From assembly GCF_029846175.1 (NCBI RefSeq), contig NZ_JARWAC010000015.1, forward strand, positions 62,001-126,000: a stretch of DNA of 64,000 nt, read 5' to 3'. Position 1 is the stretch's first letter; each line of letters starts with the position of its first letter. A program made the translations under genes and the position numbers. This DNA is from Sphaerisporangium sp. TRM90804. GTDB taxonomy: Bacteria > Actinomycetota > Actinomycetes > Streptosporangiales > Streptosporangiaceae. Shown here one piece after another: positions 1 through 64,000 of the stretch. A model generated the notes under the pieces. That model was not told where the DNA came from. It saw nothing but the letters and a program-made list of their open reading frames with translations, and did no database searches.

Positions 1-451
1 TGTCGGGGTTCGGGGCGATCACCTCGACCTGGCCGGGCAGCACGAGCCGCTGCCGGACCACCCGGTAGACGAACCACCCCGTGCGGGTCTCCGCCACGAT
101 GACGTCGCCCTTGCGCAGCCGGTCGACGTCCCAGAACACCGACGAGATGCGGTGACCGGCGATGCCCACGTTGCCGATCTCCCCCGGACGCGCGGTCTTC
201 TTGTAGTGCCCCGGCCCCCTGCGCAGGTCGGCCTGGCGCACGCCCTCGACGACCGCCCACTTCTTGTCCAGCCGCGGGACGTACATGCGGGCCATGGGCT
301 GGCCCGGCACCGGGCTGTCGGCGGCCGCCCCCCGGTTCCAGCGCTTGTCCAGTTCGTCGGCCATCTGGTGCTGCTCGGCGTCGATCCGCCACGCCTTGCC
401 GTACACCGCGTAGGCCGCGAACAGCAGCACCACCACGCCGATGGTGACCAT
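1..451 (-). CDS. Class E sortase (5' part only; C-terminus outside the window)
   Basis: A membrane-bound transpeptidase that would cut LAxTG-type signals and attach surface proteins to the cell wall. The visible part has a membrane segment right at the N-terminus (VVVLLFAAYAVYG), an extracytoplasmic linker, and the sortase barrel with the catalytic His in GNVGIAGHRIS. The catalytic Cys and Arg lie beyond base 1. The in-frame start is ATG at 451, preceded by an in-frame TGA. Homologues begin with a basic cytoplasmic tail ending in a motif like GAGEL; here the equivalent residues RQAGEL are encoded just before the ATG, so the N-terminus is probably frameshifted (see 451-504). The upstream gene encodes an LAVTG-bearing protein, the expected substrate. 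Confidence 0.85.
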   Translation of the reverse strand, partial: MVTIGVVVLLFAAYAVYGKAWRIDAEQHQMADELDKRWNRGAAADSPVPGQPMARMYVPRLDKKWAVVEGVRQADLRRGPGHYKKTARPGEIGNVGIAGHRISSVFWDVDRLRKGDVIVAETRTGWFVYRVVRQRLVLPGQVEVIAPNPD

Positions 452-504
452 CAGCTCGCCGGCCTGTCGTGCGAGGGCGCGTCACGCTCGACGGTGTCCG
501 TCAC
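451..504 (-). other. 17-codon ORF linking htaA-like gene to sortase; probable frameshifted sortase N-terminus
   Basis: A GTG at 504 overlaps the stop of the surface-protein gene (GTGA) and opens a 17-residue reading frame, whose TGA overlaps the sortase ATG (TGATG). The peptide begins [11 protein letters not shown], like the usual acidic start of sortase E proteins, but loses register before the membrane segment. A one-base indel between about 455 and 480 would fuse it to RQAGEL and the membrane helix. It could be a real mutation, a sequence error, or a short coupling ORF. Confidence 0.45.
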
Positions 505-2309
505 TGGTCGTCGTCCGGCAGGTAGGCGGTCCGCCGGGAGGCGCGCAGGGTGATCCCTCCCCCGACGATGAGCCCGATGCCCACGGTCATCAGCGGGATG
601 ACGTACCCGTCACCGGTCACGGCCAGCTCTTCCGTGCTGACCTGCGTGGGCGCCGTGGTGAACTCCGTGACGGTCCGCGTCGGCCGGGGTGAGGAGCTGG
701 TGGGGGTCTGCGACGGCGTGGAGCTGGAGGAGTCGGTGGGCGTCGGCGTGGGTGTCGGGGTGGGGGTGGTGGGGCAGTCCGTCGGGGTGCTGGAGGGACT
801 CGGCGTCGGCGTCGCGCTGGGCGTCGGCGTGGCGCTGGGCGTCGGGGTGGGCGTCGGCGTCGCGCTGGGGGTGGGCGTCGCGCTGGGGGTGGGCGTCGCG
901 CTGGGGGTGGGCGTCGCGCTGGGGGTGGGCGTCGGCGTGGGGGTCGGGCACGTGACGGTCGGCGTCGGCGTCGGCGTGATGGGGGGAGTGGGAGTGGGGC
1001 ACTCGGGGGACGGGGTCGGGGTCGGGGTCCCCGAGTCGCTCGGCGTGACCGGAGGCGTCGGGGTTCCCGGGCCGCTGGGAGTCACGGACGGGGTCGGGGT
1101 CCCCGGGACGCTGGGCGTCACAGAAGGGGTCGGGGTTCCCGGGCCGCTCGGCGTGGCGGAGGGGGTCGGGGTCACGGACTCGCTGGGCCTGCCCCGGCCG
1201 AACGGCTGCACGGACGGGGATGTGCTGCCCGACGGCGTCGGGCTGCCCGAGCCCGAGGGCGTCACCGAGGGGGACGCGGAACCCGTGGGACACGGGTCCG
1301 AGGAGGGCGTGGTGCTTCCCGAAGGGCTGGGGGGCGGCCGGTAGGTGAGGCTGACCGTGAGCGGCGTGAACTCGAAGCCGGCGCCCAGCACTTCGCGCAA
1401 CAGCGTGTGCGCGGCGATGGTGGCCTGCGCGGGCACGGCGGTCCACGTCAGTTTCGTCCCCTCGACGACGGCGGCGTCCGTGTCGACGACGAGCGTGGCG
1501 AGCTGGGTGAGCGGAGAGGGGCTCGCGGTCGAGGAGGGACCGTCCGACGGAGGCGCCGGGGTGACGGTGCCGGTGTCCTCGGGCTCGGGGGCCGCGAGCG
1601 GCATGTTCTGCGATCCGGCGGCGGGCTCGTCCCGCGGTGCGGCGCCGTCGGACGGGAGGTCCCCCGGCGCGTCCTCGGCCGGCGGCGGGCCGTCGGCTCC
1701 GACCGGCGGCGCGTCATCGAGCGGGCCGTCCTCAGGCGCGGGCGGGCCGTCGCCGGGCGGCGTCTCCTCGGGTGCGGGAGTCTCGGGTGCGGGGGTCTCG
1801 GGGGCGGGGGTCTCGGGGGCGGGGGTCTCGGACGGGTCCACGGGCGGGTCCGGCGGGATCGTCAGGGCGCGGAGCGCCGAGGACGCGCCGGCCAGCTCGA
1901 CCACCGGCCCCGCGATGACCACCCGCGCGTCGCCCCTGGTCAGGGTGACGCTGCCGTCGTAGAACACGGTGCCCGTTCCCGCGGCGGGATCATAGGAGCC
2001 CCCGGTGGCCGGGAAGCGGATCGCGCCGCCGTCGCGTACGGCTCCCCCGCCGAGCTGGACTTCGACGTCGTCCTCGGCCTGGCCGTCCGGCGTGCCGGAC
2101 TGCTCCTCGGAGGGCGGGTCCAGCGCGTCGCTCAGCGTCCAGACCAGCGAGCCCCCGGTGACCTCGCGCGCGGACGCCGGGGCGAGCGGCGCCGAGGCGA
2201 GCGCGCCGACGGTGGCCACCCCTCCGGCGACCATCTGCACGACGCCGAAGGCGATCAGCCATCCCACGCGCCGCCGCGCCGGCTGCCGCCGGCCGATGGA
2301 CGAACTCAT
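501..2309 (-). CDS. HtaA-domain cell-wall-anchored surface protein with Pro/Thr/Ser stalk
   Basis: A 602-residue exported protein, start ATG 2309 chosen for the AGGATGG ribosome site just upstream. Residues 1-49 form a signal peptide (basic [11 protein letters not shown], hydrophobic core, AxA-type cleavage near SAREV). An HtaA-like domain ([12 protein letters not shown] onward, about 50-185) follows; in corynebacteria HtaA domains bind haem, but haem binding here is only inference. Residues about 200-545 are low-complexity Pro/Thr/Ser repeats, a wall-spanning stalk. The C-terminus is a sorting signal: LAVTG at residue 562, a hydrophobic helix, then RASRR. LAxTG is the class E sortase motif, and the sortase gene lies directly downstream. 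Confidence 0.85.
859..930. repeat. 18-bp perfect tandem repeat, four copies, inside the stalk
   Basis: The 18-mer GTCGCGCTGGGGGTGGGC repeats four times without mismatch at 859-876, 877-894, 895-912 and 913-930. On the minus strand it encodes a six-residue PTPSAT unit of the stalk. Less perfect versions extend from roughly 690 to 1250. Copy number is likely to vary by slippage, changing stalk length. Confidence 0.85.
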
Positions 2310-2688
2310 CGAGAAACCATCCTGTGGGGGAACCGGCACGTCACCGGCCTGTTCACCGAAGCCATAGGACACCGGCCGGGCGAGACCGCCCTGTGCCACA
2401 GGCCACGGAACAGTTATCGAATCCTGCTTTGGCGGGCCTATCACTGCCATAGTCGCGCACAAGCGGGGGTTATGGGCGGGAATACGGTTTTTCGCCCACA
2501 AAAACCACCTGCCGTGGTCGCCCGAAAACCCGGCGTACCGGCAAGCGCGCGCGGCACCGCGCCCGAACCCGGCCGAAGGCGCCGGATTTCCCCGCCAAAC
2601 CAAGCCAGAGCGCTATCGTCGGCGAAGCATTATCATGAAACAACCTGATCACGCTGTGTTTCACCATGTACGCGGAAGAGGTGGGGCA
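2310..2688. other. Divergent intergenic region between surface protein and kinase
   Basis: About 380 bases that must hold promoters for both directions. It is less GC-rich than its surroundings in the middle (2410-2510). No convincing -35/-10 pair, operator or terminator was recognised. Long ORFs that cross it on both strands are antisense extensions of real genes. Confidence 0.4.
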
Positions 2689-5007
2689 TTGTCCGGTCCT
2701 CCCCCGCGTGACCTGGAGAAACTCGACGAGATCGGCGGCTACCGGCTGATCCGCCGCCTCGGCGGAGGGGGCCAGGGGGTCGTCTATCTCGGGCGATCGC
2801 CGTCCGGCGGCGACGTGGCCGTGAAGGTCCTGCACGCCTGGATGGCCGACGACGCCGACGCCCGCAGGCGGTTCCTGCGCGAGGTGGACGTCGCCCGCAG
2901 GGTCGCGCCCTTCTGCACCGCCAGGGTGCTCGACATGGGGCTGCAGGACGACCGGCCCTACATCGTCAGCGAGTACATCCCCGGAGTCTCGCTGGACGTC
3001 CTGGTCTCCAGGGACGGCCCGCGCGCGGGCGGCGGCCTCGACCGGCTCGCCGTCGCGACGATCAGCGCGCTCGCCGCGATCCACCGAGCGGGAATCGTGC
3101 ACCGCGACTTCAAGCCGAGCAACGTCATCCTCGGCCCCGAGGGGCCGGTGGTCATCGACTTCGGCATCTCGCGCGCGCTCGACCACACCGCCGTCACCCG
3201 CACCGGAGCCGTCGGGACCCCGCCCTACATGGCGCCCGAGCAGTTCACCACCGAGTCGAGCGGCCAGAGCGCGGACGTCTTCAGCTGGGCGTGCACGATG
3301 GTCTACGCGGCCACCGGGCACCGCGCGTTCCCCGGCGACACCCTCCCCGTGGTGGTCAGCGCGATCCTGCACCGCGAGCCCGACCTGTCGGGCGTCCCCG
3401 CCCCGTTGCGCCCCCTGCTGGCGGCCTGCCTCGCCAAGGACCCGGCGAACCGCCCCGCGACCGCCGAGATCTTCCGTACCCTCACCGGCGAGGGCCTGCC
3501 CGCCGCCCCGGCCACCCTTCAGCTCCCCCCGCCGTCCCTCTCGCGGACGCCCCCTCCCGGCACCACGCGCCCGAGCGGCGCGGGGCCGCGGGCCACGCCC
3601 GGGCACGCCGGCACCGGGCACCCGGCCGCACCTGAGCGCCCCGCCACGCCGGCACGTCCGGCCACCGCCCCGGGGGGTCGCGGTGCGCCGCCTCCGGACG
3701 CCGGGGCTCCCACCTCCCCCACCTCCCCCGGATCCGCCGCGCCCCCGCCGGGCCCGGACGCCGCCGGTGCTCCCACGCGGCCCGGGACGCCCGCCGGCTC
3801 GGGCGTCCCGGAGGCCGCGACCGTCGCCTCCCGGCCGGCGGGTCCCCGCCGCCGGATCCCGCGCCGCGCGCTGGTGGCGGCCGGCGCGGGCGCGCTCGCC
3901 GTGGCGGGCCTGCTGGCGTTCCAGTTCCTGCCCGGCGAGACCCCGCGGGGCTCCTCGTCGCGCGTCGGCACGACGCTCTCCTCGCCGGTCTCGCCCGCCC
4001 CGTCCGGTACCGGCGGCACCGAGGCCGCGCCGGCCGCCACGTTCGCCGCCCCGGTGTACAAGCTGACCGAACACAGCAATGACATCCGGTCCATCGCGGT
4101 CGGCGACGCGAACGGCACGCCGGTGGCGGTCACCGGCGGCGACGACACCACCGTGCGCGTCTTCGACCTCGTCAAGGGCGAGCAGCTCGGTGACGCCATC
4201 ACCCGGCACACCGGCTGGGTAAGGTCGATCGGCTACGGCGAGCTGAACGGCAGGCCCATCGCGGTCACCGGCAGCGACGACAACACCGTGCGCGTCTGGG
4301 ACGTACTCAAGGGCGAGCAGATCGGCGCCCCGCTCACCGGGCACACCGACGACGTCAAGGCCGTGGCGGTGGGCCGGCTGGACGGCAGGGCCGTCGCCAT
4401 CACCGGCGGCGCCGACCGCACCGTCCGCCTCTGGGACATCGCCACGGGAAACCCGCTGCGCGCGCCGATGACCGGGCACTCCGCCACCGTGTGGGCGATC
4501 GCCTTCGGCGAGGTCGACCGCCGTCCGGTCGCCGTGACCGGCGGCGACGACAAGACCGTGCGGGTCTGGGACCTCACCACCGGAAAGGAGACCGGCCGCC
4601 TCACCGGCCACAAGGGCTGGGTGCGGGCCATCGCGTTCGGCCAGGTCGACGGCACCCCGGTGGCCGTCACCGGCGGCGCCGACAAGACCGTCCGCGTCTT
4701 CGACCTGCTCACCCGCCGGCAGCTCGGCGCCACGATGACCGGGCACGACGGGGTGATCTGGTCGGTGGCGTTCGGCGAGGTGAACGGCCTCCCCGTCGCC
4801 GTCTCCGGCAGCGACGACCGGACCGTCCGCGCCTGGGACCTGTCCGCTCACAAGCAGATCGGCGCGCCCTTCACCGGCCACACCGACTGTGTCTGGGCCG
4901 TGGCCGTCGGCACCAGGAACGGCACCCCGGTGGCCCTCAGCGGCAGCCGCGACGAGACCGTGCGCGTCTGGAGCCTCGCCCCGCCCTTCCCGCCGGAACG
5001 CGGCTGA
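2689..5007 (+). CDS. Transmembrane Ser/Thr protein kinase with C-terminal WD40 propeller
   Basis: A 772-residue Hanks-type kinase if the TTG at 2689 is used, chosen because GAGGTGGGG precedes it; an in-frame ATG at 2635 has no ribosome site. The kinase domain shows the glycine loop GGGGQGVVYLG, VKVL lysine, HRDFKPSN catalytic loop and DFG, all intact. A long Pro/Ala-rich linker leads to one membrane helix (ALVAAGAGALAVAGLLAF). Outside the membrane there are seven WD40-like repeats of the pattern AVTGGDDKTVRVWDL, enough for one closed seven-bladed propeller. The propeller probably senses or docks a partner. It lies just upstream of the Fxs genes on the same strand, but a functional link is inference. 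Confidence 0.92.
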   Translation: MSGPPPRDLEKLDEIGGYRLIRRLGGGGQGVVYLGRSPSGGDVAVKVLHAWMADDADARRRFLREVDVARRVAPFCTARVLDMGLQDDRPYIVSEYIPGVSLDVLVSRDGPRAGGGLDRLAVATISALAAIHRAGIVHRDFKPSNVILGPEGPVVIDFGISRALDHTAVTRTGAVGTPPYMAPEQFTTESSGQSADVFSWACTMVYAATGHRAFPGDTLPVVVSAILHREPDLSGVPAPLRPLLAACLAKDPANRPATAEIFRTLTGEGLPAAPATLQLPPPSLSRTPPPGTTRPSGAGPRATPGHAGTGHPAAPERPATPARPATAPGGRGAPPPDAGAPTSPTSPGSAAPPPGPDAAGAPTRPGTPAGSGVPEAATVASRPAGPRRRIPRRALVAAGAGALAVAGLLAFQFLPGETPRGSSSRVGTTLSSPVSPAPSGTGGTEAAPAATFAAPVYKLTEHSNDIRSIAVGDANGTPVAVTGGDDTTVRVFDLVKGEQLGDAITRHTGWVRSIGYGELNGRPIAVTGSDDNTVRVWDVLKGEQIGAPLTGHTDDVKAVAVGRLDGRAVAITGGADRTVRLWDIATGNPLRAPMTGHSATVWAIAFGEVDRRPVAVTGGDDKTVRVWDLTTGKETGRLTGHKGWVRAIAFGQVDGTPVAVTGGADKTVRVFDLLTRRQLGATMTGHDGVIWSVAFGEVNGLPVAVSGSDDRTVRAWDLSAHKQIGAPFTGHTDCVWAVAVGTRNGTPVALSGSRDETVRVWSLAPPFPPERG

Positions 5008-5166
5008 CCGTCGAGCCCGGCGCCCCGGAAAACGGCGGGGACACCGCGGCGGCGCGTGACGGGTGACCGGCCGCGCATATGGCGCGGGGCGTCGTTGCGC
5101 CGGCACTTTCCGGCCATCACACTAAAGACGGTGTCTCAGCCATTCCGATGGTACGGGAGATCAGCG

Positions 5167-6375
5167 ATGCGCCAGAACGGAAACGAATGGCCCGAAACGC
5201 TGGACGTGCGGGCCCTGATCTCCAGCGGGTGGCGGCCCGCGCCATTCCGGGAATACGTTCTGAAGATCAACAGCAGGTGCGACCTCGCCTGCGACTACTG
5301 CTACGTCTACACCATGGCCGACCAGAGCTGGCGCGGCCAGCCGACGCGAATGTCGGCCGAGACCGTCGGCCATGTCGTGCGAAGGATCGCCGAGCACGCG
5401 TCGGCGCACCGGCTCGATTCCGTGCACCTCATTCTGCACGGCGGCGAACCGTTGCTGGCCGGTCGCGAACTGCTGTCGTTAATAGCCGGCCGGGCGCGAT
5501 CGGCCCTGCGGGGGATTACCGCCGTCCGCATATCCCTGCAGACCAATGGAGTGTCGCTGGACGCCGGAAACCTCCGCCTGCTCGACGAGCTCGACATACA
5601 GGTCGCGGTGAGCCTCGACGGCGACGTGACCGCCCACGACCGGCATCGCCGCAGGCCGAACGGGCAGGGAAGCCACGCGTCGGTGACCGCTGCCCTGCGG
5701 CGGCTGTCGTCCGCGCCCTACCGCCGGCTGTTCCGCGGGCTGCTGTGCACCGTCGACCTGGCCAACGACCCCGTCGACGCCTACCAGGCCCTGTTGAAAT
5801 TCGACCCGCCCGCGATCGATTTTCTCCTGCCGCACGGTAACTGGACGGAACCGCCTCCCGGAATGGTTCCCGGCTCAGGTGCGACGCCTTATGCCGACTG
5901 GCTCGTGCGAGCGTTCGACCGCTGGTACGACACCCCCGTCCGCGAAGTGCGGGTGCGCCTCTTCGAGGAAGTCATTCACCTGCTGCTCGACGGAACGTCC
6001 CCCATGGAAGGGCTCGGCCTCGAACCGGTCGCCATTCTCGTCGTCGAGACCGACGGCGGCGTCCAGCAGTCGGATTTCCTCAAATCGGCGTATGCCGGCG
6101 CCGCCCACACCGGGCTGCACGTCGCGTCCGACAGTTTCGACGAGGCGCTGGTGCGGCCCGCTTTCGCCGCCCGTCAAATCGGCGCCGCCGCCCTGGCCGC
6201 GACCTGCCGGTCATGTGATATCCACCGCGTCTGCGGCGCGGGACTGTACGCGCACCGATATCGGGCCGGGCACGGTTTCGCCAATCCGTCCGTTTACTGC
6301 GCCGACCTCTATCGGTTCATCACCCACGTCCGCGGGCGCCTGGCCGCCGACATCGCCGGAATGCGGGCGAGGTGA
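5167..6375 (+). CDS. fxsB: FxsB-type radical SAM/SPASM RiPP maturase
   Basis: A 402-residue radical SAM enzyme; ATG 5167 has GGGAG upstream. The cluster-binding CxxxCxxC motif is CDLACDYCY near residue 36, followed by the GGEP motif (LHGGEPL) that contacts SAM. The C-terminal Cys-rich region (CRSCDIHRVCGAG and a later Cys in SVYCADLY) is a SPASM-like site for auxiliary iron-sulphur clusters. FxsB enzymes modify the C-terminus of small FxsA peptides; related enzymes form cyclophane crosslinks between an aromatic ring and a side chain two residues on. The stop overlaps the GTG of the next gene, so the two are translationally coupled. The likely substrate is the small ORF at 10468. Confidence 0.92.
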   Translation: MRQNGNEWPETLDVRALISSGWRPAPFREYVLKINSRCDLACDYCYVYTMADQSWRGQPTRMSAETVGHVVRRIAEHASAHRLDSVHLILHGGEPLLAGRELLSLIAGRARSALRGITAVRISLQTNGVSLDAGNLRLLDELDIQVAVSLDGDVTAHDRHRRRPNGQGSHASVTAALRRLSSAPYRRLFRGLLCTVDLANDPVDAYQALLKFDPPAIDFLLPHGNWTEPPPGMVPGSGATPYADWLVRAFDRWYDTPVREVRVRLFEEVIHLLLDGTSPMEGLGLEPVAILVVETDGGVQQSDFLKSAYAGAAHTGLHVASDSFDEALVRPAFAARQIGAAALAATCRSCDIHRVCGAGLYAHRYRAGHGFANPSVYCADLYRFITHVRGRLAADIAGMRAR

Positions 6376-7718
6376 GCGGGCGCCCGGGACGGCTGCTGAT
6401 GCCTCCGGAGATGTTCGAAGCCCTGGCGCGCGGAGGCGGCGGCGCGGCGGCCGGCCGTTGGCTCGCCGCGGCCGAGAAGGGCAAGCACCTCCTGCTCGTG
6501 CGCGCGGCCGTCGAGGCCGTCACCGCCGGCGGCCACCCCTCGACCGGCCCGGTCCGGGGGGCGTACCGGCTGCTCACCGACCTGCAGGGCAGGGCGCCCC
6601 GGACGGTGGACGACGTGCTGGCCCACCCCGCGACCGGAGGGTGGGCCCTCGACACGGTGCGGCGCATGGCGCGAGGCGAGCCGGCCGCGCCAGAGCGTCT
6701 GGCCTGCGTCGCCGCGGCGGTGGCGATCCGGGAGCGGATCCCGCGCACGGTGGCCGTCCCCATGGAACGACGCGGCGGCCTCGGCACCCTCATGCTGCCG
6801 TCGGTCGGGCGCGCCTTCTTCGACGCGCCGGAGCCGGGGTCACCGCCGGGCGACGCGACGTGCCTGGTGCGGGTCCACGCGACCGGCGCCGAGATCGTCG
6901 GCCCGCGCTCGACGGTCACGGTGCCGCGGGACCACACCCGGGACGGCGACGCCTGGCAGGGCATGCGACGGCTGTCGGCGACCGCGGAGGGCGTGCCCTT
7001 CCAGGTGCTCGTGGACGATCTCGACGAGCACCGCTTCCCACCGGAGGCACCGCTCGCGCCACGCCTGGACGGCGCGGAGGCCGCCCACTGGCAGGCGGTC
7101 TTCCAGGAGGCGTGGAAGCTGCTCGTGCTGCGTCACCGGGCCGTCGCCGAGGAGGTGCGCACCATGACCACGGTGCTCACGCCCCTGCGCGGCGGGGCCG
7201 CGGGCGGCTCCAGCGCCACCTCGCGGGAGACGTTCGGCTGCGTCGCGACCTCGCGCCCGCCGGACGCCACGGCGCTGGCGCTCACGTTCGCGCACGAGAT
7301 CCAGCACGCCAAGCTCGCCGCGATCCTCGACCTCGTGGACCTCATCGAGCCGCCGGCCCCCGGCGCCGAGACGCTGTTCTACGCGCCCTGGCGGGAGGAC
7401 CCCCGCCCGATCGGCGGGCTCCTGCACGGCGCGTACGCCCACCTCGGCGTGGCAGCGTTCTGGCGGCGTCAGCGCCACCACGACGACGAGCCCGGCCTGG
7501 CGTCCCACGTCGAGTTCACCCGCTGGCGGGACGCCACGGCGCAGACCGTGGAGGTCCTCGCCGGGAGCGACCGGTTCAACCGGCTGGGGCTCGGCTTCCT
7601 GGCCGGCATGCGGTCGGCGCTGGGCGAATGGCGCGACGACGCCGTCCCCGCCGCCGCCGTGGCCTCGGCCCGCGCGGCGGCCGAGACCCACCGGGCGCGC
7701 TGGAGCGACGCCCGCTAG
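6372..7718 (+). CDS. HEXXH-motif protein of the FxsB system
   Basis: A 448-residue protein of the HEXXH family that accompanies FxsB in actinobacteria. GTG 6372 overlaps the fxsB stop (GTGA). The zinc-peptidase-like motif is HEIQH in the segment FAHEIQHAKLAAILDL, near residue 304. There is no signal peptide or membrane segment, so it should be cytosolic. Whether it is a peptidase acting on FxsA or a second modifying enzyme is not known. It ends 18 bases from the convergent fxsT stop with no clear terminator between them. Confidence 0.85.
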   Translation: MSGRPGRLLMPPEMFEALARGGGGAAAGRWLAAAEKGKHLLLVRAAVEAVTAGGHPSTGPVRGAYRLLTDLQGRAPRTVDDVLAHPATGGWALDTVRRMARGEPAAPERLACVAAAVAIRERIPRTVAVPMERRGGLGTLMLPSVGRAFFDAPEPGSPPGDATCLVRVHATGAEIVGPRSTVTVPRDHTRDGDAWQGMRRLSATAEGVPFQVLVDDLDEHRFPPEAPLAPRLDGAEAAHWQAVFQEAWKLLVLRHRAVAEEVRTMTTVLTPLRGGAAGGSSATSRETFGCVATSRPPDATALALTFAHEIQHAKLAAILDLVDLIEPPAPGAETLFYAPWREDPRPIGGLLHGAYAHLGVAAFWRRQRHHDDEPGLASHVEFTRWRDATAQTVEVLAGSDRFNRLGLGFLAGMRSALGEWRDDAVPAAAVASARAAAETHRARWSDAR

Positions 7719-7736
7719 ACCGGCCGGCGGCGTTCG

Positions 7737-10274
7737 TCAGATGGGCGGCGGGTCGAAGTCGAAGGGCAGCCGCCGCCCCTCCCGTGCCGCCACCGCCCGC
7801 GGGTGGCCGGGGCCGAGAGTACGCGCGTACTCCTCCAGCGTCTCGGCGAGGAGCCGGGCGCTCTCGGCCTCCAGCCCCAGGCTCGCGAGGTCGCTCGCGA
7901 GGTTCGCGGCGCAGGCCAGCGTGAGGGGATGCAGGCGGCCGAGCACCGACCGCATGCGGTCGAGGGTCTCCTGCCCCCGTAGACGCGCGAGGTCGGTCTC
8001 CCCCAGGGCGGCGAGGTCGCTCGCCAGGTTGGCGCCGCACATCAGGGAGTAGTGGTGGTCGGGCCCCAGCAGGGAGGTCAGCTTGGCGAGGGTCGCCTCG
8101 TCGGCCTCCCGCGCGCCCTGGGGATCGCCGGACAGACGCCGCAGCAGGGCCACGTTCACCCGGCATCCCAGCGTGTAGGGGTGGTCGGCGCCGAAGACCC
8201 GCGGGTAGACGTCCACCGTCTCGGTGGCGAGGCTCATCGCCTCCTCCAGCCGGCCCGCCTCGCGCAGCGCGTTGACGAGGGCGACGGCCGCCGCCAGCGT
8301 GTCGGGATGGGCGTGGCCGCGCACCCGCTCATGGGCGGCGAGCACCTCGGCGGCGAGGGCGACGGCCTCCTCGGTGCCGCCCTCCACCCGACGCTGGGCG
8401 ATGGCGACGTCCTTGAGCATCAGGAGCGTCGAAGGGTGGTCGGCCCCCATCACGTTGACCGACGAGCCGTGACAGTCCTCGCTGAGTATCCGGCCGTCCT
8501 CGTAGTCACCGCACAGGCGGATGGCACGGGCCAGGTTGTTCTTCACGATGAGCACCAGCGGATGCGCGTCGCTTCCCTGGATGTCGCGCTCGCCCTGGTA
8601 GACCTTGAGCCCGAGTTCCCTGGCCTCCTCGAAGCGGCTGTTCAGCGCCAGGTCGATCGCGAGGTTGTTCTCGGCGCGCAGCGTGTTGTAGTGCCCCTCG
8701 CCCAGGAACTCGCGCAGCCGCCGCACGCAGTCGTCGTCGAGGCTGAGCGCGCCGCGGAAGTCGCCGACGGCGCGCAGATCGGCGCCGTGGCTGTTGGTGA
8801 GCCGCAGGGTCTCGGTGCTCTCGAAGCCGAACAGCGCCTCGGCGTCGGCCACGGCCCGCCTGTTGACGTCCGACGCCTCGGCGTACCGGCCGAGGTCGCG
8901 CAGGACGACGCCGAGGTGGCGCCGCATCGCGGCGAGGTCGGCCGGCGCGGTGGCGGGGTCGGCCGACCAGTGTTCCAGCGCCTGCTGGGCGTACCGCAGG
9001 GCGGTGGGCGCGTCCCCGGCGATGTACAGGTAGCGGACGAAGCTTCTGATCATGAACCGGGTCTCGCCCACAGCGCACCGGACGGCCTCGGAGGACTCCA
9101 CGTGCGGCAGTAGCGCGGCGAAGCGCGGCCAGGTGACGGCGCTGTCGGGATCCCTCGGGGTGGCCGCCGCCAGCAGACGGTGTGCGGCCTCCTGGAATTC
9201 CTCGCCCTCCTCGCCGGTGAGCTCGTCACGCGCCAGCGCCTGCACCAGGCGGTGGACCTGCAGCGTGCGCCCCGGCATGTCGGCGCTGACGAGGGCGTAC
9301 CTGCCGAGCGTGCTGACGGCCTTGGTGAACATCAGGGGGTCGCGCAGGATGGGGGCGAGCGGGTCGGCGACGGCGGAGCGCCCCTCGCTGAGCACCTCGC
9401 GGGGGATCGGCTGGGGGCCGAAGTGGGCGCAGCAGCTCAGCAGGACGACGGCCTCGGGGAAGACCTCCCGCAGGTGCGTCACCGAGAGCCGGAACGTCGC
9501 CGTGACCGAGAAGTGGTTCGGCGGCTTGCCCTCGTCCATGAGCCGGGTGGTCTGGGTCTTCAGCAGGCTGAGGTACTCCTCGGGCGGCATGCCGCTCTGG
9601 GAGATCAGCGCGCCCGCCTGCTCCAGCGCAAGCGGCAGGTCGCCGAGGGCCTCGGCGAGCGCCTGCGCCTCCGACTCGGTGATCCCGCGGACGCGGCGGT
9701 GGAGGAAGTCGATGCTCTCGTGGCGCCGGAAGACGTCGACGTTGAGGGTGTTGACCACCCCCTCCCACGCCTGGTCGCGCGAGGTGATCAGCGTGTCGCC
9801 CGGGCCGTCGGGCAGGAGGTCGAGCAGGGACTCGGGGTCTCCGGCGTTGTCGAAGACCAGGAGCCACCGCTCGTACTTCTCGCCGCGGCGCAGGGCGTCG
9901 AGCACCGCGACGGCGGTCTCCCGCACCCCGACGGCCGCCGCGTCCGGCAGGTCGAGATGGGGTGCCAGGGCGGCGAGCATGCCGGGCACGAGATGGGGCT
10001 GGTCGGCGAGGATCCACCACACGAGGTCGTAGTCGTCGCGGTAGCGGTGCGCGTACTCGGCGGCGAGGTGCGTCTTGCCCACGCCGCTGAGCCCCTGCAG
10101 CGCGTGCAGCAGGATTCGGCGCTCGCCGCGGCTTACCTGGTTTCTCAGGTGGGCGAGCGATTCGACGCGTCCGGTGAAGTTCTTGTCGCGTTTCGGCACC
10201 GAACCCCAGACCCTGGGCGCCCGAGGCCGGTCGTTCGATCCACCGAGGCTCACGATATCCCCTGCCGTCTGCAT
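7737..10274 (-). CDS. fxsT: FxsT-type NB-ARC/TPR protein of the FxSxx system
   Basis: An 845-residue STAND-class ATPase. After a short N-terminus with the family motif VWGSVPKRDKNFTGR comes an NB-ARC-like domain with a P-loop (LSGVGKTHLA), Walker B region (WLLVFDNAGDPESLL) and a Thr-Ser-Arg sensor (TLITSRD). Residues from about 410 to the end are tetratricopeptide repeats of about 42 residues (for example TLGCRVNVALLRRLSGDPQG). Such proteins act as nucleotide-controlled switches with the TPRs as ligand sensor. It is convergent with fxsB-HEXXH and divergent from fxsA, so the FxSxx genes are in two transcription units. Confidence 0.9.
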   Translation of the reverse strand: MQTAGDIVSLGGSNDRPRAPRVWGSVPKRDKNFTGRVESLAHLRNQVSRGERRILLHALQGLSGVGKTHLAAEYAHRYRDDYDLVWWILADQPHLVPGMLAALAPHLDLPDAAAVGVRETAVAVLDALRRGEKYERWLLVFDNAGDPESLLDLLPDGPGDTLITSRDQAWEGVVNTLNVDVFRRHESIDFLHRRVRGITESEAQALAEALGDLPLALEQAGALISQSGMPPEEYLSLLKTQTTRLMDEGKPPNHFSVTATFRLSVTHLREVFPEAVVLLSCCAHFGPQPIPREVLSEGRSAVADPLAPILRDPLMFTKAVSTLGRYALVSADMPGRTLQVHRLVQALARDELTGEEGEEFQEAAHRLLAAATPRDPDSAVTWPRFAALLPHVESSEAVRCAVGETRFMIRSFVRYLYIAGDAPTALRYAQQALEHWSADPATAPADLAAMRRHLGVVLRDLGRYAEASDVNRRAVADAEALFGFESTETLRLTNSHGADLRAVGDFRGALSLDDDCVRRLREFLGEGHYNTLRAENNLAIDLALNSRFEEARELGLKVYQGERDIQGSDAHPLVLIVKNNLARAIRLCGDYEDGRILSEDCHGSSVNVMGADHPSTLLMLKDVAIAQRRVEGGTEEAVALAAEVLAAHERVRGHAHPDTLAAAVALVNALREAGRLEEAMSLATETVDVYPRVFGADHPYTLGCRVNVALLRRLSGDPQGAREADEATLAKLTSLLGPDHHYSLMCGANLASDLAALGETDLARLRGQETLDRMRSVLGRLHPLTLACAANLASDLASLGLEAESARLLAETLEEYARTLGPGHPRAVAAREGRRLPFDFDPPPI

Positions 10275-10467
10275 ATTCGGCTTTCAATCCCTCATCCTAG
10301 ACAATCGACAACGGCGCGGCGGGCGTCGAGTCAGGCCGGATCGATGTCCGCCCACCGAAGGCGACATAAGGGATAAAGCATAGAAATACTCCTGCGAAGT
10401 CGGCGAGATGATGGCCACCGGCCCGTTGATCAGGGATGATGGGGCTGGCGACGCGCCAGGGGGGATA

Positions 10468-10638
10468 ATGCCCGACTTCTCAGATCCGGTGGAAACGCAG
10501 ATGATCGACCTTACCGGGCTGTCGTTGACCGACCTCGAAGCGCTCGGCCCGACGAGCCTGCATCACGCGCTCGCGCGCATCATGCGGCGCGCCGAGGACA
10601 CCTCGGATCCCGTCCTGGCCTTTCTGGCCAGCCTCTGA
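10468..10638 (+). CDS. fxsA: FxsA-like RiPP precursor with variant C-terminus (FLASL)
   Basis: A 56-residue peptide. ATG 10468 is chosen over ATG 10408 because AGGGGGG stands just upstream and it gives the family's usual length. The leader has the FxsA signature TQMIDLTGLSLTDLEAL and ALARIMRRAED. The family ends Phe-x-Ser-x-x at the carboxyl end, but this one ends F52-L-A-S-L, with Ala where Ser is expected and Ser one place later. FxsB would be expected to act on this tail. The gene is divergent from fxsT and in the same direction as the nSTAND gene about 140 bases on. Confidence 0.8.
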   Translation: MPDFSDPVETQMIDLTGLSLTDLEALGPTSLHHALARIMRRAEDTSDPVLAFLASL

Positions 10639-10778
10639 CGGCTCCCGGGGCACGCGATCATGAACGAGCCGCCGAAAGCCGACACCGCGCCCCCGGGCCT
10701 GCCCCGCTCCACCTGTGCAAAGCGCCCCGGCTCGGCGGCCCGGCGGGCTAGCATGCTGATCGTGTTCCGGGCCCGGTC

Positions 10779-12497
10779 GTGCGTCGTCCCGCACCCGTGC
10801 CCGCGGCCGTACACCCCGCCGACGAGCCCTCCGTGAGCGAGGGGGGAGCGGCTGGGCGCCCCTACCCAGGAACTCGCGCGTTCGAGACGTCGGAGCGCCA
10901 TCTCTTCTTCGGCCGCGACGAAATATCCCTCCGTGTCGCCGATCTGTGGCGCACCCATAGGGTGACCATTTTGTACGGGCCGCCGGGCGTCGGCAAAACC
11001 TCACTCGTGAACGCGGGCGCGATCCCGATAATCGCCGATCGGAACATCGAGCATTTCCCCGCGGGGCGCGCCCTGCCCACCCGAGTTTTCCCCGCGGCAG
11101 CGCTGCCCGAGCACAATTCCCACGTCCTGTCGCTGCTGTGGTCGTGGGATCCCGCCGGTGACCCGCTCGCGCTTTCCCGCCTGACCATCTCCGAGTTTCT
11201 GGCCCGCCACCGTCGCGCGCAGCCGTCGCGCTCCCCCCTCCTCCTCTGCCTCGACCAGGCGGAGGATCTCTACCGCGGATCGCCCGCCCCGCGCGCCGGC
11301 CGCATGCCGCTCCTCGGCCAGCTCCTCCAGGCGCTGGAGGCCGACCCCCAGGTGAACCTCCTGGTGTCCGTCCAGGACGACCGGCTCGCCGATCTCCTGC
11401 GCGACATGGGGCTGGACCGGCGGCACGACGTCGCCTCTCAGCACCTGCCCGCGCTGGGCAGGGCGGCCGCGGTCGAGGCCGTGCGGCGCCCGCTGAAGGG
11501 CACCCGCCTGTCGCTCAGCCCCGGCACCGCCGAGGCCCTGGTCGACGAGCTGCTCTCCGGGTGGGTCACCGACGATCTCGGCCGCAGGCGGCCGGTGCGC
11601 GAGAGCACCGTCCATCCCCTGCACCTGCAGGCGGTCTGCGCGTGGCTGTGGCAGCACCTGCCCGGCGACCTCACCTCCGTCACCGTGCAGGACGCCCACC
11701 GCATCGGCAGCGTCGACCTCTGGCTCGCCACGGCGGCGGTCGGCAGCGCCGTGCGCGGGGTGGCCGACTATCTCAACATGGACGCCGGCCGGCTCTGCGG
11801 CTGGATCCAGGACACCTTCGTCACCCCCGAGGGCGCCCGCCGCCCGGTCGGCGAGGGGCCGCAGGCGACCGCGGGCATGCCGAACAACGTCCTTCGCACT
11901 CTGCACGACCACCGGCTGCTCAAGGCCGAGACCCGCTCCGGCTCCCGGTGGTTCGAGCTGCCGAACGACCGCGTGGTCCCCCCGCTGCGGCTCGCCGTGG
12001 AGCTGCTCGCCGCCCCCTCGGCCGGGCAGCACGCCCCCGCGCCCGCCGACCGCCTGCGCGCCGCGACGAACGCGCTGGCCGACGGCGAGCCCGATCTCGC
12101 CTCCTGGCACGCCCGCCAGGTGCTGCGGCAGGGCCCCGGCCGCAGTCTGCGAGCCCAGGCGGAGGCCGAGACCCTCCTGGGCGACATCTCCTACAGCCGC
12201 GACGAGGTCTCCCTGGCCACCGACCACTATCTGCGGGGCGCGTCGCTCCTGGAGGCCCTGAGGGACACGGCGGCGGCGGGCGCCCTGCTGGCGGCGGTGG
12301 GCCGCCTGCACCTGCTGACCGGCGACACCGCGACCGCGGTGGTGATGCTGAGATCGGCCGTGTCCCGGCTGCCGGGGAACTCCAGCGTCGCCGGTGAGCT
12401 CATGCGGGCGCTCTCCGCGCCCGGCAGGACGAACGCCCGGACGGCGAGGTCACCCGCGGCGGAGAACACCCGCACCCGGCCGCAGGGCGGCGGCTGA
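10779..12497 (+). CDS. nSTAND1-type ATPase with C-terminal TPR-like region
   Basis: A 572-residue protein, or 554 if GTG 10833 is the start; neither has a strong ribosome site. The entry motif YPGTRAFETSERHLFFGRDE is typical of the nSTAND1 domain, followed by a P-loop (YGPPGVGKTSLVNAG) and a Walker B region (LLLCLDQAEDLY). A winged-helix-like segment follows and the last 130 residues (TNALADGEPDLASWHARQV onward) look like TPRs. Such STAND proteins serve as signal-controlled scaffolds, often in conflict or regulatory systems. A TAGCAT box at 10749 could be a -10 element. Its position beside fxsA replaces the TIR-like FxsC found in many FxSxx loci, but I cannot see that gene anywhere here. Confidence 0.82.
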   Translation: MRRPAPVPAAVHPADEPSVSEGGAAGRPYPGTRAFETSERHLFFGRDEISLRVADLWRTHRVTILYGPPGVGKTSLVNAGAIPIIADRNIEHFPAGRALPTRVFPAAALPEHNSHVLSLLWSWDPAGDPLALSRLTISEFLARHRRAQPSRSPLLLCLDQAEDLYRGSPAPRAGRMPLLGQLLQALEADPQVNLLVSVQDDRLADLLRDMGLDRRHDVASQHLPALGRAAAVEAVRRPLKGTRLSLSPGTAEALVDELLSGWVTDDLGRRRPVRESTVHPLHLQAVCAWLWQHLPGDLTSVTVQDAHRIGSVDLWLATAAVGSAVRGVADYLNMDAGRLCGWIQDTFVTPEGARRPVGEGPQATAGMPNNVLRTLHDHRLLKAETRSGSRWFELPNDRVVPPLRLAVELLAAPSAGQHAPAPADRLRAATNALADGEPDLASWHARQVLRQGPGRSLRAQAEAETLLGDISYSRDEVSLATDHYLRGASLLEALRDTAAAGALLAAVGRLHLLTGDTATAVVMLRSAVSRLPGNSSVAGELMRALSAPGRTNARTARSPAAENTRTRPQGGG

Positions 12498-12599
12498 CTC
12501 CCGCGCCCACGGAGCAGCGGCTGAGTCCTCCCAGCCCGGAGGGTGACGGCCGCGTCCTGCCCGCCCGAAGGGGCGGCGCCCGAGTCCTGCCCGGCCGGG

Positions 12600-13946
12600 T
12601 CAGGGCGTTCCGCCGGCGTCCCTGCGTACCCGCCCGTCCGCGCCGCGCCGCCACCCCGCGGGCAGCGGCGGGTCCGCCTCCACGATCGCGCCGTCCAGGT
12701 TGAGACCCGCCACCTTCACCCGGGTCAGGTCGATCCCGGACAGGTCGGCGCCGGAGAGCACGGCGCCGGAGAGGTTGGCGCGAAGAAGGGTCGCGCCGCG
12801 CAGCCGGGCGCCCGTGAGGTCGGCGCCGGCCACGACGGCGTCGGTGAGGTCGGCCCCCTCCAGGCCCGCGTCGCGGCACACGGCCCTCGACAGGTTGGCC
12901 CTGGTCAGGTCGGCGCCCGCCAGCTCCGTCCCGACGAGCTTCGCGGCCGTGAGCCCCGCCCTGCCCAGCTTCGCCCCGGTGAGATCGCACTCCTCCAGCT
13001 CCGCGCCGTCGAGCACCGCCTCGGTCATGACCGCCCCGCGCAGGCTCACCCGGCACAGCCGGGCCCGCGGGAGCACGGCCTTCACCAGGGTCGCCTCGTC
13101 CCACCGCCCGTCGGTGAGAACGGCTTCGGAGAGCGTGGCGCCGGTGAGGTCGGCGCCGAGCAGGTCGCATTCGGTCAGGTGCGCCCCGCGCAGGTTCGCC
13201 TCCCCCGCGACGACGCCGGCCAGCCGCCCCCTGACCAGCACCGCCTCACCGAGATCGGCCTGGTACAGGTCGGCGCCGGTGAGCCGGGCGTCGTCGAGGG
13301 CCAGCCCGAGCAGCCTGGCCCTCCTGAGGTTGACCCTGCCGCCGTCCGCGCCGGTGTCGCGCCGGGCGATCACCGAGACGGCCGCGCGCGCCTCGCCCGC
13401 CGGGTCGTCCCCCAGCCGCTCCGGCTCCATGCGCGAACGACGCTGCACGAAGGCGGCGAGCACCGCCACGATGGCGGGCTGGTCGCGCGGCGAGTCCACC
13501 GCCACGCGTTCCAGGGCGTAGACGCCGCCCAGCCGCACGTCGACGTTGGACGACCCGAGCTGGTCGATCGCCCGGGTGAAGCGCTCGGTGACCTGGCCCT
13601 GCTCGCTCAGCTGGAAGGTGCCCCGGGTGAGTTCGAGCGCGGCCCGGTTGAGGTCGCCCTGGCGCCGCGCCAGTGTGAAGTTCGCCGCGGTGAAGACGAA
13701 CGCGAACGCGGCCAGCAGCCACGTGCCGGCCTGGATGAACTGCCCGCGGGCGTCCTTGCGGGCCTGGATCAGCGCCTTGGTGCGCGCCGTCCCGGTGAGC
13801 CCGCGCGAGTCGTGCACGGCGACGGCGTCCGCCAGGGGCCAGTACGCCGCCACGGTGGCCCCGACCAGCACCGTGAGGGCCAGGACGCCGAGGAGCGTCC
13901 AGCCGGCCCTCCGCCACAGTGTCTTGCGACGCGCTTTTGCGTGCAT
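12600..13946 (-). CDS. Membrane-anchored pentapeptide-repeat protein
   Basis: A 448-residue protein. Two hydrophobic segments lie near the N-terminus (TLLGVLALTVLVGATVAAYW and a second in WLLAAFAFVFTAANF), separated by about 50 residues. From about residue 225 to 430 there are continuous A(D/N)LxG pentapeptide repeats (for example ADLTGARLRGATLLRANLSG), which fold as a right-handed quadrilateral helix. A region before it (DVRLGGVYALERVA) matches the segment usual in bacterial pentapeptide membrane proteins. Function is unknown; DNA-mimic activity as in Qnr proteins should not be assumed for this membrane-bound architecture. Confidence 0.88.
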   Translation of the reverse strand: MHAKARRKTLWRRAGWTLLGVLALTVLVGATVAAYWPLADAVAVHDSRGLTGTARTKALIQARKDARGQFIQAGTWLLAAFAFVFTAANFTLARRQGDLNRAALELTRGTFQLSEQGQVTERFTRAIDQLGSSNVDVRLGGVYALERVAVDSPRDQPAIVAVLAAFVQRRSRMEPERLGDDPAGEARAAVSVIARRDTGADGGRVNLRRARLLGLALDDARLTGADLYQADLGEAVLVRGRLAGVVAGEANLRGAHLTECDLLGADLTGATLSEAVLTDGRWDEATLVKAVLPRARLCRVSLRGAVMTEAVLDGAELEECDLTGAKLGRAGLTAAKLVGTELAGADLTRANLSRAVCRDAGLEGADLTDAVVAGADLTGARLRGATLLRANLSGAVLSGADLSGIDLTRVKVAGLNLDGAIVEADPPLPAGWRRGADGRVRRDAGGTP

Positions 13947-14032
13947 ACCCGTTCACTGTAGGAAACCGGGTCGCGCCCGTGGCGGGGAATCGGGGCTTTG
14001 CTACCGGTACGAACCGTCATCGGCGATGCGTC

Positions 14033-15256
14033 TCACGCCGCGGCGCGGAACCGGGCGCCGGCGAGCCTGCTCCTTCCCGGGGCGGGGATCGGGGTCTCGA
14101 TCAGCGCCCTTGCCAGCACCGTGCCGGGGGCGGAGGCGCCGGACGCCCGCCAGGCGCCGCTCGGCTGGTCGGCCTCGACGCGCGGGCTCTCGCCGAGGAA
14201 GGTGAGCACGCCGGCCCTGGCGACGGCGCGCAGCTCCGCGAGGCGGGGCGCGGGCGGGCCGTCGGCGACCAGGGAGACCAGGCCGTCGAACCACGGGTCG
14301 GGCGGCAGGACGGCGTGCAGGGCCACCAGCGCTTCGGCCATGGCGAGGTCGGCGCTGTGCGCGGGGTCGGTCCGTCGCCGCAGGCCGGCGGCCATGTAGC
14401 CGTGCATCCACCGTTGCAGGCCGGCGGAGTCGCCGAAGCGCATGCCGCGCAGCGGGCGGTCGAGCCGGTCGAGGTCGAGCCGGTCGGACGGCTTGGGCGC
14501 GGCCTTGCGGATCAGCGCGCGCATCTCCTTGCCGCCCCACGGCTCGGCGGCGTAGGCGTCCTCGAAGTCGGGCCAGCGCATGCGCGTCCTCGACGGGTGG
14601 GCGGTGAGCAGCTCGCGGTAGTAGGCGTAGCCCAGTTCCTTGGCCACCGCCGGCCACAGGTCGCGGCGGAAGTCGCCGGGCGGTCCGGCGAGCTCGGCCT
14701 CGGTGAGGAACCGCGGCGGGCCGGTCTGGCCGCGGAACCCGTACCCCGCCTGGGCGTGCGGCGGCACGCCTCTGCGTGATCCCACGTACAGCAGGGGCTC
14801 GCGGCCGCTGGGATGGTAGACCGGCTCGCCGTCCCGGTCGCGGGTGAACCGGCCGCCGCGCCCCACGGTGAGCGGCGCGAGCAGGCGGGTGAAGCCGGGC
14901 CCCATGCCGCGCACGATCACCGCCTGCCCGGCCCGCAGCCGTTCGAGCGTCAGGTCGGCGGCGATCAGGCTCGGCAGGTACACGAGGTCGCGCCGCGCCG
15001 CGAACGCGGCGAGCGCCCGCTGCTCCGCGACCGGGGCGGTGTCCGACTCGGCCCGGCCGGCGCCCACCTCACCGGTGCCCGTCCCGCCGGTGACGGCCTT
15101 GCCTGCGGCCGTCCCATCGCGGCCGGGCACGGCCTCGCGGGGGGCCGGGTTCCTCCGGGATGGTCGTGGGCGGTGCGCGGCGTCCGTGGCGGGGACGGCC
15201 GGGCCGGTTCCGGCGCGGGAACCGGCTTCGTGCATGCCGAGCAGGTCAGCGGACAT
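14033..15256 (-). CDS. FAD/NAD(P)-binding-family protein lacking both ends (possible decayed gene)
   Basis: A 407-residue ORF; ATG 15256 has GAAAGG nine bases upstream. Residues from about 75 on (LVYLPSLIAADLTLERL, VIVRGMGPGFTRLLAPLTVGRGGRF, REPLLYVGSRRGVPPHAQ) match the middle of large actinobacterial FAD/NAD(P)-binding proteins of about 600-680 residues. The N-terminal Rossmann domain with its GxGxxG dinucleotide site is absent, replaced by about 70 residues of low-complexity sequence, and the C-terminal domain stops early (ending GARFRAAA). It therefore should not bind FAD in the usual way. A leader peptide and promoter/operator remain upstream (15421-15634), suggesting that an internal deletion removed the catalytic half. 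Confidence 0.7.
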   Translation of the reverse strand: MSADLLGMHEAGSRAGTGPAVPATDAAHRPRPSRRNPAPREAVPGRDGTAAGKAVTGGTGTGEVGAGRAESDTAPVAEQRALAAFAARRDLVYLPSLIAADLTLERLRAGQAVIVRGMGPGFTRLLAPLTVGRGGRFTRDRDGEPVYHPSGREPLLYVGSRRGVPPHAQAGYGFRGQTGPPRFLTEAELAGPPGDFRRDLWPAVAKELGYAYYRELLTAHPSRTRMRWPDFEDAYAAEPWGGKEMRALIRKAAPKPSDRLDLDRLDRPLRGMRFGDSAGLQRWMHGYMAAGLRRRTDPAHSADLAMAEALVALHAVLPPDPWFDGLVSLVADGPPAPRLAELRAVARAGVLTFLGESPRVEADQPSGAWRASGASAPGTVLARALIETPIPAPGRSRLAGARFRAAA

Positions 15257-15420
15257 CGTTGAGGCCTTTCGCGTGCGCTACGGCGCGGTCGCGAGGGCGC
15301 GCGAGGGTTCCGCGGCCCGGGCGGGTGCGCATACGGCGGTCTTCGATCGGCCGTCCCCTTCGGGAAGGCGTGCCGCTCGACCGGCGCCGGGCGCCGGGAG
15401 CGGAGGGCTTCAGCGGGAGA

Positions 15421-15519
15421 TCAGCTACACAGCCCCGCGGCCGTCCTGCGCAGGTCGATGACGAGCCTGGCCACGAGGCGCAGGGGATGACCGTGCGGGA
15501 CTTCCTGCGAACGGGGCAT
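15421..15519 (-). CDS. Cys-ending leader peptide (attenuator uORF)
   Basis: A 32-residue ORF with a strong AGGAGAGC site before its ATG. It ends LRLVARLVIDLRRTAAGLCS, matching the actinobacterial leader peptides of the form RxHxDLxRxxxxLC found before sulphur and redox genes. Translation through the Cys codon near the end could report cysteinyl-tRNA supply and control the downstream gene at 15256. A GC-rich self-complementary stretch (GGCGCCGGGCGCC, about 15380-15395) lies between the two and could be the attenuating hairpin. Too short for ordinary gene finding, but start, spacing and motif agree. Confidence 0.72.
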   Translation of the reverse strand: MPRSQEVPHGHPLRLVARLVIDLRRTAAGLCS

Positions 15520-15596
15520 GCTCTCCTCGTCTCCTCGCCACACGCCTGCGGCGCGTGAGCATCGCGCGGTGGGGGTCACCGGGCGCATGGGACACT

Positions 15597-15611
15597 TACT
15601 ATTTTAAAGTA
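15597..15611. promoter_or_regulatory. HxlR/DUF24-type operator TACT-N7-AGTA
   Basis: The sequence TACTATTTTAAAGTA fits the TACT-N7-AGTA operator known for redox-sensing DUF24/HxlR regulators such as YodB and CatR. It overlaps the -10 element of the minus-strand promoter below, the normal position for a repressor site. No HxlR-family gene is in the window. Confidence 0.6.
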
Positions 15612-15634
15612 GGAAATACATGAATGGGTGTCAA
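15606..15634 (-). promoter_or_regulatory. Consensus promoter TTGACA-N17-TACTTT
   Basis: On the minus strand TTGACA (15634-15629) and TACTTT (15611-15606) are separated by exactly 17 bases, in the only AT-rich patch nearby. Transcription would start near 15599 and run through the leader peptide ATG at 15519 into the gene at 15256. Confidence 0.7.
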
Positions 15635-15753
15635 CCTCGTGGCCGCACAGGGACACGGCGCACCACGTCCCGCTCCCGCCGTCCGGGGGCCGCCCGGCGC
15701 ACCCCGGAAGGCGAGCCCCGCCCGCGGCCCGACCGGACCGCGGGCGCCGTTCG

Positions 15754-16617
15754 CTAACCCGGCAGCGTCTCGCCGCCGATGGGGGCGAGGATCTCACCGG
15801 TGTAGTACGAGGACAGCCGGTCGGAGGCGAAGAAGACGAACGAAGGCGCGATCTCGTCGGGGTGGGCGGGGCGCTTCATGGGCACCTGCTCGCCGAACTT
15901 CTCGACCTTCTCCTCGGGGAAGGTCGAGGGGATCAGCGGGGTCCAGACCGGGCCGGGGGCCACCGCGTTGACGCGGATACCGCGCTCGACCAGGTTCTGC
16001 GCGAGCGCGTAGGTGAAGGCGTTGATCGCGCCCTTGGTGGCCGAGTAGTCGAGCAGCGTCTTGTTTCCGCGCAGGCCGTTGATCGAGGAGGTGTTGATGA
16101 TGGCGCCTCCCCTCGGGATGTGCCGCAGGGCCGCCTTGGTCACCCGGAAGTAGCTGTGGATGTTCACGGCGAACGTGCGCTCCCACTGCTCGTCGGACAG
16201 CTCCTCCAGCGACTGGACCGGCGCCTGTGTGGCCACGTTGTTGACGAGCACGTCCAGCCCGCCGAGCTCCTCGACGGTCCGCCGCACCACGTGCTCGCAG
16301 TGCTGGAGCTCGGCCAGGTCGCCGGGAATGGCGACGCAGCGGCGGCCGGCCTGTTCCACCAGGTTCCTGGTGTGCTCGGCGTCCTTGTGCTCGCTCAGGT
16401 AGGCGATGGCCACGTCCGCGCCCTCCTTGGCGAAGGCGACGGCCACGGCGCGCCCGATTCCGGAGTCGCCGCCGGTGACGAGGGCCCGCCTGCCCTCCAG
16501 CAGGCCGCGCCCGGCGTAGTCGCGCATCTCGTCTTCCGGCTCCGGGTGCATGTGGGCGGTGTGGCCCGGATACGGCTGGGTCTGCGCGGGCGGCGTCGAA
16601 GTCTGATCGTCTGACAT
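15754..16617 (-). CDS. Short-chain dehydrogenase/reductase (YghA/GsiB-like)
   Basis: A 287-residue oxidoreductase of the extended stress-type SDR group. An N-terminal tail (PGHTAHMHPEPEDEMRDY) precedes the Rossmann domain. The cofactor motif is TGGDSGIGR, the NNVA structural motif is present, and the catalytic triad is visible as Ser (NTSS), Tyr and Lys (YSATK). The substrate is not predictable; relatives act on sugars or aldehydes and are often general-stress induced. It sits in a run of minus-strand stress genes with Mn catalase next upstream. Confidence 0.9.
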   Translation of the reverse strand: MSDDQTSTPPAQTQPYPGHTAHMHPEPEDEMRDYAGRGLLEGRRALVTGGDSGIGRAVAVAFAKEGADVAIAYLSEHKDAEHTRNLVEQAGRRCVAIPGDLAELQHCEHVVRRTVEELGGLDVLVNNVATQAPVQSLEELSDEQWERTFAVNIHSYFRVTKAALRHIPRGGAIINTSSINGLRGNKTLLDYSATKGAINAFTYALAQNLVERGIRVNAVAPGPVWTPLIPSTFPEEKVEKFGEQVPMKRPAHPDEIAPSFVFFASDRLSSYYTGEILAPIGGETLPG

Positions 16618-16700
16618 TCTCGCCGGTTACCCCCGCCTGGCCACGGCAAACGGCGACCCGGCGGCCCCGGCGCGGGCGCGCGGCCCGCGCCGGGGGATGG

Positions 16701-17600
16701 TCAGGTGAGCTTGTCCTTCAGCTTGCCGAGCGGGCCGGCCTCGGTGCCGAGGGCGGGCCCGCGCGGCTCGCCCAGGCTGCCGTCGTAGGTGGCGTAGAGC
16801 TTGGGATCGGGCGGCGGGGGCGACCCGATGCCGCCGAGCGGCTGCGGGTCGAGCAGGTAGGAGAACTCGTGCCGGCCGTCCGGCTGCGGGCCGGACGCCC
16901 AGCCGCCCTGCGTCCCCTCGGTGCCCTCCGACAGGTCCCAGATCGTGGAGGCGTGCTCGGCGTGCTCCTCGTCGAACAGCGCGTCGGGGGCGACGACCCC
17001 CTCCAGGCCGTCCGCCTGGAGCTCCTCGATCGCCTTCAGCCACAGGTTCTGGTGCAGGGTGTCACGGGCGAGGTTGAACTTCAGCATGTCCTTGACGCCC
17101 GGGTCGTCGGTCATGTTGTACAGGCGGGCGGTCTGCAGACGGCCCTGGGCCTCGGCGGCGACGTTGGCGTGGAAGTCCGCGAGCAGGTTGCCGCTGGCGA
17201 TGACGAAGCGGCCGTTCCACGGATAACCGTTGCTGTCGGCCGGCAGCGCGCCGCCGCCGGCGACGATGACCTGTTGCGGGTCCATGCCGCCGAGCACCGC
17301 CCCCACCACGGGGTCGGCCATCGCCATCTTGGTCACCGCGGTGGCCGGAGCGCCTTCCAGCAGACGGGCGATCATCGTGGCGATCATCTCGACGTGACCG
17401 ATCTCCTCGGTCGCGATGTCCATGATCAGATCTTTGTACTTGCCGGCCATCCGGCAGTTCCACCCCTGGAACAGGTACTGCATGGTGACGGTCATCTCGC
17501 CGTACGCGCCGCCGAGCAGTTCCTGAAGCTTGTGCGCGTAGACGGGGTCCGGCTTCTCGGGCTTCGCTTCGTACTGCAGGTGCTTGGTGTGCAGGAACAT
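16701..17600 (-). CDS. Manganese catalase
   Basis: A 299-residue dimanganese catalase that breaks down hydrogen peroxide in the cytosol. ATG 17600 (MFLHTKHLQYE) has GAGGAG upstream; a longer in-frame extension is not supported. Metal-binding residues appear in the ferritin-like helices: Glu in GGAYGEMTVTMQYL, the Glu and His in IATEEIGHVEM, and Glu/His further on (AAEAQGRL and ARDTLHQNLW). The C-terminus carries the usual Pro-rich wrap (GGIGSPPPPDPKLYATYDG). Length is normal for the family. Confidence 0.93.
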   Translation of the reverse strand: MFLHTKHLQYEAKPEKPDPVYAHKLQELLGGAYGEMTVTMQYLFQGWNCRMAGKYKDLIMDIATEEIGHVEMIATMIARLLEGAPATAVTKMAMADPVVGAVLGGMDPQQVIVAGGGALPADSNGYPWNGRFVIASGNLLADFHANVAAEAQGRLQTARLYNMTDDPGVKDMLKFNLARDTLHQNLWLKAIEELQADGLEGVVAPDALFDEEHAEHASTIWDLSEGTEGTQGGWASGPQPDGRHEFSYLLDPQPLGGIGSPPPPDPKLYATYDGSLGEPRGPALGTEAGPLGKLKDKLT

Positions 17601-17775
17601 CGACCGCTCCTCGTGTCGGACTCGTCGCGGAGCCGCACGGAGCCGCACACCGCCCTCCGGCACCCAGCACGACCACGCTCGTGGATCTTTCCGGGGGGCA
17701 CACGGAGATTCCACCACAAGCGGCGACGACATCAGCGAACCGACACACCCCGCGCCCGGCGGCCGGGCCGGGCGA

Positions 17776-18219
17776 TCAGCAGACGGCCTCCGCGTCCGCG
17801 AAGCACAGGCGGGCGCCGACCTGGGCCGCCAGCTCGAACTGGTCGTAGTAGATGCGGTGGCTGACGATGAGCCCGTCCTCCACGTAGGAGACGCTGCACG
17901 CTCGGATGGCGATCGGCCGTAGCGTCGCCTCGATCACCCCGCCGCCCGGTACCAGCCACGGCCCCTTGTGGGTGCCGGTGAGCGTGTACTCCGCCGCCAG
18001 AGAGTCGATCGTCGGGAGCACCGACTGCGGCGTGCACCGGGAGTCGGGGAACGCCTCCATGAACTGGCCGTAGTACGAGGCGATCTCGTCTCGCTCCTGT
18101 CCGATGCCGTCCGGCGCGACCAGGACCGCGTGCAAACCGAAGCAGTTGCCCAGCTCGTCCAGGTCGTGGCGGTTGAACGCCTTGCGAAGGCGGTCCAGAC
18201 AGTGGATGACATCAGACAT
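17776..18219 (-). CDS. SnoaL-like (NTF2-fold) protein
   Basis: A 147-residue single-domain protein with the SnoaL/NTF2-like pattern: an N-terminal helix pair (LRKAFNRHDLDELGNCFG), a central strand set and the ending VEDGLIVSHRIYYDQFELAAQVG. Family members are small cyclases, isomerases or ligand-binding proteins; the substrate here cannot be told. There is no polyketide cluster nearby. Confidence 0.82.
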   Translation of the reverse strand: MSDVIHCLDRLRKAFNRHDLDELGNCFGLHAVLVAPDGIGQERDEIASYYGQFMEAFPDSRCTPQSVLPTIDSLAAEYTLTGTHKGPWLVPGGGVIEATLRPIAIRACSVSYVEDGLIVSHRIYYDQFELAAQVGARLCFADAEAVC

Positions 18220-18360
18220 CGGGCTGGTCCTTCTTCCGGGGGGCGTCGGAGACCGGTTTCATGCGGTCTGACGGAAATGTCTCTTTCATCACAATAGCCG
18301 CAGTTTGGTGCTGCGGCGAGAGGGGGACGGCCAGGTGATGGACGGGGCCGGAAACGACGA

Positions 18361-18386
18361 CGGGCACCCTCGTGGGAGGGTGCCCG
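18361..18386 (-). terminator. Hairpin downstream of tRNA-Lys
   Basis: Perfect 11-bp inverted repeat CGGGCACCCTC/GAGGGTGCCCG with a GTGG loop, ten bases past the encoded CCA of the minus-strand tRNA. Position fits a terminator although there is no T-run, as usual in high-GC actinobacteria. Confidence 0.75.
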
Positions 18387-18398
18387 ATGATGCCGTGG

Positions 18399-18472
18399 TG
18401 CGCCGCCAGGGACTCGAACCCCGGACCCGCTGATTAAGAGTCAGCTGCTCTAACCAACTGAGCTAGCGGCGC
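18399..18472 (-). tRNA. tRNA-Lys (anticodon CTT)
   Basis: Cloverleaf read on the minus strand: acceptor GCGCCGC/GCGGCGC, D-arm with GCTCAGTTGGTTAGAGC, anticodon loop CTCTTAA giving anticodon CTT for Lys codon AAG, T-arm GGGGTTCGAACCCC, discriminator A. CCA is encoded at 18398-18396. The 74-base gene is identical to the one at 45267-45340. Confidence 0.97.
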
Positions 18473-18709
18473 GAGTGACACGTCTAGGTTAGCGGTACTA
18501 CGGGGGTGCCTGTGCCGGCGGGCCGCCCGCCGGCGTTCCCCGGGCGTTTCTTCCGTGACCGGCCCGGGACGGATCCCCCCTGGTGGGCGGGGGTTGATCG
18601 GCCGGGCTGTCCTCAGGGTAAGGCGGCTCTGCCGGCGGCACGACGTTTGCCGCGGGCCGGCCGGGTAGGCGGAAGGGTGCCCGACGAATCCAATCGAAGG
18701 GAGCAGGAA

Positions 18710-19075
18710 ATGCAGCAGGATCTGTGGACCTACAGCCCGGCCCTGACCGGCACCGGCCAGAGTTTCGACGTGGTGGGCTACCACGTGGAGGCCACCGACG
18801 GCAGGATCGGCTCCATCGACGACGCGACGTACGAGGTCGGCGAGAGCTATCTGATCGTCGACACCGGCCCCTGGATCTTCGGCAAGAAGGTCCTCCTCCC
18901 CGCGAGCACGGTCACGCAGGTGGACCCGCAGGAGAAGAAGGTCTTCGTCGCCCGCACCAAGCAGGAGATCAAGGACGCGCCGGAGTTCGACGAGGCCGGC
19001 TACAAGGAGACCGCCTACCGCGACAAGGTTGGCGAGTACTACGGCCGGTTCCCCTTCGGGCCCGGCACCATCTGA
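18710..19075 (+). CDS. PRC-barrel domain protein
   Basis: A 121-residue cytosolic protein; ATG 18710 has AGGGAG and AGGA upstream. The PRC-barrel core runs from DVVGYHVEATDGRIGSIDD to about residue 75 and contains the LIVDTGPWIFGKKVLLP strand. A charged tail with FDEAGYKETAYRDKVGEYY follows. Single PRC-barrel proteins of this kind are common in actinobacterial stress regions; the partner is unknown. A strong hairpin follows the gene. Confidence 0.88.
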   Translation: MQQDLWTYSPALTGTGQSFDVVGYHVEATDGRIGSIDDATYEVGESYLIVDTGPWIFGKKVLLPASTVTQVDPQEKKVFVARTKQEIKDAPEFDEAGYKETAYRDKVGEYYGRFPFGPGTI

Positions 19076-19126
19076 CGGGCGCCGCACGACGGCCCGTCGG
19101 CCAAGCCAGAGACACCCTGTACGAGG

Positions 19127-19154
19127 GAAGGCCGCGCCTCACGGCGCGGCCTTC
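19127..19154 (+). terminator. Perfect hairpin after PRC-barrel gene
   Basis: GAAGGCCGCGCC and GGCGCGGCCTTC form a 12-bp perfect stem with a TCAC loop, between the convergent PRC-barrel gene and the nucleotidyltransferase-like gene, so it may serve both strands. Confidence 0.8.
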
Positions 19155-19188
19155 GGTCGTGTACGGCTCCAGCTCCGCCGGAGGAGCG

Positions 19189-19863
19189 TCAGGGCCAGGT
19201 CGTGTCGGCGTTGTCGGCCGGCGGCTTGGGGCACGCCACGCCGAGCCGGTCGAGCAGAGTGAGGAAGGTGGAGGCGTACGGCGACACCGAGGCGGCGACC
19301 GCCACCTGGTCCCAGTTCACCTGCTCCCGCAGCGCGCGCACCTGCGGCAGGATCGAGCCGTAGTCGCAGCTGTGCTCGGACATCGGCAGAATCCACGAGA
19401 TCACGAGATCGGTGGCGTCCATCACGGGCACGCTCAGCGCCCCGGTGTTGATCATCTGGGCGCGTGCGATCATCTCGGGGGTGATCGCGCGCTCCTCGAT
19501 CCTGAAGATCAGATCTACCAGCGTGTCCTGCTCGTCGAAGGCCTTGACCAGCCAGTCCTCCGGCGGCTTGGCGGTGCGGAACCCCTCCTTCCTCAGAACC
19601 TCCAGGGCGCGGGGGACGTCCTCCTCGACCAGCACGAAGTCGACGTCGTGCAGCGATGGGGCGGCCCCCCTCGCGTAGGCGGCGCACCCTCCGGCGAGGG
19701 CGAACCTCACGCCCTCGCTCTTGAGCACGGATCCGGCGCGCTTCAACGTGTCGATGATCGCGTCGGTGACCTCATGCGTATGACTGCCCAACGACTCCCC
19801 CAAACCGCAGTGGAAGCTAGAAGATCGACCCTCCGTACCCGCCCTTTCCCGGCCCAAACGCAC
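19189..19863 (-). CDS. Nucleotidyltransferase-fold family protein
   Basis: Up to 224 residues from GTG 19863. The true start is probably further in, because this one lies only 35 bases from the divergent next gene and the first 30 residues look non-coding; VTDAIIDTLKRAG is near the natural N-terminus. The core matches minimal nucleotidyltransferase-type proteins: LAGGCAAYARG followed by HDVDFVLVEED (the DxD metal pair), then helical parts. No toxin or antitoxin partner is adjacent. Substrate unknown. Confidence 0.72.
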   Translation of the reverse strand: MRLGRERAGTEGRSSSFHCGLGESLGSHTHEVTDAIIDTLKRAGSVLKSEGVRFALAGGCAAYARGAAPSLHDVDFVLVEEDVPRALEVLRKEGFRTAKPPEDWLVKAFDEQDTLVDLIFRIEERAITPEMIARAQMINTGALSVPVMDATDLVISWILPMSEHSCDYGSILPQVRALREQVNWDQVAVAASVSPYASTFLTLLDRLGVACPKPPADNADTTWP

Positions 19864-19898
19864 GGCATGGCGGGGCGCGCGCAGGGTAGGCGCGAGAT

Positions 19899-20417
19899 AT
19901 GACCAACAACCTCACCGATACCCTCCGCAAAGCGGAGCACGCCTACGCGAACGGGGCTGAACGGCCACTCGGCTCCTATCTACGCGTCCTGGGCGTTTAC
20001 GGGGGAGCCGTCGCGGGGCTGCTGGCGGTCGGAAAGCTGACGGGCGCGAAGGCGCCCGAGCGCGTCTCCGTGATGGACCTCGCGCTGATGGGCCTGACCA
20101 CGCACCGCCTGTCGCGGACGCTCGCCAAGGACGCGGTGACCAGCCCGCTGCGGGCGCCCTTCACCCGCTACACCGGGGTTAGCGGGCCCGCCGAGCTGAA
20201 GGAGGAGGTGCGCGGGCACGGCACGAAGCACGCCATGGGCGAGCTGCTCACCTGCCCCTTCTGCCTCTCCCAGTGGATCGCCACCGCCTACGCCGCCGGC
20301 CTGGTGTTCGCCCCCGGCGTCACCCGGCTCGCCGGCGCCGTGATGTCCGCCGTCGCCGTCTCCGACTGGCTCCAGCTCGGGTACGCGCGCCTGATGAAGG
20401 CGGCGGAGGGGTCATGA
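19899..20417 (+). CDS. DUF1360 membrane protein
   Basis: A 172-residue protein with three or four hydrophobic segments (VYGGAVAGLLAVGKL, ATAYAAGLVFAPG, AGAVMSAVAVSDWLQL). The family signature TCPFCLSQW is present at residues about 119-127. DUF1360 proteins are small membrane proteins, one of them linked to Bacillus sporulation; the role in actinobacteria is not known. The stop overlaps the start of the next gene by four bases (ATGA), so they are coupled. Confidence 0.85.
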   Translation: MTNNLTDTLRKAEHAYANGAERPLGSYLRVLGVYGGAVAGLLAVGKLTGAKAPERVSVMDLALMGLTTHRLSRTLAKDAVTSPLRAPFTRYTGVSGPAELKEEVRGHGTKHAMGELLTCPFCLSQWIATAYAAGLVFAPGVTRLAGAVMSAVAVSDWLQLGYARLMKAAEGS

Positions 20418-20659
20418 GCGAGATCTCGTTCGGCACGCTGAAGGCGCTGCAGGAGACCCCGTACGCCAAACGGCTGGCGCTCGCCCTGCTCACCCTGCTG
20501 GCCTGCACCCTGCTGAGCGTGGTGGCGGGCCAGGCGGGAGCCGCCTGGCTCACCGTGCTGCTGGGGATCATGGCGTACGCGGCCCTGGGGGCCGCGCTCG
20601 TGACGGTCAGGCGGATGGTTGTGACTTACCGCCGCAGAAGGGGCCGTACCCCCAGGTAA
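20414..20659 (+). CDS. Small two-helix membrane protein
   Basis: An 81-residue protein starting inside the previous stop (ATGA). Two membrane helices (LALALLTLLACTLLSVVAG and WLTVLLGIMAYAALGAALV) end in a basic tail (VTYRRRRGRTPR), so both termini are likely cytoplasmic. I do not recognise a named family. Probably works with the DUF1360 protein. Confidence 0.75.
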   Translation: MSEISFGTLKALQETPYAKRLALALLTLLACTLLSVVAGQAGAAWLTVLLGIMAYAALGAALVTVRRMVVTYRRRRGRTPR

Positions 20660-20767
20660 CGCCCACAGGCGTATGGTTCTGGCCTACCGGCGCGGATGAG
20701 TGGACTCCGAGGCGCCGGTCAGGCGTACGGTTCGGGCCTTCGGGCCTGGAAGGAGCAAGACCCCCCG

Positions 20768-21286
20768 ATGACGTTGAGTGACCTCCCCCCGACCCCCGCC
20801 CCCGACCCCGAGTCCGACGAGACCCACAAGGAACGGGTCGACCGCGAGCTCGGCGAGCTGCTCCAGGGGTTGCGGGTCGCGGCGACGGGTGTGCAGGTGC
20901 TGTTCGCCTTCCTGCTCACCCTTCCCTTCTCCGCCGGGTTCGACAAGGTCGACCAGACGGGCCGCTGGCTGTTCTACGTGGCGATGCTGAGCGCGGCGAT
21001 CGCTTCCATCTGCTTCATCGCCCCGGCCACCCAGCACCGCATCATGTTCCGCAGCAAGCTCAAGGAGCTGATGCTCCACCGGGCCAACCGGCTCAGCGTG
21101 GTGGGCGGCATCGCGCTCGCCCTCGCCCTGACCTGCTCGACGGGACTGGTCGTCGAGTCCTACCTCGGCACGCTGCCCGCGGCCCTGCTGGCCGGCGCCG
21201 TGGCGGGGCTGAGCGCCTGGCTCTGGTTCGTCCAGCCGCTCGTCACGCTGTCGCGCCACGGCGGGAGCACGCGCGACAGCGTCTGA
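20768..21286 (+). CDS. DUF6328-like membrane protein
   Basis: A 172-residue protein; ATG 20768 follows AAGGAG at some distance. The conserved start of the family is ERVDRELGELLQGLRVAATGVQVLFAF, followed by four membrane segments in two pairs separated by ATQHRIMFRSKLKEL. No enzymatic motif. It belongs to the group of small actinobacterial membrane proteins of unknown function that fill this stretch. Confidence 0.8.
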   Translation: MTLSDLPPTPAPDPESDETHKERVDRELGELLQGLRVAATGVQVLFAFLLTLPFSAGFDKVDQTGRWLFYVAMLSAAIASICFIAPATQHRIMFRSKLKELMLHRANRLSVVGGIALALALTCSTGLVVESYLGTLPAALLAGAVAGLSAWLWFVQPLVTLSRHGGSTRDSV

Positions 21287-21489
21287 CCGGCTCCCACGGG
21301 GCGCACGCGGGCGCCCCGGAACGACGCGCACCGGCGCATGACGGGCGCTTCTCACGGCACTGACCCTGGGAGGCGCCCGTTTGCCATGGTCGGCGGCCCG
21401 CTTGGCTGTGACTTCACCATTGCTCGCGCGATAGCAAGAGTTGATCCGCAAAAACGTTAAAGGCTCATTTGTCAGGGCAATGGATGTCC

Positions 21490-21639
21490 ATGGCTACACT
21501 TCTTTGGATCATCGCCGTCGTACTGGTCATCGCCGGGATCTACGTCATCCTGGCACGCCGCGATCTCCTGTGGGGGATCGTCCTCATCGTCCTCGGATTC
21601 CTCGTCGGCCCGGGTGGCGTCAGCATCTTCAATCCTTAA
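21490..21639 (+). CDS. GPGG-motif small membrane protein
   Basis: A 49-residue protein too short for routine gene calling. It has two membrane helices (LLWIIAVVLVIAGIYVIL and LLWGIVLIVLGFLVG) and ends GPGGVSIFNP, the signature of the GPGG-motif small membrane protein family of actinobacteria. The stretch just before it is unusually AT-rich (21415-21480) and likely holds its promoter. Function unknown. Confidence 0.85.
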   Translation: MATLLWIIAVVLVIAGIYVILARRDLLWGIVLIVLGFLVGPGGVSIFNP

Positions 21640-21997
21640 CAACACAGAAAGCGCAACGAGTGGACCGCGGTAGCGGCGGGCCGGCCTAGCCGGTCCGCCG
21701 GCGGACGTCACCGGCTGCCGTGCCGCTCGAATAGCACCTGACCGGCGGGTCCTGCCGTCGGTGAGCCACGCCCTCAAGCCACGGCCCGTCCCGGCCGTCG
21801 GCCGATGTCCCCTGCGCACGATACGCCGCAGGTTTCCGATGAATACGTACTTGTCCTGACAGCATCTATCCCAAGAACTCCGCTGAGCCGCCGAGGGAGA
21901 ACCCGGCGGCTCAGCGGCATTTCCACGCCCGGAGCCGAGTGGCCCGGCCCGGCGGCGGGTCGCCCGGGCGGACTCTCCGGCTCGCCCGGGCGGACTC
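21640..21997. other. Gene-free stretch with one strong hairpin
   Basis: About 360 bases between the GPGG gene and the convergent metallophosphoesterase gene. It holds the 14-bp hairpin at 21880-21917 and a 15-base direct repeat (GCCCGGGCGGACTCT) at 21962 and 21983. No gene seen. Confidence 0.5.
21880..21917 (+). terminator. 14-bp perfect hairpin between convergent genes
   Basis: CCGCTGAGCCGCCG and CGGCGGCTCAGCGG pair over 14 bases with a ten-base loop, followed by CATTTCC on the plus strand. Likely terminator for the GPGG gene and possibly for the convergent gene. Confidence 0.75.
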
Positions 21998-22738
21998 TCA
22001 ACAGCTTTCGGGGTCCTCGCCGCCGAGGCAGTAGACGGCGTACGCGCGGCCCAGCACGGGCAGGGCGACGTTGCGGACGCGGATGCCTCCGGGCGTCACG
22101 CCCTTCTCCTCGCCGGCGTGCGCGTGCCCGTGGATGAACAGGTCGGCCCCCTCGGAGTCCACCGCCTCGGCCAGCAGGTAGCTGCCGAGGAAGGGGTAGA
22201 TCTCCAGTGGCTCGCCCGCCAGGGTGTCCTTGACCGGGGAGTAGTGGCTCAGCACGACCCGGTAGTCGGCGTCCAGGCCCTTCAAAGCCTTCTGCCACAG
22301 GTCGGCGATCTCCCTGGTGTGCCGGACGAACGCCTTCATCTCCGGCTCGCCGAACTCGCTCGCGCACTTGCCGGCGAAGCCGCCGCCGAAGCCCTTGCCG
22401 CCGACCAGGCCGAGCCGCACGCCATCGGGCCCGCACTCGACGATCGTGGAATCGTCCTGGAGCACCTGGATGCCGGCCTCGCGCAGCAGGTCGGCGACCT
22501 CCTCCTCGGCGTCGGACTGGTAGTCGTGGTTGCCCAGCACGGTCACCACCGGCACGGGCAGGTCGCGGAACTCCTCGGCGACGATGCGCCCCTCCTCCGG
22601 CGTGCCGTGGCGGGTGAGATCCCCGGCGATCAGCAGGACGTCGGCGCGCTCCTCGATGCCGTCCAGCGTCCGCCGGTACCGCCCGCGGATGTCCTCCCCG
22701 AGGTGCACGTCACCGACGGCGGCGACTCGGATCTTCAC
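21998..22738 (-). CDS. Calcineurin-like metallophosphoesterase
   Basis: A 246-residue phosphoesterase with all metal-binding motifs: GDVHLG, GDLTRHG, GNHDY, a His in VVLSHYSP and HGHAH. The GDVH/GDL start places it with small cytosolic phosphodiesterases. Substrate unknown. The start codon overlaps the stop of the BON-domain gene (22735-22738), so the two form an operon. Confidence 0.9.
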   Translation of the reverse strand: MKIRVAAVGDVHLGEDIRGRYRRTLDGIEERADVLLIAGDLTRHGTPEEGRIVAEEFRDLPVPVVTVLGNHDYQSDAEEEVADLLREAGIQVLQDDSTIVECGPDGVRLGLVGGKGFGGGFAGKCASEFGEPEMKAFVRHTREIADLWQKALKGLDADYRVVLSHYSPVKDTLAGEPLEIYPFLGSYLLAEAVDSEGADLFIHGHAHAGEEKGVTPGGIRVRNVALPVLGRAYAVYCLGGEDPESC

Positions 22739-23013
22739 AGGGTCTCCTCCTCACCCGGTTCCCTGACCTCCACCACGGTGACCTCGTTGTGCACCGTCAG
22801 GCCGGGCGCCGTCTCACCGGCCACGGCCGCCACCTGGCGACGGCGCTCGCCGCCCTCGACCTTTCCACGCAGGTAGAGCTGGTCGCCGCGGATGTCGACC
22901 CGGATCCCCAGCTCGTGGGTGCGGTCGTCCTCGGCGAGCGCCCGCTGGACGCGGGCGGCCACGTAATGCGGTGCGTCGGGGTGTGGCGCTTCATGATGTC
23001 GAGCGTCGGACAT
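22735..23013 (-). CDS. BON-domain protein
   Basis: A 92-residue protein with a single BON domain: VAARVQRALAEDDRTHELGI, then IRGDQLYLRGKVEGGERR and a final strand LTVHNEVTVVEV. No signal peptide is present, so unlike OsmY it should be cytosolic. BON domains bind phospholipid or other ligands. Four-base overlap with the phosphoesterase gene downstream. Confidence 0.87.
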   Translation of the reverse strand: MSDARHHEAPHPDAPHYVAARVQRALAEDDRTHELGIRVDIRGDQLYLRGKVEGGERRRQVAAVAGETAPGLTVHNEVTVVEVREPGEEETL

Positions 23014-23334
23014 CGGTTACCCCCTCCGATCGGATACCGTCTCGCCTGCCCGTCATGGCGAGGGCGAAACGGGAGAGGTTTGGTCCCTCGATTCGAGGAT
23101 AAAACGGTGCCCTGACCGTGTTTGTCGGTGTAGCGCGCTTCGCCACCGCCGGTACGGCGCGGCGGAAAGCGCTCGCCGGCGACCCGTCATGGTCACAACT
23201 GAAGACCGCCGAAGCCCGCCGCGGCCGGACACCCGCGACACGCGCCCGCGCGCCGCGCGCGTGCCCATGCCGGGCCGCCGATCCGGCTCTCGAAGCCGGA
23301 CACACAGGCGAATCGGCCGACCAGGAGGAGACCG
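23014..23334. other. Divergent gap between BON gene and glycosyltransferase
   Basis: About 320 bases that must carry both promoters. No gene or clear operator was recognised; only the strong AGGAGGAG ribosome site at 23323-23330, which belongs to the relic ORF at 23335. Confidence 0.4.
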
Positions 23335-23385
23335 GTGAAGATCGCGATGGTGTCCGGGCACGCGAGCCCCCTCTCCCCACGATGA
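23335..23385 (+). pseudogene. 16-codon N-terminal relic of a GT4 glycosyltransferase
   Basis: Behind a perfect AGGAGGAG site, GTG 23335 opens the peptide MKIAMVSGHASPLSPR and stops with a TGA that overlaps the ATG of the GT9 gene (ATGA). The first 13 residues match the characteristic start of actinobacterial GT4 glycosyltransferases (MKIAMVSEHASPL). The rest of that gene appears deleted. The short ORF may still couple ribosomes into the GT9 gene. Confidence 0.6.
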
Positions 23386-24278
23386 GCCTCGCGCTGGTGC
23401 TACGCGCTCGGGGCATCGGGGACCTGCTCACCGCCGTCCCCGCCCTCCGCGCGCTGCGCCGCGGCGGCCTCAGCGTCGCCCTGGCGGCGCCCGAGTGCCT
23501 GCGCGACCTGGCCGCGCTGACCGGCGCGGTCGACCACATCCATCCCACGTCCGGCCTGGACGCCTTCACGTGGAACGGCCGGCGGCCGGACGTGGCGGTC
23601 AACATGCACGGACGCGGGCCGCTCAGCCACCGCCTGCTCATGGACGCGCGCCCGCTGCGGCTGTGGGCCTACGCCAACCCCGCGTTCCCCCGGCTGAAGG
23701 GCCCGCGCTGGCAGGAGCACGACCACGAGGTGGAACGCTGGTGCCGGCTCGTCAGGTGGTACGGCTCGCGCCCCGACCCCGCCGACCTCCTGCTGTCCGC
23801 GCCCGCCCACCCCTCCCCCGCCCCCGGCGGCGTGGTGATCCACCCGGGCGGGGACGACCCGGCGCGGCGCTGGCCGCCCGACCGCTTCGCCCAGGTCGCG
23901 CGTGCCGTGGCCGCGGAGGGCCTGCGCGTGGTGGTGACCGGCGGCGCCCGGGAGCGTCCCATGGCCCTGCTCGTCGCCGCCCAGGCCGTGCTGCCGCCGT
24001 CGGCGGTGCTCGCCGGGCGCACGTCGCTGGGCGAGCTGTGCGCCCTGGTGGCCGGCGCGCGGCTGGTGATCAGCGGGGACACCGGCATGGCCCGCCTGGC
24101 CACCGCCTACGGCACCCCGTCGGTCGCCGTCTTCGGGCCCCGGCCGCCGGGCCGCTGGGGCCCGCCGCCCGACCGGCCCCAGCACCTGGTGCTCGCCGGG
24201 GGCGGCGATCCGCGCGCGGTCGCCGTGGCCGACGTCGTCTCCGCCGCCCGAAAGGCCCTGTCGGCGCCGGTCCGCTGA
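23382..24278 (+). CDS. Glycosyltransferase family 9 (heptosyltransferase-like)
   Basis: A 298-residue GT-B enzyme. ATG 23382 gives the typical start LVLRARGIGDLLTAVPALRAL. The nucleotide-sugar half carries VVIHPGGDDPARRWPPDRFAQVA and ISGDTGMARLATAYGTPSVAVFGP. Such enzymes transfer heptose-like or other sugars from nucleotide donors; in actinobacteria the acceptor is usually unknown. It would be translated by coupling from the relic GT4 ORF just upstream. Homologous loci usually contain more sugar genes, which are missing here. Confidence 0.88.
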   Translation: MSLALVLRARGIGDLLTAVPALRALRRGGLSVALAAPECLRDLAALTGAVDHIHPTSGLDAFTWNGRRPDVAVNMHGRGPLSHRLLMDARPLRLWAYANPAFPRLKGPRWQEHDHEVERWCRLVRWYGSRPDPADLLLSAPAHPSPAPGGVVIHPGGDDPARRWPPDRFAQVARAVAAEGLRVVVTGGARERPMALLVAAQAVLPPSAVLAGRTSLGELCALVAGARLVISGDTGMARLATAYGTPSVAVFGPRPPGRWGPPPDRPQHLVLAGGGDPRAVAVADVVSAARKALSAPVR

Positions 24279-24453
24279 CCCATGCCCCGGCGGCGGCGCA
24301 GGTTTGGACCCGGGCCTGCACGGTAGCTCGAAGACGACGTCACGCGGCGAAAGGTCAGGACGGTGCCATCCCGCCGGCCCCGTGGTACGCCCGGGACCGC
24401 ACATGACGTCAGGTTTGTCGGGTAGGGGAGGATCAGCAGAAAGGGGGACCCGG

Positions 24454-24708
24454 ATGACCGAGACTCCGGAGCAGCGGTCCGAGACAGGCAAGCCCATGGT
24501 CAGGGCGACGCCCCGTGACGTGCTTCACATCCGCTTGGCCTCGTTCGTGGTGTTCATCGCGCTCGCGCTGGGCGTGCTCGCCTTCGTGGCGGGGGCGACG
24601 ATCGTCGCCGTCGCGCTGGGTGTGGTAGCCGTGATCGCGATCGTGGACATGGTGCTGGCGATCCGCCGCCAGCGGCGCCTCGGCGGCGGAGCGCAGTCGA
24701 TGACGTGA
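24454..24708 (+). CDS. Small membrane protein, two helices
   Basis: An 84-residue protein; ATG 24454 has AAGGGGG upstream. Two hydrophobic helices (FVVFIALALGVLAFVAGA and IVAVALGVVAVIAIVDMVLAI) follow a polar N-terminus. No family recognised. The TGA overlaps the GTG start of the SDR gene, so they are coupled. Confidence 0.75.
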   Translation: MTETPEQRSETGKPMVRATPRDVLHIRLASFVVFIALALGVLAFVAGATIVAVALGVVAVIAIVDMVLAIRRQRRLGGGAQSMT

Positions 24709-25718
24709 GGGGGGACGATGTGCTGACCGGCAAGGTGGTCGTCGTGACCGGCGCCAGTGGTGGCGTCGGCCGCGCGGTCGTGCGCATGCTGGGGCACAGG
24801 GGCGCCAAGGTGGCGCTCATCGCCCGCGGGGAGACCGGCCTCGCCACCGCGGCCACCGAGGTGGGCGTCGAGGGAGGCATCGCCAAGGTGTTCCCGGCCG
24901 ACGTCGCCGACCACGAGCAGGTCGACGCCGCGGCGGACGCCGTCGAGGCGGAGCTGGGCCCGATCGACGTGTGGATCAACGTCGCGTTCTCGTCGGTGTT
25001 CGCCCCGTTCACCGAGGTCGAGCCGGCGGAGTTCGAGCGGACGACGGCCGTCACCTATCTCGGCTACGTGTGGGGAACTCGGGCCGCGCTGCGCAGGATG
25101 ATCCCCCGCAACAGGGGCGTCATCGTGCAGACCGGCTCCGCGCTCGCCTACCGCGGCATTCCCCTCCAGTCGGCCTACTGCGGGGCGAAGCACGCGATCA
25201 AGGGGTTCACCGAGTCGGTGCGCACCGAGCTGCTCGACGAGCGCAGCGACGTGAGGATCACCATGGTGCAGCTCCCGGCCGTGAACACGCCCCAGTTCGA
25301 CTGGGTGCTGTCGCGCCTGCGCCGCCACCCGCAGCCCGTGCCGCCCATCTACCAGCCCGAGGTCGCCGCCCAGGCGATCGTGTACGCCGCCGAGCATCCG
25401 TCGAGGCGGGAGTACTGGGTCGGCGGCAGCACGGTGGCCACCATCATCGGCGAGCGGCTGGCGCCGGGCCTGATCGACCGCTACCTCGGCCGCACGGGCG
25501 TGCGCTCGCAGCAGACCGACGAGAAGCGGCCCACCGGCGTCGCCAACCTGTGGGATCCGGCGGACGAGAACCGCGACTACGGAGCGCACGGCGGGTTCGA
25601 CCGTCGTTCCAAGGACCGCAGCGTGCAGGTGTGGCTTTCGCAGCACCGCGGCGCCGTGCTCGCCGGCGCGGGCGGCGCCGCGCTGGCCACCCTGGCGGCG
25701 CTCAGAGGGCGCCGCTGA
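24705..25718 (+). CDS. SDR oxidoreductase with C-terminal membrane anchor
   Basis: A 337-residue short-chain dehydrogenase, GTG 24705 overlapping the previous stop. Cofactor motif TGASGGVGR; active site Ser in QTGSALAY, Tyr and Lys in YCGAKHA. After the catalytic domain (about 240 residues) an extension of 100 residues contains PTGVANLWDP and ends in a hydrophobic helix followed by LRGRR, a tail anchor. This extended membrane-anchored type is common in actinobacteria with unknown substrate. Confidence 0.88.
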   Translation: MRGDDVLTGKVVVVTGASGGVGRAVVRMLGHRGAKVALIARGETGLATAATEVGVEGGIAKVFPADVADHEQVDAAADAVEAELGPIDVWINVAFSSVFAPFTEVEPAEFERTTAVTYLGYVWGTRAALRRMIPRNRGVIVQTGSALAYRGIPLQSAYCGAKHAIKGFTESVRTELLDERSDVRITMVQLPAVNTPQFDWVLSRLRRHPQPVPPIYQPEVAAQAIVYAAEHPSRREYWVGGSTVATIIGERLAPGLIDRYLGRTGVRSQQTDEKRPTGVANLWDPADENRDYGAHGGFDRRSKDRSVQVWLSQHRGAVLAGAGGAALATLAALRGRR

Positions 25719-25734
25719 CCCATGGTGACCAGTG

Positions 25735-25761
25735 CGGGCACCGGCTTCACGCCGGTGCCCG
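25735..25761 (+). terminator. Hairpin after SDR gene
   Basis: CGGGCACCGGC and GCCGGTGCCCG form an 11-bp perfect stem with a TTCAC loop, 17 bases after the SDR stop. Confidence 0.8.
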
Positions 25762-25816
25762 TCTTCGCGCGCCCGGGACCGTCACCGACGGTGTGCTCCC
25801 GGGGGCGGACGCGGAG

Positions 25817-25845
25817 AGGCCGTGCGCGGGGTCCGCGCACGGCCT
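25817..25845 (-). terminator. Hairpin after DUF4235 gene
   Basis: AGGCCGTGCGCGG and CCGCGCACGGCCT form a 13-bp perfect stem with a three-base loop, 21 bases past the DUF4235 stop on the minus strand. Confidence 0.8.
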
Positions 25846-25865
25846 TCAGTCCGGGAGGGGGCGGG

Positions 25866-26129
25866 CTACTTGCCGGGCCACGTCCCCGTGGCGTTCTCGA
25901 TCGACTGGGCGCTCGCCCGGTCGATCGCCGCCTTGACGACACCGAAGACGGCGCCCTGGATGGCGGCGGCGAACAGCACCTCGCTCCAGCGGTACTCCTT
26001 GGAGAGGGCGTCCGGCGCGTCGTCCTTGCCGGCGACCAGCTTCCAGACCTGCTTGAAGATCATCGCGGAGACGTAGCCGCCGGCCATGCCGGACAGCGCG
26101 CTCACCGACCTGTAGGCGAGCTTCTTCAC
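25866..26129 (-). CDS. DUF4235 membrane protein
   Basis: An 87-residue protein starting at GTG 26129 (MKKLAYRSVSALSGMAGGYV). It has the DUF4235 pattern: an N-terminal Gly-rich membrane helix, the segment IFKQVWKLVAGKDDAPDA, and a second helix region VLFAAAIQGAVFGVVKAAIDRA. Function unknown. It starts two bases after the stop of the LEA-like gene, so the pair is an operon. Confidence 0.87.
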   Translation of the reverse strand: MKKLAYRSVSALSGMAGGYVSAMIFKQVWKLVAGKDDAPDALSKEYRWSEVLFAAAIQGAVFGVVKAAIDRASAQSIENATGTWPGK

Positions 26130-26131
26130 GG

Positions 26132-26587
26132 CTACTTCTTCCCGCGCAGCATGCGCCAGACCAGCAGCGCGCCCAGCGCGAGGGCGGCGGCGGCCCACGG
26201 GCGCTTCTTGGCCTGGGCGAGGGCCTTGTCGGTGGCGTCGCGCATCTCGGGCGGCATGTTGGCCCTGGCCTTCTCGGCCAGCTCCCCGGCGCGGCCCGCG
26301 AGCTCGCTGGCCTTCTCACCGGCGACGACCGAGAGGTCGCCCGCCTTGTCGCCGGCCCTGGACGCCAGCTCGCCGGCCTTGTCGCCGGCCTTGGCGGCGA
26401 GATCGCCCGCGCGGTCCTGCGCCTTCGCCGCGAGGTCGCCGGCCTTGTCGCCGGCCTTGGCGGCCAGGTCGCCCGCCTTCTCGCCGGCCTTGGACGCCAG
26501 CTCGCCGGCCTTGTCGCCGGCCACGGCGCCCAGCTCGGCCGCGTGCTGCTTGACGCCGGCCAGTCCGTCACTCTTGATATCCGCCAT
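26132..26587 (-). CDS. LEA-like 11-residue repeat protein with C-terminal membrane helix
   Basis: A 151-residue protein; ATG 26587 is preferred because GGGAG has better spacing to it than to the adjacent ATG at 26590. Residues about 25-110 are an amphipathic repeat of the type AGDKAGELASK/AGDKAGDLAAK in register of 11, as in LEA-like stress proteins and apolipoprotein-type helices. A Pro break (NMPPEMRDATD) precedes a membrane helix (WAAAALALGALLVWRML) and basic end RGKK. Likely coats or stabilises the membrane under stress (inference). Operon with DUF4235. Confidence 0.82.
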   Translation of the reverse strand: MADIKSDGLAGVKQHAAELGAVAGDKAGELASKAGEKAGDLAAKAGDKAGDLAAKAQDRAGDLAAKAGDKAGELASRAGDKAGDLSVVAGEKASELAGRAGELAEKARANMPPEMRDATDKALAQAKKRPWAAAALALGALLVWRMLRGKK

Positions 26588-26689
26588 CATCTCTCCCTTC
26601 GCCATGGACCCCCGCTACCCCTTCGGCGCAGGGTCTAACGGGTTCGCGCCCGCTGGATGACCGTGAGATGAACGCAGGACTGCGGCGGG

Positions 26690-27082
26690 TCACCGCGCCT
26701 TCGCGGAGGCCCTCCGGTTGGCCTTCTTGATGGCCTCGACGAGCTCTTCCTTGGTCATCTTCGACCGGCCGTCGACGCCGAGCCTGGTCGCGATCTCGTA
26801 GAGGTGCTGCTTGCTGGCGTTGGCGTCCACACCCTCGGCGGTCTCGCCCTTGCTGGGCGTGCTGCGCGCGGCCTGGGCGTCGGACGGGCCCTTCTTCGCC
26901 TTCGGCTCCCAGTGGTCGCCGACCTTCTCGAAGGAGTGCTTCAGCGCGGAGAAGGCGGTGCGGTGCGCCCTCTCACCCTCGCCGTACGTCTGCACGGCGG
27001 AGTCGTGCGCCTTGATCCACGTCTCCTGGGCCTCCTTGGGCGAGCGCTCCAGGGTCGACGGCAGTTCACGCTTCGCGGGCAT
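26690..27082 (-). CDS. ChaB family protein
   Basis: A 130-residue protein; ATG 27082 follows a perfect GGAGGTAA site. The ChaB domain is residues about 5-60 (LPSTLERSPKEAQETWIKAHDSA, then FSALKHSFEKVGDHW). The C-terminal half has a Rho N-terminal/SAP-like helix pair (KQHLYEIATRLGVDGRSKMTKEEL), a nucleic-acid-binding element often fused to ChaB in actinobacteria. Cytosolic. The old name as a calcium transport regulator is not well founded for this type. Confidence 0.9.
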   Translation of the reverse strand: MPAKRELPSTLERSPKEAQETWIKAHDSAVQTYGEGERAHRTAFSALKHSFEKVGDHWEPKAKKGPSDAQAARSTPSKGETAEGVDANASKQHLYEIATRLGVDGRSKMTKEELVEAIKKANRRASAKAR

Positions 27083-27334
27083 GGTTACCTCCTTGGCCCG
27101 TGGCGGGCGAGGCCGGCGCCGCCACGTCGGTCTGTCGGCTTCAGCCTGGCAGTCCGAGGCGCCGGCCTGCCAGAACGTTGGGCGACACCGTCCAGCTCCG
27201 GAACCTGTCATGACCTTCGCGTCAGAGGCGAGGCATGGCGGACTCCGCCCACCGGGACACGCCGCCCGATCCGCGTGCGGCGCCCACCGGCCGCGGCGCC
27301 GAGGTCCGGGCTCTTCCAGGAATCCGGACGCCGG

Positions 27335-27616
27335 TTACACCATGGGGTCGTCGTAGCGGCGCTCCTCGTAGACCTGGGTCCGGGTGCCGTCGGCCGGAAC
27401 GACCGGCGAGACGGGGGCGACCGGGGTGTTGGTGCGGGTGACGGCGGTCCGGCGCACGGTGGTCATCCGCCAGATGCCGAACAGCAGGCCGGCGATCCCG
27501 CCGAGCATGAGGATCACGCCGACGACGTTGATGTCCACACCCGCGAGGTCGAACTCGACCGCCCAGGTGAGGATGGCACCGAGCATGATCAGGAAAATGC
27601 TTCCGGCGATGGTCAT
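27335..27616 (-). CDS. DUF6458 small membrane protein
   Basis: A 93-residue protein. Start MTIAGSIFLIMLGAILTWAV and the second helix VNVVGVILMLGGIAGLLFG, here DINVVGVILMLGGIAGLLF, fit DUF6458. The cytosolic tail is Thr/Pro/Val-rich and ends VYEERRYDDPMV. Function unknown; commonly found beside stress genes in actinobacteria. Confidence 0.87.
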   Translation of the reverse strand: MTIAGSIFLIMLGAILTWAVEFDLAGVDINVVGVILMLGGIAGLLFGIWRMTTVRRTAVTRTNTPVAPVSPVVPADGTRTQVYEERRYDDPMV

Positions 27617-27748
27617 GGAATTGCCTCCTTCGGTCCTCGTCCCCCTTCTTTCCCTCCCACGAATCTCAAACGTCGCTTCCACCGGCGAACCTTCACCTAT
27701 GCCGCGCACCGCGGACGGCCACGGGCTGCCGCCACACCCTTGCCCGCG

Positions 27749-27785
27749 TTACTCATCTGAGTTACTTTTTACTCATGCGAGTAAA
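27749..27785. promoter_or_regulatory. Two tandem ACTC-N4-GAGT palindromes over the TetR start
   Basis: TTACTCATCTGAGTTA (27749-27764, one mismatch) and TTTACTCATGCGAGTAAA (27768-27785, perfect 7-bp arms) share the ACTC-N4-GAGT core. The second includes the ATG of the regulator gene. This is the layout expected of a TetR autorepressor site. Confidence 0.7.
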
Positions 27786-28461
27786 TCAGCCTCCGCCCAG
27801 GAAGACCGAGCCGGAGGGCACCGGCACGGACGACGCCTGCCCGCCACGCGCGGCCGGCGGGCGGAAGGACACCCCCGCGGGCGCCGCGCGACGCGCCCAG
27901 ATCGTGCGGGCCGCGATCGAGACCATCGCCGAGCTGGGCTACAACCAGGCGTCCTTCGCCCGCATCGCCGCCCACGCCGGCCTGAGCAGCACACGGCTGA
28001 TCTCCTACCACTTCGCGGGCAAGGAGGAGCTGATCAGGCAGATCCTCACCGAGGTCTACACCGACATGGGCGGCTTCATGACCGAACGGGTCGGCGCCGA
28101 GCGCACGGCCTCGGGCGCCCTGCGCGCCTACATCCGCTCGCTGGTCGGCTACATCGCCACGCACCGCGCGCAGATGACGGCGCTCATGGAGATCTTCCTG
28201 AACTTCCAGGGCGAGGGCGCGACCCGATCGCACGACGCCGCCGCCGACCTGGACACGCTCGAGCACGTCGAGAAGATCCTGCGGTGGGGGCAGCACGAGG
28301 GCGAGTTCCGCGCCTTCGACACCCGCGTGATGGCGATGACCGTCCAGCGCGCCATCGAGAACCTGCCCTTCCTCCTGCAGGCGGATCCCGGCCGGGACGT
28401 CGACGCCTGCGCCGACGAGATGGTCACCCTGTTCGACCTCGCCACCCGCGCCGCCCGATGA
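27775..28461 (+). CDS. TetR family transcriptional regulator
   Basis: A 228-residue regulator. After about 35 disordered residues comes the TetR helix-turn-helix (IVRAAIETIAELGYNQASFARIAAHAGLSSTRLISYHF). The C-terminal ligand domain is helical. The ATG lies inside a palindrome and has no ribosome site, so the mRNA may be leaderless. The gene downstream starts inside its stop codon and is the likely target along with tetR itself. Confidence 0.9.
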   Translation: MRVNQPPPRKTEPEGTGTDDACPPRAAGGRKDTPAGAARRAQIVRAAIETIAELGYNQASFARIAAHAGLSSTRLISYHFAGKEELIRQILTEVYTDMGGFMTERVGAERTASGALRAYIRSLVGYIATHRAQMTALMEIFLNFQGEGATRSHDAAADLDTLEHVEKILRWGQHEGEFRAFDTRVMAMTVQRAIENLPFLLQADPGRDVDACADEMVTLFDLATRAAR

Positions 28462-29261
28462 CTCCCCCGCCGGACGACGCGCGGCACCACGAGACCGGAA
28501 CGACCGGCGACCCCGCGACGACGACGGCCCCCGAGGTGAGGGAGCCGCACACGACCGGCGACCGGCCCGCGACGCCGTCCAAGGCGCGCCGGGTGCGCTC
28601 GGGAGCGGCGCTGGCGGTCGACATCGCGATCCCCGTCGGGCTCTACTACGTGCTGCGATGGGCGGGACTGAGCTACCAGGCCGCGCTCCTGGTCAGCGCG
28701 CTGGCCCCAGGCGTGAGCGGGCTGCTCGGCCTGCGCGGGAGACGCGGGCCGAGCCACCTGTCCATCTTCGTGTCCGTCATGACGGTGGCGACCGTCGCGA
28801 CCTCGCTGATCAGCGACAGCCCTCGTTTCCTGCTCGCCAAGGAGGGGGTGCTGGCGCTCGTGTCGGGCGTGTGGATTCTGGTCAGCGCGCGGAACCGTCC
28901 TCTGGTCCTGCCCTTCGCGCGGGCGCTGCTGGGCCACCGCGTCGGCCCGGGCCGCCCGGGCTGGGACGTGCTGTGGGAGCGGCTGCCGCGCTTCCGCCGG
29001 CTGTGGCGGGTGGTCGGCGCCATGTGGGGGGTGGGGCTGATCCTCGACGCGGTCGTGCGCATCGTGATGGCCTACACGCTGCCCGTGGACGCGGTGCCCG
29101 CCCTCAACCTGGCGCAGTACGCCGTGTTCGTCGTGCTGATGCAGGTCGTCACGAACCTCTACATGGTCCCCGCCGGTCTCTACAACCCCTGGTCACGCCT
29201 GTACGAACCGCTGCGGCGCGAGCGGGACGCCGCCGCCGCGGCGGCCGGCGCCGGCCCCTGA
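28458..29261 (+). CDS. VC0807-like integral membrane protein
   Basis: A 267-residue protein, ATG 28458 overlapping the TetR stop (ATGA). A Thr/Pro-rich cytosolic N-terminus of about 50 residues is followed by about six membrane helices, with the family features DIAIPVGLYYVLRWAG, PSHLSIFVSVMTVATVATSL and LLAKEGVLALVSGVWIL. No transport motif is known. Co-transcription suggests that the TetR protein controls it, perhaps as an exporter or membrane-stress factor (inference). Confidence 0.78.
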   Translation: MTPPPDDARHHETGTTGDPATTTAPEVREPHTTGDRPATPSKARRVRSGAALAVDIAIPVGLYYVLRWAGLSYQAALLVSALAPGVSGLLGLRGRRGPSHLSIFVSVMTVATVATSLISDSPRFLLAKEGVLALVSGVWILVSARNRPLVLPFARALLGHRVGPGRPGWDVLWERLPRFRRLWRVVGAMWGVGLILDAVVRIVMAYTLPVDAVPALNLAQYAVFVVLMQVVTNLYMVPAGLYNPWSRLYEPLRRERDAAAAAAGAGP

Positions 29262-29329
29262 CCGCGCGGGCCCTTCCGCCCAGCGCGGAAGGGCGCCGGC
29301 TCGCCGGGCCGCCGACCTAGGGTCGCGGT

Positions 29330-30025
29330 ATGGAGATCACCGAGCTTCGCCCCGGCCTTCACCTGCTCCAGCCCCGCTTCGGCCAGGCGTACCTGTGGCG
29401 CGACGGCTCCTCGCTGACCCTGGTCGACACCGGCATCGCGGGCTCGGGCGAGGAGATCGCCGAGGCCCTCACCACGCTGGGTCACCGCAGGAGCGATCTC
29501 ACCCGCGTGGTGCTGACCCACTTCCACGAGGACCACACCGGCTCGGCGGCCGAGATCAGGGCCTGGGGCGGGGTGGCCGTCCTGGCGCACCGGCTGGAGG
29601 CGCCCGTGATCCGCGGGGACGTGCCGGGCCCGCCGCCCGACTTCCTCGACTGGGAGCGCGAGCTGCACGCCCGCGTCGCCTCGGGCCTGCCGCCGGCCCC
29701 GCCCTGCCCCGTCGACCACGAGCTCGACGACGGCGAGGTCATCGACTTCGGCGGCGGGGCGCGCGTCGTCGCCACGCCCGGGCACACCGACGGCAGCATC
29801 GCCGTCCACCTGCCCCGCCACGGCGTGCTGTTCACCGGCGACACCGTGGCGCACGTGGACGGGCGGGTGACGCTGGGCGTCTTCAACCTCGACCGCGAGC
29901 GCACCATGCGGTCGTTCCGCGACCTTGCCGGGCTCGACACCTCGCTCGCCTGCGTGGGGCACGGCGCGCCCGTCACCGGCGACGTCCCCGCCGCGCTCAA
30001 GGCGGCGGCCCGCGACTTCGCGTGA
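29330..30025 (+). CDS. MBL-fold metallohydrolase
   Basis: A 231-residue metallo-beta-lactamase-fold enzyme with the full metal set: HFHEDH, GHTDGS His, Asp in FTGDTVAH and the last His in CVGHGAPV. It resembles glyoxalase-II/lactonase-like hydrolases; the substrate is unknown. No signal peptide. Confidence 0.9.
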   Translation: MEITELRPGLHLLQPRFGQAYLWRDGSSLTLVDTGIAGSGEEIAEALTTLGHRRSDLTRVVLTHFHEDHTGSAAEIRAWGGVAVLAHRLEAPVIRGDVPGPPPDFLDWERELHARVASGLPPAPPCPVDHELDDGEVIDFGGGARVVATPGHTDGSIAVHLPRHGVLFTGDTVAHVDGRVTLGVFNLDRERTMRSFRDLAGLDTSLACVGHGAPVTGDVPAALKAAARDFA

Positions 30026-30030
30026 TCACC

Positions 30031-30073
30031 GCACCGGTGGCGGCCCGTGGGAAGGACGGGCCGCCACCGGTGC
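30031..30073. terminator. 18-bp perfect bidirectional hairpin
   Basis: GCACCGGTGGCGGCCCGT and ACGGGCCGCCACCGGTGC form an 18-bp stem with a seven-base loop, filling the gap between the convergent hydrolase and glucanase genes. Probably terminates both. Confidence 0.88.
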
Positions 30074-30080
30074 GCGTGCG

Positions 30081-31538
30081 TCAGTGGATGGCCTGGAAGG
30101 CCCGGCCCGCCGGGGTGGCGCTGCCGTCACTGTGGAACAGGCCGCTGCTGGGCTTGTCGTCGTCGGCGCCGAGGCCGAACCAGGCGTAACGCTGCACGTA
30201 CGGCAGCGACTCCAGCATCTCGGCCGACGCGGTGACGAACGCCGCCTGCTGCGCCTCGGTGGGGAACCTGACGCCGTTGGAGAAGTCGATCAGGGCGTAC
30301 TCCGTCAGCCAGATCGGCTTGCGGTACCGGTTGTAGACGTTCTGGATGTACGACTTGAGCTGGCCCACCGCGGCCTCGGTGCGGAAGTCGCCGCCGTACC
30401 AGTGCAGGGTGATGAAGTCGACCCGGTAGTTCCGCTCGGCCGCGCCGGTCATGAACCGGTCGAGCCAGCCGCCCGCGCGGTCGCCGCCCCAGGCGACGGC
30501 GGGGCTGCCCAGCACCTTTCCGGCGTTCATCAGCTTGGGCCACAGCGACAGCGCCTGGTCCACGCTCATGTTCGACTGCTCGGCGAAGTCGGGCTCGTTG
30601 AAGCCCAGCAGGTACGGGCCCGCGGCCTTGGCCTGGGCGAGGTTCGCCTCGGTGACGCTGGCCGCCCCCCAGATCATCGGAACGAACTGCGTCCCGGCGG
30701 GCGTGGTGACGCCGTTGTGGTTGACGGCCCAGGTGTAGTACCAGCTCGCCTTGGAGTTGGCGAGCGCGGTGCTCACGCCGGGCATCTGCCACACGCCCAC
30801 GCCCTTCTTGGCGGAGGCGGCGGAGGGCTTGGTGGGCGTCTTGCTCGGGCTCGCACTGGGCGCCGGCTTGGTCGGCGTGGTGCTCGGCGCCGGCTTGGTC
30901 GGCGTGGTGCTCGGCGCGGGCTTGGAGGGGCTGGAGCTGGGGGCGGGCCTGGTCGGGGTGGCGCTGGGCGCCGGGGTGGCCGAGCCCTCGCCGAAGACCT
31001 GGAACTCCCAGAGCGAGACCCCGTACCGGGTGGCCCGCTTGGTGGAGTACAGCCGCACGTACCGGGCGCTGGCCGACACGTCCAGCGTCTGGACGCCGCC
31101 CTTGCCGGCGGTCGTGGAGTAGACCGTCTTCCAGCCGCCGCTTCCCGTGGAGGTCTGGACGCGGAACGCGGTGGCGTAGGCGCGCTCCCAGTTCAGCACG
31201 ATCCTGTCGATCTCGGCGACCTCGCCCAGGTCCACCCGCAGCCACTGCTTGTCGCTGAAGGCGCTGGACCAGCGGGTGCCGCTCTTGCCGTCCACCGCCG
31301 CGGCGGGCGACAGCGCCGTCCCCTCCGAGGAGGAGGCGGTCACGGTGCGGCCTTGGGACAGGGGGGCTTCGGCGGCACCGGCGGGCAGGGCTCCGTTCAC
31401 CAGCGACGCGCCCAGCACCGCCGCCAGCGTGACGGCGGACGCGACCGGGCGAAGCCGCCGACGGGCCGTGCGACCCGCTGTGATGCCGTGCGGAACAGTT
31501 GCACTCATGATGGGGATGAGGTCCTTCGTCGGGGACAT
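30081..31538 (-). CDS. Secreted GH128 glycoside hydrolase with F5/8-type carbohydrate-binding domain
   Basis: A 485-residue exported enzyme. ATG 31538 (MSPTKD) is eight bases from an AGGAG site. Signal peptide with RRRLRP and hydrophobic core to about residue 50 (GAAEA). A discoidin/CBM32-like domain (ASSSEGTALSPAAAVDGKSG to WEFQVFG) is followed by a Pro/Thr/Ser linker with repeats of APSTTPTKP. The catalytic barrel of GH128 (Asl1-like, beta-1,3-glucanase) has Glu in LLGFNEPD as acid/base and Glu in WLTEYAL as nucleophile. Likely digests fungal or plant beta-glucan outside the cell. Confidence 0.9.
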   Translation of the reverse strand: MSPTKDLIPIMSATVPHGITAGRTARRRLRPVASAVTLAAVLGASLVNGALPAGAAEAPLSQGRTVTASSSEGTALSPAAAVDGKSGTRWSSAFSDKQWLRVDLGEVAEIDRIVLNWERAYATAFRVQTSTGSGGWKTVYSTTAGKGGVQTLDVSASARYVRLYSTKRATRYGVSLWEFQVFGEGSATPAPSATPTRPAPSSSPSKPAPSTTPTKPAPSTTPTKPAPSASPSKTPTKPSAASAKKGVGVWQMPGVSTALANSKASWYYTWAVNHNGVTTPAGTQFVPMIWGAASVTEANLAQAKAAGPYLLGFNEPDFAEQSNMSVDQALSLWPKLMNAGKVLGSPAVAWGGDRAGGWLDRFMTGAAERNYRVDFITLHWYGGDFRTEAAVGQLKSYIQNVYNRYRKPIWLTEYALIDFSNGVRFPTEAQQAAFVTASAEMLESLPYVQRYAWFGLGADDDKPSSGLFHSDGSATPAGRAFQAIH

Positions 31539-31546
31539 GGGGTTCA

Positions 31547-31560
31547 CTCCTGTACAGGAG
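31547..31560. promoter_or_regulatory. 14-bp palindrome containing the glucanase ribosome site
   Basis: CTCCTGTACAGGAG is a perfect palindrome whose right half is the AGGAG site of the minus-strand glucanase gene. It could be an operator, or a hairpin hiding the ribosome site. Confidence 0.4.
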
Positions 31561-31602
31561 ACCGCCCGTCCTCACCCGGACAACACAAACCTCACCGGTT
31601 TC

Positions 31603-33150
31603 TCAGACTCCCGCCGACGAGGTGCGCGGCCCGGGGCCGTCCGCCGCCGCCTCCCCCTGGTCGCCGGTCGCCAGCGCGCGGCTGAGCGCGGCCCGGCGCA
31701 GCAGGAACGCGAGCCCGGCCAGCGTCGCGAGCAGGCCGAGGCCGAGGTAGTAGAGGTCCTCGGGCACGACCTCGGCCAGGCGCACCACCCCGCTGCCCAG
31801 GCCGCCGCCGAGCGCGGCGAACAGCCAGTACACACCGACGACCCGGCCCATGAACGGGCGGGGCAGCACGTCGGCCAGCGCCGAGATGGTGACCGCCGCG
31901 ACCACGACCTCGCCGCACGCGTGGGTCAGGTAGACGACGATGAGCCAGAGCGGGGAGATCCTCGCGCCCCCGGCCGCGAGCCCGGCCGCCACCGACATCA
32001 GCAGGAACCCGCCGCCCACCAGCAGCAGGCCGGTGGCGAACTTGACCGGGACGTGGCGTCGGCCGCCGATGCGGGGCAGCGCCGAGGCGATCATGGGCGC
32101 GAGCACCAGGATGAACAGCGGGGTCGCGGCCTGGAGCCAGCCGACCGGCACCCGGAAGCCCAGGACGTCCAGGTCGACGTGGTCGCGGGCGAACAGCGTG
32201 AGCAGGGACGCCGCGTGCGCGATGATCATCCAGAAGAGCGCGCTCCCGAGCAGCACCGCCAGGAACGCGCGGAGCCGGCGCCGGTCGGCCCCGCTCAGCT
32301 CGCGGTTCCGGTACAGCATGAGGTAGCCGGCGGGCGGCAGGACCACGCTGAGCAGCCCGGTGCACATGATCGCCGTTCGCGGGCCCAGGGCGCCCGCGAT
32401 CGCCAGGGCCGCCAGCACCACCGCCAGCACCGTGCCGGCGACCGCCGCCCGGGCGGCGGCGACGCGGCGCTCCTGGGCGCCCAGCGGGCGCGGCGGCCGG
32501 TCGCCGACGCCGCCGAACTGGGCCGCCGCGGACGCGAGCACGGCGCCGGTGGCGAGCGCGGCCACCGCCGCGACCGAGAAGCCCAGGTGCCAGCTCACCC
32601 GCTCACCGAGGTAGCCGGTCACCAGCGGCGCGATCAGCGCGGACACCTGGACGCCGACGTACATGAGCGAGATGCCCGACTCGCGCCCCCTGCTGCCGCC
32701 GAACATCAGGTTGATCAGCGCCTGGTGGTTCGGCTTGAACAGGCCGCCGCCGATAGCCAGCACGCCCAGCCCCACCGCCGTCATCACCCCGGAGGGGACG
32801 GCGAGCATCAGGTAACCCGCACCGCTGAGCAAGGTGCCCGCCAGCATCGCCGGCCGCTGGCCGAGCAGCCGGTCGCCCGCCCAGCCGCCGCCGAGCGACA
32901 GCAGGAACATCAGGCCGATCCACGCCCCGAACAGGGACGCGGCGTCGGCGGCGGCCAGGCCGAGCCCGCCCTGCGAGAGCGGGGCCGCCGCGTACAGCAC
33001 CAGGATGGCCTGCATGCCGTAGAAGCCGAAGCGTTCGAGGGTGTCGGTGACGAAGAGCGTGCCGTACCAGCGCGGCATCGCGCGCACCGACACCACGCCG
33101 TCGTACCCGTCACCGGTCCCGGGGGCCCCGCCGGCTGTCACCTTGTCCAT
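31603..33150 (-). CDS. POT/PTR family oligopeptide:proton symporter
   Basis: A 515-residue, about 12-14-helix transporter; ATG 33150 has GAGGAGG upstream. Family signatures are visible: ERFGFYGMQAILVLY in the first helix, GGWAGDRLLGQRP in the first loop and GGGLFKPNHQALINLMFG. It takes up di- and tripeptides with protons. The ExxER motif of helix 1 is only partly kept (LERFGFYG). Stands alone between glucanase and NlpC/P60 genes. Confidence 0.9.
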   Translation of the reverse strand: MDKVTAGGAPGTGDGYDGVVSVRAMPRWYGTLFVTDTLERFGFYGMQAILVLYAAAPLSQGGLGLAAADAASLFGAWIGLMFLLSLGGGWAGDRLLGQRPAMLAGTLLSGAGYLMLAVPSGVMTAVGLGVLAIGGGLFKPNHQALINLMFGGSRGRESGISLMYVGVQVSALIAPLVTGYLGERVSWHLGFSVAAVAALATGAVLASAAAQFGGVGDRPPRPLGAQERRVAAARAAVAGTVLAVVLAALAIAGALGPRTAIMCTGLLSVVLPPAGYLMLYRNRELSGADRRRLRAFLAVLLGSALFWMIIAHAASLLTLFARDHVDLDVLGFRVPVGWLQAATPLFILVLAPMIASALPRIGGRRHVPVKFATGLLLVGGGFLLMSVAAGLAAGGARISPLWLIVVYLTHACGEVVVAAVTISALADVLPRPFMGRVVGVYWLFAALGGGLGSGVVRLAEVVPEDLYYLGLGLLATLAGLAFLLRRAALSRALATGDQGEAAADGPGPRTSSAGV

Positions 33151-33340
33151 GCGCGTCCTCCTCAGCACGAACCCTCGGTGACACCTGTACGCGCACGGAC
33201 TCGAGAATCCCTGGCGGACCGCACGAGCCTCCCGAGAAGACGCCGCGTCCGCGCTCAGCGGTCGCCGCGACAGGAAGCGGCGAAGACCCGGGTGGTCAGG
33301 GCCTTTCGTCGCGGGACGCGCCCGAGGTGGCGCGCCGGGC

Positions 33341-34330
33341 TCAGGGGCGGACGACTCCGACCAGGCGGCCGCGCCAGTAGGAGTCGAACGGGACGATCTT
33401 GACGACGTCGCCCGTGCGGGGGGCGTGCACGATCTTGCCGTCGCCGGCGTAGATGCCCATGTGGCCGAGGCCGTTGGTGAACACCAGGTCGCCGGCCTGG
33501 AGGTCGTTCACCGACACCCGCCGCTTGGCGCCCCACGCCCACTGCTGGTAGGTCGTGCGGGGCAGCTTGACCCCGCCCTTGGCCCAGGAAGCCTGGGCGA
33601 ACCCGGAGCAGTCGTAGGAGTCCGGCCCGGTCCCGCCGAACCGGTACGGCTTGCCCACCTGCTTGTACGCGAACTGGAGCGCCACCCTGGCGTTGCCGGA
33701 CGCGGGCCCCTTGTAGGTGACGCCGGCGCTGTTGGGGTTGCCCGCGTTGAACCGGTTGAGCCGCCGGAGCAGGCGTTCCTGCTCGCCGACCAGCTTCTCG
33801 ACCTCCTTGCGCTCGCCGCGCACCTCGTCGAGCAGCTCGGTGAGGTCGTCGTAGGCGCCCTTGGCCTTGTCGCGGCGCTCGCGCAGCCCGCGCGTCGCGA
33901 CGTCGAACTCCTCCAGCGTCTCGGCCTGCTCCGCCGACACCTGGCCGGCCACGGCGAGCCCGGCGAGCAGCCCCGACGGGTCGTCCTGGGAGACCACGCC
34001 GGCCACGCTCATGAGCTGCCCGTACTGGTACATGCCCGAGGCCGCCGTGACGACGCTCTCGCGAAGGTCCTCGACCTTGGCGCGCTCGGCCTTCAGCTCG
34101 TCGTCCAGCTTCTGGTAGCCCTTCCTGGCCTTCTTGTACCTGTCGTCCACCGTGTTGTAGCGCTCGACCATCTTCTCGGCCTGGCCTTCGAGCTTCGCCA
34201 GCTTGGCCTCGGCCTGGGCGACGGTGGGACGCGGCTCGGCGATCGCGCTCCCCGGAGAGGTCAGCAACACGGCGGCGGCCAGCCCGGCCGCCACCGGAAC
34301 GACTTTCTTCCGGACGCTAAGCACGGGCAC
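33341..34330 (-). CDS. NlpC/P60 peptidoglycan endopeptidase with coiled-coil domain
   Basis: A 329-residue secreted enzyme (GTG 34330, or GTG 34324 two codons on). Signal peptide ends near GSAIAEP. Residues about 35-190 form a long coiled coil rich in charged residues, as in RipA/CwlO-type hydrolases. The NlpC/P60 domain has catalytic Cys in DSYDCSGF and His in GHMGIYAGDG, with a third His in KIVHAPR. Cleaves peptide stems of peptidoglycan. Unlike many actinobacterial homologues I could not make out a c-di-AMP riboswitch upstream. Confidence 0.92.
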   Translation of the reverse strand: MPVLSVRKKVVPVAAGLAAAVLLTSPGSAIAEPRPTVAQAEAKLAKLEGQAEKMVERYNTVDDRYKKARKGYQKLDDELKAERAKVEDLRESVVTAASGMYQYGQLMSVAGVVSQDDPSGLLAGLAVAGQVSAEQAETLEEFDVATRGLRERRDKAKGAYDDLTELLDEVRGERKEVEKLVGEQERLLRRLNRFNAGNPNSAGVTYKGPASGNARVALQFAYKQVGKPYRFGGTGPDSYDCSGFAQASWAKGGVKLPRTTYQQWAWGAKRRVSVNDLQAGDLVFTNGLGHMGIYAGDGKIVHAPRTGDVVKIVPFDSYWRGRLVGVVRP

Positions 34331-34499
34331 CGCGATTCCCTTCCCAGATGACCTGCGCCGTCACCCGCTACGCGGACATGCGCGCATACGGGCACGGCGA
34401 TTCGCACCAGGAGGTACGCGGCGCGGCGGCGGCCGGTTCACCGGAGACGGCACCGAATTTCGCGGCGGGATCTCGGCGGGTTCGCGCCGGGCCCTCAGG

Positions 34500-36146
34500 T
34501 CACGGAGCGAGGGCCTCCCGCACCTGCCCGCCCGCCAGGCGCAGGTGACGGGAGGTGTGCACGGCCTTGAGCATGCGCCGGTCGTGGGTGACCAGCAGCA
34601 GGGTGCCGGCGTAGGAGTCGAGCGCCGACTCGAGCTGCTCGATGGCCACCAGGTCGAGGTGGTTGGTGGGCTCGTCGAGCACAAGCAGGTTCACCCCTCG
34701 CGCCTGGAGCAGCGCGAGCGCGGCGCGGGTGCGTTCGCCGGGCGACAGGGTGGCCGCCGGCCGCAGCACGTGGGCGGCCCGCAGCCCGAACTTCGCCAGC
34801 AGCGTGCGGACGTCGGCGGGGGCGAGGTCGGGCACGGCGGCGCCGAAGGCGTCCAGCAGGGGCTCGTCGCCGAGGAACAGGGCGCGGGCCTGGTCGACCT
34901 CGCCCACCACCACACCCGGGCCGAGCGCGGCGTTCCCCTCGTCGAGCGGCACCCGGCCGAGCAGCGCGGCCAGCAGGGTGGTCTTGCCCGACCCGTTGGC
35001 CCCGGTGACCGCCACCCGCTCGGCCCACCCGACCTCCAGGTCGACCGGGCCCAGCGTGAACCCGCCGCGCCGGACCACCGCCCCGCGCAGGGTGGCGACC
35101 ACCGCGCCCGCCCGGGGTGCCGCGGCGATCTCCATGCGCAGCTCCCACTCCTTGCGGGGCTCCTCGACCGCGTCGAGCCGTTCGATCAGCCGCTCGGTCT
35201 GGCGGGCCTTGGCCGCCTGCTTCTCGGTGGCCTCGCTGCGGAACTTGCGCCCGATCTTGTCGTTGTCGGGCGCCTTGCGCCGGGCGTTCTTCACGCCCTT
35301 CTCCATCCACGCCCGCTGCGTGCGCGCCCTGGCCTCCAGCCCGGCGCGGGTGTCGGCGAACTCGTCGTACTCGGCGCGGGCGTGGCGGCGCGCGACCTCC
35401 CGCTCGGTCAGGTACGACTCGTAGCCGCCGCCGTAGACGTTGACCTGCTGCTGGGGCAGGTCGATCTCGACGACCCTGGTCACCGTGCGGGACAGGAACT
35501 CGCGGTCGTGGCTCACCACCACCGTCCCGGCGCGCAGGCCGGTGACGAAGCGCTCCAGCCGGTCGAGCCCGTCGAGGTCGAGGTCGTTGGTGGGCTCGTC
35601 CAGCAGGAACACGTCGTAGCGGCTCAGCAGGAGGGACGCCATGCCCGCCCGCGCCGCCTGCCCGCCGGAAAGCGCGGTCATCGGGCGGTCGAGCCCGACC
35701 GTGAGGCCCAGTTCGGCGACGACCTCCTCGGCGCGCTCGGCGAGGTCGGCGCCGCCCAGGGCGAGCCAGCGCTCCAGGGCGGTGGAGTAGGCGTCGTCGG
35801 AGCCCGGGCGGCCCTCCACCAGGCCCTCGGTGGCGGTGTCGAGCTCGCGCTGCGCGGCGGCGACCCCGGTGCGCCTGGCGAGGAAGGCGTCGACGGTCTC
35901 GCCGGGGCGGCGCTCGCGCTCCTGCGGCAGGTAGCCCACGACCGCCGACGGCGGGCTGAGCTGCACGGAGCCGTGCTCGGGGGCGGTCAGGCCGGCCAGG
36001 ATGCGCAGCAGCGTCGTCTTGCCCGCCCCGTTCACGCCGACCAGGCCGATGACGTCCTCCTGGGCGACGGCGAGGTCGAGGCCGGAGAAGAGGGACCTGT
36101 CGCCGTGCCCGGCGGCGAGGTCCTTGGCGACGATGGTGGCGGTCAT
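34500..36146 (-). CDS. ABC-F family ATP-binding protein
   Basis: A 548-residue protein with two ABC ATPase domains and no membrane part. Walker A motifs GVNGAGKTTL and GANGSGKTTL, signatures LSGGQAARAG and LSPGERTRAAL, Walker B LLDEPTNDLDL and LVLDEPTNHLDL. The inter-domain linker (about residues 225-320) is highly charged, as needed to reach into the ribosome. ABC-F proteins work in ribosome rescue or resistance to ribosome-targeting antibiotics; which one cannot be decided from sequence alone. Confidence 0.92.
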   Translation of the reverse strand: MTATIVAKDLAAGHGDRSLFSGLDLAVAQEDVIGLVGVNGAGKTTLLRILAGLTAPEHGSVQLSPPSAVVGYLPQERERRPGETVDAFLARRTGVAAAQRELDTATEGLVEGRPGSDDAYSTALERWLALGGADLAERAEEVVAELGLTVGLDRPMTALSGGQAARAGMASLLLSRYDVFLLDEPTNDLDLDGLDRLERFVTGLRAGTVVVSHDREFLSRTVTRVVEIDLPQQQVNVYGGGYESYLTEREVARRHARAEYDEFADTRAGLEARARTQRAWMEKGVKNARRKAPDNDKIGRKFRSEATEKQAAKARQTERLIERLDAVEEPRKEWELRMEIAAAPRAGAVVATLRGAVVRRGGFTLGPVDLEVGWAERVAVTGANGSGKTTLLAALLGRVPLDEGNAALGPGVVVGEVDQARALFLGDEPLLDAFGAAVPDLAPADVRTLLAKFGLRAAHVLRPAATLSPGERTRAALALLQARGVNLLVLDEPTNHLDLVAIEQLESALDSYAGTLLLVTHDRRMLKAVHTSRHLRLAGGQVREALAP

Positions 36147-36244
36147 GGTGAAACGCTAACCCCTTCTCCGGCCTGGGCGGGCATGACCCCGCAGGGACCC
36201 TGGCAGACGTTCCCGCCCGGCGGCGCCGCCGCTACCATCGCCAT

Positions 36245-37108
36245 GTGACGAGCGGCGGCGTGGCCAGTGGCAGACTCATGGCGATCAGCGATCTCCACGT
36301 CGCCTACCCGGAGAACCGCCAGATCGTGCAGGATCTGTGGCCGGAGTCCGACGCCGACTGGCTGATCGTCGCCGGCGACGTCGGCGAGTTCTTCGCCGAC
36401 ATCGAGTGGGCGCTCTCCCTGCTCAAAGACCGATTCGCCACCGTCATCTGGGCGCCGGGCAACCACGAGCTGTGGACCCCCAAGGGCGATCCCGTGCAGC
36501 TGCGCGGCGAGGAGCGCTACCGCCATCTGGTCGACATGTGCCGGCGCCTCGGCGTGCTCACCCCCGAGGATCCCTACGCCGTCTACGAGGGGCCCGGCGG
36601 GCCGGTGACGATCGCCCCGCTGTTCGTGCTGTACGACTACTCCTTCCGGCCGCCGGGCACCACCAAGGAGGAGGCGCTCGCCTGGGCGCAGAAGAGCGGC
36701 GTCGTCTGCACCGACGAGTTCATGCTGCATCCCGACCCGCACCCGTCGCGCGACGCCTGGTGCCGGGCCCGGCTGCACGAGACGCGCATCCGGCTGGACG
36801 CCCGCGACCCCGACCTGCCGACGGTCCTGGTGAACCACTTCCCCATGGTCCGCGCGTCGACCGACATCCTGCACTACCCGCAGTTCGCGCAGTGGTGCGG
36901 AACGGTCGAGACCGCCGACTGGCACCTGCGCTACAACGCGGCGACCGTCGTCTACGGCCACCTGCACATCCCGAGGACCACCTGGCACGACGGCGTCCGC
37001 TTCGAGGAGGTCTCGCTCGGCTACCCGCGTGAGCGCCGCCAGTACGGCTGGGACGGCGCCAAGGCGATCCGGCGCATCCTCCCGGCGCCGCAGGGGGCCA
37101 ACGCGTGA
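36245..37108 (+). CDS. Metallophosphoesterase paired with PPTase
   Basis: A 287-residue calcineurin-like phosphoesterase; GTG 36245 is used though ATG 36281 is possible. Metal motifs: SDLHVAYPENR, AGDVGEFF, GNHELW, NHFPM, YGHLHIPR. This subtype is conserved next to Sfp-type phosphopantetheinyl transferase genes in actinomycetes. The stop overlaps the PPTase start by four bases. It might remove or recycle phosphopantetheine groups, but that is inference. Confidence 0.88.
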   Translation: MTSGGVASGRLMAISDLHVAYPENRQIVQDLWPESDADWLIVAGDVGEFFADIEWALSLLKDRFATVIWAPGNHELWTPKGDPVQLRGEERYRHLVDMCRRLGVLTPEDPYAVYEGPGGPVTIAPLFVLYDYSFRPPGTTKEEALAWAQKSGVVCTDEFMLHPDPHPSRDAWCRARLHETRIRLDARDPDLPTVLVNHFPMVRASTDILHYPQFAQWCGTVETADWHLRYNAATVVYGHLHIPRTTWHDGVRFEEVSLGYPRERRQYGWDGAKAIRRILPAPQGANA

Positions 37109-37833
37109 TCGAGAGCATCCTCCCCTCGTACGTGGCGTCGGTCGACATGTTCGACGACCCGGCGGACGCGCCGCTCTTCCCCGAGGAGGAGCAGATCATC
37201 TCGGCGGCCGTCGACAAGCGCCGCAAGGAGTTCACCACCGCGCGGCTGTGCGCGCGGCGCGCGATGGCGCGCCTCGGCGTGCCCGCCGCGCCCATCCTGC
37301 CCGGGCTGCGGGGCGAGCCCCAGTGGCCGAAGGGTGTCGTGGGCAGCATGACGCACTGCGCGGGCTACCGGGGCGCGGTGCTCGCCCTCTCCACGCGCGC
37401 CACCACGATCGGCGTCGACGCCGAGCCCCACGAGGCGCTGCCGCCGGGCGTCCTGGACGCGGTGTCGCTGCCGGCCGAACGCGAGCACCTGCGCGAGCTC
37501 TCCCGCCGCAACCGGCACGTCTGCTGGGAGCGGCTGCTGTTCAGCGCCAAGGAGTCGGTGTACAAGGCGTGGTTCCCGCTGGCGCAGCGCTGGCTCGACT
37601 TCGAGGAGGTGGCGATCGAGCTCGACGACGACCGCCGTTCCTTCCACGCCCGCATCCTCGTGACGGGCCCCTGGGTCAACGGCGCCAAGCTGACGGGCTT
37701 CTCCGGCCGCTGGCTGGTCCGCGACCGCCTGATCCTCACCGCCATCGTCCTGCCCGCCCCGGCTCCGCGCCCCCGCGCCTTCCCCGTACTCCCGCCCGAG
37801 CGCCCGGCCCTGCCCGACCCGCCGGCCCTCTGA
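37105..37833 (+). CDS. 4'-phosphopantetheinyl transferase, Sfp type
   Basis: A 242-residue enzyme that moves phosphopantetheine from CoA to carrier proteins. GTG 37105 overlaps the previous stop. The P2 motif is IGVDAEPHE (Mg-binding Asp and Glu) and the P3 motif is WERLLFSAKESVYKAWFPL. N-terminal FTTARLCARRAMARLG and MTHCAGYRGA also fit. No NRPS or PKS genes are in the window, so it must serve carrier proteins elsewhere. Confidence 0.93.
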   Translation: MIESILPSYVASVDMFDDPADAPLFPEEEQIISAAVDKRRKEFTTARLCARRAMARLGVPAAPILPGLRGEPQWPKGVVGSMTHCAGYRGAVLALSTRATTIGVDAEPHEALPPGVLDAVSLPAEREHLRELSRRNRHVCWERLLFSAKESVYKAWFPLAQRWLDFEEVAIELDDDRRSFHARILVTGPWVNGAKLTGFSGRWLVRDRLILTAIVLPAPAPRPRAFPVLPPERPALPDPPAL

Positions 37834-37915
37834 CCCACCCCCGCGGAACGTCGCGCCCGGTGAGAGGATCAGGGGTCGTCGAAGAGGGATCCATCCCGCG
37901 GAAGGGTGCCGCCGC

Positions 37916-38494
37916 ATGCCCGTGATCGTCCCGCCGGTCGCCGATGAGCGCGAAGGCCTCCTCGGTTACCTCGCCCAGCACAGGTACGTTCTCCGCACCG
38001 CCGCCCACGGGCTGACCGACGAGCAGGCCCGGGCCACGCCCACCGCCTCCGCGCTGAGCGTCGGCGGCCTGATCAAGCACTGCGCGTCCGTGGAGCGGAC
38101 CTGGATGAACACCATCCGGCGCGGCCCGCGCCCCTCGCCGGACGCCTACCAGAAGGGGTTCGTCATGGGCCCCGGCGAGACGCTCGACGGCGTGCTGGCC
38201 GAACACGAGTCGGCCGCCCGGGAGACCGACGAGGTCGTGCGTGGCATCGCCGACCTCGGGCAGGCGGTCCCGGCGCCCAGGGGCGTGCCGTGGTGCCCCC
38301 CGGACGTCGAGGCCTGGTCGGTGCGCTGGGTCCTGCTCCACCTGATCACCGAGACGGCCCGGCACGCCGGCCACGCCGACATCGTCCGCGAGTCGATCGA
38401 CGGCGCCACGGCCTACCCGCTCATGGCGGCGGCCGAGGGCTGGCCGGCCACGTCGTGGATCCAGCCGTGGCGGCCCGGCGAGGCCGCCGAGTAG
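37916..38494 (+). CDS. DinB-family (DUF664-like) protein
   Basis: A 192-residue four-helix-bundle protein. Metal-ligand His residues are in IKHCASVERTWMN and LLHLITETARHAGHADIVRE, the pattern of DinB/mycothiol-dependent enzymes. The end (WIQPWRPG) is typical of the actinobacterial DUF664 group. Possibly a thiol transferase; reaction unknown. Confidence 0.85.
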   Translation: MPVIVPPVADEREGLLGYLAQHRYVLRTAAHGLTDEQARATPTASALSVGGLIKHCASVERTWMNTIRRGPRPSPDAYQKGFVMGPGETLDGVLAEHESAARETDEVVRGIADLGQAVPAPRGVPWCPPDVEAWSVRWVLLHLITETARHAGHADIVRESIDGATAYPLMAAAEGWPATSWIQPWRPGEAAE

Positions 38495-38639
38495 CGGTTC
38501 CGGTCAGCGGTTGCCCCGATTGCCCAAGAATCTCACCAAACCTGGGCAAGGTTCACTTCGGCGGCGTTCGCCGTGCCGAGCCATCGGGTACGGGAGGAAG
38601 ACGGTATTCAGCGGTCTCGCTCCGCGAGGGGGGATCACG

Positions 38640-38966
38640 ATGGCCTCCGTCGGTCTGCTCGTGCGTCTGTACGCCCGCCCCGGCAAGGAGCACCTGGTCG
38701 CGCGGCTACTGCGCGACGTGCTGGACCAGGTCGAGGAGGAGCACGAGACAACCGCCTGGTTCGCGGTACGCATCAACTGCACCACCTTCGGCGTCTTCGA
38801 CGTCTTCGACGACGACGACGCCCGCCGGGCGCACCTGGCGGGCAGGGTCGTCGGCGCCCTTCAGGCGAGGTCCGACGAGTTCCTCAGCCGCCCGGCGACC
38901 ATCGAACGCGTGGACGTCCTCGCCGCCAAGCTCCCCGCGGGCGCCTCCGCCCGGCTCCCCGTCTGA
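38640..38966 (+). CDS. Antibiotic-biosynthesis-monooxygenase-like (ABM-fold) protein
   Basis: A 108-residue dimeric alpha/beta-barrel protein; ATG 38640 has AGGGGGG upstream. The pattern VGLLVRLYARPGKEHLVARLL, AWFAVRINCTTFGVFDVFDD and RAHLAGRVV matches ABM/quinol-monooxygenase-like proteins. No catalytic residues are fixed in the family, so the reaction is unknown. Confidence 0.78.
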   Translation: MASVGLLVRLYARPGKEHLVARLLRDVLDQVEEEHETTAWFAVRINCTTFGVFDVFDDDDARRAHLAGRVVGALQARSDEFLSRPATIERVDVLAAKLPAGASARLPV

Positions 38967-38978
38967 ACCCGCCCGGTT

Positions 38979-39395
38979 CTAGCGCGCCGCGGGGCCTCCG
39001 CCGTTGGCACGGGCGGGGAGGCGCCAGCCGATGATCTCTATCAGGCGGCGCATGCGCGGTGGGATGTTGCGCAATTCGGGCGGGCTGCCCTGGGGGACGC
39101 CGCTCCCGACCGGAGCGGCGGCGTGCGCGGGCTCGGCCGCGTCGACCGGCGAGCGGCTGCCGTACCAGCGCGTCTCCGGCAGGGCGTACGGCTGGAGCAG
39201 GGCGCGGAGCCCGGAGAGGTCGACGAAGGTCACTCCGGCGACGTCGACGGCCAGCTCACCGTGCTCGGCGGTCGCGGCGGCCAGCCCGGCCGCGAGATGG
39301 GCGCTGTTGGAGAAGTCGATGTCACCGGTCAGCCGCACCTCTCCCGGGGCGACCAGGGCGACACGCAACCGCTCGTCGTCGTAGAGCATGTTCAC
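38979..39395 (-). CDS. STAS-domain anti-sigma-factor antagonist-like protein
   Basis: A 138-residue protein; GTG 39395 has GGGAG at good spacing. The STAS core is residues about 5-75, with VAPGEVRLTGDIDFSN and the phosphorylation-site loop VTFVDLSGLRALL, where Ser is kept although the usual DSSGL reads DLSGL. A Pro/Ala-rich tail of about 55 residues ending in a basic helix (RMRRLIEIIGWRLP) is unusual. No anti-sigma or sigma gene is adjacent. Confidence 0.78.
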   Translation of the reverse strand: MNMLYDDERLRVALVAPGEVRLTGDIDFSNSAHLAAGLAAATAEHGELAVDVAGVTFVDLSGLRALLQPYALPETRWYGSRSPVDAAEPAHAAAPVGSGVPQGSPPELRNIPPRMRRLIEIIGWRLPARANGGGPAAR

Positions 39396-39741
39396 CGCGG
39401 TTCTCCCGCCGCAGATCGATGTGTCCTCCATGGCCGGGTGGCACGTGACGCGCCACACCGGTGCACCGGCTTTACACAGCCGTTCCATTATACGTGAAAC
39501 AGGATTCGCCTATCCCCTATCGTGTGTCGGAGGGGTGCCCCGGGCCGCCTGCGGACGGGGCGGGCACGGGGCGGCCGGCGTCCGCGCCGCGGGCCGGCCG
39601 GAACCCGCCCGCGGCGCCCGCGGGCGAGGCCGGCCGGGTTACGGTGGCCCCAGGCTCCCCCGCCCTCCCGGGCGGGTGCCGCGGGGCGGCAGAATGCTCA
39701 GGGGGCCGGTGACACCCCGGTGAGAACCGAAGGAGGACACC

Positions 39742-40770
39742 ATGCTGCCTTGGCGGGCCGATCTCGTCGGACGCATCGACGAGCACGTGATCGAGAGCGA
39801 GCTGCTGCGCGGCAACCCGCTGGGCGACCCGCACGAGCGTCCGCTGTGGGTGTACGTGCCGCCGGGATACGACGAGGAGCCCGACCGGCGGTACCCCTGC
39901 GTGTACGTCATCCAGGGGTACACCGGTCACCTGGCCATGTGGCGCAACCGCATGCCGTTCCGCCGCCCGTTCCCCGAGACCGCCGACGACGTGTTCGCCC
40001 GGGGCGAGGCGCCGCCGGTGATCGTCGTCTACGTGGACGCCTGGACGTCCTACGGCGGCAGCCAGTTCGTCGACTCGCCGGGCACGGGGCGCTACCACTC
40101 CTACCTCTGTGACGAGGTGGTGCCCTGGGTCGACGCCCGCTACCGCACCATGGCCGAGCGCGACCGGCGCGCGATCACCGGCAAGTCGAGCGGCGGATTC
40201 GGCGCGATGATCACCCCTATGCTGCGCCCGGACGTCTTCGGGGCCCTGGCCACCCACGCGGGCGACGCGCTGTACGAGTACTGCTACCTGTCGGAGTTCG
40301 CCAAGGGCGCCCGCTACCTTCGCGCCTACGACGGCGACATCCACCGGTGGTGGAAGGAGTTCCGGTCGCGCACGGCGTTCACCGAAGAGGCGGACGACGC
40401 ACTGCTGATGATCATGGGCTGTTCGGCGGCCTTCTCGCCCCGCCCCGACGGAGTGCCGGAGCTTCCCTTCGACCCGCACACCGGCGCGCTGCGCGACGAG
40501 GTCTGGCAGCGCTGGCTCGCCTGGGACCCTGTGCGCATGGTGCCCGCCCACGTCGAGGCGCTCAGGTCGATGCGGGCCATCTGGATCGACGCGGGAACGC
40601 GGGACGAGTACTTCCTCGACCTCGGCGCCCAGGCATTCCACCAGGCGCTGCTGGACAACGGAATCCCGAAGGACACCATCCGCTTCGAGCTCTTCGACGC
40701 CGGCCACGGCGCCATCGACTACCGCTACCCCATGTCCCTGGCCTGGCTCGCCGAACGCCTGTCGGACTGA
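39742..40770 (+). CDS. Esterase-D-like alpha/beta hydrolase
   Basis: A 342-residue hydrolase; ATG 39742 follows GGAGGA. Nucleophile Ser in ITGKSSGGFGAM, acid Asp likely in IDAGTRDEYFLD, His in LFDAGHGAIDYRY. No signal peptide. The family (putative esterase, Fes/esterase-D like) hydrolyses acyl esters, including mycolyl-type and siderophore esters in relatives; here the substrate is open. Confidence 0.85.
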   Translation: MLPWRADLVGRIDEHVIESELLRGNPLGDPHERPLWVYVPPGYDEEPDRRYPCVYVIQGYTGHLAMWRNRMPFRRPFPETADDVFARGEAPPVIVVYVDAWTSYGGSQFVDSPGTGRYHSYLCDEVVPWVDARYRTMAERDRRAITGKSSGGFGAMITPMLRPDVFGALATHAGDALYEYCYLSEFAKGARYLRAYDGDIHRWWKEFRSRTAFTEEADDALLMIMGCSAAFSPRPDGVPELPFDPHTGALRDEVWQRWLAWDPVRMVPAHVEALRSMRAIWIDAGTRDEYFLDLGAQAFHQALLDNGIPKDTIRFELFDAGHGAIDYRYPMSLAWLAERLSD

Positions 40771-41030
40771 CCACGAGCGCCTCTCTGCATCACAAAACAG
40801 AAATAATTCCTTAAAGGGGGACAATTAGTAATCGTCCCTTTACCGGCCGAGCGGCATCCCGTACCTTCGGGAGTCACGCTCCCGGGCTGGCCTGGGCGAA
40901 CCCACGTGCACACGACCCGGCGCCGCCGCCCGTCAGGAATCCCGGCCCGCGTGCGGACGTGAGCTGGAACGCTCCACCGGGACGTCACCGTGAGCGACCG
41001 CGCCGCTCCCCCGCGAAAGGTGACCGCAGC

Positions 41031-41885
41031 ATGCATGTCCACCCCCAAGGCCACATCACCGTCGGCGACCCCGGCGCCGGCCCCGCGGCCTACGAGGACG
41101 CCGCCACGCTGCTCCAGCTCACGGCGGCCCTCCACGAGGACCGCCCCTGGCTCGTCGCCGAGCTGACACGCCTCCTGCGGGACATGCTCGCCCCCAAGGT
41201 CACCTACGCGTTCCGGCACGACCGGCAGCTCTTCCAGTGGCTGCTGGTCCGCCTCGTCACCTCCGACCTGCTGCCCCGGGTCAGCGCGCCGGCCACCCCC
41301 GCCGACGCGAAGGGGCTGAGGGACCTCCGTCAGAAGCACGCCCTCATCGAGGCCCAGCGCGCCATGTTCGCCACGGCGGGGAACCAGAGCGGGCCCTTCG
41401 CCTTCCTCGGCCAGCACTACCGTCTGCAGCGCGCGGAGCAGAACCACTACGACGTCTCGCTGAACGGCAAGATCGTGCGGTACAAGAAGAAGCTCACCGT
41501 GCAGGCGGCACAGCGAATCGTCGAGGCCCTGCGCACAGGCGCCCCGGGCGCCGTCGGCGCCAGCACCCAGCAGGTGGACGAGTTCGTCTGCGCCTTCCTC
41601 GCCGAGCCGACCCGCTGGCGCGAGGAGCAGGTCTTCAACCTCCTGGCCCTCTCCTCCACCCTCAACGGCCCCCTGACGGGCGCCGACGACGCCTCGGCCC
41701 TGCCCATGACCGCCGCGAACACCTGGGAGCCCACCCTGCGGGAACTAGGCCCCCAGACCCCGGTCCGAGCCGTCCACTTCGCCGGCGCCGTGGGCCTCCT
41801 GACCCACATCGACCAGGCCCTGACCACCGCCACCGACCGCCCCGCCTTCCTGGCCGAGGTCCGCGCCCACTACGACATCCCCTGA
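41031..41885 (+). CDS. Unrecognised 284-residue cytosolic protein
   Basis: ATG 41031 is preceded by AAAGGTGA. I do not recognise a family. It has no signal peptide or membrane segment and is mainly helical by composition. Notable segments are [38 protein letters not shown] and the C-terminal [17 protein letters not shown]. Codon use is normal for the window, so it is a real gene. About 260 bases upstream are gene-free. Confidence 0.7.
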
Positions 41886-41908
41886 CGACGGCGCGGCCTC
41901 CGGTGCGA

Positions 41909-43180
41909 TCAGGCCTCTTCGGGGACCAAGGGCTTGGGGTCGGGGGTGCGGGCGCGCAGGCGGTCGAGGCGGGACATGACGGGTGTGGCGGTGACACCGT
42001 GCAGGACCACGGAGGCCAGGACGGTGAAGCAGGCCACGGCCCAGAGCTGCTCCTCGGGGATGCCGAAGTCGGCCTGGTTGAGGGCGTAGGCCAGGTAGTA
42101 CAGCGAGCCGATTCCCCGGATGCCGAAGAACGAGGTCACGGCGCGCTCGCGCAGGCCGGTGCGGCCGCCCAGCTGGGTGAGCCAGCCGGCCGCCGGGCGG
42201 ATGACCAGCAGGAGGAGCAGGCCGACGGCGGCGCCCTGCCAGGTGAGCGCGGCGAGGCCGCCGGCGGCGACGAAGCCGCCGAGCAGGAGCAGCAGCCAGG
42301 CGGTGAGCAGGCGCTCGACCTGCTCGATGAAGCCGTGCAGGACGGCGTTGTAGCCGTGGGCGCGTTCGGCGTTCCTGATCGTGCAGGCGGTGACGAAGAC
42401 GGCGATGAAGCCGTAGCCGTGGACGAGTTCGGTCATGCCGTAGGCCAGGAAGGTGGCCGCCAGGGCGACGAAGCCGTCGCGGTGCTCGGCCAGGCGCAGG
42501 TTCTCCCGCTGGGTGTGGAAGAACAGGCGGCCGAGGAGGGCGCCGATCAGCAGGCCGCCGAGCACGCCCGCGGCCGTCCGGTACAGCACGTCCACCAGCG
42601 CCCACTCGCCGAGCCACCCCGTGCCGCCGGCGGCGGCCAGCGCGATGGCGGCGTAGACGATGGGGAAGGCCAGGCCGTCGTTGAGTCCGGCCTCCGAGGT
42701 GAGGGAGAAGCGCACCTCGTCGTCGGCGTTCTCGGCGTCGACCGGCTCGCCCACCTGCACATCGGACGCGAGCACCGGGTCGGTCGGCGCGAGCACCGCG
42801 CCGAGCAGCAGGGCCGCCGCGATCGGCAGCCCCATGAGCAGCGCGGCCGCGGTGGCGACGGCGGCGACCGTCAGCGGCATCGTGAGGCCCAGCAGCCGCC
42901 AGGTGGTCGACCAGCCGCGCAGGGAGACCCTGCGGTTGATCGCCAGCCCGGCCCCCATCAGGGAGATCACCACGCAGATCTCGGTGATGTGCTCCAGGGC
43001 GACCCGGTGGGCGACCGGGTCCGGTTCGGGTAGCGGAAGCGGCAGCAGGAAGATCAGGACGCCGCCGATGACGCAGGCCAGGGGCAGGGAGAACGGCCGC
43101 CGGCTGAGCACCGCCGGCAACACCGCGGCGAGCAGCGCGCCCGCGCCCCCGAGGGCGAAGATCAGGTCAGGGTTGGTCAT
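41909..43180 (-). CDS. Na+/H+ or K+/H+ antiporter (CPA1, NhaP type)
   Basis: A 423-residue, about 12-helix antiporter. The ion-site motifs are visible: LAPTDPVLASDVQVGEP and the Asn-Asp pair in EAGLNDGLAFPIVY. No C-terminal RCK domain. It exchanges cations for protons across the cell membrane for pH or salt control. Convergent with the unknown gene at 41031; 23 bases separate the stops. Confidence 0.92.
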   Translation of the reverse strand: MTNPDLIFALGGAGALLAAVLPAVLSRRPFSLPLACVIGGVLIFLLPLPLPEPDPVAHRVALEHITEICVVISLMGAGLAINRRVSLRGWSTTWRLLGLTMPLTVAAVATAAALLMGLPIAAALLLGAVLAPTDPVLASDVQVGEPVDAENADDEVRFSLTSEAGLNDGLAFPIVYAAIALAAAGGTGWLGEWALVDVLYRTAAGVLGGLLIGALLGRLFFHTQRENLRLAEHRDGFVALAATFLAYGMTELVHGYGFIAVFVTACTIRNAERAHGYNAVLHGFIEQVERLLTAWLLLLLGGFVAAGGLAALTWQGAAVGLLLLLVIRPAAGWLTQLGGRTGLRERAVTSFFGIRGIGSLYYLAYALNQADFGIPEEQLWAVACFTVLASVVLHGVTATPVMSRLDRLRARTPDPKPLVPEEA

Positions 43181-43467
43181 CGCCGGTCCACCTGCCCGTC
43201 AGACCGGCGAATATCTATGAATTGCCACACAAAGCCAGCCAGATCAGCAGCGACCGGGCCGGTACTCGGCCGCGGTCCATAGAGCGCGGCGCGACGGAGA
43301 CGACGACCCCCCGCCACGCTGAGGATCGTCCTTCCACCGCGACGCCCCCGGGCGCGGCCGGTGCAGTTACCTCCACCCCTCGTGTGCAACTGGGTGCATT
43401 CCCCCGCCCCCGCCGAGCTCCTAGCGTCGGGGGAGGCGGCGTTTCCGGTACGTACCAGGGGGTTCAC

Positions 43468-45111
43468 ATGAGCGAGGTCACCCGGCGGGGGTTCATCGGC
43501 GGCACGGCGGCGCTCGGCGGCGGGGTGGTGGCGGCGGGGATCGCCGAGCCCGCGGCGGCCAGGGCGGGGGCGGCGGGCGCGGCGGGGGCGGCGCCGCCGC
43601 TCGGGCCGGTCGTCGTGCGGCCGGCTGACCCCCGTTACGGGGATCTGGCGGTGCGCAGGACGAACCAGCGGTTCCGTCACGAGCCGGAGTACTTCCACCT
43701 CGTCGGCTCCACCGAGCAGGTGGTCAAGGCGGTCGGCGACGCCGTGCGCGCGAACCGGCGGGTCACCGTGCGCAGCGGCGGCCACTGCTACGAGAACTTC
43801 GTCGGCGAGGGGGCGCAGGTCGTGATCGACCTGTGCGAGATGTCGGAGGTCTACTTCGACGAGGAGCGCGGCGCGTTCGCCGTCGAGGCCGGCGCCACTT
43901 TGATGCAGACCTACCGGAAGCTCTACCTGGGCTGGGGCGTCACGATCCCCGGCGGCCAGTGCGGGGGCGTGGCCGCCGGCGGCCACATCGCGGGCGGCGG
44001 GTACGGCCCGCTGTCGCGGCGCGACGGCCTGACGGTCGACTACCTGCACGCCGTGGAGGTCGTGGTGGTGGATCGCTCGGGACGGGCCCGGGCGGTGGTG
44101 GCGACCAGGAACCCGGCCGACCCCAACCACGACCTGTGGTGGGCGCACACCGGGGGCGGCGGCGGGAACTTCGGCGTCGTCACCCGGTACTGGATGCGCG
44201 ACCCCGGCGCCAGGGGGAACGACCCGGGCAGGCTGCTGCCGAAGCCTCCGGCCACCGTCCTGTCCGGCACGGCCGTCTGGTCGTGGAACGGCATGGACCG
44301 GGAATCGTTCCGCAGGCTGCTGCGCAACCACGGCGAGTGGCACGAGCGCAACAGCGCTCCGGGAGGCCCGTACGCCACCCTGTGGGGCTCGCTGCTGATC
44401 CCCGGCCGCCAGGCGGGCGACGACCCGGGCGGGATGCTGCTCCCCGCGCAGATGGACGCGGGGGTGCCCGGGGCGGAGAAGCTGATGGGCGACTTCTTCG
44501 CCGCCGTCGCCGAGGGCGTCACCCCCGAGGTGTTCGTCACGCCGTTCGAGCGGTACCCGTGGTTCCAGGCGGCGCGCACCCTGTCGCTGGGCGAGGAGGC
44601 GGAGTCGGGGCGCTACAAGGGCAAGTCCGCCTACCTGCGCGCGCGCTTCACCGAGGAGCAGGCCGACGTCGCCTACGACCACCTCGGCACCCCCGGGGAC
44701 GTCTCGTCGAGCGGCCTGCTGTGGCTCCTTTCGTACGGCGGCGCGGTCAACGCGGTGGCCCCGTCGGCGACGGCGACCGCGGAGCGCTCGTCGATCCTCA
44801 AGGTGCTCCACCTGAGCACCTGGGACGCGAGCCGGGACGGCGCGGCGCACCTGGAGTGGATCCGCCGGTTCCACCGGCAGACCTTCGCCGGCACCGGCGG
44901 CGTACCGGTGCCCGGCGGCAACCTCGGCGGCGCCTACATCAACTACCCGGACGCCGACCACGCCGACCCTCGGTGGAACACTTCCGGCGTGCCGTGGTCG
45001 ACGATCTACTACGGGGACAACTACCCCCGCCTCCAGCGGGTGAAGGCCCGGTGGGACCCGCGCGACGTCTTCCGCCACGCCCTGGCGATTCGCCCCCCGG
45101 CCCGCCCGTGA
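43468..45111 (+). CDS. Tat-exported berberine-bridge-type FAD oxidoreductase
   Basis: A 547-residue flavoenzyme. ATG 43468 gives a twin-arginine signal (TRRGFIGGTAALGGG). The FAD domain has both residues for bicovalent FAD: His in SGGHCYENF and Cys in PGGQCGGVAAGGH. The C-terminus has the BBE motif (NYPDADHADP, WSTIYYGDNYPRLQRVKARWDP). Members oxidise sugars, alkaloids or polyketides, with O2 as acceptor. Being folded and loaded before export suits the Tat route. Substrate unknown. Confidence 0.92.
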   Translation: MSEVTRRGFIGGTAALGGGVVAAGIAEPAAARAGAAGAAGAAPPLGPVVVRPADPRYGDLAVRRTNQRFRHEPEYFHLVGSTEQVVKAVGDAVRANRRVTVRSGGHCYENFVGEGAQVVIDLCEMSEVYFDEERGAFAVEAGATLMQTYRKLYLGWGVTIPGGQCGGVAAGGHIAGGGYGPLSRRDGLTVDYLHAVEVVVVDRSGRARAVVATRNPADPNHDLWWAHTGGGGGNFGVVTRYWMRDPGARGNDPGRLLPKPPATVLSGTAVWSWNGMDRESFRRLLRNHGEWHERNSAPGGPYATLWGSLLIPGRQAGDDPGGMLLPAQMDAGVPGAEKLMGDFFAAVAEGVTPEVFVTPFERYPWFQAARTLSLGEEAESGRYKGKSAYLRARFTEEQADVAYDHLGTPGDVSSSGLLWLLSYGGAVNAVAPSATATAERSSILKVLHLSTWDASRDGAAHLEWIRRFHRQTFAGTGGVPVPGGNLGGAYINYPDADHADPRWNTSGVPWSTIYYGDNYPRLQRVKARWDPRDVFRHALAIRPPARP

Positions 45112-45215
45112 GCGGTGCCACGGGAAGATCGCGGAGGTGACGGACCCCGGCGGGAGGGCGGGAAGTGACGGACCGCCCCCGGCCAGCGGCCCGCGAGAGG
45201 GCCTGAAATGACTGC

Positions 45216-45244
45216 GGGCACCCTCGTCGGTGACGAGAATGCCC
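45216..45244 (-). terminator. Hairpin downstream of second tRNA-Lys
   Basis: Imperfect inverted repeat GGGCACCCTCGTC / GACGAGAATGCCC with a three-base centre, 20 bases past the CCA of the minus-strand tRNA. Confidence 0.65.
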
Positions 45245-45266
45245 TTGTCATCGGCCTTGGCCGTGG

Positions 45267-45340
45267 TGCGCCGCCAGGGACTCGAACCCCGGACCCGCTG
45301 ATTAAGAGTCAGCTGCTCTAACCAACTGAGCTAGCGGCGC
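45267..45340 (-). tRNA. tRNA-Lys (anticodon CTT), second copy
   Basis: Same 74-base sequence as the gene at 18399-18472, with the anticodon loop CTCTTAA and encoded CCA at 45266-45264. The flanks differ, so this is a second gene and not a segmental duplication of the neighbourhood. Confidence 0.97.
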
Positions 45341-45460
45341 GTGACTACGGTGACTTTAGCAGCCCCGGCGAGGGCGCGCACATCGTGTGCGATGGGGGGT
45401 GGCCAGGCGCTCGCCGGCGGGGCGACGGCGGGGGTCCGGCGGCGAAGGGTGCTTCAGCGG

Positions 45461-46099
45461 TCACTCGACGGTGGCGGCCACGGGGGTGGCCGGGGCGGCG
45501 GGGGGCGTGGCGGGGTCGTTGTCGCGGACGCTCCAGGCGCCGCTGGAGAAGGGGACGGGGTGGTCCTTCTTGCCCACGCCCGGGCCCCACTTGGTCACGA
45601 CGTACTCGACCTCGACGTGGCCCGGCCCGAAGCCGGCGACCGTCAGGGTGGACATGTTGAAGCTGCCGCCGACCAGTTCGGCGAAGGTCTTGCCGTCCAT
45701 GTCGAGCATGACGCCGTTGTTCGACGGGATGCCGGGGCCGCGGTCGCCGATGAAGAACGGGGCCTTCTTGCCCTTGTAGATCACGTAGCCCTCGGTGAGG
45801 AGGGGCCAGCTCGGGCTGGCGAACAGGCCCTTCTGCATGGGCTTGCCGCTGGCAGGGAGGCCGGTGTCGCCCATGCGGCCGGAGGCGTCGTCCCAGTAGT
45901 AGGAGGCCTTGGTGGTGCCCTTGAGCAGGATGGGCTCGGCGATCTCCGTGGTCTGCGTGGTCTCGGGTGCGGGGTCTAGGGGCCGCTGCTTGCTGTCCGC
46001 GTGGACCGCCGTCGCGCCGAGGACGCTCGCACAGGTGAAGGCGGCGGCCGCGATCCCGCATCCGAAGCGGTGTTTGGGGGAGTTCTGGAAAAAGGTCAT
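45461..46099 (-). CDS. Secreted RlpA/expansin-like double-psi-barrel protein under c-di-AMP riboswitch
   Basis: A 212-residue exported protein. Signal peptide to about residue 34 (GATAVHADS). The core (ASYYWDDASGRMG, PASGKPMQKGLFASPSWPL, APFFIGDRGPGIPSNN, GVMLDMDGKTFAELVGG) has the layout of RlpA/3D double-psi barrels, with the Asp of GDRGPG and LDM at the expected active-site positions. Such proteins bind or cut peptidoglycan. About 300 bases upstream on the same strand is a ydaO-type c-di-AMP riboswitch (46402-46560), the usual regulator of actinobacterial cell-wall enzymes. An AT-poor Pro/Ala tail ends the protein. Confidence 0.8.
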   Translation of the reverse strand: MTFFQNSPKHRFGCGIAAAAFTCASVLGATAVHADSKQRPLDPAPETTQTTEIAEPILLKGTTKASYYWDDASGRMGDTGLPASGKPMQKGLFASPSWPLLTEGYVIYKGKKAPFFIGDRGPGIPSNNGVMLDMDGKTFAELVGGSFNMSTLTVAGFGPGHVEVEYVVTKWGPGVGKKDHPVPFSSGAWSVRDNDPATPPAAPATPVAATVE

Positions 46100-46401
46100 G
46101 GGGAGTTAGGATCTTTCATCAGAAGGCATGGAACACGCTCCGTATGACGAAGAAGCCTCGGGGGCGTGAGGGAAAGCGCTGCCGGCCGGTTCGCGAGACA
46201 TCGTCGATCGCGGTGCCGAGGGGCACGGTTTCTTCTAAGAAGGTCGGTAAGCTGTGGCGCTTGGCCGGCACCGTCCGTGAGTGGCGAGGTGTTCGCCGGG
46301 GGACGACTGCCATGAGCCGACTCGTCTGCCGCTTCTGACGGCGTGATCCGAGATCTAGGGTCGCCCAAGTGGCGATTCGTGGGGAGTGAAGTACTCCACT
46401 C
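46100..46401 (-). other. Long 5' leader between riboswitch and coding region
   Basis: About 300 transcribed bases separate the aptamer from ATG 46099. A small hairpin GGAGT/ACTCC at about 46383-46397 follows the aptamer directly. No terminator with T-run is evident, so control may act on transcription elongation or translation. Short ORFs here have no ribosome sites. Confidence 0.5.
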
Positions 46402-46560
46402 GGGTCTCCTTTCCGTACGCGTCTACCGGGTTAGCTGACGGGTTCGGACTAAGGAGTCGCCCTACCGCTTTCGCGGATTCACCCCGATGAGATTGGGTTC
46501 CCGGTTCCCGCCGAGCGTGTCGCGCTCTTGGGGACTCGACGCTGGGTGGCGGCTTCCGGC
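46402..46560 (-). ncRNA. c-di-AMP riboswitch (ydaO-yuaA class)
   Basis: On the minus strand the conserved blocks of the class appear in order: GGCGGGAACCGGGAACCCAA, then GGGGTGAATCCGCG, AGGGCGACTCCTTAGTCCGAA, and CCGAACCCGTCAGCTAACCC with GGTAG and a GGAAAGGAG end. These are the ligand-binding cores of the ydaO aptamer. Binding of c-di-AMP normally lowers expression. It precedes a secreted cell-wall-type protein, the usual target in actinobacteria. Boundaries are good to about 10-20 bases. Confidence 0.88.
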
Positions 46561-46591
46561 GGAAGACCAGGTCACCACCCGGTTGGCCAGA

Positions 46592-46620
46592 ACCTTACCC
46601 ACAGGGTCAGGACAAAGCAA
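46592..46620 (-). promoter_or_regulatory. Promoter for the riboswitch transcript
   Basis: On the minus strand TTGCTT (46620-46615) and TAAGGT (46597-46592) are 17 bases apart in an AT-rich patch. A start near 46585 would place the aptamer at the very 5' end of the RNA. Confidence 0.55.
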
Positions 46621-47201
46621 ACGATACCGTACGAAAGGGGAATAAGATCTACCTTAACCCCCCAAAGTCTATGAATCTGCATATAAAGGCATAAAGGGAG
46701 CATCCTCCGGTTTGAGAGTCGGCAGCCCGGGGAGCCCGTGGCGACACCGCCTGGGAAGAGAGGGCAGGCGGCGCTTCGGCGGGCGGAGGCGAAGCCGGCG
46801 TAAGCGGCGGGGGGCGGCCTAAGCGGCGGGGGGCGGAGGGCGTCGCCGCGGCCAGGACTCTCAGGGGCGTACAGCCGGGCCAGGTGTACCCACGGGCCGG
46901 GCATGAGTCGGGGCGGGGCATGAGTCGGGGCCGGACAGTCCCCCGCCTGTCCGGCCCCGATTCTTACGGTCCAGCGCCGATGCCTTCCCCCAAAGACACC
47001 GGGCGGTCCCGCAGGACGGACGCGGTCCCCCACCGCGTCCTTGTGGCAGATAGCTCTCGCGCGCCTTTCCAGGCGCTAACGCATCCCCCTTGACCTGCCT
47101 TAACACTACATACCGGGGCCTGAGGGGGTCGTCATCGCAAGGTATAGATTCGGTCTAACTCCCGGGACGTGACCCGCCTGGTCGCACCCGGGAGCCATGG
47201 G
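46621..47201. other. Gene-free 580-base region with hairpin and direct repeats
   Basis: No credible gene. It holds an AT-rich part (46621-46700), two copies of TAAGCGGCGGGGGGCGG near 46801 and 46819, two copies of GGGCATGAGTCGGGGC near 46898 and 46914, the strong hairpin at 46925-46960, and a TTGACC / TATAGA pair of possible promoter boxes in 47090-47150. Confidence 0.5.
46925..46960. terminator. 14-bp perfect hairpin, orphan
   Basis: TCGGGGCCGGACAG and CTGTCCGGCCCCGA form a 14-bp stem with an eight-base loop, followed by TTCTTA on the plus strand. It looks like a plus-strand terminator but no gene ends nearby, so it may terminate an unseen small RNA. Confidence 0.6.
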
Positions 47202-47600
47202 TCACTCCGGCAGTACGACCCTGACCTCGGTGCCCTTCTCCAGCGACCTGCTGACGGTGCAGTGCCGTTCGTGGACGCGGTGCGCGACCGCCCGATAGAT
47301 CTCGTCCGCCTTGGGGTCGTCCTCGGGCAGCTGGACGTCGTAGGTGATCGTGACGGGGCCGAGCAGCGTCGGCTCGATCTTGGACGCCTCGACCGTCATG
47401 GCCAGCCGCATCAGGCGGTGGCCGCGTTGCGCGGTGAGCGGCTCCACCGTCACGATGTTGCAGCCGCCCACCGCCGCCAGCAGCAACTCGACGGGGGTGA
47501 ACACCCCCTCCTCCTCGCCGCCGCCGATCGCGACCCGCGCGCCACGGTCGTTGCGCGCCACGAAGCCGTCTTCTGTACGCTCCACATTCACCGATGCCAT
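47202..47600 (-). CDS. OsmC/Ohr family protein
   Basis: A 132-residue protein of the OsmC fold. The two peroxidatic/resolving Cys are at LLAAVGGCNIVTVEPL and HERHCTVSRSL. Members reduce organic peroxides using small thiols. Length and motif spacing are normal. It lies head to tail with a small unknown gene upstream. Confidence 0.9.
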   Translation of the reverse strand: MASVNVERTEDGFVARNDRGARVAIGGGEEEGVFTPVELLLAAVGGCNIVTVEPLTAQRGHRLMRLAMTVEASKIEPTLLGPVTITYDVQLPEDDPKADEIYRAVAHRVHERHCTVSRSLEKGTEVRVVLPE

Positions 47601-47630
47601 GGAAGCGAGCCTAGGCCTCCGGACGCCGGC

Positions 47631-47906
47631 TCAGGCGTCGGGGTGTTTGGACAGATAATCCACGTAGACCGGGCGCAGCGCCTCGCCGAGGTGACCCTCG
47701 CCGGAGGCCATGGCGTCGCTGAGCAGCGCCGAGACCCGGCTGAGGTCGTTGGCCGCCTCGCCACCGTGGCCGCTCGCGGCCTCGGCCGCGGGAATGATCT
47801 TCAACAGTTCCCACAGGAAGCCGACGTCACCGTGCGCCACGGCGTAGTGGACCGCCCTGTCGTGGAGCTCCTTGGGCGACAGCGACCGCAGCTCGTCCTG
47901 GTCCAT
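47631..47906 (-). CDS. Small conserved unknown protein
   Basis: A 91-residue acidic helical protein (SPKELHDRAVHYAVAHGDVGFLWELLKIIP, cut here: SPKELHDRAVHYAVAHG then DVGFLWELLKIIP). No family recognised. The spacing of 30 bases to OsmC suggests a shared transcript. Confidence 0.65.
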   Translation of the reverse strand: MDQDELRSLSPKELHDRAVHYAVAHGDVGFLWELLKIIPAAEAASGHGGEAANDLSRVSALLSDAMASGEGHLGEALRPVYVDYLSKHPDA

Positions 47907-48072
47907 CGGACACCTCCTTCCCCACTTCTCCCCGTCAAAGGGGTGATATGCACATCTTGGCGATCAACTTGCCCACGTTTCCGTCGTCAAACGGGCTCGG
48001 ACCGCCAAACAGGAGCTCGACAGGCCGTGAGACCCTACCGATCACCAGGCGACCCGTGCGAGCATCGACCGC

Positions 48073-48450
48073 GTGAAGATCATCCTCAAGATCCTTGTCG
48101 TCGCGGGCGCGCTCTGGGCGGCCACGTATCTGGTGCCCGGGATCAACGTCTCCGGCGGCACCACGGCGACGACGGCCGGCACGCTCATCGCCGTCGCGCT
48201 GATCTTCGGCATCGTGAACGCCGTGCTGAAGCCGATCATCAAGACCATCGGGTGCGCCTTCTACGTGCTGACGCTCGGCCTGTTCGCGCTGATCGTCAAC
48301 GCGCTGCTCCTGCTTCTGACCAGCTGGATCGCCGAGCAGCTCGACCTGCCGTTCGCCGTCACCGGCTTCTGGGCCGCCTTCTGGGGCGCCATCCTGGTCG
48401 GCCTCATCAGCTGGCTGGCCGACCTGCTGCTCGGCCTGAACGACGACTGA
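48073..48450 (+). CDS. Phage-holin-family (holin 4 superfamily IV type) membrane protein
   Basis: A 125-residue protein with four membrane helices, start MKIILKILVVAGALWAATYL, then PGINVSGG, IFGIVNAVLKPIIKTIG and WAAFWGAILVGLISWLADLL. This pattern is the cellular branch of the phage_holin_4_2 family, common in bacterial chromosomes and not a sign of prophage. Function unknown. Confidence 0.87.
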   Translation: MKIILKILVVAGALWAATYLVPGINVSGGTTATTAGTLIAVALIFGIVNAVLKPIIKTIGCAFYVLTLGLFALIVNALLLLLTSWIAEQLDLPFAVTGFWAAFWGAILVGLISWLADLLLGLNDD

Positions 48451-48489
48451 GCCCGCCCGCGGAACGCCGGGCCTGGCCGCCGGACGCCG

Positions 48490-49509
48490 TCAGCCCGCCG
48501 GCGGGCCCACCGACCCGCGTTCACGAAGCTCGGGGGCCTGGATGACGCGGCGCCTGCGCGTCTGCCCGTCGGCCGCCGCGACGACCAGGCGCACGGCGGC
48601 CCGCACGATGCCGTCGATGTCCCAGTCGACGGTGGTCAGGCCCGGGGTGAGCAGGCCCGACATGGGGTGGTCGTCATACCCCATGACGGAGATGTCGCCC
48701 GGAACCGTCAGGCCCGCCTCCCCAGCCGCCGCGTAAACGCCGTAGGCGATGGAGTCGGAGAAACAGAAGGCGGCGGTCGGCCGCGAGCCGGAGGCGAGCA
48801 CGGCGCGCGCCGCTTCGGTGGTGGGCCCCAGCCCGTGCGGGGCGGTCACGACGTCGATGTCGAGGCCCAGGCGCTCGGCCTCGGCGGTCACGTGGACGTC
48901 GGCGGGCCGGTCGGGCGTGCTGGGGCGGGTGGGGGTGAGCACGGCGAGGCGGCGGTGGCCCTTGCCCTTCAGGTACTCCAGGGCCAGCGTCACGCCCCTG
49001 CGGTTGTCGAACACCACCTCCCCCGCGGTCCTCGCGCCGGTCAGGGCGTCGCCGATGGCGACCACGGGAAGCGTGTCGGCCAGCGCGGCCCACATGGGGG
49101 CCGCGGGGTCGACGGGCTGGACGATCATGCCGTCCACCCGCTGGTCGCGGAGCTGGTGGGCCAGGCTGCGCTCCCGCGCCGGGTCGCCGGCGGCGTCGAG
49201 GATCAGGGCGTAGCGGTCCTTCTCCCGCAGCCCGCGCCCGATGCCGACCGCCAGCGACTGCTGCCAAAGGTCCTCAAGCGAGCCGCACAGCAGGCCGATC
49301 ATGCCGGTGCGCCCGCTCGCCAGCGCACGGGCGATGGGATCGGCTTCGTACCCCAGCTCGGCGGCGGCCTGACGCACCCGCTCGATGGTCTCCTCGGAGA
49401 CCTGCATGCCGCGCAACGCGTAGGAGACCGCCGCGGGAGACAGACCGGTCGCCTGGGCCACCTCGCGGATCGTCGCCCGTTTGCGCGGCTGGGAACGCGA
49501 CACGTCCAC
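48490..49509 (-). CDS. LacI family transcriptional regulator
   Basis: A 339-residue repressor. HTH: ATIREVAQATGLSPAAVSYAL, hinge AAAELGYEADPIARALASG, then a sugar-binding-protein-like ligand domain (MIGLLCGSLEDLWQQ). Divergent from the amidohydrolase/cysteine dioxygenase operon, with two LacI-type operators between them, so it probably represses itself and that operon. The ligand is unknown. Confidence 0.92.
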   Translation of the reverse strand: MDVSRSQPRKRATIREVAQATGLSPAAVSYALRGMQVSEETIERVRQAAAELGYEADPIARALASGRTGMIGLLCGSLEDLWQQSLAVGIGRGLREKDRYALILDAAGDPARERSLAHQLRDQRVDGMIVQPVDPAAPMWAALADTLPVVAIGDALTGARTAGEVVFDNRRGVTLALEYLKGKGHRRLAVLTPTRPSTPDRPADVHVTAEAERLGLDIDVVTAPHGLGPTTEAARAVLASGSRPTAAFCFSDSIAYGVYAAAGEAGLTVPGDISVMGYDDHPMSGLLTPGLTTVDWDIDGIVRAAVRLVVAAADGQTRRRRVIQAPELRERGSVGPPAG

Positions 49510-49586
49510 AGCCTATGCCCACCCCCCCGCCGGTGAGGCATCCGGCTCGACCGGACCGGCGCGGGAAAGACTTGACGGGAAGGTAG

Positions 49587-49626
49587 GTGAAGCGGTTCAC
49601 TGAAACGAATCAGTGAACCGCTTCAC
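49587..49626. promoter_or_regulatory. Paired LacI-type operators TGAAGCGGTTCA and TGAACCGCTTCA
   Basis: GTGAAGCGGTTCACTGA and TCAGTGAACCGCTTCAC form a 17-base inverted repeat with a six-base centre. Each arm is itself a palindrome (TGAA-GCGG-TTCA and TGAA-CCGC-TTCA) that fits the LacI-family consensus TGAA-N-CG-N-TTCA. They sit between lacI and the operon at 49703. TTGACG at 49571 could be a plus-strand -35 box. Confidence 0.85.
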
Positions 49627-49702
49627 GAGTGGTCCCGAGAGATTGCCTACAAAGATAGTAGGAATAGTCGGGTACACTCTGACCTGCGAGGAGGTGATGA
49701 CG

Positions 49703-50596
49703 ATGAGCATCGACGTGCACCAGCACATCTGGACCCGCGAGTTCGTGGAGGCGCTGCGGCGGCGCGCCGCGCCGCCCTACCTCGACGGCTGGACGCTGTT
49801 CCTCGACGGCGAGGAGCCCTACGAGGTGAACCCCGCCGACCACGACCTCGACCGGCGGCTCAAGCTGAACCGCGGGTTCGACCTCGCGCTGGTCTCGCTG
49901 TCCAGCCCGCTCGGCATCGAGCACCTGCCCGCCGGGGAGGCCTGGCCGCTGCTCACCGCCTACCACGAGGGCGCGCTCGGGCTGCCGTCCGCGTTCGGGG
50001 CCTGGGCCTCCACCTGCGTCACCGAGATCGACCCCGGCCGCACGGCCGCCGTGCTCGACCGCGGCTTCGCGGGCCTGCAGCTCCCGGCGACCGCCCTGCT
50101 CGACGCCGACGGCCTCACCCGCGCCGCCGCCCTGCTCGACCTGCTCGAAGAGCGCGGCCTGCCGCTGTTCGTCCACCCCGGCCCGGCGTCCGCGCCCGGC
50201 ACGCCCGGGTGGTGGCCCGCGGTCGTCCCGTACGTCCAGCAGATGCACGCCGCCTGGTACGCCTTCCACGCCTTCGGCCGCCCCCGGCACCCGCGGCTGC
50301 GCGTCTGCTTCGCGCTGCTCGCCGGCCTGGCCCCCCTGCACGTCGAGCGCTTCATCGCCCGGGGCGGCACGACCCGCGGCGTCGTGGACCCCGACGTGTT
50401 CCTGGAGACCTCCTCCTACGGCCACCAGGCCATCGACGCCGTCACCCGCGTGCTCGGCGTCGAGGTCGTCGTCCTCGGCTCCGACCGCCCCTACGCCTCA
50501 CCGGCCGAGACCCTCCTGGGCGAGGCCGCCGAACACCAGATGTCGGTCACCAACCCGGCACGCCTACTGGAAAGAGAAAGGAGCCGAGCGCGATGA
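49703..50596 (+). CDS. Amidohydrolase (TIM-barrel, amidohydrolase_2 type)
   Basis: A 297-residue metal-dependent hydrolase or decarboxylase. ATG 49703 is eight bases from GAGGAGG; ATG 49697 is too close. Metal motif DVHQHIW at the N-terminus, FVHPGPA in the barrel (His) and the late Asp in LGSDRPYASP. Amidohydrolase_2 members include lactonases and decarboxylases. It overlaps the cysteine dioxygenase start by four bases, so the two act together. Under LacI operators. Confidence 0.85.
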   Translation: MSIDVHQHIWTREFVEALRRRAAPPYLDGWTLFLDGEEPYEVNPADHDLDRRLKLNRGFDLALVSLSSPLGIEHLPAGEAWPLLTAYHEGALGLPSAFGAWASTCVTEIDPGRTAAVLDRGFAGLQLPATALLDADGLTRAAALLDLLEERGLPLFVHPGPASAPGTPGWWPAVVPYVQQMHAAWYAFHAFGRPRHPRLRVCFALLAGLAPLHVERFIARGGTTRGVVDPDVFLETSSYGHQAIDAVTRVLGVEVVVLGSDRPYASPAETLLGEAAEHQMSVTNPARLLERERSRAR

Positions 50597-51108
50597 GCTG
50601 GGAGTCCCTGCCTGAGCGCTTCCTCGGCAAGCACGAGCTGCGGGAGCTGGTCGACGACCTCGCGCGGCGGCCGGAGTTGTGGTCGCACACCGTCTCGTTC
50701 GGCGAAGCCGGCGAGGCGCGGCACTACACCTCCCTCTACCGCGACTCCTACGTCGACATCTGGGTCATCTGCTGGCGCCGCGACGACGACACCGGCTGGC
50801 ACGACCACGACGTCTCCTCCGGCGCGGTGCGGGTGCTCGCGGGCACGCTCGTGGAGGCCAACCCCCGCATCGGCGGCGAGCACCTGGAGACCCTGGTCTC
50901 CGAGGGCCAGACGCTGTCGTTCGGCCCCGAGCACATCCACCGCATCAACGGCCACGCCGAGGCCAGCGTGTCCATCCACGCCTACTCCCCCCCGCTGTGG
51001 CGCCTCGGCCAGTACTCGATCAGCGACGACGGCGTCATGCGCCGCACCTCGGTCAGCTACGCCGACGAGCTCCGCCAGGTCGGCGCCGACGAGGCGGCGC
51101 TGGTCTAG
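50593..51108 (+). CDS. Cysteine dioxygenase family protein
   Basis: A 171-residue cupin. Iron ligands are the two His of WHDHDVSSG and the His in GPEHIHRINGH. The segment YVDIWVICWRRDDDTG and the Tyr in HAYSPPLWRL (the position that pairs with cysteine in the enzyme) agree with thiol dioxygenases. It oxidises cysteine or a similar thiol to the sulphinate. Coupled to the amidohydrolase (ATGA). Its stop codon shares the sequence CTAG with the stop of the convergent GDPD gene. Confidence 0.88.
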   Translation: MSWESLPERFLGKHELRELVDDLARRPELWSHTVSFGEAGEARHYTSLYRDSYVDIWVICWRRDDDTGWHDHDVSSGAVRVLAGTLVEANPRIGGEHLETLVSEGQTLSFGPEHIHRINGHAEASVSIHAYSPPLWRLGQYSISDDGVMRRTSVSYADELRQVGADEAALV

Positions 51109-52277
51109 CCGGGCGTGTCCCGGACGCGCCTGGCGACGCCCGGGTCGTCGGTGAAGACGCCGTCGACGCCGAGGGTGTGGAGCTCGCGGAGCCAGCCGGC
51201 CATGTCGCCGTGGGCGCGCGCGTGGCCGGGGGACGCCGGGTCGCCCGTGCGGAAATCCGCCGGGAGGTGGGAGTTCTCCGGCCGTACCGTCCACACGTGG
51301 ACCTTCAGGCCGGCGTCGTGCGCGTCGCGCACCAGCGTGGTGGCGGGATGCCGGCGGCCGGCCGAGTCCTGGGGCACCAGCAGGTGGGTGTGCGCGCCGA
51401 CCGCGTCGGCGTAGGTGGCGATCTCGCGCAGCCCGGCGGGCGTGGCCAGGTCGCGGTAGGTGCGCGGGTCGCCCGCCGCCATCAGGTCGCGGGGCGCCCC
51501 GGAGGCCTCCAGGAGCTGGACGAGGCGGAGCCGCGTGCTGCCGCGCATCGCCTTGAGGTTCGCCGTCTCGAACGACTGGACGAACACCGGGTCGGACCGC
51601 TCGCGCCAGCCGTGCCGGGCGAGGGTCGCCAGCATCGGCCGCTCCAGCGGCAGGCCGATGGCGGCGAAGTACCCCGGGTGCTTGGTCTCCGGGTACACGC
51701 CCACGCCGCGCCGCCGCGCGAGCGCGACGACCTGCTCGAAGGTCGCGACGCGCTCCCGGCCGTCGTAGGCGGCGCTGACCGGGCGCAGCCCGGGCAGGCG
51801 CTCGACGGCGCGCAGCGTGTTCAGCTCGGCCAGGGTGAAGTCTTCGGTGAACCAGCCGGTCAGCGTGCGGCCGTCGATGACCTTGGTGGTCCTGCGGGAC
51901 GCGAACTCCGGGTGCCGGGCGACGTCGGTGGTCTGGGAGATCTCGTTCTCGTGCCGGGTGACGAGCACGTGGTCCTTGGTGGACACCAGGTCGGGTTCGA
52001 TGAAGTCCGCGCCCATGCGGATCGCGGTCTCGTACGACAGCAGCGTGTGCTCCGGGCGGTACGCGCACGCGCCCCGGTGCCCGATCACGGCGGGGCGGGG
52101 CTCGGGAGCCTTCCCGCCGGCCGTGCCCTCGGCTCCGGCTCCGGGGGGCGTCGCCCCGGGGCGGGGGACGGCCGCCCCGGCGGGCGTCGTGACGGCGAAG
52201 GGGCCGGCGGCGTCCGCGGGCGCCACCGGCGGGACGATCGACACCGCGCCGGCCAGGAGCCAGCGAATGATGATCAC
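51105..52277 (-). CDS. Secreted glycerophosphodiester phosphodiesterase
   Basis: A 390-residue exported enzyme. Signal peptide (IIIRWLLAGAVSIVPP to ADAAG), then a Pro/Ala linker, and the GDPD barrel with catalytic HRGACAYRPEHT, ADFIEPDLVSTKDHVLVTRH and YPETKHPGYF. It splits glycerophosphodiesters into glycerol-3-phosphate and an alcohol. The C-terminal AGLKVHVWTVRPENS and GVDGVFTDDP complete the fold. Its TAG overlaps the stop of the convergent gene by four bases. Confidence 0.92.
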   Translation of the reverse strand: MIIIRWLLAGAVSIVPPVAPADAAGPFAVTTPAGAAVPRPGATPPGAGAEGTAGGKAPEPRPAVIGHRGACAYRPEHTLLSYETAIRMGADFIEPDLVSTKDHVLVTRHENEISQTTDVARHPEFASRRTTKVIDGRTLTGWFTEDFTLAELNTLRAVERLPGLRPVSAAYDGRERVATFEQVVALARRRGVGVYPETKHPGYFAAIGLPLERPMLATLARHGWRERSDPVFVQSFETANLKAMRGSTRLRLVQLLEASGAPRDLMAAGDPRTYRDLATPAGLREIATYADAVGAHTHLLVPQDSAGRRHPATTLVRDAHDAGLKVHVWTVRPENSHLPADFRTGDPASPGHARAHGDMAGWLRELHTLGVDGVFTDDPGVARRVRDTPG

Positions 52278-52295
52278 GATCGATGGTAGGCCAGG

Positions 52296-53492
52296 TCACA
52301 CCCCCGCCTCCCGCGTGACACGCGGGTGCCGCCCGGGTTCGGCCCGCCCGGCCGGCAGGCCGAGCGCGAGCTGCACGACGCAGGCGCCGAGCCCGGCGGC
52401 CAGCGGCACCGTCCAGCCGCCGGAGAGCTGGTGGAGCAGCCCGGCGGCGAGCGGGCCGAGCGCGGCCAGCACGTAGCCGGACGACTGCGCGACCGCCGAC
52501 AACGCGGTCACCGAGGCGGGGTCGGGGGCCCGCAGTGTGATGATCAGCAGGGCGAGCGCGATCGACGCGCCCTGGCCGAGGCCCAGCACCACCATCCACA
52601 GCCAGGGCGCCGTCGCCGGGGCGAGCAGCACGCCCAGGTACCCGACCGCGGTCAGCACGGCCGCCACGGCGACGTGCGGCGCCTGCGAGGGCGCCCGCCC
52701 CGCGTGGACGGGCACGGTGAGCGTGGCGGCGATCTGCGCGAGGTTGGTGAGGGCCAGCAGGTACCCGGCCTGGTCGGCGGGGAGCCCGGCGTCGCGGAAG
52801 ATCGTCGGCAGCCAGGCCAGCATGACGTAGAACGTCATCGACTGGACACCCATGAAGCCCATGACGTACCAGGTGACGCGCCTGCGAAGCAGCGTGGCGT
52901 ACGGCCGGCGTCCGCCGCCCGTCTCGCGGTGACGCGGGGCGAACGCCTGCGGGGCCCACAGCACGGCGGCGGCCAGCGCCGGCGCGGCGACCGACGCGGA
53001 CGCGGCCCGCCAGCCGTACTCCTCCGCGAGCGGCACCATGAGCGCCGAGGCTCCCGCCGCGCCGGTCACCAGGCCCGAGACGTAGACGCCGGTGAGCACG
53101 CCGACCCTGCCGGGGAAGTGCCGCTTCACCACCGCCGGCATGATCACGTTCATGGTCGCGATGGCCGTCCCGGCGACCGCCGACCCCGCGTACAGCGCGA
53201 CGACGCCGCCCGCGCCGCGCAGCCCGACCCCGGCGGCCAGCACGACCAGCGCGGCCAGCAGCGTCTGGTCGACGCCGATGCGCGACACCATGGCGGGCGC
53301 GAGCGGGGCCGCGACGCCCAGGCAGACCACCATGACGGTGGTGATCGCCCCGCCCGCCGCCGGGGTGAGCGACAGGTCGCGCATGATGTCGCCGAGCAGC
53401 GGCGACACTCCGGCGAGCGCGGGACGCAGGTTGAGCGAGGCGAGCACGAGGCCCGCGAGCAGCAGCACCACCGCGGGTCTCGGACGCCTCAT
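52296..53492 (-). CDS. MFS transporter, CynX/NimT type
   Basis: A 398-residue, 12-helix transporter of the cyanate/nitroimidazole branch: LLAGLVLASLNLRPALAGVSPLL at the N-terminus, AIATMNVIMPAVVKRHFPGRVG in helix 4-5 and QSMTFYVMLAWLPTIFRDAG in helix 7. Substrate not predictable. Nineteen bases lie between its stop and the GDPD start. Confidence 0.9.
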   Translation of the reverse strand: MRRPRPAVVLLLAGLVLASLNLRPALAGVSPLLGDIMRDLSLTPAAGGAITTVMVVCLGVAAPLAPAMVSRIGVDQTLLAALVVLAAGVGLRGAGGVVALYAGSAVAGTAIATMNVIMPAVVKRHFPGRVGVLTGVYVSGLVTGAAGASALMVPLAEEYGWRAASASVAAPALAAAVLWAPQAFAPRHRETGGGRRPYATLLRRRVTWYVMGFMGVQSMTFYVMLAWLPTIFRDAGLPADQAGYLLALTNLAQIAATLTVPVHAGRAPSQAPHVAVAAVLTAVGYLGVLLAPATAPWLWMVVLGLGQGASIALALLIITLRAPDPASVTALSAVAQSSGYVLAALGPLAAGLLHQLSGGWTVPLAAGLGACVVQLALGLPAGRAEPGRHPRVTREAGV

Positions 53493-53551
53493 GAGCCCCG
53501 GAGCCTATCGAACGTCACACAAGCGCCCACGAGGGTCTGAACCTCGCGCGG

Positions 53552-55015
53552 TCAGAACGGATATCGGGCGATGTCGCCCTGCATGGTCACCCACTGGGTC
53601 TCGGTGAACGCCTCGACGTTGGCCCGGGTGCCGCCGAAGCGCGAGCCGGTGCCCGAGGCGCCCACGCCGCCGAAGGGGGCCACCGCCTCGTCGTCCACCG
53701 TCTGGTCGTTGATGTGCACGATGCCGGTGGGCACCAGGTCGGCCAGGGCCAGGCCCTTCATGGCGTCGCGGGTGAGGATGCCCAGCGAGAGCCCGTACTC
53801 GCTGTCGGCCGCCAGGGCGGCGGCCTCCTCGGGCGAGGAGAACGGCATGACCGGGGCCACCGGCCCGAACACCTCCTGCGCGTACGCCGGCGCGGCCGGC
53901 GTCAGGTCGGTGAGCACGGTGGGACGGTAGAACAGGCTCTCGAAGGTGCCGCCGGCGGCCAGCCGGGCGCCGCCGTCGACGCTGCCGGTGACCAGGGCGT
54001 GCACCTTGTCGCGCTGGCGCTCGTCGATCAGCGGGCCGAGCGCGACCTCCTGGGTCGCCGGGTCGCCGACCGGCATGGCGTCGGCCTTGGCCGCGAGCCG
54101 CTCGACGTACTCGTCCTTGATCGAGGCGTGCACCAGGTGCCTGCCCGCCGTCATGCAGATCTGGCCCTGGTGGAAGAACGAGCTCCACGCGGCGGCCGAG
54201 ACGGCGAGGTCGAGGTCGGCGTCGTCCAGGACGACCAGTGCCGAGTTCCCGCCGAGCTCCAGGTGGACGCGCTTGAGGTGGCGGGCGCCCAGCTCCCCGA
54301 CCGCCCGCCCCGCGGCGGTCGAACCGGTGAAGGAGATCACCCGGATCCTCGGGTCGGTGACGATCGCCTGCCCGGTCTCCGCGCCGCCCGGCAGGACGTG
54401 CAGCAGGCCAGGCGGCAGGCCCGCCTCCTCGAACACGCGGGCGACCGCGACGCCGCCGCAGACGGCGGTGCGCGGGTCGGGCTTGAACACCACGGCGTTG
54501 CCGAGCGCCAGCGCGGGCGCCACCGAGCGGATGCCCAGGATCAGCGGCACGTTGAACGGCGCGATCACCCCGACGACCCCGGCGGGCACGCGGCGCGCGA
54601 GGCTGAGCCGCCGCTTGGCGGTGGGCAGGATCTCGCCCGGCGGCTGGGACGCCAGCGCCGCGGCCTCGTAGCACTCCTGGGCGGCCACGTGCGTCTCGAA
54701 GCCCGCCTTGCCGGGCACGCTGCCCGCCTCGCGCACCAGCCAGCCGGCGATGGCGGCCGCGTGCTCCTCGAACAGGCGCCCGGCCCGGCGCAACACGGCC
54801 GCGCGCTCCTCGAAGGAGGTGGCGGCCCACGCGCGCTGCGCCTGCGCGGCGCGAGCGGCCGAGGCGGCGACGTCGCCGGGGCCGGCGACTCCGGCGCGGC
54901 CGATCTCGTGGCCGGTCGCGGGCTCGACCACGGGCGCGTCCCCGGCCAGCGACGGCGCCCAGCCGTCGGCGCCGTAGATGGAGCCGGTCCAGACCTTGGG
55001 ATCGAGGAAGTCCAC
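53552..55015 (-). CDS. Aldehyde dehydrogenase (benzaldehyde/vanillin dehydrogenase-like)
   Basis: A 487-residue NAD(P)-dependent enzyme; GTG 55015 lies downstream of GAGAGGGG. Catalytic Cys in FHQGQICMTAGRHLVH and Glu in LELGGNSALV; cofactor loop FTGSTAAGRAVG. The GQICMTAGR form is typical of benzaldehyde/vanillin/salicylaldehyde dehydrogenases. It is divergent from the CoA-transferase genes, with shared operator boxes between them, which fits aromatic-compound breakdown. Confidence 0.9.
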   Translation of the reverse strand: MDFLDPKVWTGSIYGADGWAPSLAGDAPVVEPATGHEIGRAGVAGPGDVAASAARAAQAQRAWAATSFEERAAVLRRAGRLFEEHAAAIAGWLVREAGSVPGKAGFETHVAAQECYEAAALASQPPGEILPTAKRRLSLARRVPAGVVGVIAPFNVPLILGIRSVAPALALGNAVVFKPDPRTAVCGGVAVARVFEEAGLPPGLLHVLPGGAETGQAIVTDPRIRVISFTGSTAAGRAVGELGARHLKRVHLELGGNSALVVLDDADLDLAVSAAAWSSFFHQGQICMTAGRHLVHASIKDEYVERLAAKADAMPVGDPATQEVALGPLIDERQRDKVHALVTGSVDGGARLAAGGTFESLFYRPTVLTDLTPAAPAYAQEVFGPVAPVMPFSSPEEAAALAADSEYGLSLGILTRDAMKGLALADLVPTGIVHINDQTVDDEAVAPFGGVGASGTGSRFGGTRANVEAFTETQWVTMQGDIARYPF

Positions 55016-55454
55016 GATCAATCCCCTCTCGGGTGGATGGAGCTCCGGTCGGTCGACCGGTACGAGCCGTGGGACCCCCGGCCGCTCACCGCGCGTCCCG
55101 CCGGCCCTCGGCCAGGACGGCGGCGCGCCGCCGGGACGCTCATCGGGCCGTTCGCGCGCCGGGTCCCGGCGCGGACGTGGCCGCGCGGCTCGGCGAAGCG
55201 CGGCAGGCCGCGGGTGGGGAGCTGATCGCGCTCCGGCGGGAAGCCGATCTTCAGGTCCTCGGTGACGACGGCCGGCGAGGACAAGAGCATGATCACCCGC
55301 CCGCCCAGGCGGACGTGTCGGCGCCGGCGGCGTCCCCGCCGCCGGCCGCCGCAGGGCTCCCCGGGGAGTCGCGGGCGGTCGTCGTCGCCGGCGGGGCGAT
55401 CGCGGCGGCGCGGACCGAGCGGCGCATGAGCACTCCAGGAGCAGGTGGGAGCCC

Positions 55455-55469
55455 GTTCGCTGAGCGAAC
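55455..55469. promoter_or_regulatory. Operator box GTTCGC-N3-GCGAAC, copy 1
   Basis: GTTCGCTGAGCGAAC, perfect 6-bp arms around a three-base centre. Identical arms recur at 55626-55640. Confidence 0.7.
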
Positions 55470-55625
55470 AAAAGTTCTGCCCGAGAACGTTTGCTGTGCA
55501 AGCTACGCCGCTCGCCCTGCCCCGTCAACGCCGCCGTAACATACCGACACTCCACGACCGGGCCGACCTGGCGAGAGGTTGACCGGGTCGGGGGGTGGTC
55601 AGTAGCGTCGAGGGCGAGAATGTCC

Positions 55626-55640
55626 GTTCGCCTGGCGAAC
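55626..55640. promoter_or_regulatory. Operator box GTTCGC-N3-GCGAAC, copy 2
   Basis: GTTCGCCTGGCGAAC lies 33 bases before the CoA-transferase start, a position for repressor action. Likely bound by an IclR-type protein, perhaps the PcaR-like regulator encoded at 59258. Confidence 0.7.
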
Positions 55641-55672
55641 AGTGTCGGCTCTGCGAGCAGGCTGGAGGTGGC

Positions 55673-56530
55673 GTGGCCCAGGTCGTTCCGCTCGCGGACG
55701 CGGTCGCGGAGGTCGTGCACGACGGCGACAGCGTGGCGCTGGAGGGGTTCACCCACCTCATCCCGTTCGCCGCGGCGCACGAGATCATCCGCCAGGGCCG
55801 CGGCGGGCTGACCCTCATCAGGATGACGCCCGACCTCGTCTACGACCAGATGATCGGCATGGGCTGCGCCAGGAAGCTCGTCTTCTCCTGGGGCGGCAAC
55901 CCCGGCGTCGGGTCGCTGCACCGCTTCCGCGACGCCGTGCAGAGCCGCTCCCTGGAGATCGAGGAGCACAGCCACGCGGGCATGGCGAACGCCTACGTCG
56001 CCGGCGCGTCCGGCCTGCCCTTCGCCGTCCTGCGCGGGTACCGGGGCACCGACCTTCCCGGCGTCACCGCCACGATCAAGCCCATCACCTGCCCGTTCAC
56101 CGGCGAGGAGCTGACCGCGGTGCCCGCGATCACCCCCGACGCCGGCATCGTGCACGCCCAGCGCGCCGACCGGCGGGGCAACGTGCAGCTCTGGGGCATC
56201 ACCGGCGTCCAGAAGGAGGTCGTGCTCGCCTCCCGCCGCTCCCTGGTGACCGTGGAGGAGATCGTCGACACGCTGACCCCCGTCCCCGGCGCCGTGGTGC
56301 TGCCGTCCTGGGCCGTCGACTACGTCTCCCCCGCCCCCGGCGGCTCCCACCCGTCCTACACCCAGGGCTACTCGGTGCGCGACAACGCCTTCTACTCCGC
56401 CTGGGACGCCATCAGCCGCGACCAGTCCACGTTCCTCTCCTGGATGCGGGACAACGTCCTGTCGCAGGCCGCCGGCACCCCGCCGCCCCCGGCCGCTCGC
56501 GCCCCCGAAGCCCCAGGAAACCACGCGTGA
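55673..56530 (+). CDS. CoA-transferase subunit A (3-oxoadipate/glutaconate type)
   Basis: A 285-residue class I CoA-transferase alpha subunit; GTG 55673 follows GGAGG. Segments SVALEGFTHLIPFAAAHEII, GCARKLVFSWGGNPGVGS and EEHSHAGMANAYVAGASGLP identify it. With subunit B it would move CoA from succinyl-CoA or acetyl-CoA to a dicarboxylic or 3-oxo acid. The PcaR-like regulator and ALDH nearby favour 3-oxoadipate, but the sequence is closer to glutaconate-type subunits. Confidence 0.87.
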   Translation: MAQVVPLADAVAEVVHDGDSVALEGFTHLIPFAAAHEIIRQGRGGLTLIRMTPDLVYDQMIGMGCARKLVFSWGGNPGVGSLHRFRDAVQSRSLEIEEHSHAGMANAYVAGASGLPFAVLRGYRGTDLPGVTATIKPITCPFTGEELTAVPAITPDAGIVHAQRADRRGNVQLWGITGVQKEVVLASRRSLVTVEEIVDTLTPVPGAVVLPSWAVDYVSPAPGGSHPSYTQGYSVRDNAFYSAWDAISRDQSTFLSWMRDNVLSQAAGTPPPPAARAPEAPGNHA

Positions 56531-56573
56531 ACCCCCCACGCCGAGCGGACGTGGGCCCGACGGGGAGGCGACG

Positions 56574-57311
56574 GTGAGCTGGACCGCCGACGAGATGATG
56601 ACGATCGCCGCCGCCCGGCGGCTCCACGACGGGCTCTCGTGCTTCGTCGGCATCGGGTTGCCCAGCACGGCGGCCAACCTGGCCCGCAGGACGCACGCCC
56701 CCGGCCTGACGCTGATCTACGAGTCGGGCACCATCGGCGCCAAGCCCGACCACCTGCCGCTCTCGATCGGCGACGGCATCCTGGCCGAGACCGCCGACAC
56801 CGTGGTGAGCGTCCCGGAGATCTTCAACTACTGGCTGCAGCCCGGGCGCATCGACGTCGGCTTCCTCGGCGCCGCCCAGATCGACCGCTTCGGCAACATC
56901 AACACCACCGCGATCGGCGACTACGCCGACCCGAAGGTGCGGCTGCCCGGCGCGGGCGGCGCCCCGGAGATCGCCGCCTCCTGCGGCGAGGTGATCGTCA
57001 TCGTCCGCCAGAGCCGCCGCGCCTTCGTCGACCGCGTCGACTTCGTCACCTCGGTCGGCTTCGGACGAGCGGCGGGCGACCGCGCCCGCCTGGGCCTGCG
57101 CGGCCACGGCCCCCGCACCGTCATCACCGACCTGGGCATCCTCGAACCCGACCCCGGCACCGAGGAGCTCCGCCTCACCCACCTCCACCCCGGCACCACC
57201 CTCGCCCAAGCCCAGGAGGCCACCGCCTGGCCCCTCACGGCCGCCCCCACCCTCCAACGAACCGAACCCCCCACCCCCGACGAACTCCAGGCCCTACGCG
57301 CCCTGACCTGA
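56574..57311 (+). CDS. CoA-transferase subunit B
   Basis: A 245-residue beta subunit, GTG 56574, 43 bases after subunit A. The catalytic Glu is in LIYESGTIGAKPDHLPLSIG, the place where the enzyme-CoA thioester forms. Other marks: CFVGIGLPSTAANLA and GFLGAAQIDRFGNINTT. Forms a hetero-oligomer with subunit A. The C-terminal 25 residues are Pro-rich. Confidence 0.88.
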   Translation: MSWTADEMMTIAAARRLHDGLSCFVGIGLPSTAANLARRTHAPGLTLIYESGTIGAKPDHLPLSIGDGILAETADTVVSVPEIFNYWLQPGRIDVGFLGAAQIDRFGNINTTAIGDYADPKVRLPGAGGAPEIAASCGEVIVIVRQSRRAFVDRVDFVTSVGFGRAAGDRARLGLRGHGPRTVITDLGILEPDPGTEELRLTHLHPGTTLAQAQEATAWPLTAAPTLQRTEPPTPDELQALRALT

Positions 57312-57832
57312 CCCCGCGCAGACTCCCGGTCCCCACCGGCAAACGACGCCACCTCCACCGGTAGCGAATCGAAGCGCCCCTGCCGTCAGGCCTCACGCAG
57401 GTCCGGCTAGCGATGATCTTCATGGCGGCGGCACAGCTCGCGGCACTTCTGCCGTCGTCGCCACCGATCCGTCGACCCCCTCGAAAAGGCGCCTCCGGCA
57501 CTCTCCTCAAGGGCGACCCTCGACCGAACCCACCCACGGTGGCGCAAGCGGCCGTCCTCAGCCGCCGGAAGACAACCGAGAACGGCTTCACCGCCCTCCA
57601 CCACACCGTGCCGCTGAACTCAATCGGACGCGCCCCGGCGCTTCGTGCCGCCGTGCGGTGTCCGGGGATGAGTCCCGCGGTCGGCGTGCGGTGCTCGGAC
57701 CCGCCCCGGCGGGTCGGCCGTCGGGCGGGGTTCCGGGATTGTCGGCGGCGAGGGTTAGCATCCGGGAAGACGCCGCCGAGCTGGGTGAACGGCGTCCGCA
57801 AGCTGTTCTCGAACCCCACGGAGGCCCCGCTC
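57312..57832. other. 520-base region without a recognised gene
   Basis: Between the CoA-transferase and the alkylation-repair-like gene. ORFs on both strands (for example minus 57407-57604 with RRRQKCRELCRRHEDHR) have no family match and atypical codon use. It may contain remnants of a mobile or deleted gene; no inverted repeats were seen. Confidence 0.4.
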
Positions 57833-58933
57833 ATGCCGACCGCCGACGAGCTGCTCAGCAGCGCCGACGTCGACACCCTCGCCGGGCTGCTGCGCGTGGC
57901 CGCGCCCGGCCGCGAGTGGCGCCACGTCGCCGAGGTCGCCGGTGAGCTGGGCGAGCTCGGCCTGGGCGAGCGCGCCCGTGCCGTGCGCGACGCGCTGCTG
58001 CTCGACCTCCCGGCCGGCTACCGGCCGGCCGCCGAGGTCCTCCGCGCGGCGCTGCGACGGCCCGGCTTCTCCGGGTGGCTCGTGTGGCCGGTGTCCGAAG
58101 CGGTCGCCACGCTCGCCTGCGCCTCCGGTTCCGCGGCCGATCTCGACGACGGCCTGAAGCTGCTGGCGGAGCTGACCCCCCGCCTGACGTCGGAGTTCGC
58201 CCTCCGCACCTTCCTGAACACCGACCTCGCGCGCACGCTGGAGGCCGCTCGGCTCTGGTCCGCGCATCCTGATCCACACGTGCGCCGGCTGGCCAGCGAG
58301 GGCACCCGCCCCCGGCTGCCGTGGGCCCGAGGCGTGCCCGCCCTGACAGCCGACCCCGCCAAGACGATCCCCATCCTCGACGCGCTGCGCCGCGACGACT
58401 CCGAGACCGTCCGCCGATCGGTGGCCAACCACCTCAACGACATCAGCCGCATCGACCCCGAGCTCGCGGCCGCGACGGCCGCCCGCTGGCTGGCCGACCC
58501 CGCCGACACCACCCCCCGCCTGGTCCGCCACGCCCTGCGCACACTGATCAAGAAAGCGCACCCCGCGGCCCTGGCGCTGATGGGCTTCGACGTGGACACC
58601 CCCCTCGCGGTCTCCGGCCCGAACCTCCTGGAACACCACGTTCCCGGCGGCGGCGACCTGACCTTCACCGTCGCCGTCACCAACACCACCCCCGAACCGG
58701 CCCGGGTCGCCATCGACTACGTCATCCACTTCCGCAAGGCCAACGGCACCCAGGCCGAAAAGGTCTTCAAACTGGCCGAGCGCACCCTCACCCCCGCCCA
58801 GAGCTACGAGACGGCCAAGCGCCACTCCTTCCGCCCCATAACCACCCGCCGCTACCACCCCGGCGAACACGCCATAGAACTCCAGGTCAACGGCACAAGA
58901 CACGGCCGCGTCTCCTTCAACCTCTCCGTCTGA
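57833..58933 (+). CDS. DNA alkylation repair protein (AlkC/AlkD-like HEAT repeats)
   Basis: A 366-residue protein; ATG 57833 follows GGAGG. Helical HEAT-like repeats fill residues about 1-255 (WPVSEAVATLACASGSAADL, HPDPHVRRLASEGTRPRLPW, DDSETVRRSVANHLNDIS). The signature WSAHPDPHVRRLASEGTRPRLPWA is typical of AlkC-like proteins. The last 110 residues form a beta-rich domain (LTFTVAVTNTTPEPARVAID) found in the same family. Predicted to remove or bind alkylated purines in DNA. Confidence 0.87.
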   Translation: MPTADELLSSADVDTLAGLLRVAAPGREWRHVAEVAGELGELGLGERARAVRDALLLDLPAGYRPAAEVLRAALRRPGFSGWLVWPVSEAVATLACASGSAADLDDGLKLLAELTPRLTSEFALRTFLNTDLARTLEAARLWSAHPDPHVRRLASEGTRPRLPWARGVPALTADPAKTIPILDALRRDDSETVRRSVANHLNDISRIDPELAAATAARWLADPADTTPRLVRHALRTLIKKAHPAALALMGFDVDTPLAVSGPNLLEHHVPGGGDLTFTVAVTNTTPEPARVAIDYVIHFRKANGTQAEKVFKLAERTLTPAQSYETAKRHSFRPITTRRYHPGEHAIELQVNGTRHGRVSFNLSV

Positions 58934-59257
58934 CAGGCACCGCCAGCCTCGCCCACCCAACCCCGCCCGGCTGAGCACCGTTGACGGCGCCGTCTTCACC
59001 GCGACACCCCCCACCGTCGCGGCGCCGCTTCAAAGGCCCACGGGAACCGTGGTCCGCCGATCGTGCTGATGCGTCCGCCGGCCGCCCGGGTCGGTGGCGA
59101 GCAGGAACCAGGCCTCCCTCAGCCGGATCTGCTTCTGGAACTGAGCACCTGAGCGTCTGTGCGCCTGAGCGACCCCGGCGGCGGGGGCGTGCCGTTCCTG
59201 GGCGCGGGCGGGGCGGCGCGCACTGGTATAACGGTCAGCGCGGAAGGGGGCCACCAC
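58934..59257. other. 320-base gap before IclR gene
   Basis: No gene or operator recognised. An in-frame ORF that runs through it (58981 onward) is antisense-like sequence with no homology until the histidine-kinase fragment at 60047. Confidence 0.4.
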
Positions 59258-60046
59258 ATGGCGGAGGAGTACGTCCAGTCGCTGGCCCGCGGGCTCGCGG
59301 TCATCAGGGCCTTCGACGCCGCCAATCCCGAGCTGACGCTCAGCGAGGTGGCCCGGGCCACCGGGCTCACGCGGGCGGCCGCCCGCCGGTTCCTGCTGAC
59401 GCTGGTGGAGCTCGGGTACGTCCACACCGACGGGCGACTGTTCTCGCTGTCCCCCCGCGTGCTGGAGCTGGGGTACGCCTACCTGTCGAGCCTGTCGCTG
59501 CCCGAGGTGGCCCTGCCGCACCTGGAGCGGCTGGTGGCCGAGGTGCACGAGTCGGCGTCGGTCTCGGTGCTCGACATGCCCGACATCGTGTACGTGGCCC
59601 GCGTGCCGACCAGCCGCATCATGCGCGTGACGATCAGCATCGGCACGCGGTTCCCCGCGCACTCCACCTCGATGGGCCGGGTGCTGCTGGCCTGGTCGCC
59701 GCCGGCCGAACTGGAGGCCTACTTCTCCCGGGCCACGCTGGAGCGGCACACCTCGCGCACCGTCACCTCCCGGGCCGCGCTCGAGGCCGAGCTGGGGCGC
59801 GTGCGGTCCCAGGGGTGGGCGATGGTCGACCAGGAGCTGGAGGAGGGCCTGCGCTCGATCGCCGCGCCCGTGCGCGATCGGGCGGGCCGGGTGGTCGCCG
59901 CCGTCAACGTGTCCTCACACGCCAGCCGCACCACCGTCGAGTCGGCCCGCCGCGACCTGCTCCCCCCGCTGCTGGCCGCCGCCGCCCGCATCGAGGCCGA
60001 CCTGCACGCCACCGGCGCCGGCCCCCGCACGGCACTGCCCGCGACC

Positions 60047-60055
<9 letters not shown>
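59258..60055 (+). CDS. IclR family regulator, PcaR/PobR type
   Basis: A 265-residue regulator; ATG 59258 follows GGAAGGGGG. The HTH (LTLSEVARATGLTRAAARRFL) comes after YVQSLARGLAVIRAFD, the hallmark of the PcaR/PcaU/PobR branch that controls protocatechuate and 4-hydroxybenzoate breakdown. The IclR ligand domain (PAHSTSMGRVLLAW, IAAPVRDRAGRVVAAVNVS) is complete. The last about 14 residues (after ARIEADL) are non-homologous and its stop overlaps the kinase fragment (TGATG), so the gene was probably joined to foreign sequence by a deletion. Confidence 0.9.
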
Positions 60056-60622
<567 letters not shown>

Positions 60623-60671
60623 ACGTTTCACGGCGACCGTCCGCCGCGCGCGCGACATGCCGGAGCCGGCA

Positions 60672-60687
60672 TTGACAACGTTGTCAA
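60672..60687. promoter_or_regulatory. Perfect LacI operator TTGACAACGTTGTCAA
   Basis: A 16-bp perfect palindrome 17 bases before the LacI gene start at 60705. Its first six bases (TTGACA) are a consensus -35 box with TGAATG 17 bases on as a weak -10. Repressor binding would block the promoter, so the gene is probably autoregulated. Confidence 0.85.
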
Positions 60688-60704
60688 CACGGAGTGAATG
60701 CGCG

Positions 60705-61736
60705 ATGATGCACCGCGTGGCAGAGACGAGACGCGGCCGGCCCACGATGAACGACGTCGCGGCCACGGCCGGGGTCGCGCTGAAGACGGTCTCCCGGGTC
60801 GTCAACGACGAACCCGGGGTCAACGCGGCGACCGCCGAGCGCGTCCGGCAGGCCATCGAGCGGCTCGGCTACCGCCGCAACGAGGGGGCGCGCGTGCTGC
60901 GCCGGGGGCGCACCGCGACGATCGGCCTGATCATCGAGGACGTCGCCGACCCTTTCTACTCCGGGCTCAGCCGCGCCGTCGAGGACGTCGCCCGCAGCCA
61001 CGGCTCGCTCGTCTTCACCGGCTCCTCCGGCGAGGACCCCCGCCGCGAGCGCGAGCTGGTCCTGGCCTTCTGCGCCCGCCGGGTGGACGGGCTGGTCGTC
61101 GTGCCGGCCGGGTCCGACCACGCCTACCTCGGTCCCGAGCTGGCCGCCGGCATCCGCGCGGTCTTCGCCGACCGCCCCGCCGGGCCCGACGTCGACGTCG
61201 ACACGGTGCTGTGCGACAACACCGGCGGCGCCCGCTCGGGGGTGGCCCACCTGATCGCCCACGGCCACCGCCGCATCGGTTTCGTCGGCGACAGCGCCGT
61301 CATCTTCACCGCCGCCGAGCGCCACCGCGGGTTCCGCCAGGGCCTGGAGGCGGCCGGGGTGCCCTACGACGCGTCCCTGGTGGCGATGGGCCCGCCCGAC
61401 CAGGCCCGGGTGGACGCCGACGTGGCCCGCCTGATGACGGGGCCGCACCCGCCCACGGCCCTGCTCACCGGCAACGGCCGCACCACCCTCACCACCCTGC
61501 GCGCCCTGGCGCGCTACCCCTCGCGGGTCGCCCTCGTGGGCTTCGACGACTTCGACCTCGCCGACCTGCTCGTCCCCGCCGTCACGGTCGTGGCCCAAGA
61601 CCCCCCCGCCCTCGGCCGCACCTCAGCCGAACTGCTCTTCCGCCGCCTGTCCGGCGACAACGGCCCCACCGAACGCGTAGAGCTCCCCACCCGCCTCATC
61701 CCCCGAGGCTCCGGCGAACTCCCCCCCGCCCCCTGA
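60705..61736 (+). CDS. LacI family transcriptional regulator
   Basis: A 343-residue repressor from ATG 60705 (ATG 60708 or GTG 60717 also possible). HTH: TMNDVAATAGVALKTVSRVVN, hinge IERLGYRRNEGARVLRRG, then the ligand domain (IGLIIEDVADPFYSG, GHRRIGFVGDSA, VALVGFDDFDLADLLVP). All features are those of active LacI repressors. No divergent or downstream sugar gene is adjacent, so the target beyond itself is unknown. Confidence 0.92.
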   Translation: MMHRVAETRRGRPTMNDVAATAGVALKTVSRVVNDEPGVNAATAERVRQAIERLGYRRNEGARVLRRGRTATIGLIIEDVADPFYSGLSRAVEDVARSHGSLVFTGSSGEDPRRERELVLAFCARRVDGLVVVPAGSDHAYLGPELAAGIRAVFADRPAGPDVDVDTVLCDNTGGARSGVAHLIAHGHRRIGFVGDSAVIFTAAERHRGFRQGLEAAGVPYDASLVAMGPPDQARVDADVARLMTGPHPPTALLTGNGRTTLTTLRALARYPSRVALVGFDDFDLADLLVPAVTVVAQDPPALGRTSAELLFRRLSGDNGPTERVELPTRLIPRGSGELPPAP

Positions 61737-61749
61737 CCACCCCGCACCC

Positions 61750-61840
61750 GTCCCTTCCAGACAGCCGTCCCTTCCAGACAGCCGTCCCTTCCAGACAGCC
61801 GTCCCTTCCAGACAGCCGTCCCTTCCAGACAGCCGTCCCT
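61750..61840. repeat. 17-bp tandem repeat, five copies plus six bases
   Basis: The unit GTCCCTTCCAGACAGCC repeats without mismatch at 61750, 61767, 61784, 61801 and 61818, ending in a partial copy. It lies 14 bases after the LacI stop, outside any gene. Each unit can be read in all frames and holds no palindrome. Confidence 0.92.
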
Positions 61841-61930
61841 CAAATGGTGCCTTCGGCGCAGCCTGCCCAGAGCGACCCTCATCCAGCCCACTCCGTCACC
61901 GCCGCGCAAGCCACAGGACCTCTGGCTCGC

Positions 61931-62353
61931 TCATTTGGAACCCCTCCCGTCAGCCGGAGCATTCGGGCCACTGGTGGCGATCACCCGCCATGAGGCGATC
62001 TCGGCGTACCCGGCCGGATGAGCGATGGCGTCCTGGGCGGCCAGCGCCATCACCAGAGCAGGCGCATCCCCCGCGGCGAGAAACGGGAGCAGACCCATCG
62101 CGAGCTGGCCATCGGTCAGTTCGGCGTGCCGGGTCGCCGTCCAGCCCTGCGGGACACCATGGTCATCGACCAGGCGGACGACGAGCCATGCCGGGTAAGT
62201 CTGGTGGATCGCTTTGATCTGACGTTCGACCAACTCGGCCAGTTCGGGAATCACCGGGCGCTGACGAGGGCTCGGCGACCGGCCGGTGGTCTTCGGGAAG
62301 TACCCGCCCACCGAGATGCTCGCGCTCGGCGAGAAGCCGTACGGGTCGGTCAC
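61931..62353 (-). CDS. Unknown 140-residue protein
   Basis: GTG 62353 overlaps the previous stop. No family recognised. The middle (VERQIKAIHQTYPAWLVVRL, VPQGWTATRHAELTDGQL) looks globular; the N-terminus is Ser/Pro-rich. GC content and third-position bias are lower than elsewhere, consistent with an accessory region. Confidence 0.65.
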   Translation of the reverse strand: MTDPYGFSPSASISVGGYFPKTTGRSPSPRQRPVIPELAELVERQIKAIHQTYPAWLVVRLVDDHGVPQGWTATRHAELTDGQLAMGLLPFLAAGDAPALVMALAAQDAIAHPAGYAEIASWRVIATSGPNAPADGRGSK

Positions 62354-62682
62354 GCCGCACCCCGCCGGGCCACTGACCGGAACATCTTCCCCAGCTCGGC
62401 CTCCCGCATCAAGCCCCGTAACTCGTCCACGGTGGCCGAAGCGACACGCACCGGCTCAGCAGCCCACCGCGCGAACGCGACGAACTCGCGGGTCCACTCG
62501 CCGTAGAGGATCAGCCAGCCGGGCTCCATGCGATCGAGCTGCGCGGCGGCGGCCTTCTTGACCTGGTCGAACCGGCGAGAGACGAACTGGTCGGGCAGCA
62601 CCCCGTCGCGGTGCCGGCCGCCGGGAGGCTTGGACACACGTGATGGGGCGCCTACCGTATTGGTGAATTCAGGCTTTCCCAT
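62350..62682 (-). CDS. Unknown 110-residue protein
   Basis: ATG 62682 follows GAGGTG. A basic, disordered N-terminus (GAPSRVSKPPGGRHRDG) leads to a helical domain (FDQVKKAAAAQLDRMEPGWL, VASATVDELRGLMREAELG) with a Trp-rich centre (WLILYGEWTREFVAFARWA). Two-gene operon with the unknown gene downstream. Similar small proteins occur beside XRE-type regulators in actinomycetes, as here. Confidence 0.65.
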   Translation of the reverse strand: MGKPEFTNTVGAPSRVSKPPGGRHRDGVLPDQFVSRRFDQVKKAAAAQLDRMEPGWLILYGEWTREFVAFARWAAEPVRVASATVDELRGLMREAELGKMFRSVARRGAA

Positions 62683-62831
62683 GGGGCAGCACCTCACTTC
62701 CTGCGGTATGTCGTGCGCTCGCTCCGATCGACGATGATCGGCGAATCGTGCTGCGGTAGGTGATGAAGCGTGGCTAGGCCGATGTGCCGGGGCACGCGAA
62801 CGACGTCCCGTCCGACTGCGTCTGGGATACG

Positions 62832-63014
62832 TCAGCGGGGATCCGCCAAATGCACGGTCACAGCCTTGTCCATCACGTGGACATGTCGACGGTACGCACG
62901 AAGACGGGGGACCACCCGAACAGTCAGTTCGGATAACCCGTGGTTCGGCAGGTCAAGGTACTTGCAGACGCTGTGCGAGCGCGTTGACCTGCCGTCGATA
63001 CGTGGGCCGAACAC
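62832..63014 (-). CDS. Possible 60-residue ORF after the XRE gene (doubtful)
   Basis: An ORF overlapping the 3' end of the XRE gene in another frame, ending MDKAVTVHLADPR. It has no ribosome site at its ATG and no known family; its existence rests on moderate codon bias after 62950 only. Confidence 0.25.
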   Translation of the reverse strand: MFGPRIDGRSTRSHSVCKYLDLPNHGLSELTVRVVPRLRAYRRHVHVMDKAVTVHLADPR

Positions 63015-64000
63015 GGCGCCGCAGGCGAGTGATGATGTCCTGGGCGAGAGGGCTTCGAGTCAGGTCTTCCGGAGCCAGTCGCTCCAGGTCCAACAGGTGA
63101 ACCAGCACTGCGGGGTCTTCGCGTCGGATGTCGTGGCAGCGAGCCACTTCGAGCTGGAACGTGAAACGGCGCTCGATGGAGGGGAGCCGACTGGCATCGA
63201 TCTGATCCGCGAGGCGCAGCGCTTCGGCGGCTTTGCCTGCCTCCATGTCGATGCTCATGCTGTGCAACTCCACGTTCGTCGGTCCGAAGACGGTCCACAT
63301 GACGTTGCCTTCGCCCGCTTGCTGAGCCTGTGCCGTGGCCCGGGTGAACAGACGATCTCGAGCTTTGGTCCAGCGCTTACGGCGGGAATCGGCGACGACC
63401 GCGATCAGTTCCAGTGCGCCCGCAAGAGCGACCGCGTTCGCGTCCTCAGGCGCCGCCTGGGCAAGCTGCCGGATTCCCAGAGCCGCGATCTGCTCCGCCG
63501 CCTCATGCTCGGCACTCGCGAGGAGGACATGTCCGAGATTCCATCGCGCGGCACCGATTCGAATGGGATCATCAGCTTCCTCTGCGGCACGCAGCGCACG
63601 GTCGGCGGCCATGAGGGACAAGTCGACACGGCCGACACGGCGGCAGTAGGACCGGAGCATGAAGTACAGGTCGGCTGCCACGCGCTGCACTTCACGCCGT
63701 GCGGAATCGTCAGCGCCGAGCCGAACCGCCTGAACGGCACGTTCGAGGTCGCTGATCAGGCCGGGCAGGACGGCTGCCGCATCGGTGAACCGGGTCGGAC
63801 TGGTCTGCCACATGCGCCATGCCGCCTCGACGCGGTCTCGAAGAAGGGCGGTCGGCGTCGGCTCGGGACCGCAGGGCAAGCGGTAGCCCAACAAGGCACT
63901 TACGACATGCGGGTCCACGTCGGCAGCCCTGGCGGGGGGTTCACTTCGGTTCAACTCACCCAGCAAAGCCGACATCGGCACGCCGAGCTCGACCGCGAGA
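62953..64000 (-). CDS. XRE-type regulator with TPR-like C-terminal domain (5' end outside the window)
   Basis: At least 348 residues are visible. The first residues in the window (LAVELGVPMSALLGELN) look like the end of a Cro/C1-type HTH. The rest is helical with TPR-like repeats (DLSLMAADRALRAAEEADD, ARWNLGHVLLASAEHEAAEQI, KAAEALRLADQIDASRLPS). This architecture is common in actinomycete regulators that respond to unknown signals and sit beside small unknown genes, as here. Confidence 0.8.
   Translation of the reverse strand, partial: LAVELGVPMSALLGELNRSEPPARAADVDPHVVSALLGYRLPCGPEPTPTALLRDRVEAAWRMWQTSPTRFTDAAAVLPGLISDLERAVQAVRLGADDSARREVQRVAADLYFMLRSYCRRVGRVDLSLMAADRALRAAEEADDPIRIGAARWNLGHVLLASAEHEAAEQIAALGIRQLAQAAPEDANAVALAGALELIAVVADSRRKRWTKARDRLFTRATAQAQQAGEGNVMWTVFGPTNVELHSMSIDMEAGKAAEALRLADQIDASRLPSIERRFTFQLEVARCHDIRREDPAVLVHLLDLERLAPEDLTRSPLAQDIITRLRRRVRPTYRRQVNALAQRLQVP

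Follow-up and report, generated by a model that had tools for sequence, protein, structure and literature searches.

An Fxs peptide maturation locus with an nSTAND1 ATPase in Sphaerisporangium sp. TRM90804, a candidate peptide-coupled conflict system

Genes at the locus

The window, meaning the whole stretch of DNA that was analysed, comprises 64,000 nucleotides of contig NZ_JARWAC010000015.1 (positions 62,001 to 126,000) of Sphaerisporangium sp. TRM90804. A set of fxs genes and an nSTAND1 ATPase gene spans 5056-12497 behind the gene for a WD40 kinase, with fxsT on the opposite strand (Table 1). A sequence-only reading had named fxsB, a HExxH gene, fxsT, fxsA, nSTAND1 and the WD40 kinase at this place, and profile matches located all six, among them the membrane kinase ahead of the set on the same strand (a hydrophobic TM-like stretch was read by eye in its translation) and the nSTAND1 ATPase with a TPR-like tail beside fxsA. 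That reading also remarked on the absence of FxsC, and no FxsC model matched among the eight window proteins scanned. The start that it gave for the locus, 2689, falls within the kinase orf.

Table 1. Genes of the fxs-nSTAND1 set and the preceding kinase gene (positions within the window; scores and cut-offs in bits)
Gene	Position	Strand	Product or features	Profile	Score	Cut-off
Ser/Thr kinase	2635-5007	+	Kinase domain, Pro-rich linker, TM-like stretch, WD40 propeller (five WD40 stretches)	Pkinase	124	
fxsB	5056-6375	+	Radical SAM/SPASM cyclophane-forming maturase family	TIGR04269	473.4	370
HExxH gene	6372-7718	+	alphaKG-HExxH-type peptide beta-hydroxylase family	TIGR04267	158	40
fxsT	7737-10274	-	NB-ARC-like STAND ATPase with TPR tail	NF040586	904.6	300
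fxsA	10408-10638	+	76-aa precursor peptide ending ...VLAFLASL	TIGR04268	27.6	28
nSTAND1	10779-12497	+	nSTAND1 ATPase with short TPR-like tail	PF20703	102.1	27.1

The true start of fxsB is probably downstream of 5056, because the model match begins at residue 64; the CxxxCxxC motif is kept in 86 of the 86 FxsB copies checked. The first 4 nt of the HExxH gene overlap the end of fxsB, and the motif HEIQH was read by eye in its translation. This protein had been described as zinc-peptidase-like, but the TIGR04267 family is now defined as alphaKG-dependent peptide beta-hydroxylases and two solved relatives in the PDB, 22nu and ChlH (8s5f), match it; by these similarities it is a member of the alphaKG-hydroxylase family, not a peptidase.

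FxsT has DUF7779 and TPR matches above their cut-offs, an NB-ARC match of 21 bits that is below the Pfam cut-off of 23.5, and no N-terminal effector domain in the domain scan. Its TPR tail matches the TPRs of kinesin light chain, which bind short peptides. The nSTAND1 protein has the Walker A motif GPPGVGKTS, and its C-terminal end is about 100 residues shorter than in five relatives from the genus. An Rfam scan of the cassette gave no match, and none of 20 orfs scanned in the interval 501-24278 (three are probably not genes) had a Pfam match to vWA/MoxR (the VMAP ternary system). PADLOC identified no convincing defence model for the four larger proteins: none matched FxsT or the HExxH protein, FxsB matched viperin models at 34 bits or less, and nSTAND1 scored 18 bits or less.

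Association of nSTAND1 with fxs genes

A profile search independent of fxs (E<=1e-60) placed the nSTAND1 clade in at least 115 of 250 family genomes, with at least 150 matches; the best four candidates per genome were scored, so that both counts are minimum values. Of the matches listed, 144 were outside the genus, at least 62 of them with FxsB within 15 kb and 82 without it among the FxsB matches listed. The loci read were 80 of the 82 without and 20 of the 62 with FxsB (chosen manually among every second locus), plus six copies from the genus, which biases the sample against adjacency. Local matches to nSTAND1 that scored below 300 bits were dropped and overlapping loci were merged (110 rows to 106 instances), giving 106 unique instances from 81 genomes.

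The fxsT gene lies within 2 kb of nSTAND1 in 99 of the 106 instances, within 3.5 kb in 103 and within 5 kb in 104, a count that stays at 104 out to 9 kb; the two instances without a nearby fxsT are contig ends. It is divergent from nSTAND1 and upstream of it in 102/106, and it accompanies 98 of the 100 instances outside the genus. FxsB is found within 12 kb of nSTAND1 in 86/106 and the HExxH gene in 88/106. The nearest fxsB is downstream on the same strand in seven instances, six of them within about 130 nt, which indicates that the partners stay together despite a changed gene order; in the seventh (L166) the distance is 1.6 kb and fxsB stands between two adjacent cassettes. At one locus (G002:C78), about 19 kb separate fxsB from fxsT and about 23 kb separate it from nSTAND1.

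A candidate FxsA of similar sequence occupies the same position in 93 of the 106 instances, the window included; candidates were sought only in the interval between FxsT and nSTAND1. The window FxsA scores just below the cut-off of its model and ends in F-L-A-S-L, not the literal F-x-S-x-x, an ending that 36 of the 93 candidates have. Degeneracy of the window peptide on account of FLASL was considered and rejected, since F-x-A is common among its relatives: F-x-A-x-x ends 12 other candidates (13/70 among those ending exactly four residues after F). As a control of specificity, 13,269 small orfs of the nSTAND1 loci were found to contain 106 matches, 93 of them inside the FxsT-nSTAND1 intervals. 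By sequence, eight of the 13 outside are the same genes in overlapping loci; of the others, one (L146) looks like a further FxsA, three are divergent and one looks false.

Judged by gene neighbourhood, the grouping of fxsB-HExxH, fxsT, fxsA and nSTAND1 is real, far beyond chance. The sequence-only reading had suggested such a module, which free separation from the fxs genes in related genomes would have undone; for nSTAND1, the co-occurrence check saw no such separation. No point was found in favour of nSTAND1 and fxs being unrelated chance neighbours, and the near-constant proximity of fxsT refutes that account, the probability of which is practically nil. The same reading had included the kinase, and one regulated module of kinase, fxs and nSTAND would fit the shared strand, the gap of 48 nt from the kinase stop to the start of the fxsB orf, and the match of the kinase domain to PADLOC PD-T4-6 kinase models (192 bits), although that match makes no link of the kinase to fxs. 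However, among the 86 loci with fxsB, the window's is the only one with the kinase directly upstream, and four have a same-strand kinase of any kind in the 6 kb upstream of fxsB. Within 12 kb of nSTAND1, the kinase is matched in 9/106 and WD40 in 4/106, the window being in both counts (each profile was built from one sequence, so that distant members may be missed). In the genus, the kinase has its closest relatives either on contigs different from that of fxsB or at a distance of about 0.94 Mb from this gene. A module with the kinase is thus very improbable; the kinase looks like a chance neighbour, and comparison of the loci shows a module that consists of fxsB-HExxH, fxsT, fxsA and nSTAND1, often with SIR2, and excludes the kinase.

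The distribution of nSTAND1 is patchy within the genus (5 of 11 genomes), with up to at least four copies per genome when the best four candidates per genome are scored. At E<=1e-60 it was found in none of 395 other genomes of a phylum sample (best three candidates per genome scored) and in 130 of 249 genomes of an order sample, where every listed genome belongs to the same family. FxsB is present in 10 of the 395 phylum-sample genomes besides that of the window, so that few Fxs loci underlie the absence of nSTAND1 outside the family. A locus search with nSTAND1 as a single protein returned no related loci, and one with an nSTAND1 alignment returned 15 distant loci. The plasmid-collection search matched one organism, Nonomuraea gerenzanensis, with 41% identity at four places, in a region without annotated features.

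SIR2 genes, TIR-type loci and known systems

In 62 of the 106 instances (59 of the 100 outside the genus), a ThsA-like SIR2 gene is directly upstream of nSTAND1 on the same strand, and in 61 the two profile matches are within 30 nt. The SIR2 motifs are kept (TTNYD 61/62, HLHG-type 61/62, G-x-G 56/62). Four of these SIR2 proteins were scanned with PADLOC and matched ThsA models at 58-82 bits; one of them, compared with the PDB, had as its best chain one named 'USG protein' (7uxt), with ThsA and KomC among the others. A conflict-type output is plausible, given that so many loci carry an adjacent ThsA-like gene.

No SIR2 gene adjoins nSTAND1 in the window, which is one of 44 such instances. In a quick nSTAND1 tree (no mixture model; SIR2 scored present in 64 rows, two non-adjacent), the window falls in a uniformly SIR2-less clade of 32 (support 98; the SIR2 state changes five times over 106 rows). 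Recent loss of SIR2 by the window locus was rejected on the basis of this placement, and the case for a suicide output does not extend to the window, which lacks SIR2 as does its whole clade. Other short nSTAND1 copies exist (matched length below 600 in 16/106), and five SIR2-less copies have lost the Walker A Lys, which speaks against ATP hydrolysis there.

Upstream of the FxsT model, the open frame is 0-198 aa long in 104 nSTAND1-linked copies and 380-622 aa in 12 copies from loci of the genus without nSTAND1, which sit on one side of one branch (support 99); a second FxsT copy at one nSTAND1 locus (L064) has 153 aa. These 12 copies, from one genus, are the whole comparison set without nSTAND1, and two were scanned for domains: L067 has ParA-like and TIR domains and an FxsC neighbour, and L069 has a weak TIR match only. 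With a one-sequence profile, by which distant FxsC may be missed, FxsC was matched near nSTAND1 in 0 of 110 rows and at six loci of the genus, all without nSTAND1. The window locus has neither FxsC nor a TIR-fused FxsT. Because the linked FxsT copies are without the long N-terminal region and FxsC occurs only at loci without nSTAND1, the same peptide-maturing core seems to take either of two outputs: TIR-type parts, or nSTAND1 alone or accompanied by SIR2.

The nearest published systems, according to the main text of Kaur et al. 2020 (PMC7159879), combine an FxSxx peptide, a HExxH protein, a radical SAM/SPASM enzyme and an AP-ATPase with TPRs, and were proposed to act in conflicts by way of a peptide that is a toxin or a signal. 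The present locus has in common with them a candidate FxSxx-type peptide, HExxH, radical SAM/SPASM and a TPR ATPase. Their AP-ATPase is described there as carrying an N-terminal TIR, or a MinD/ParA-like domain in standalone systems, whereas the window FxsT is without such a region and is accompanied by a separate nSTAND1 gene, to which relatives often add SIR2; in that main text, figures aside, the words nSTAND and SIR2 are absent. The fused radical SAM and alphaKG-HExxH enzymes of the FxsBH/ChlBH type, known from triceptides, belong to the same enzyme families, but the window encodes FxsB and HExxH in two genes that overlap by 4 nt, its FxsA ends in F-L-A-S-L, and the chemistry is predicted. 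Thoeris ThsA and other SIR2 NADase effectors resemble the SIR2 proteins of related loci, where SIR2 is coupled to nSTAND1 and a peptide-maturing core; the comparison with Thoeris covered ThsA, and the window itself has no SIR2. The nSTAND1 conflict ATPases treated in passages of Kaur et al. 2021 (PMC8195603) are of the same NTPase family (PF20703), but the present clade is tied to fxsT and has its effector as a separate gene in SIR2-bearing loci.

Proposed function and its alternatives

To our knowledge, no function has been shown for Fxs peptides so far. The locus rather probably belongs to the Fxs (FxSxx-COOH) peptide-coupled conflict systems as a subtype with nSTAND1, for which the following chemistry and signalling are proposed. 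FxsB would join the Phe near the C terminus of FxsA to the second residue after it, an Ala in the window, and this cross-linked peptide would then be hydroxylated by the HExxH enzyme. The matured C-terminal peptide may be read by FxsT, the TPR tail of which is similar to TPRs that bind peptides, and FxsT may work with nSTAND1 as a relay of two STAND proteins. Where a clade carries SIR2, the output would be destruction of NAD+, so that upon infection or other damage the cell would kill itself or stop growing. The peptide could be a ligand or a licence; the mature form may be a licence that reports an intact cell, because its maturation should need SAM, Fe-S and alphaKG. In the SIR2-less clade of the window, the output would come from nSTAND1, from the peptide or from an effector with its gene at another place.

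Alternatively, the locus might be a RiPP natural-product cluster that exports a cyclophane antibiotic or signal, with the STAND proteins as regulators or immunity factors; triceptide-type maturases and alphaKG-HExxH families do make RiPPs, according to passages of PMC11002830 and PMC12636437. An MFS gene (one similarity cluster; three members scanned, all MFS) within 800 nt of nSTAND1 in 43/106 instances would fit export of a product, and it is present in 25 of the 44 instances without adjacent SIR2 versus 18 of the 62 with it (Fisher p 0.005). However, an exchange of SIR2 for MFS has no support once the tree is counted (median p 1 over five independent pairs), only 15/43 have the MFS gene on the same strand, there is no transporter within the window cassette, and SIR2 genes would not be expected in export clusters, all of which leaves such a cluster unlikely. 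The peptide and two STANDs could instead time programmed cell death as a developmental or stress switch of actinobacterial multicellular growth, not an anti-phage system. The confinement of nSTAND1 to one family would agree with such a switch, but its patchy presence and multiple copies fit conflict better than core development, and this account seems distinctly improbable.

Within the conflict reading, a more specific scheme is possible, though rather doubtful: an NLR-like relay in which FxsT senses the loss or presence of the cyclophane-bearing, hydroxylated peptide as a licensing ligand and acts through nSTAND1 on a SIR2 NADase, TIR (in FxsC and the FxsT N terminus) and nSTAND1/SIR2 being interchangeable on one peptide-sensing core and the clade of the window using a third output. 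For the conflict reading in general, the fixed partnership of the fxs genes with an immune-type ATPase and, in 62 of the 106 instances, with a SIR2 gene suggests that a modified peptide may control a cell-suicide switch. Such control would connect RiPP chemistry with innate immunity in bacteria, and loci that apparently alternate between TIR-type parts and nSTAND1/SIR2 would allow different outputs of one sensor to be compared.

The nSTAND1 ATPase as a partner of the fxs genes

All of the genes named in the sequence-only reading are present in the window, and FxsC, which it reported absent, was not found among the window proteins scanned. Its description of the HExxH protein as 'zinc-peptidase-like' is to be dropped, because the protein is a member of the alphaKG-HExxH peptide beta-hydroxylase family, with 22nu and ChlH as solved relatives. 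The nSTAND1 protein of the window has an intact Walker A motif and a short TPR tail.

Features of the window and of related loci (L-numbers are neighbourhoods read in genus and family genomes)
Feature	Location	Strand	Remarks
Putative sortase-like frame	window 1-520		adjoins the next feature
Putative surface-type protein	window 501-2603	minus	weak HtaA match
Ser/Thr kinase with WD40	window 2635-5007	plus	upstream of fxsB
fxsB	window 5056-6375		passes curated family cut-off
HExxH gene	window 6372-7718		passes curated family cut-off
fxsT	window 7737-10274	minus	passes curated family cut-off
fxsA	window 10408-10638		27.6 bits against a cut-off of 28
nSTAND1	window 10779-12497		passes curated family cut-off
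Pentapeptide-repeat protein	window 12600-13946	minus	convergent with nSTAND1
tRNA-Lys(CTT)	window 18396-18472		
tRNA-Lys(CTT)	window 45264-45340		
c-di-AMP riboswitch	window 46404-46548	minus	RF00379, 76 bits, gathering 38
MFS-cluster gene	L143:3700-4965		
MFS-cluster gene	L084:14299-15780		
MFS-cluster gene	L063:16748-18085		40 other loci also have one
CLC chloride channel gene	L129:8493-10004		between fxsT and SIR2

FxsB is found in all 11 genomes of the genus and nSTAND1 of the window type in five of them, as six copies (E<=1e-10), every one of which adjoins FxsT. With an alignment of these six (A1) as the only query, without fxs genes, nSTAND1 was found in at least 115 of 250 family genomes (E<=1e-60; four candidates scored per genome). 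The neighbourhoods read were those of the six genus copies and of 100 copies outside the genus, taken from 150 matches listed, 80 of these 100 being picked because no FxsB had been listed close by; the sample consists of 106 unique instances in 81 genomes. The sequence-only reading had named such a neighbourhood comparison as the test of its proposed partnership between nSTAND1 and the fxs genes, and the partnership is borne out: in 104/106 instances nSTAND1 has FxsT no more than 9 kb away (2 kb in 99 and 5 kb in 104), the two instances without it being contig ends 1 and 440 nt upstream of nSTAND1. FxsT is upstream and divergent in 102/106. Of the 106 instances, 86 have FxsB and 88 have HExxH within 12 kb of nSTAND1, and one or the other is present in 89 of the 95 with at least 9 kb upstream of nSTAND1; the HExxH motif is intact in 88/88 and CxxxCxxC in 86/86. 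In seven instances the nearest fxsB follows nSTAND1 on its strand, at a distance of up to about 130 nt in six; in the seventh (L166) it is 1.6 kb off, between two adjacent cassettes. One exception in the genus (G002:C78) has fxsB about 19 kb from fxsT.

Several family genomes carry two neighbouring nSTAND1-type fxs cassettes (L084, L085, L087, L091-L093, L165-L167), in many cases head to head, possibly through duplication and divergence of specificity. The Walker A lysine of nSTAND1 is replaced in five SIR2-less relatives (L104, L105, L130, L153, L182), which may be pseudo-ATPases.

SIR2, FxsA and MFS genes of the cassettes

In 62/106 instances nSTAND1 is immediately preceded by a SIR2_2 gene of its own strand, and the SIR2 and nSTAND1 profile matches are no more than 30 nt apart in 61. 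Two more instances have a non-adjacent SIR2, one upstream of fxsB (genome G007) and one 3 kb upstream (G073) that belongs to a second nSTAND1 copy. The TTNYD and HLHG-type motifs are each present in 61/62 and G-x-G in 56/62. PADLOC ThsA models match four scanned SIR2 proteins (58-82 bits), and in the PDB one of them matches 7uxt ('USG protein') best, followed by ThsA, an entry with the name NAD-dependent deacetylase, and KomC. Across the 106 rows of the nSTAND1 tree, SIR2 switches between present and absent only five times. The window nSTAND1 sits in a SIR2-less clade of 32 (support 98), which rules out that the window locus is a recent wreck. At the place where L129 has a CLC chloride channel gene, L122 and L133 have genes of similar size.

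An FxsA-like small ORF lies between FxsT and nSTAND1 in 93/106 instances; as a specificity control, the FxsA profile matched 106 of 13,269 small ORFs of the loci, 93 of them inside FxsT-nSTAND1 intervals. Exactly four residues follow Phe at the end of 70 candidates; their i+2 position holds Ser (36), Asn (17), Ala (13), Gln (3) or Glu (1), and 60 of them finish in Ile or Leu. The window tail F-L-A-S-L is therefore ordinary among nSTAND1-linked FxsA. Related maturases are described as joining Phe to the i+2 residue, which for MscB is Ser (PMC11002830). By analogy, the window FxsB would join Phe to the i+2 Ala of FxsA.

The genes downstream leave room for an export reading of the fxs loci: members of one similarity cluster, of which the three scanned are all MFS, are found no more than 800 nt downstream of nSTAND1 in 43/106 instances (same strand in 15). 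The window cassette has none, and the MFS-cluster gene could be either an exporter or a common neighbour. It is commoner without an adjacent SIR2 (25/44 vs 18/62 with SIR2, Fisher p 0.005), an association unsupported in a tree-aware test.

The WD40 kinase and other features of the window

The kinase, which the sequence-only reading had linked to the set by position only, is a positional neighbour. A kinase match is found within 12 kb of nSTAND1 in 9/106 instances and WD40 in 4/106, the window counted; of 86 fxsB genes, 4 have a same-strand kinase in the 6 kb upstream, and only that of the window has one directly before it. The nearest genus relatives of the window kinase at DNA level, which extend over both kinase and WD40 parts (G001, G002, G004, G010), are on separate contigs from FxsB, except that of G004, which is about 0.94 Mb from it. 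In 16-20 kb of DNA around these relatives no fxs gene was seen. Orthologues of the genes at about 18.5-19.7 kb of the window stand some 7.4 kb from the kinase relative in G004, and nothing in the interval matches a window gene. Against PADLOC PD-T4-6 models the window kinase domain scores up to 192 bits.

The pentapeptide-repeat protein has, besides the window copy, one weak match (49 bits) in 120 loci searched. The protein that we read as surface-type has long Thr-Pro repeats and a C-terminal hydrophobic segment. The two tRNA-Lys(CTT) genes are identical, on the same strand and 26.9 kb apart, with almost no common flank. A c-di-AMP riboswitch is also present.

FxsT types and distribution of the nSTAND1 form

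Ahead of the NB-ARC-TPR model, FxsT has 0-198 residues of open frame in 104 nSTAND1-linked copies, 153 in one further copy, the second FxsT at the nSTAND1 locus L064, and 380-622 in 12 copies from genus loci that lack nSTAND1; a single branch of the FxsT tree (support 99) divides these 12 from all 104. Two of the 12 were scanned for domains: FxsT of L067 has ParA-like and TIR domains and is adjoined by a separate FxsC, and that of L069 has a weak TIR match only. FxsC is present at six genus loci without nSTAND1 and near nSTAND1 in none of 110 rows. A third type of fxs locus in the genus (L069, L070, L074, L075 and similar) has an FxsT that is about 1200 aa long, with a neighbour gene of about 340-350 aa, which at L069, the sole one scanned of its type, has no family match.

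In a phylum sample of 395 genomes besides that of the window, FxsB was found in 10 and nSTAND1 of this type in none (E<=1e-60; three candidates scored per genome). In an order sample, at the same E-value limit, nSTAND1 was found in 130/249 genomes, and every genome among the matches listed is of the window's family; the sole named record matched, Nonomuraea gerenzanensis (41% identity), is given as Streptosporangiaceae.

Genes for FxSxx peptide processing that occur with a TIR AP-ATPase have been described as parts of conflict systems, with a peptide toxin or signal suggested (Kaur et al. 2020, PMC7159879). The AP-ATPase of those systems is of the TIR kind, whereas the loci here have an FxsT without such an N-terminal region and a separate nSTAND1 gene, in relatives often with SIR2, and the words nSTAND and SIR2 are absent from the main text of that paper. 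Because none of the papers among the matches listed was recognised as a description of Fxs with nSTAND1 or SIR2, in a search mostly of papers outside subscription, this form is taken as apparently new and its Fxs core as known, with a mechanism that we infer from sequence. With one genus as the comparison set, the simplest reading is a single peptide-maturing core that has as its output either TIR-type parts or nSTAND1, the latter with or without SIR2.
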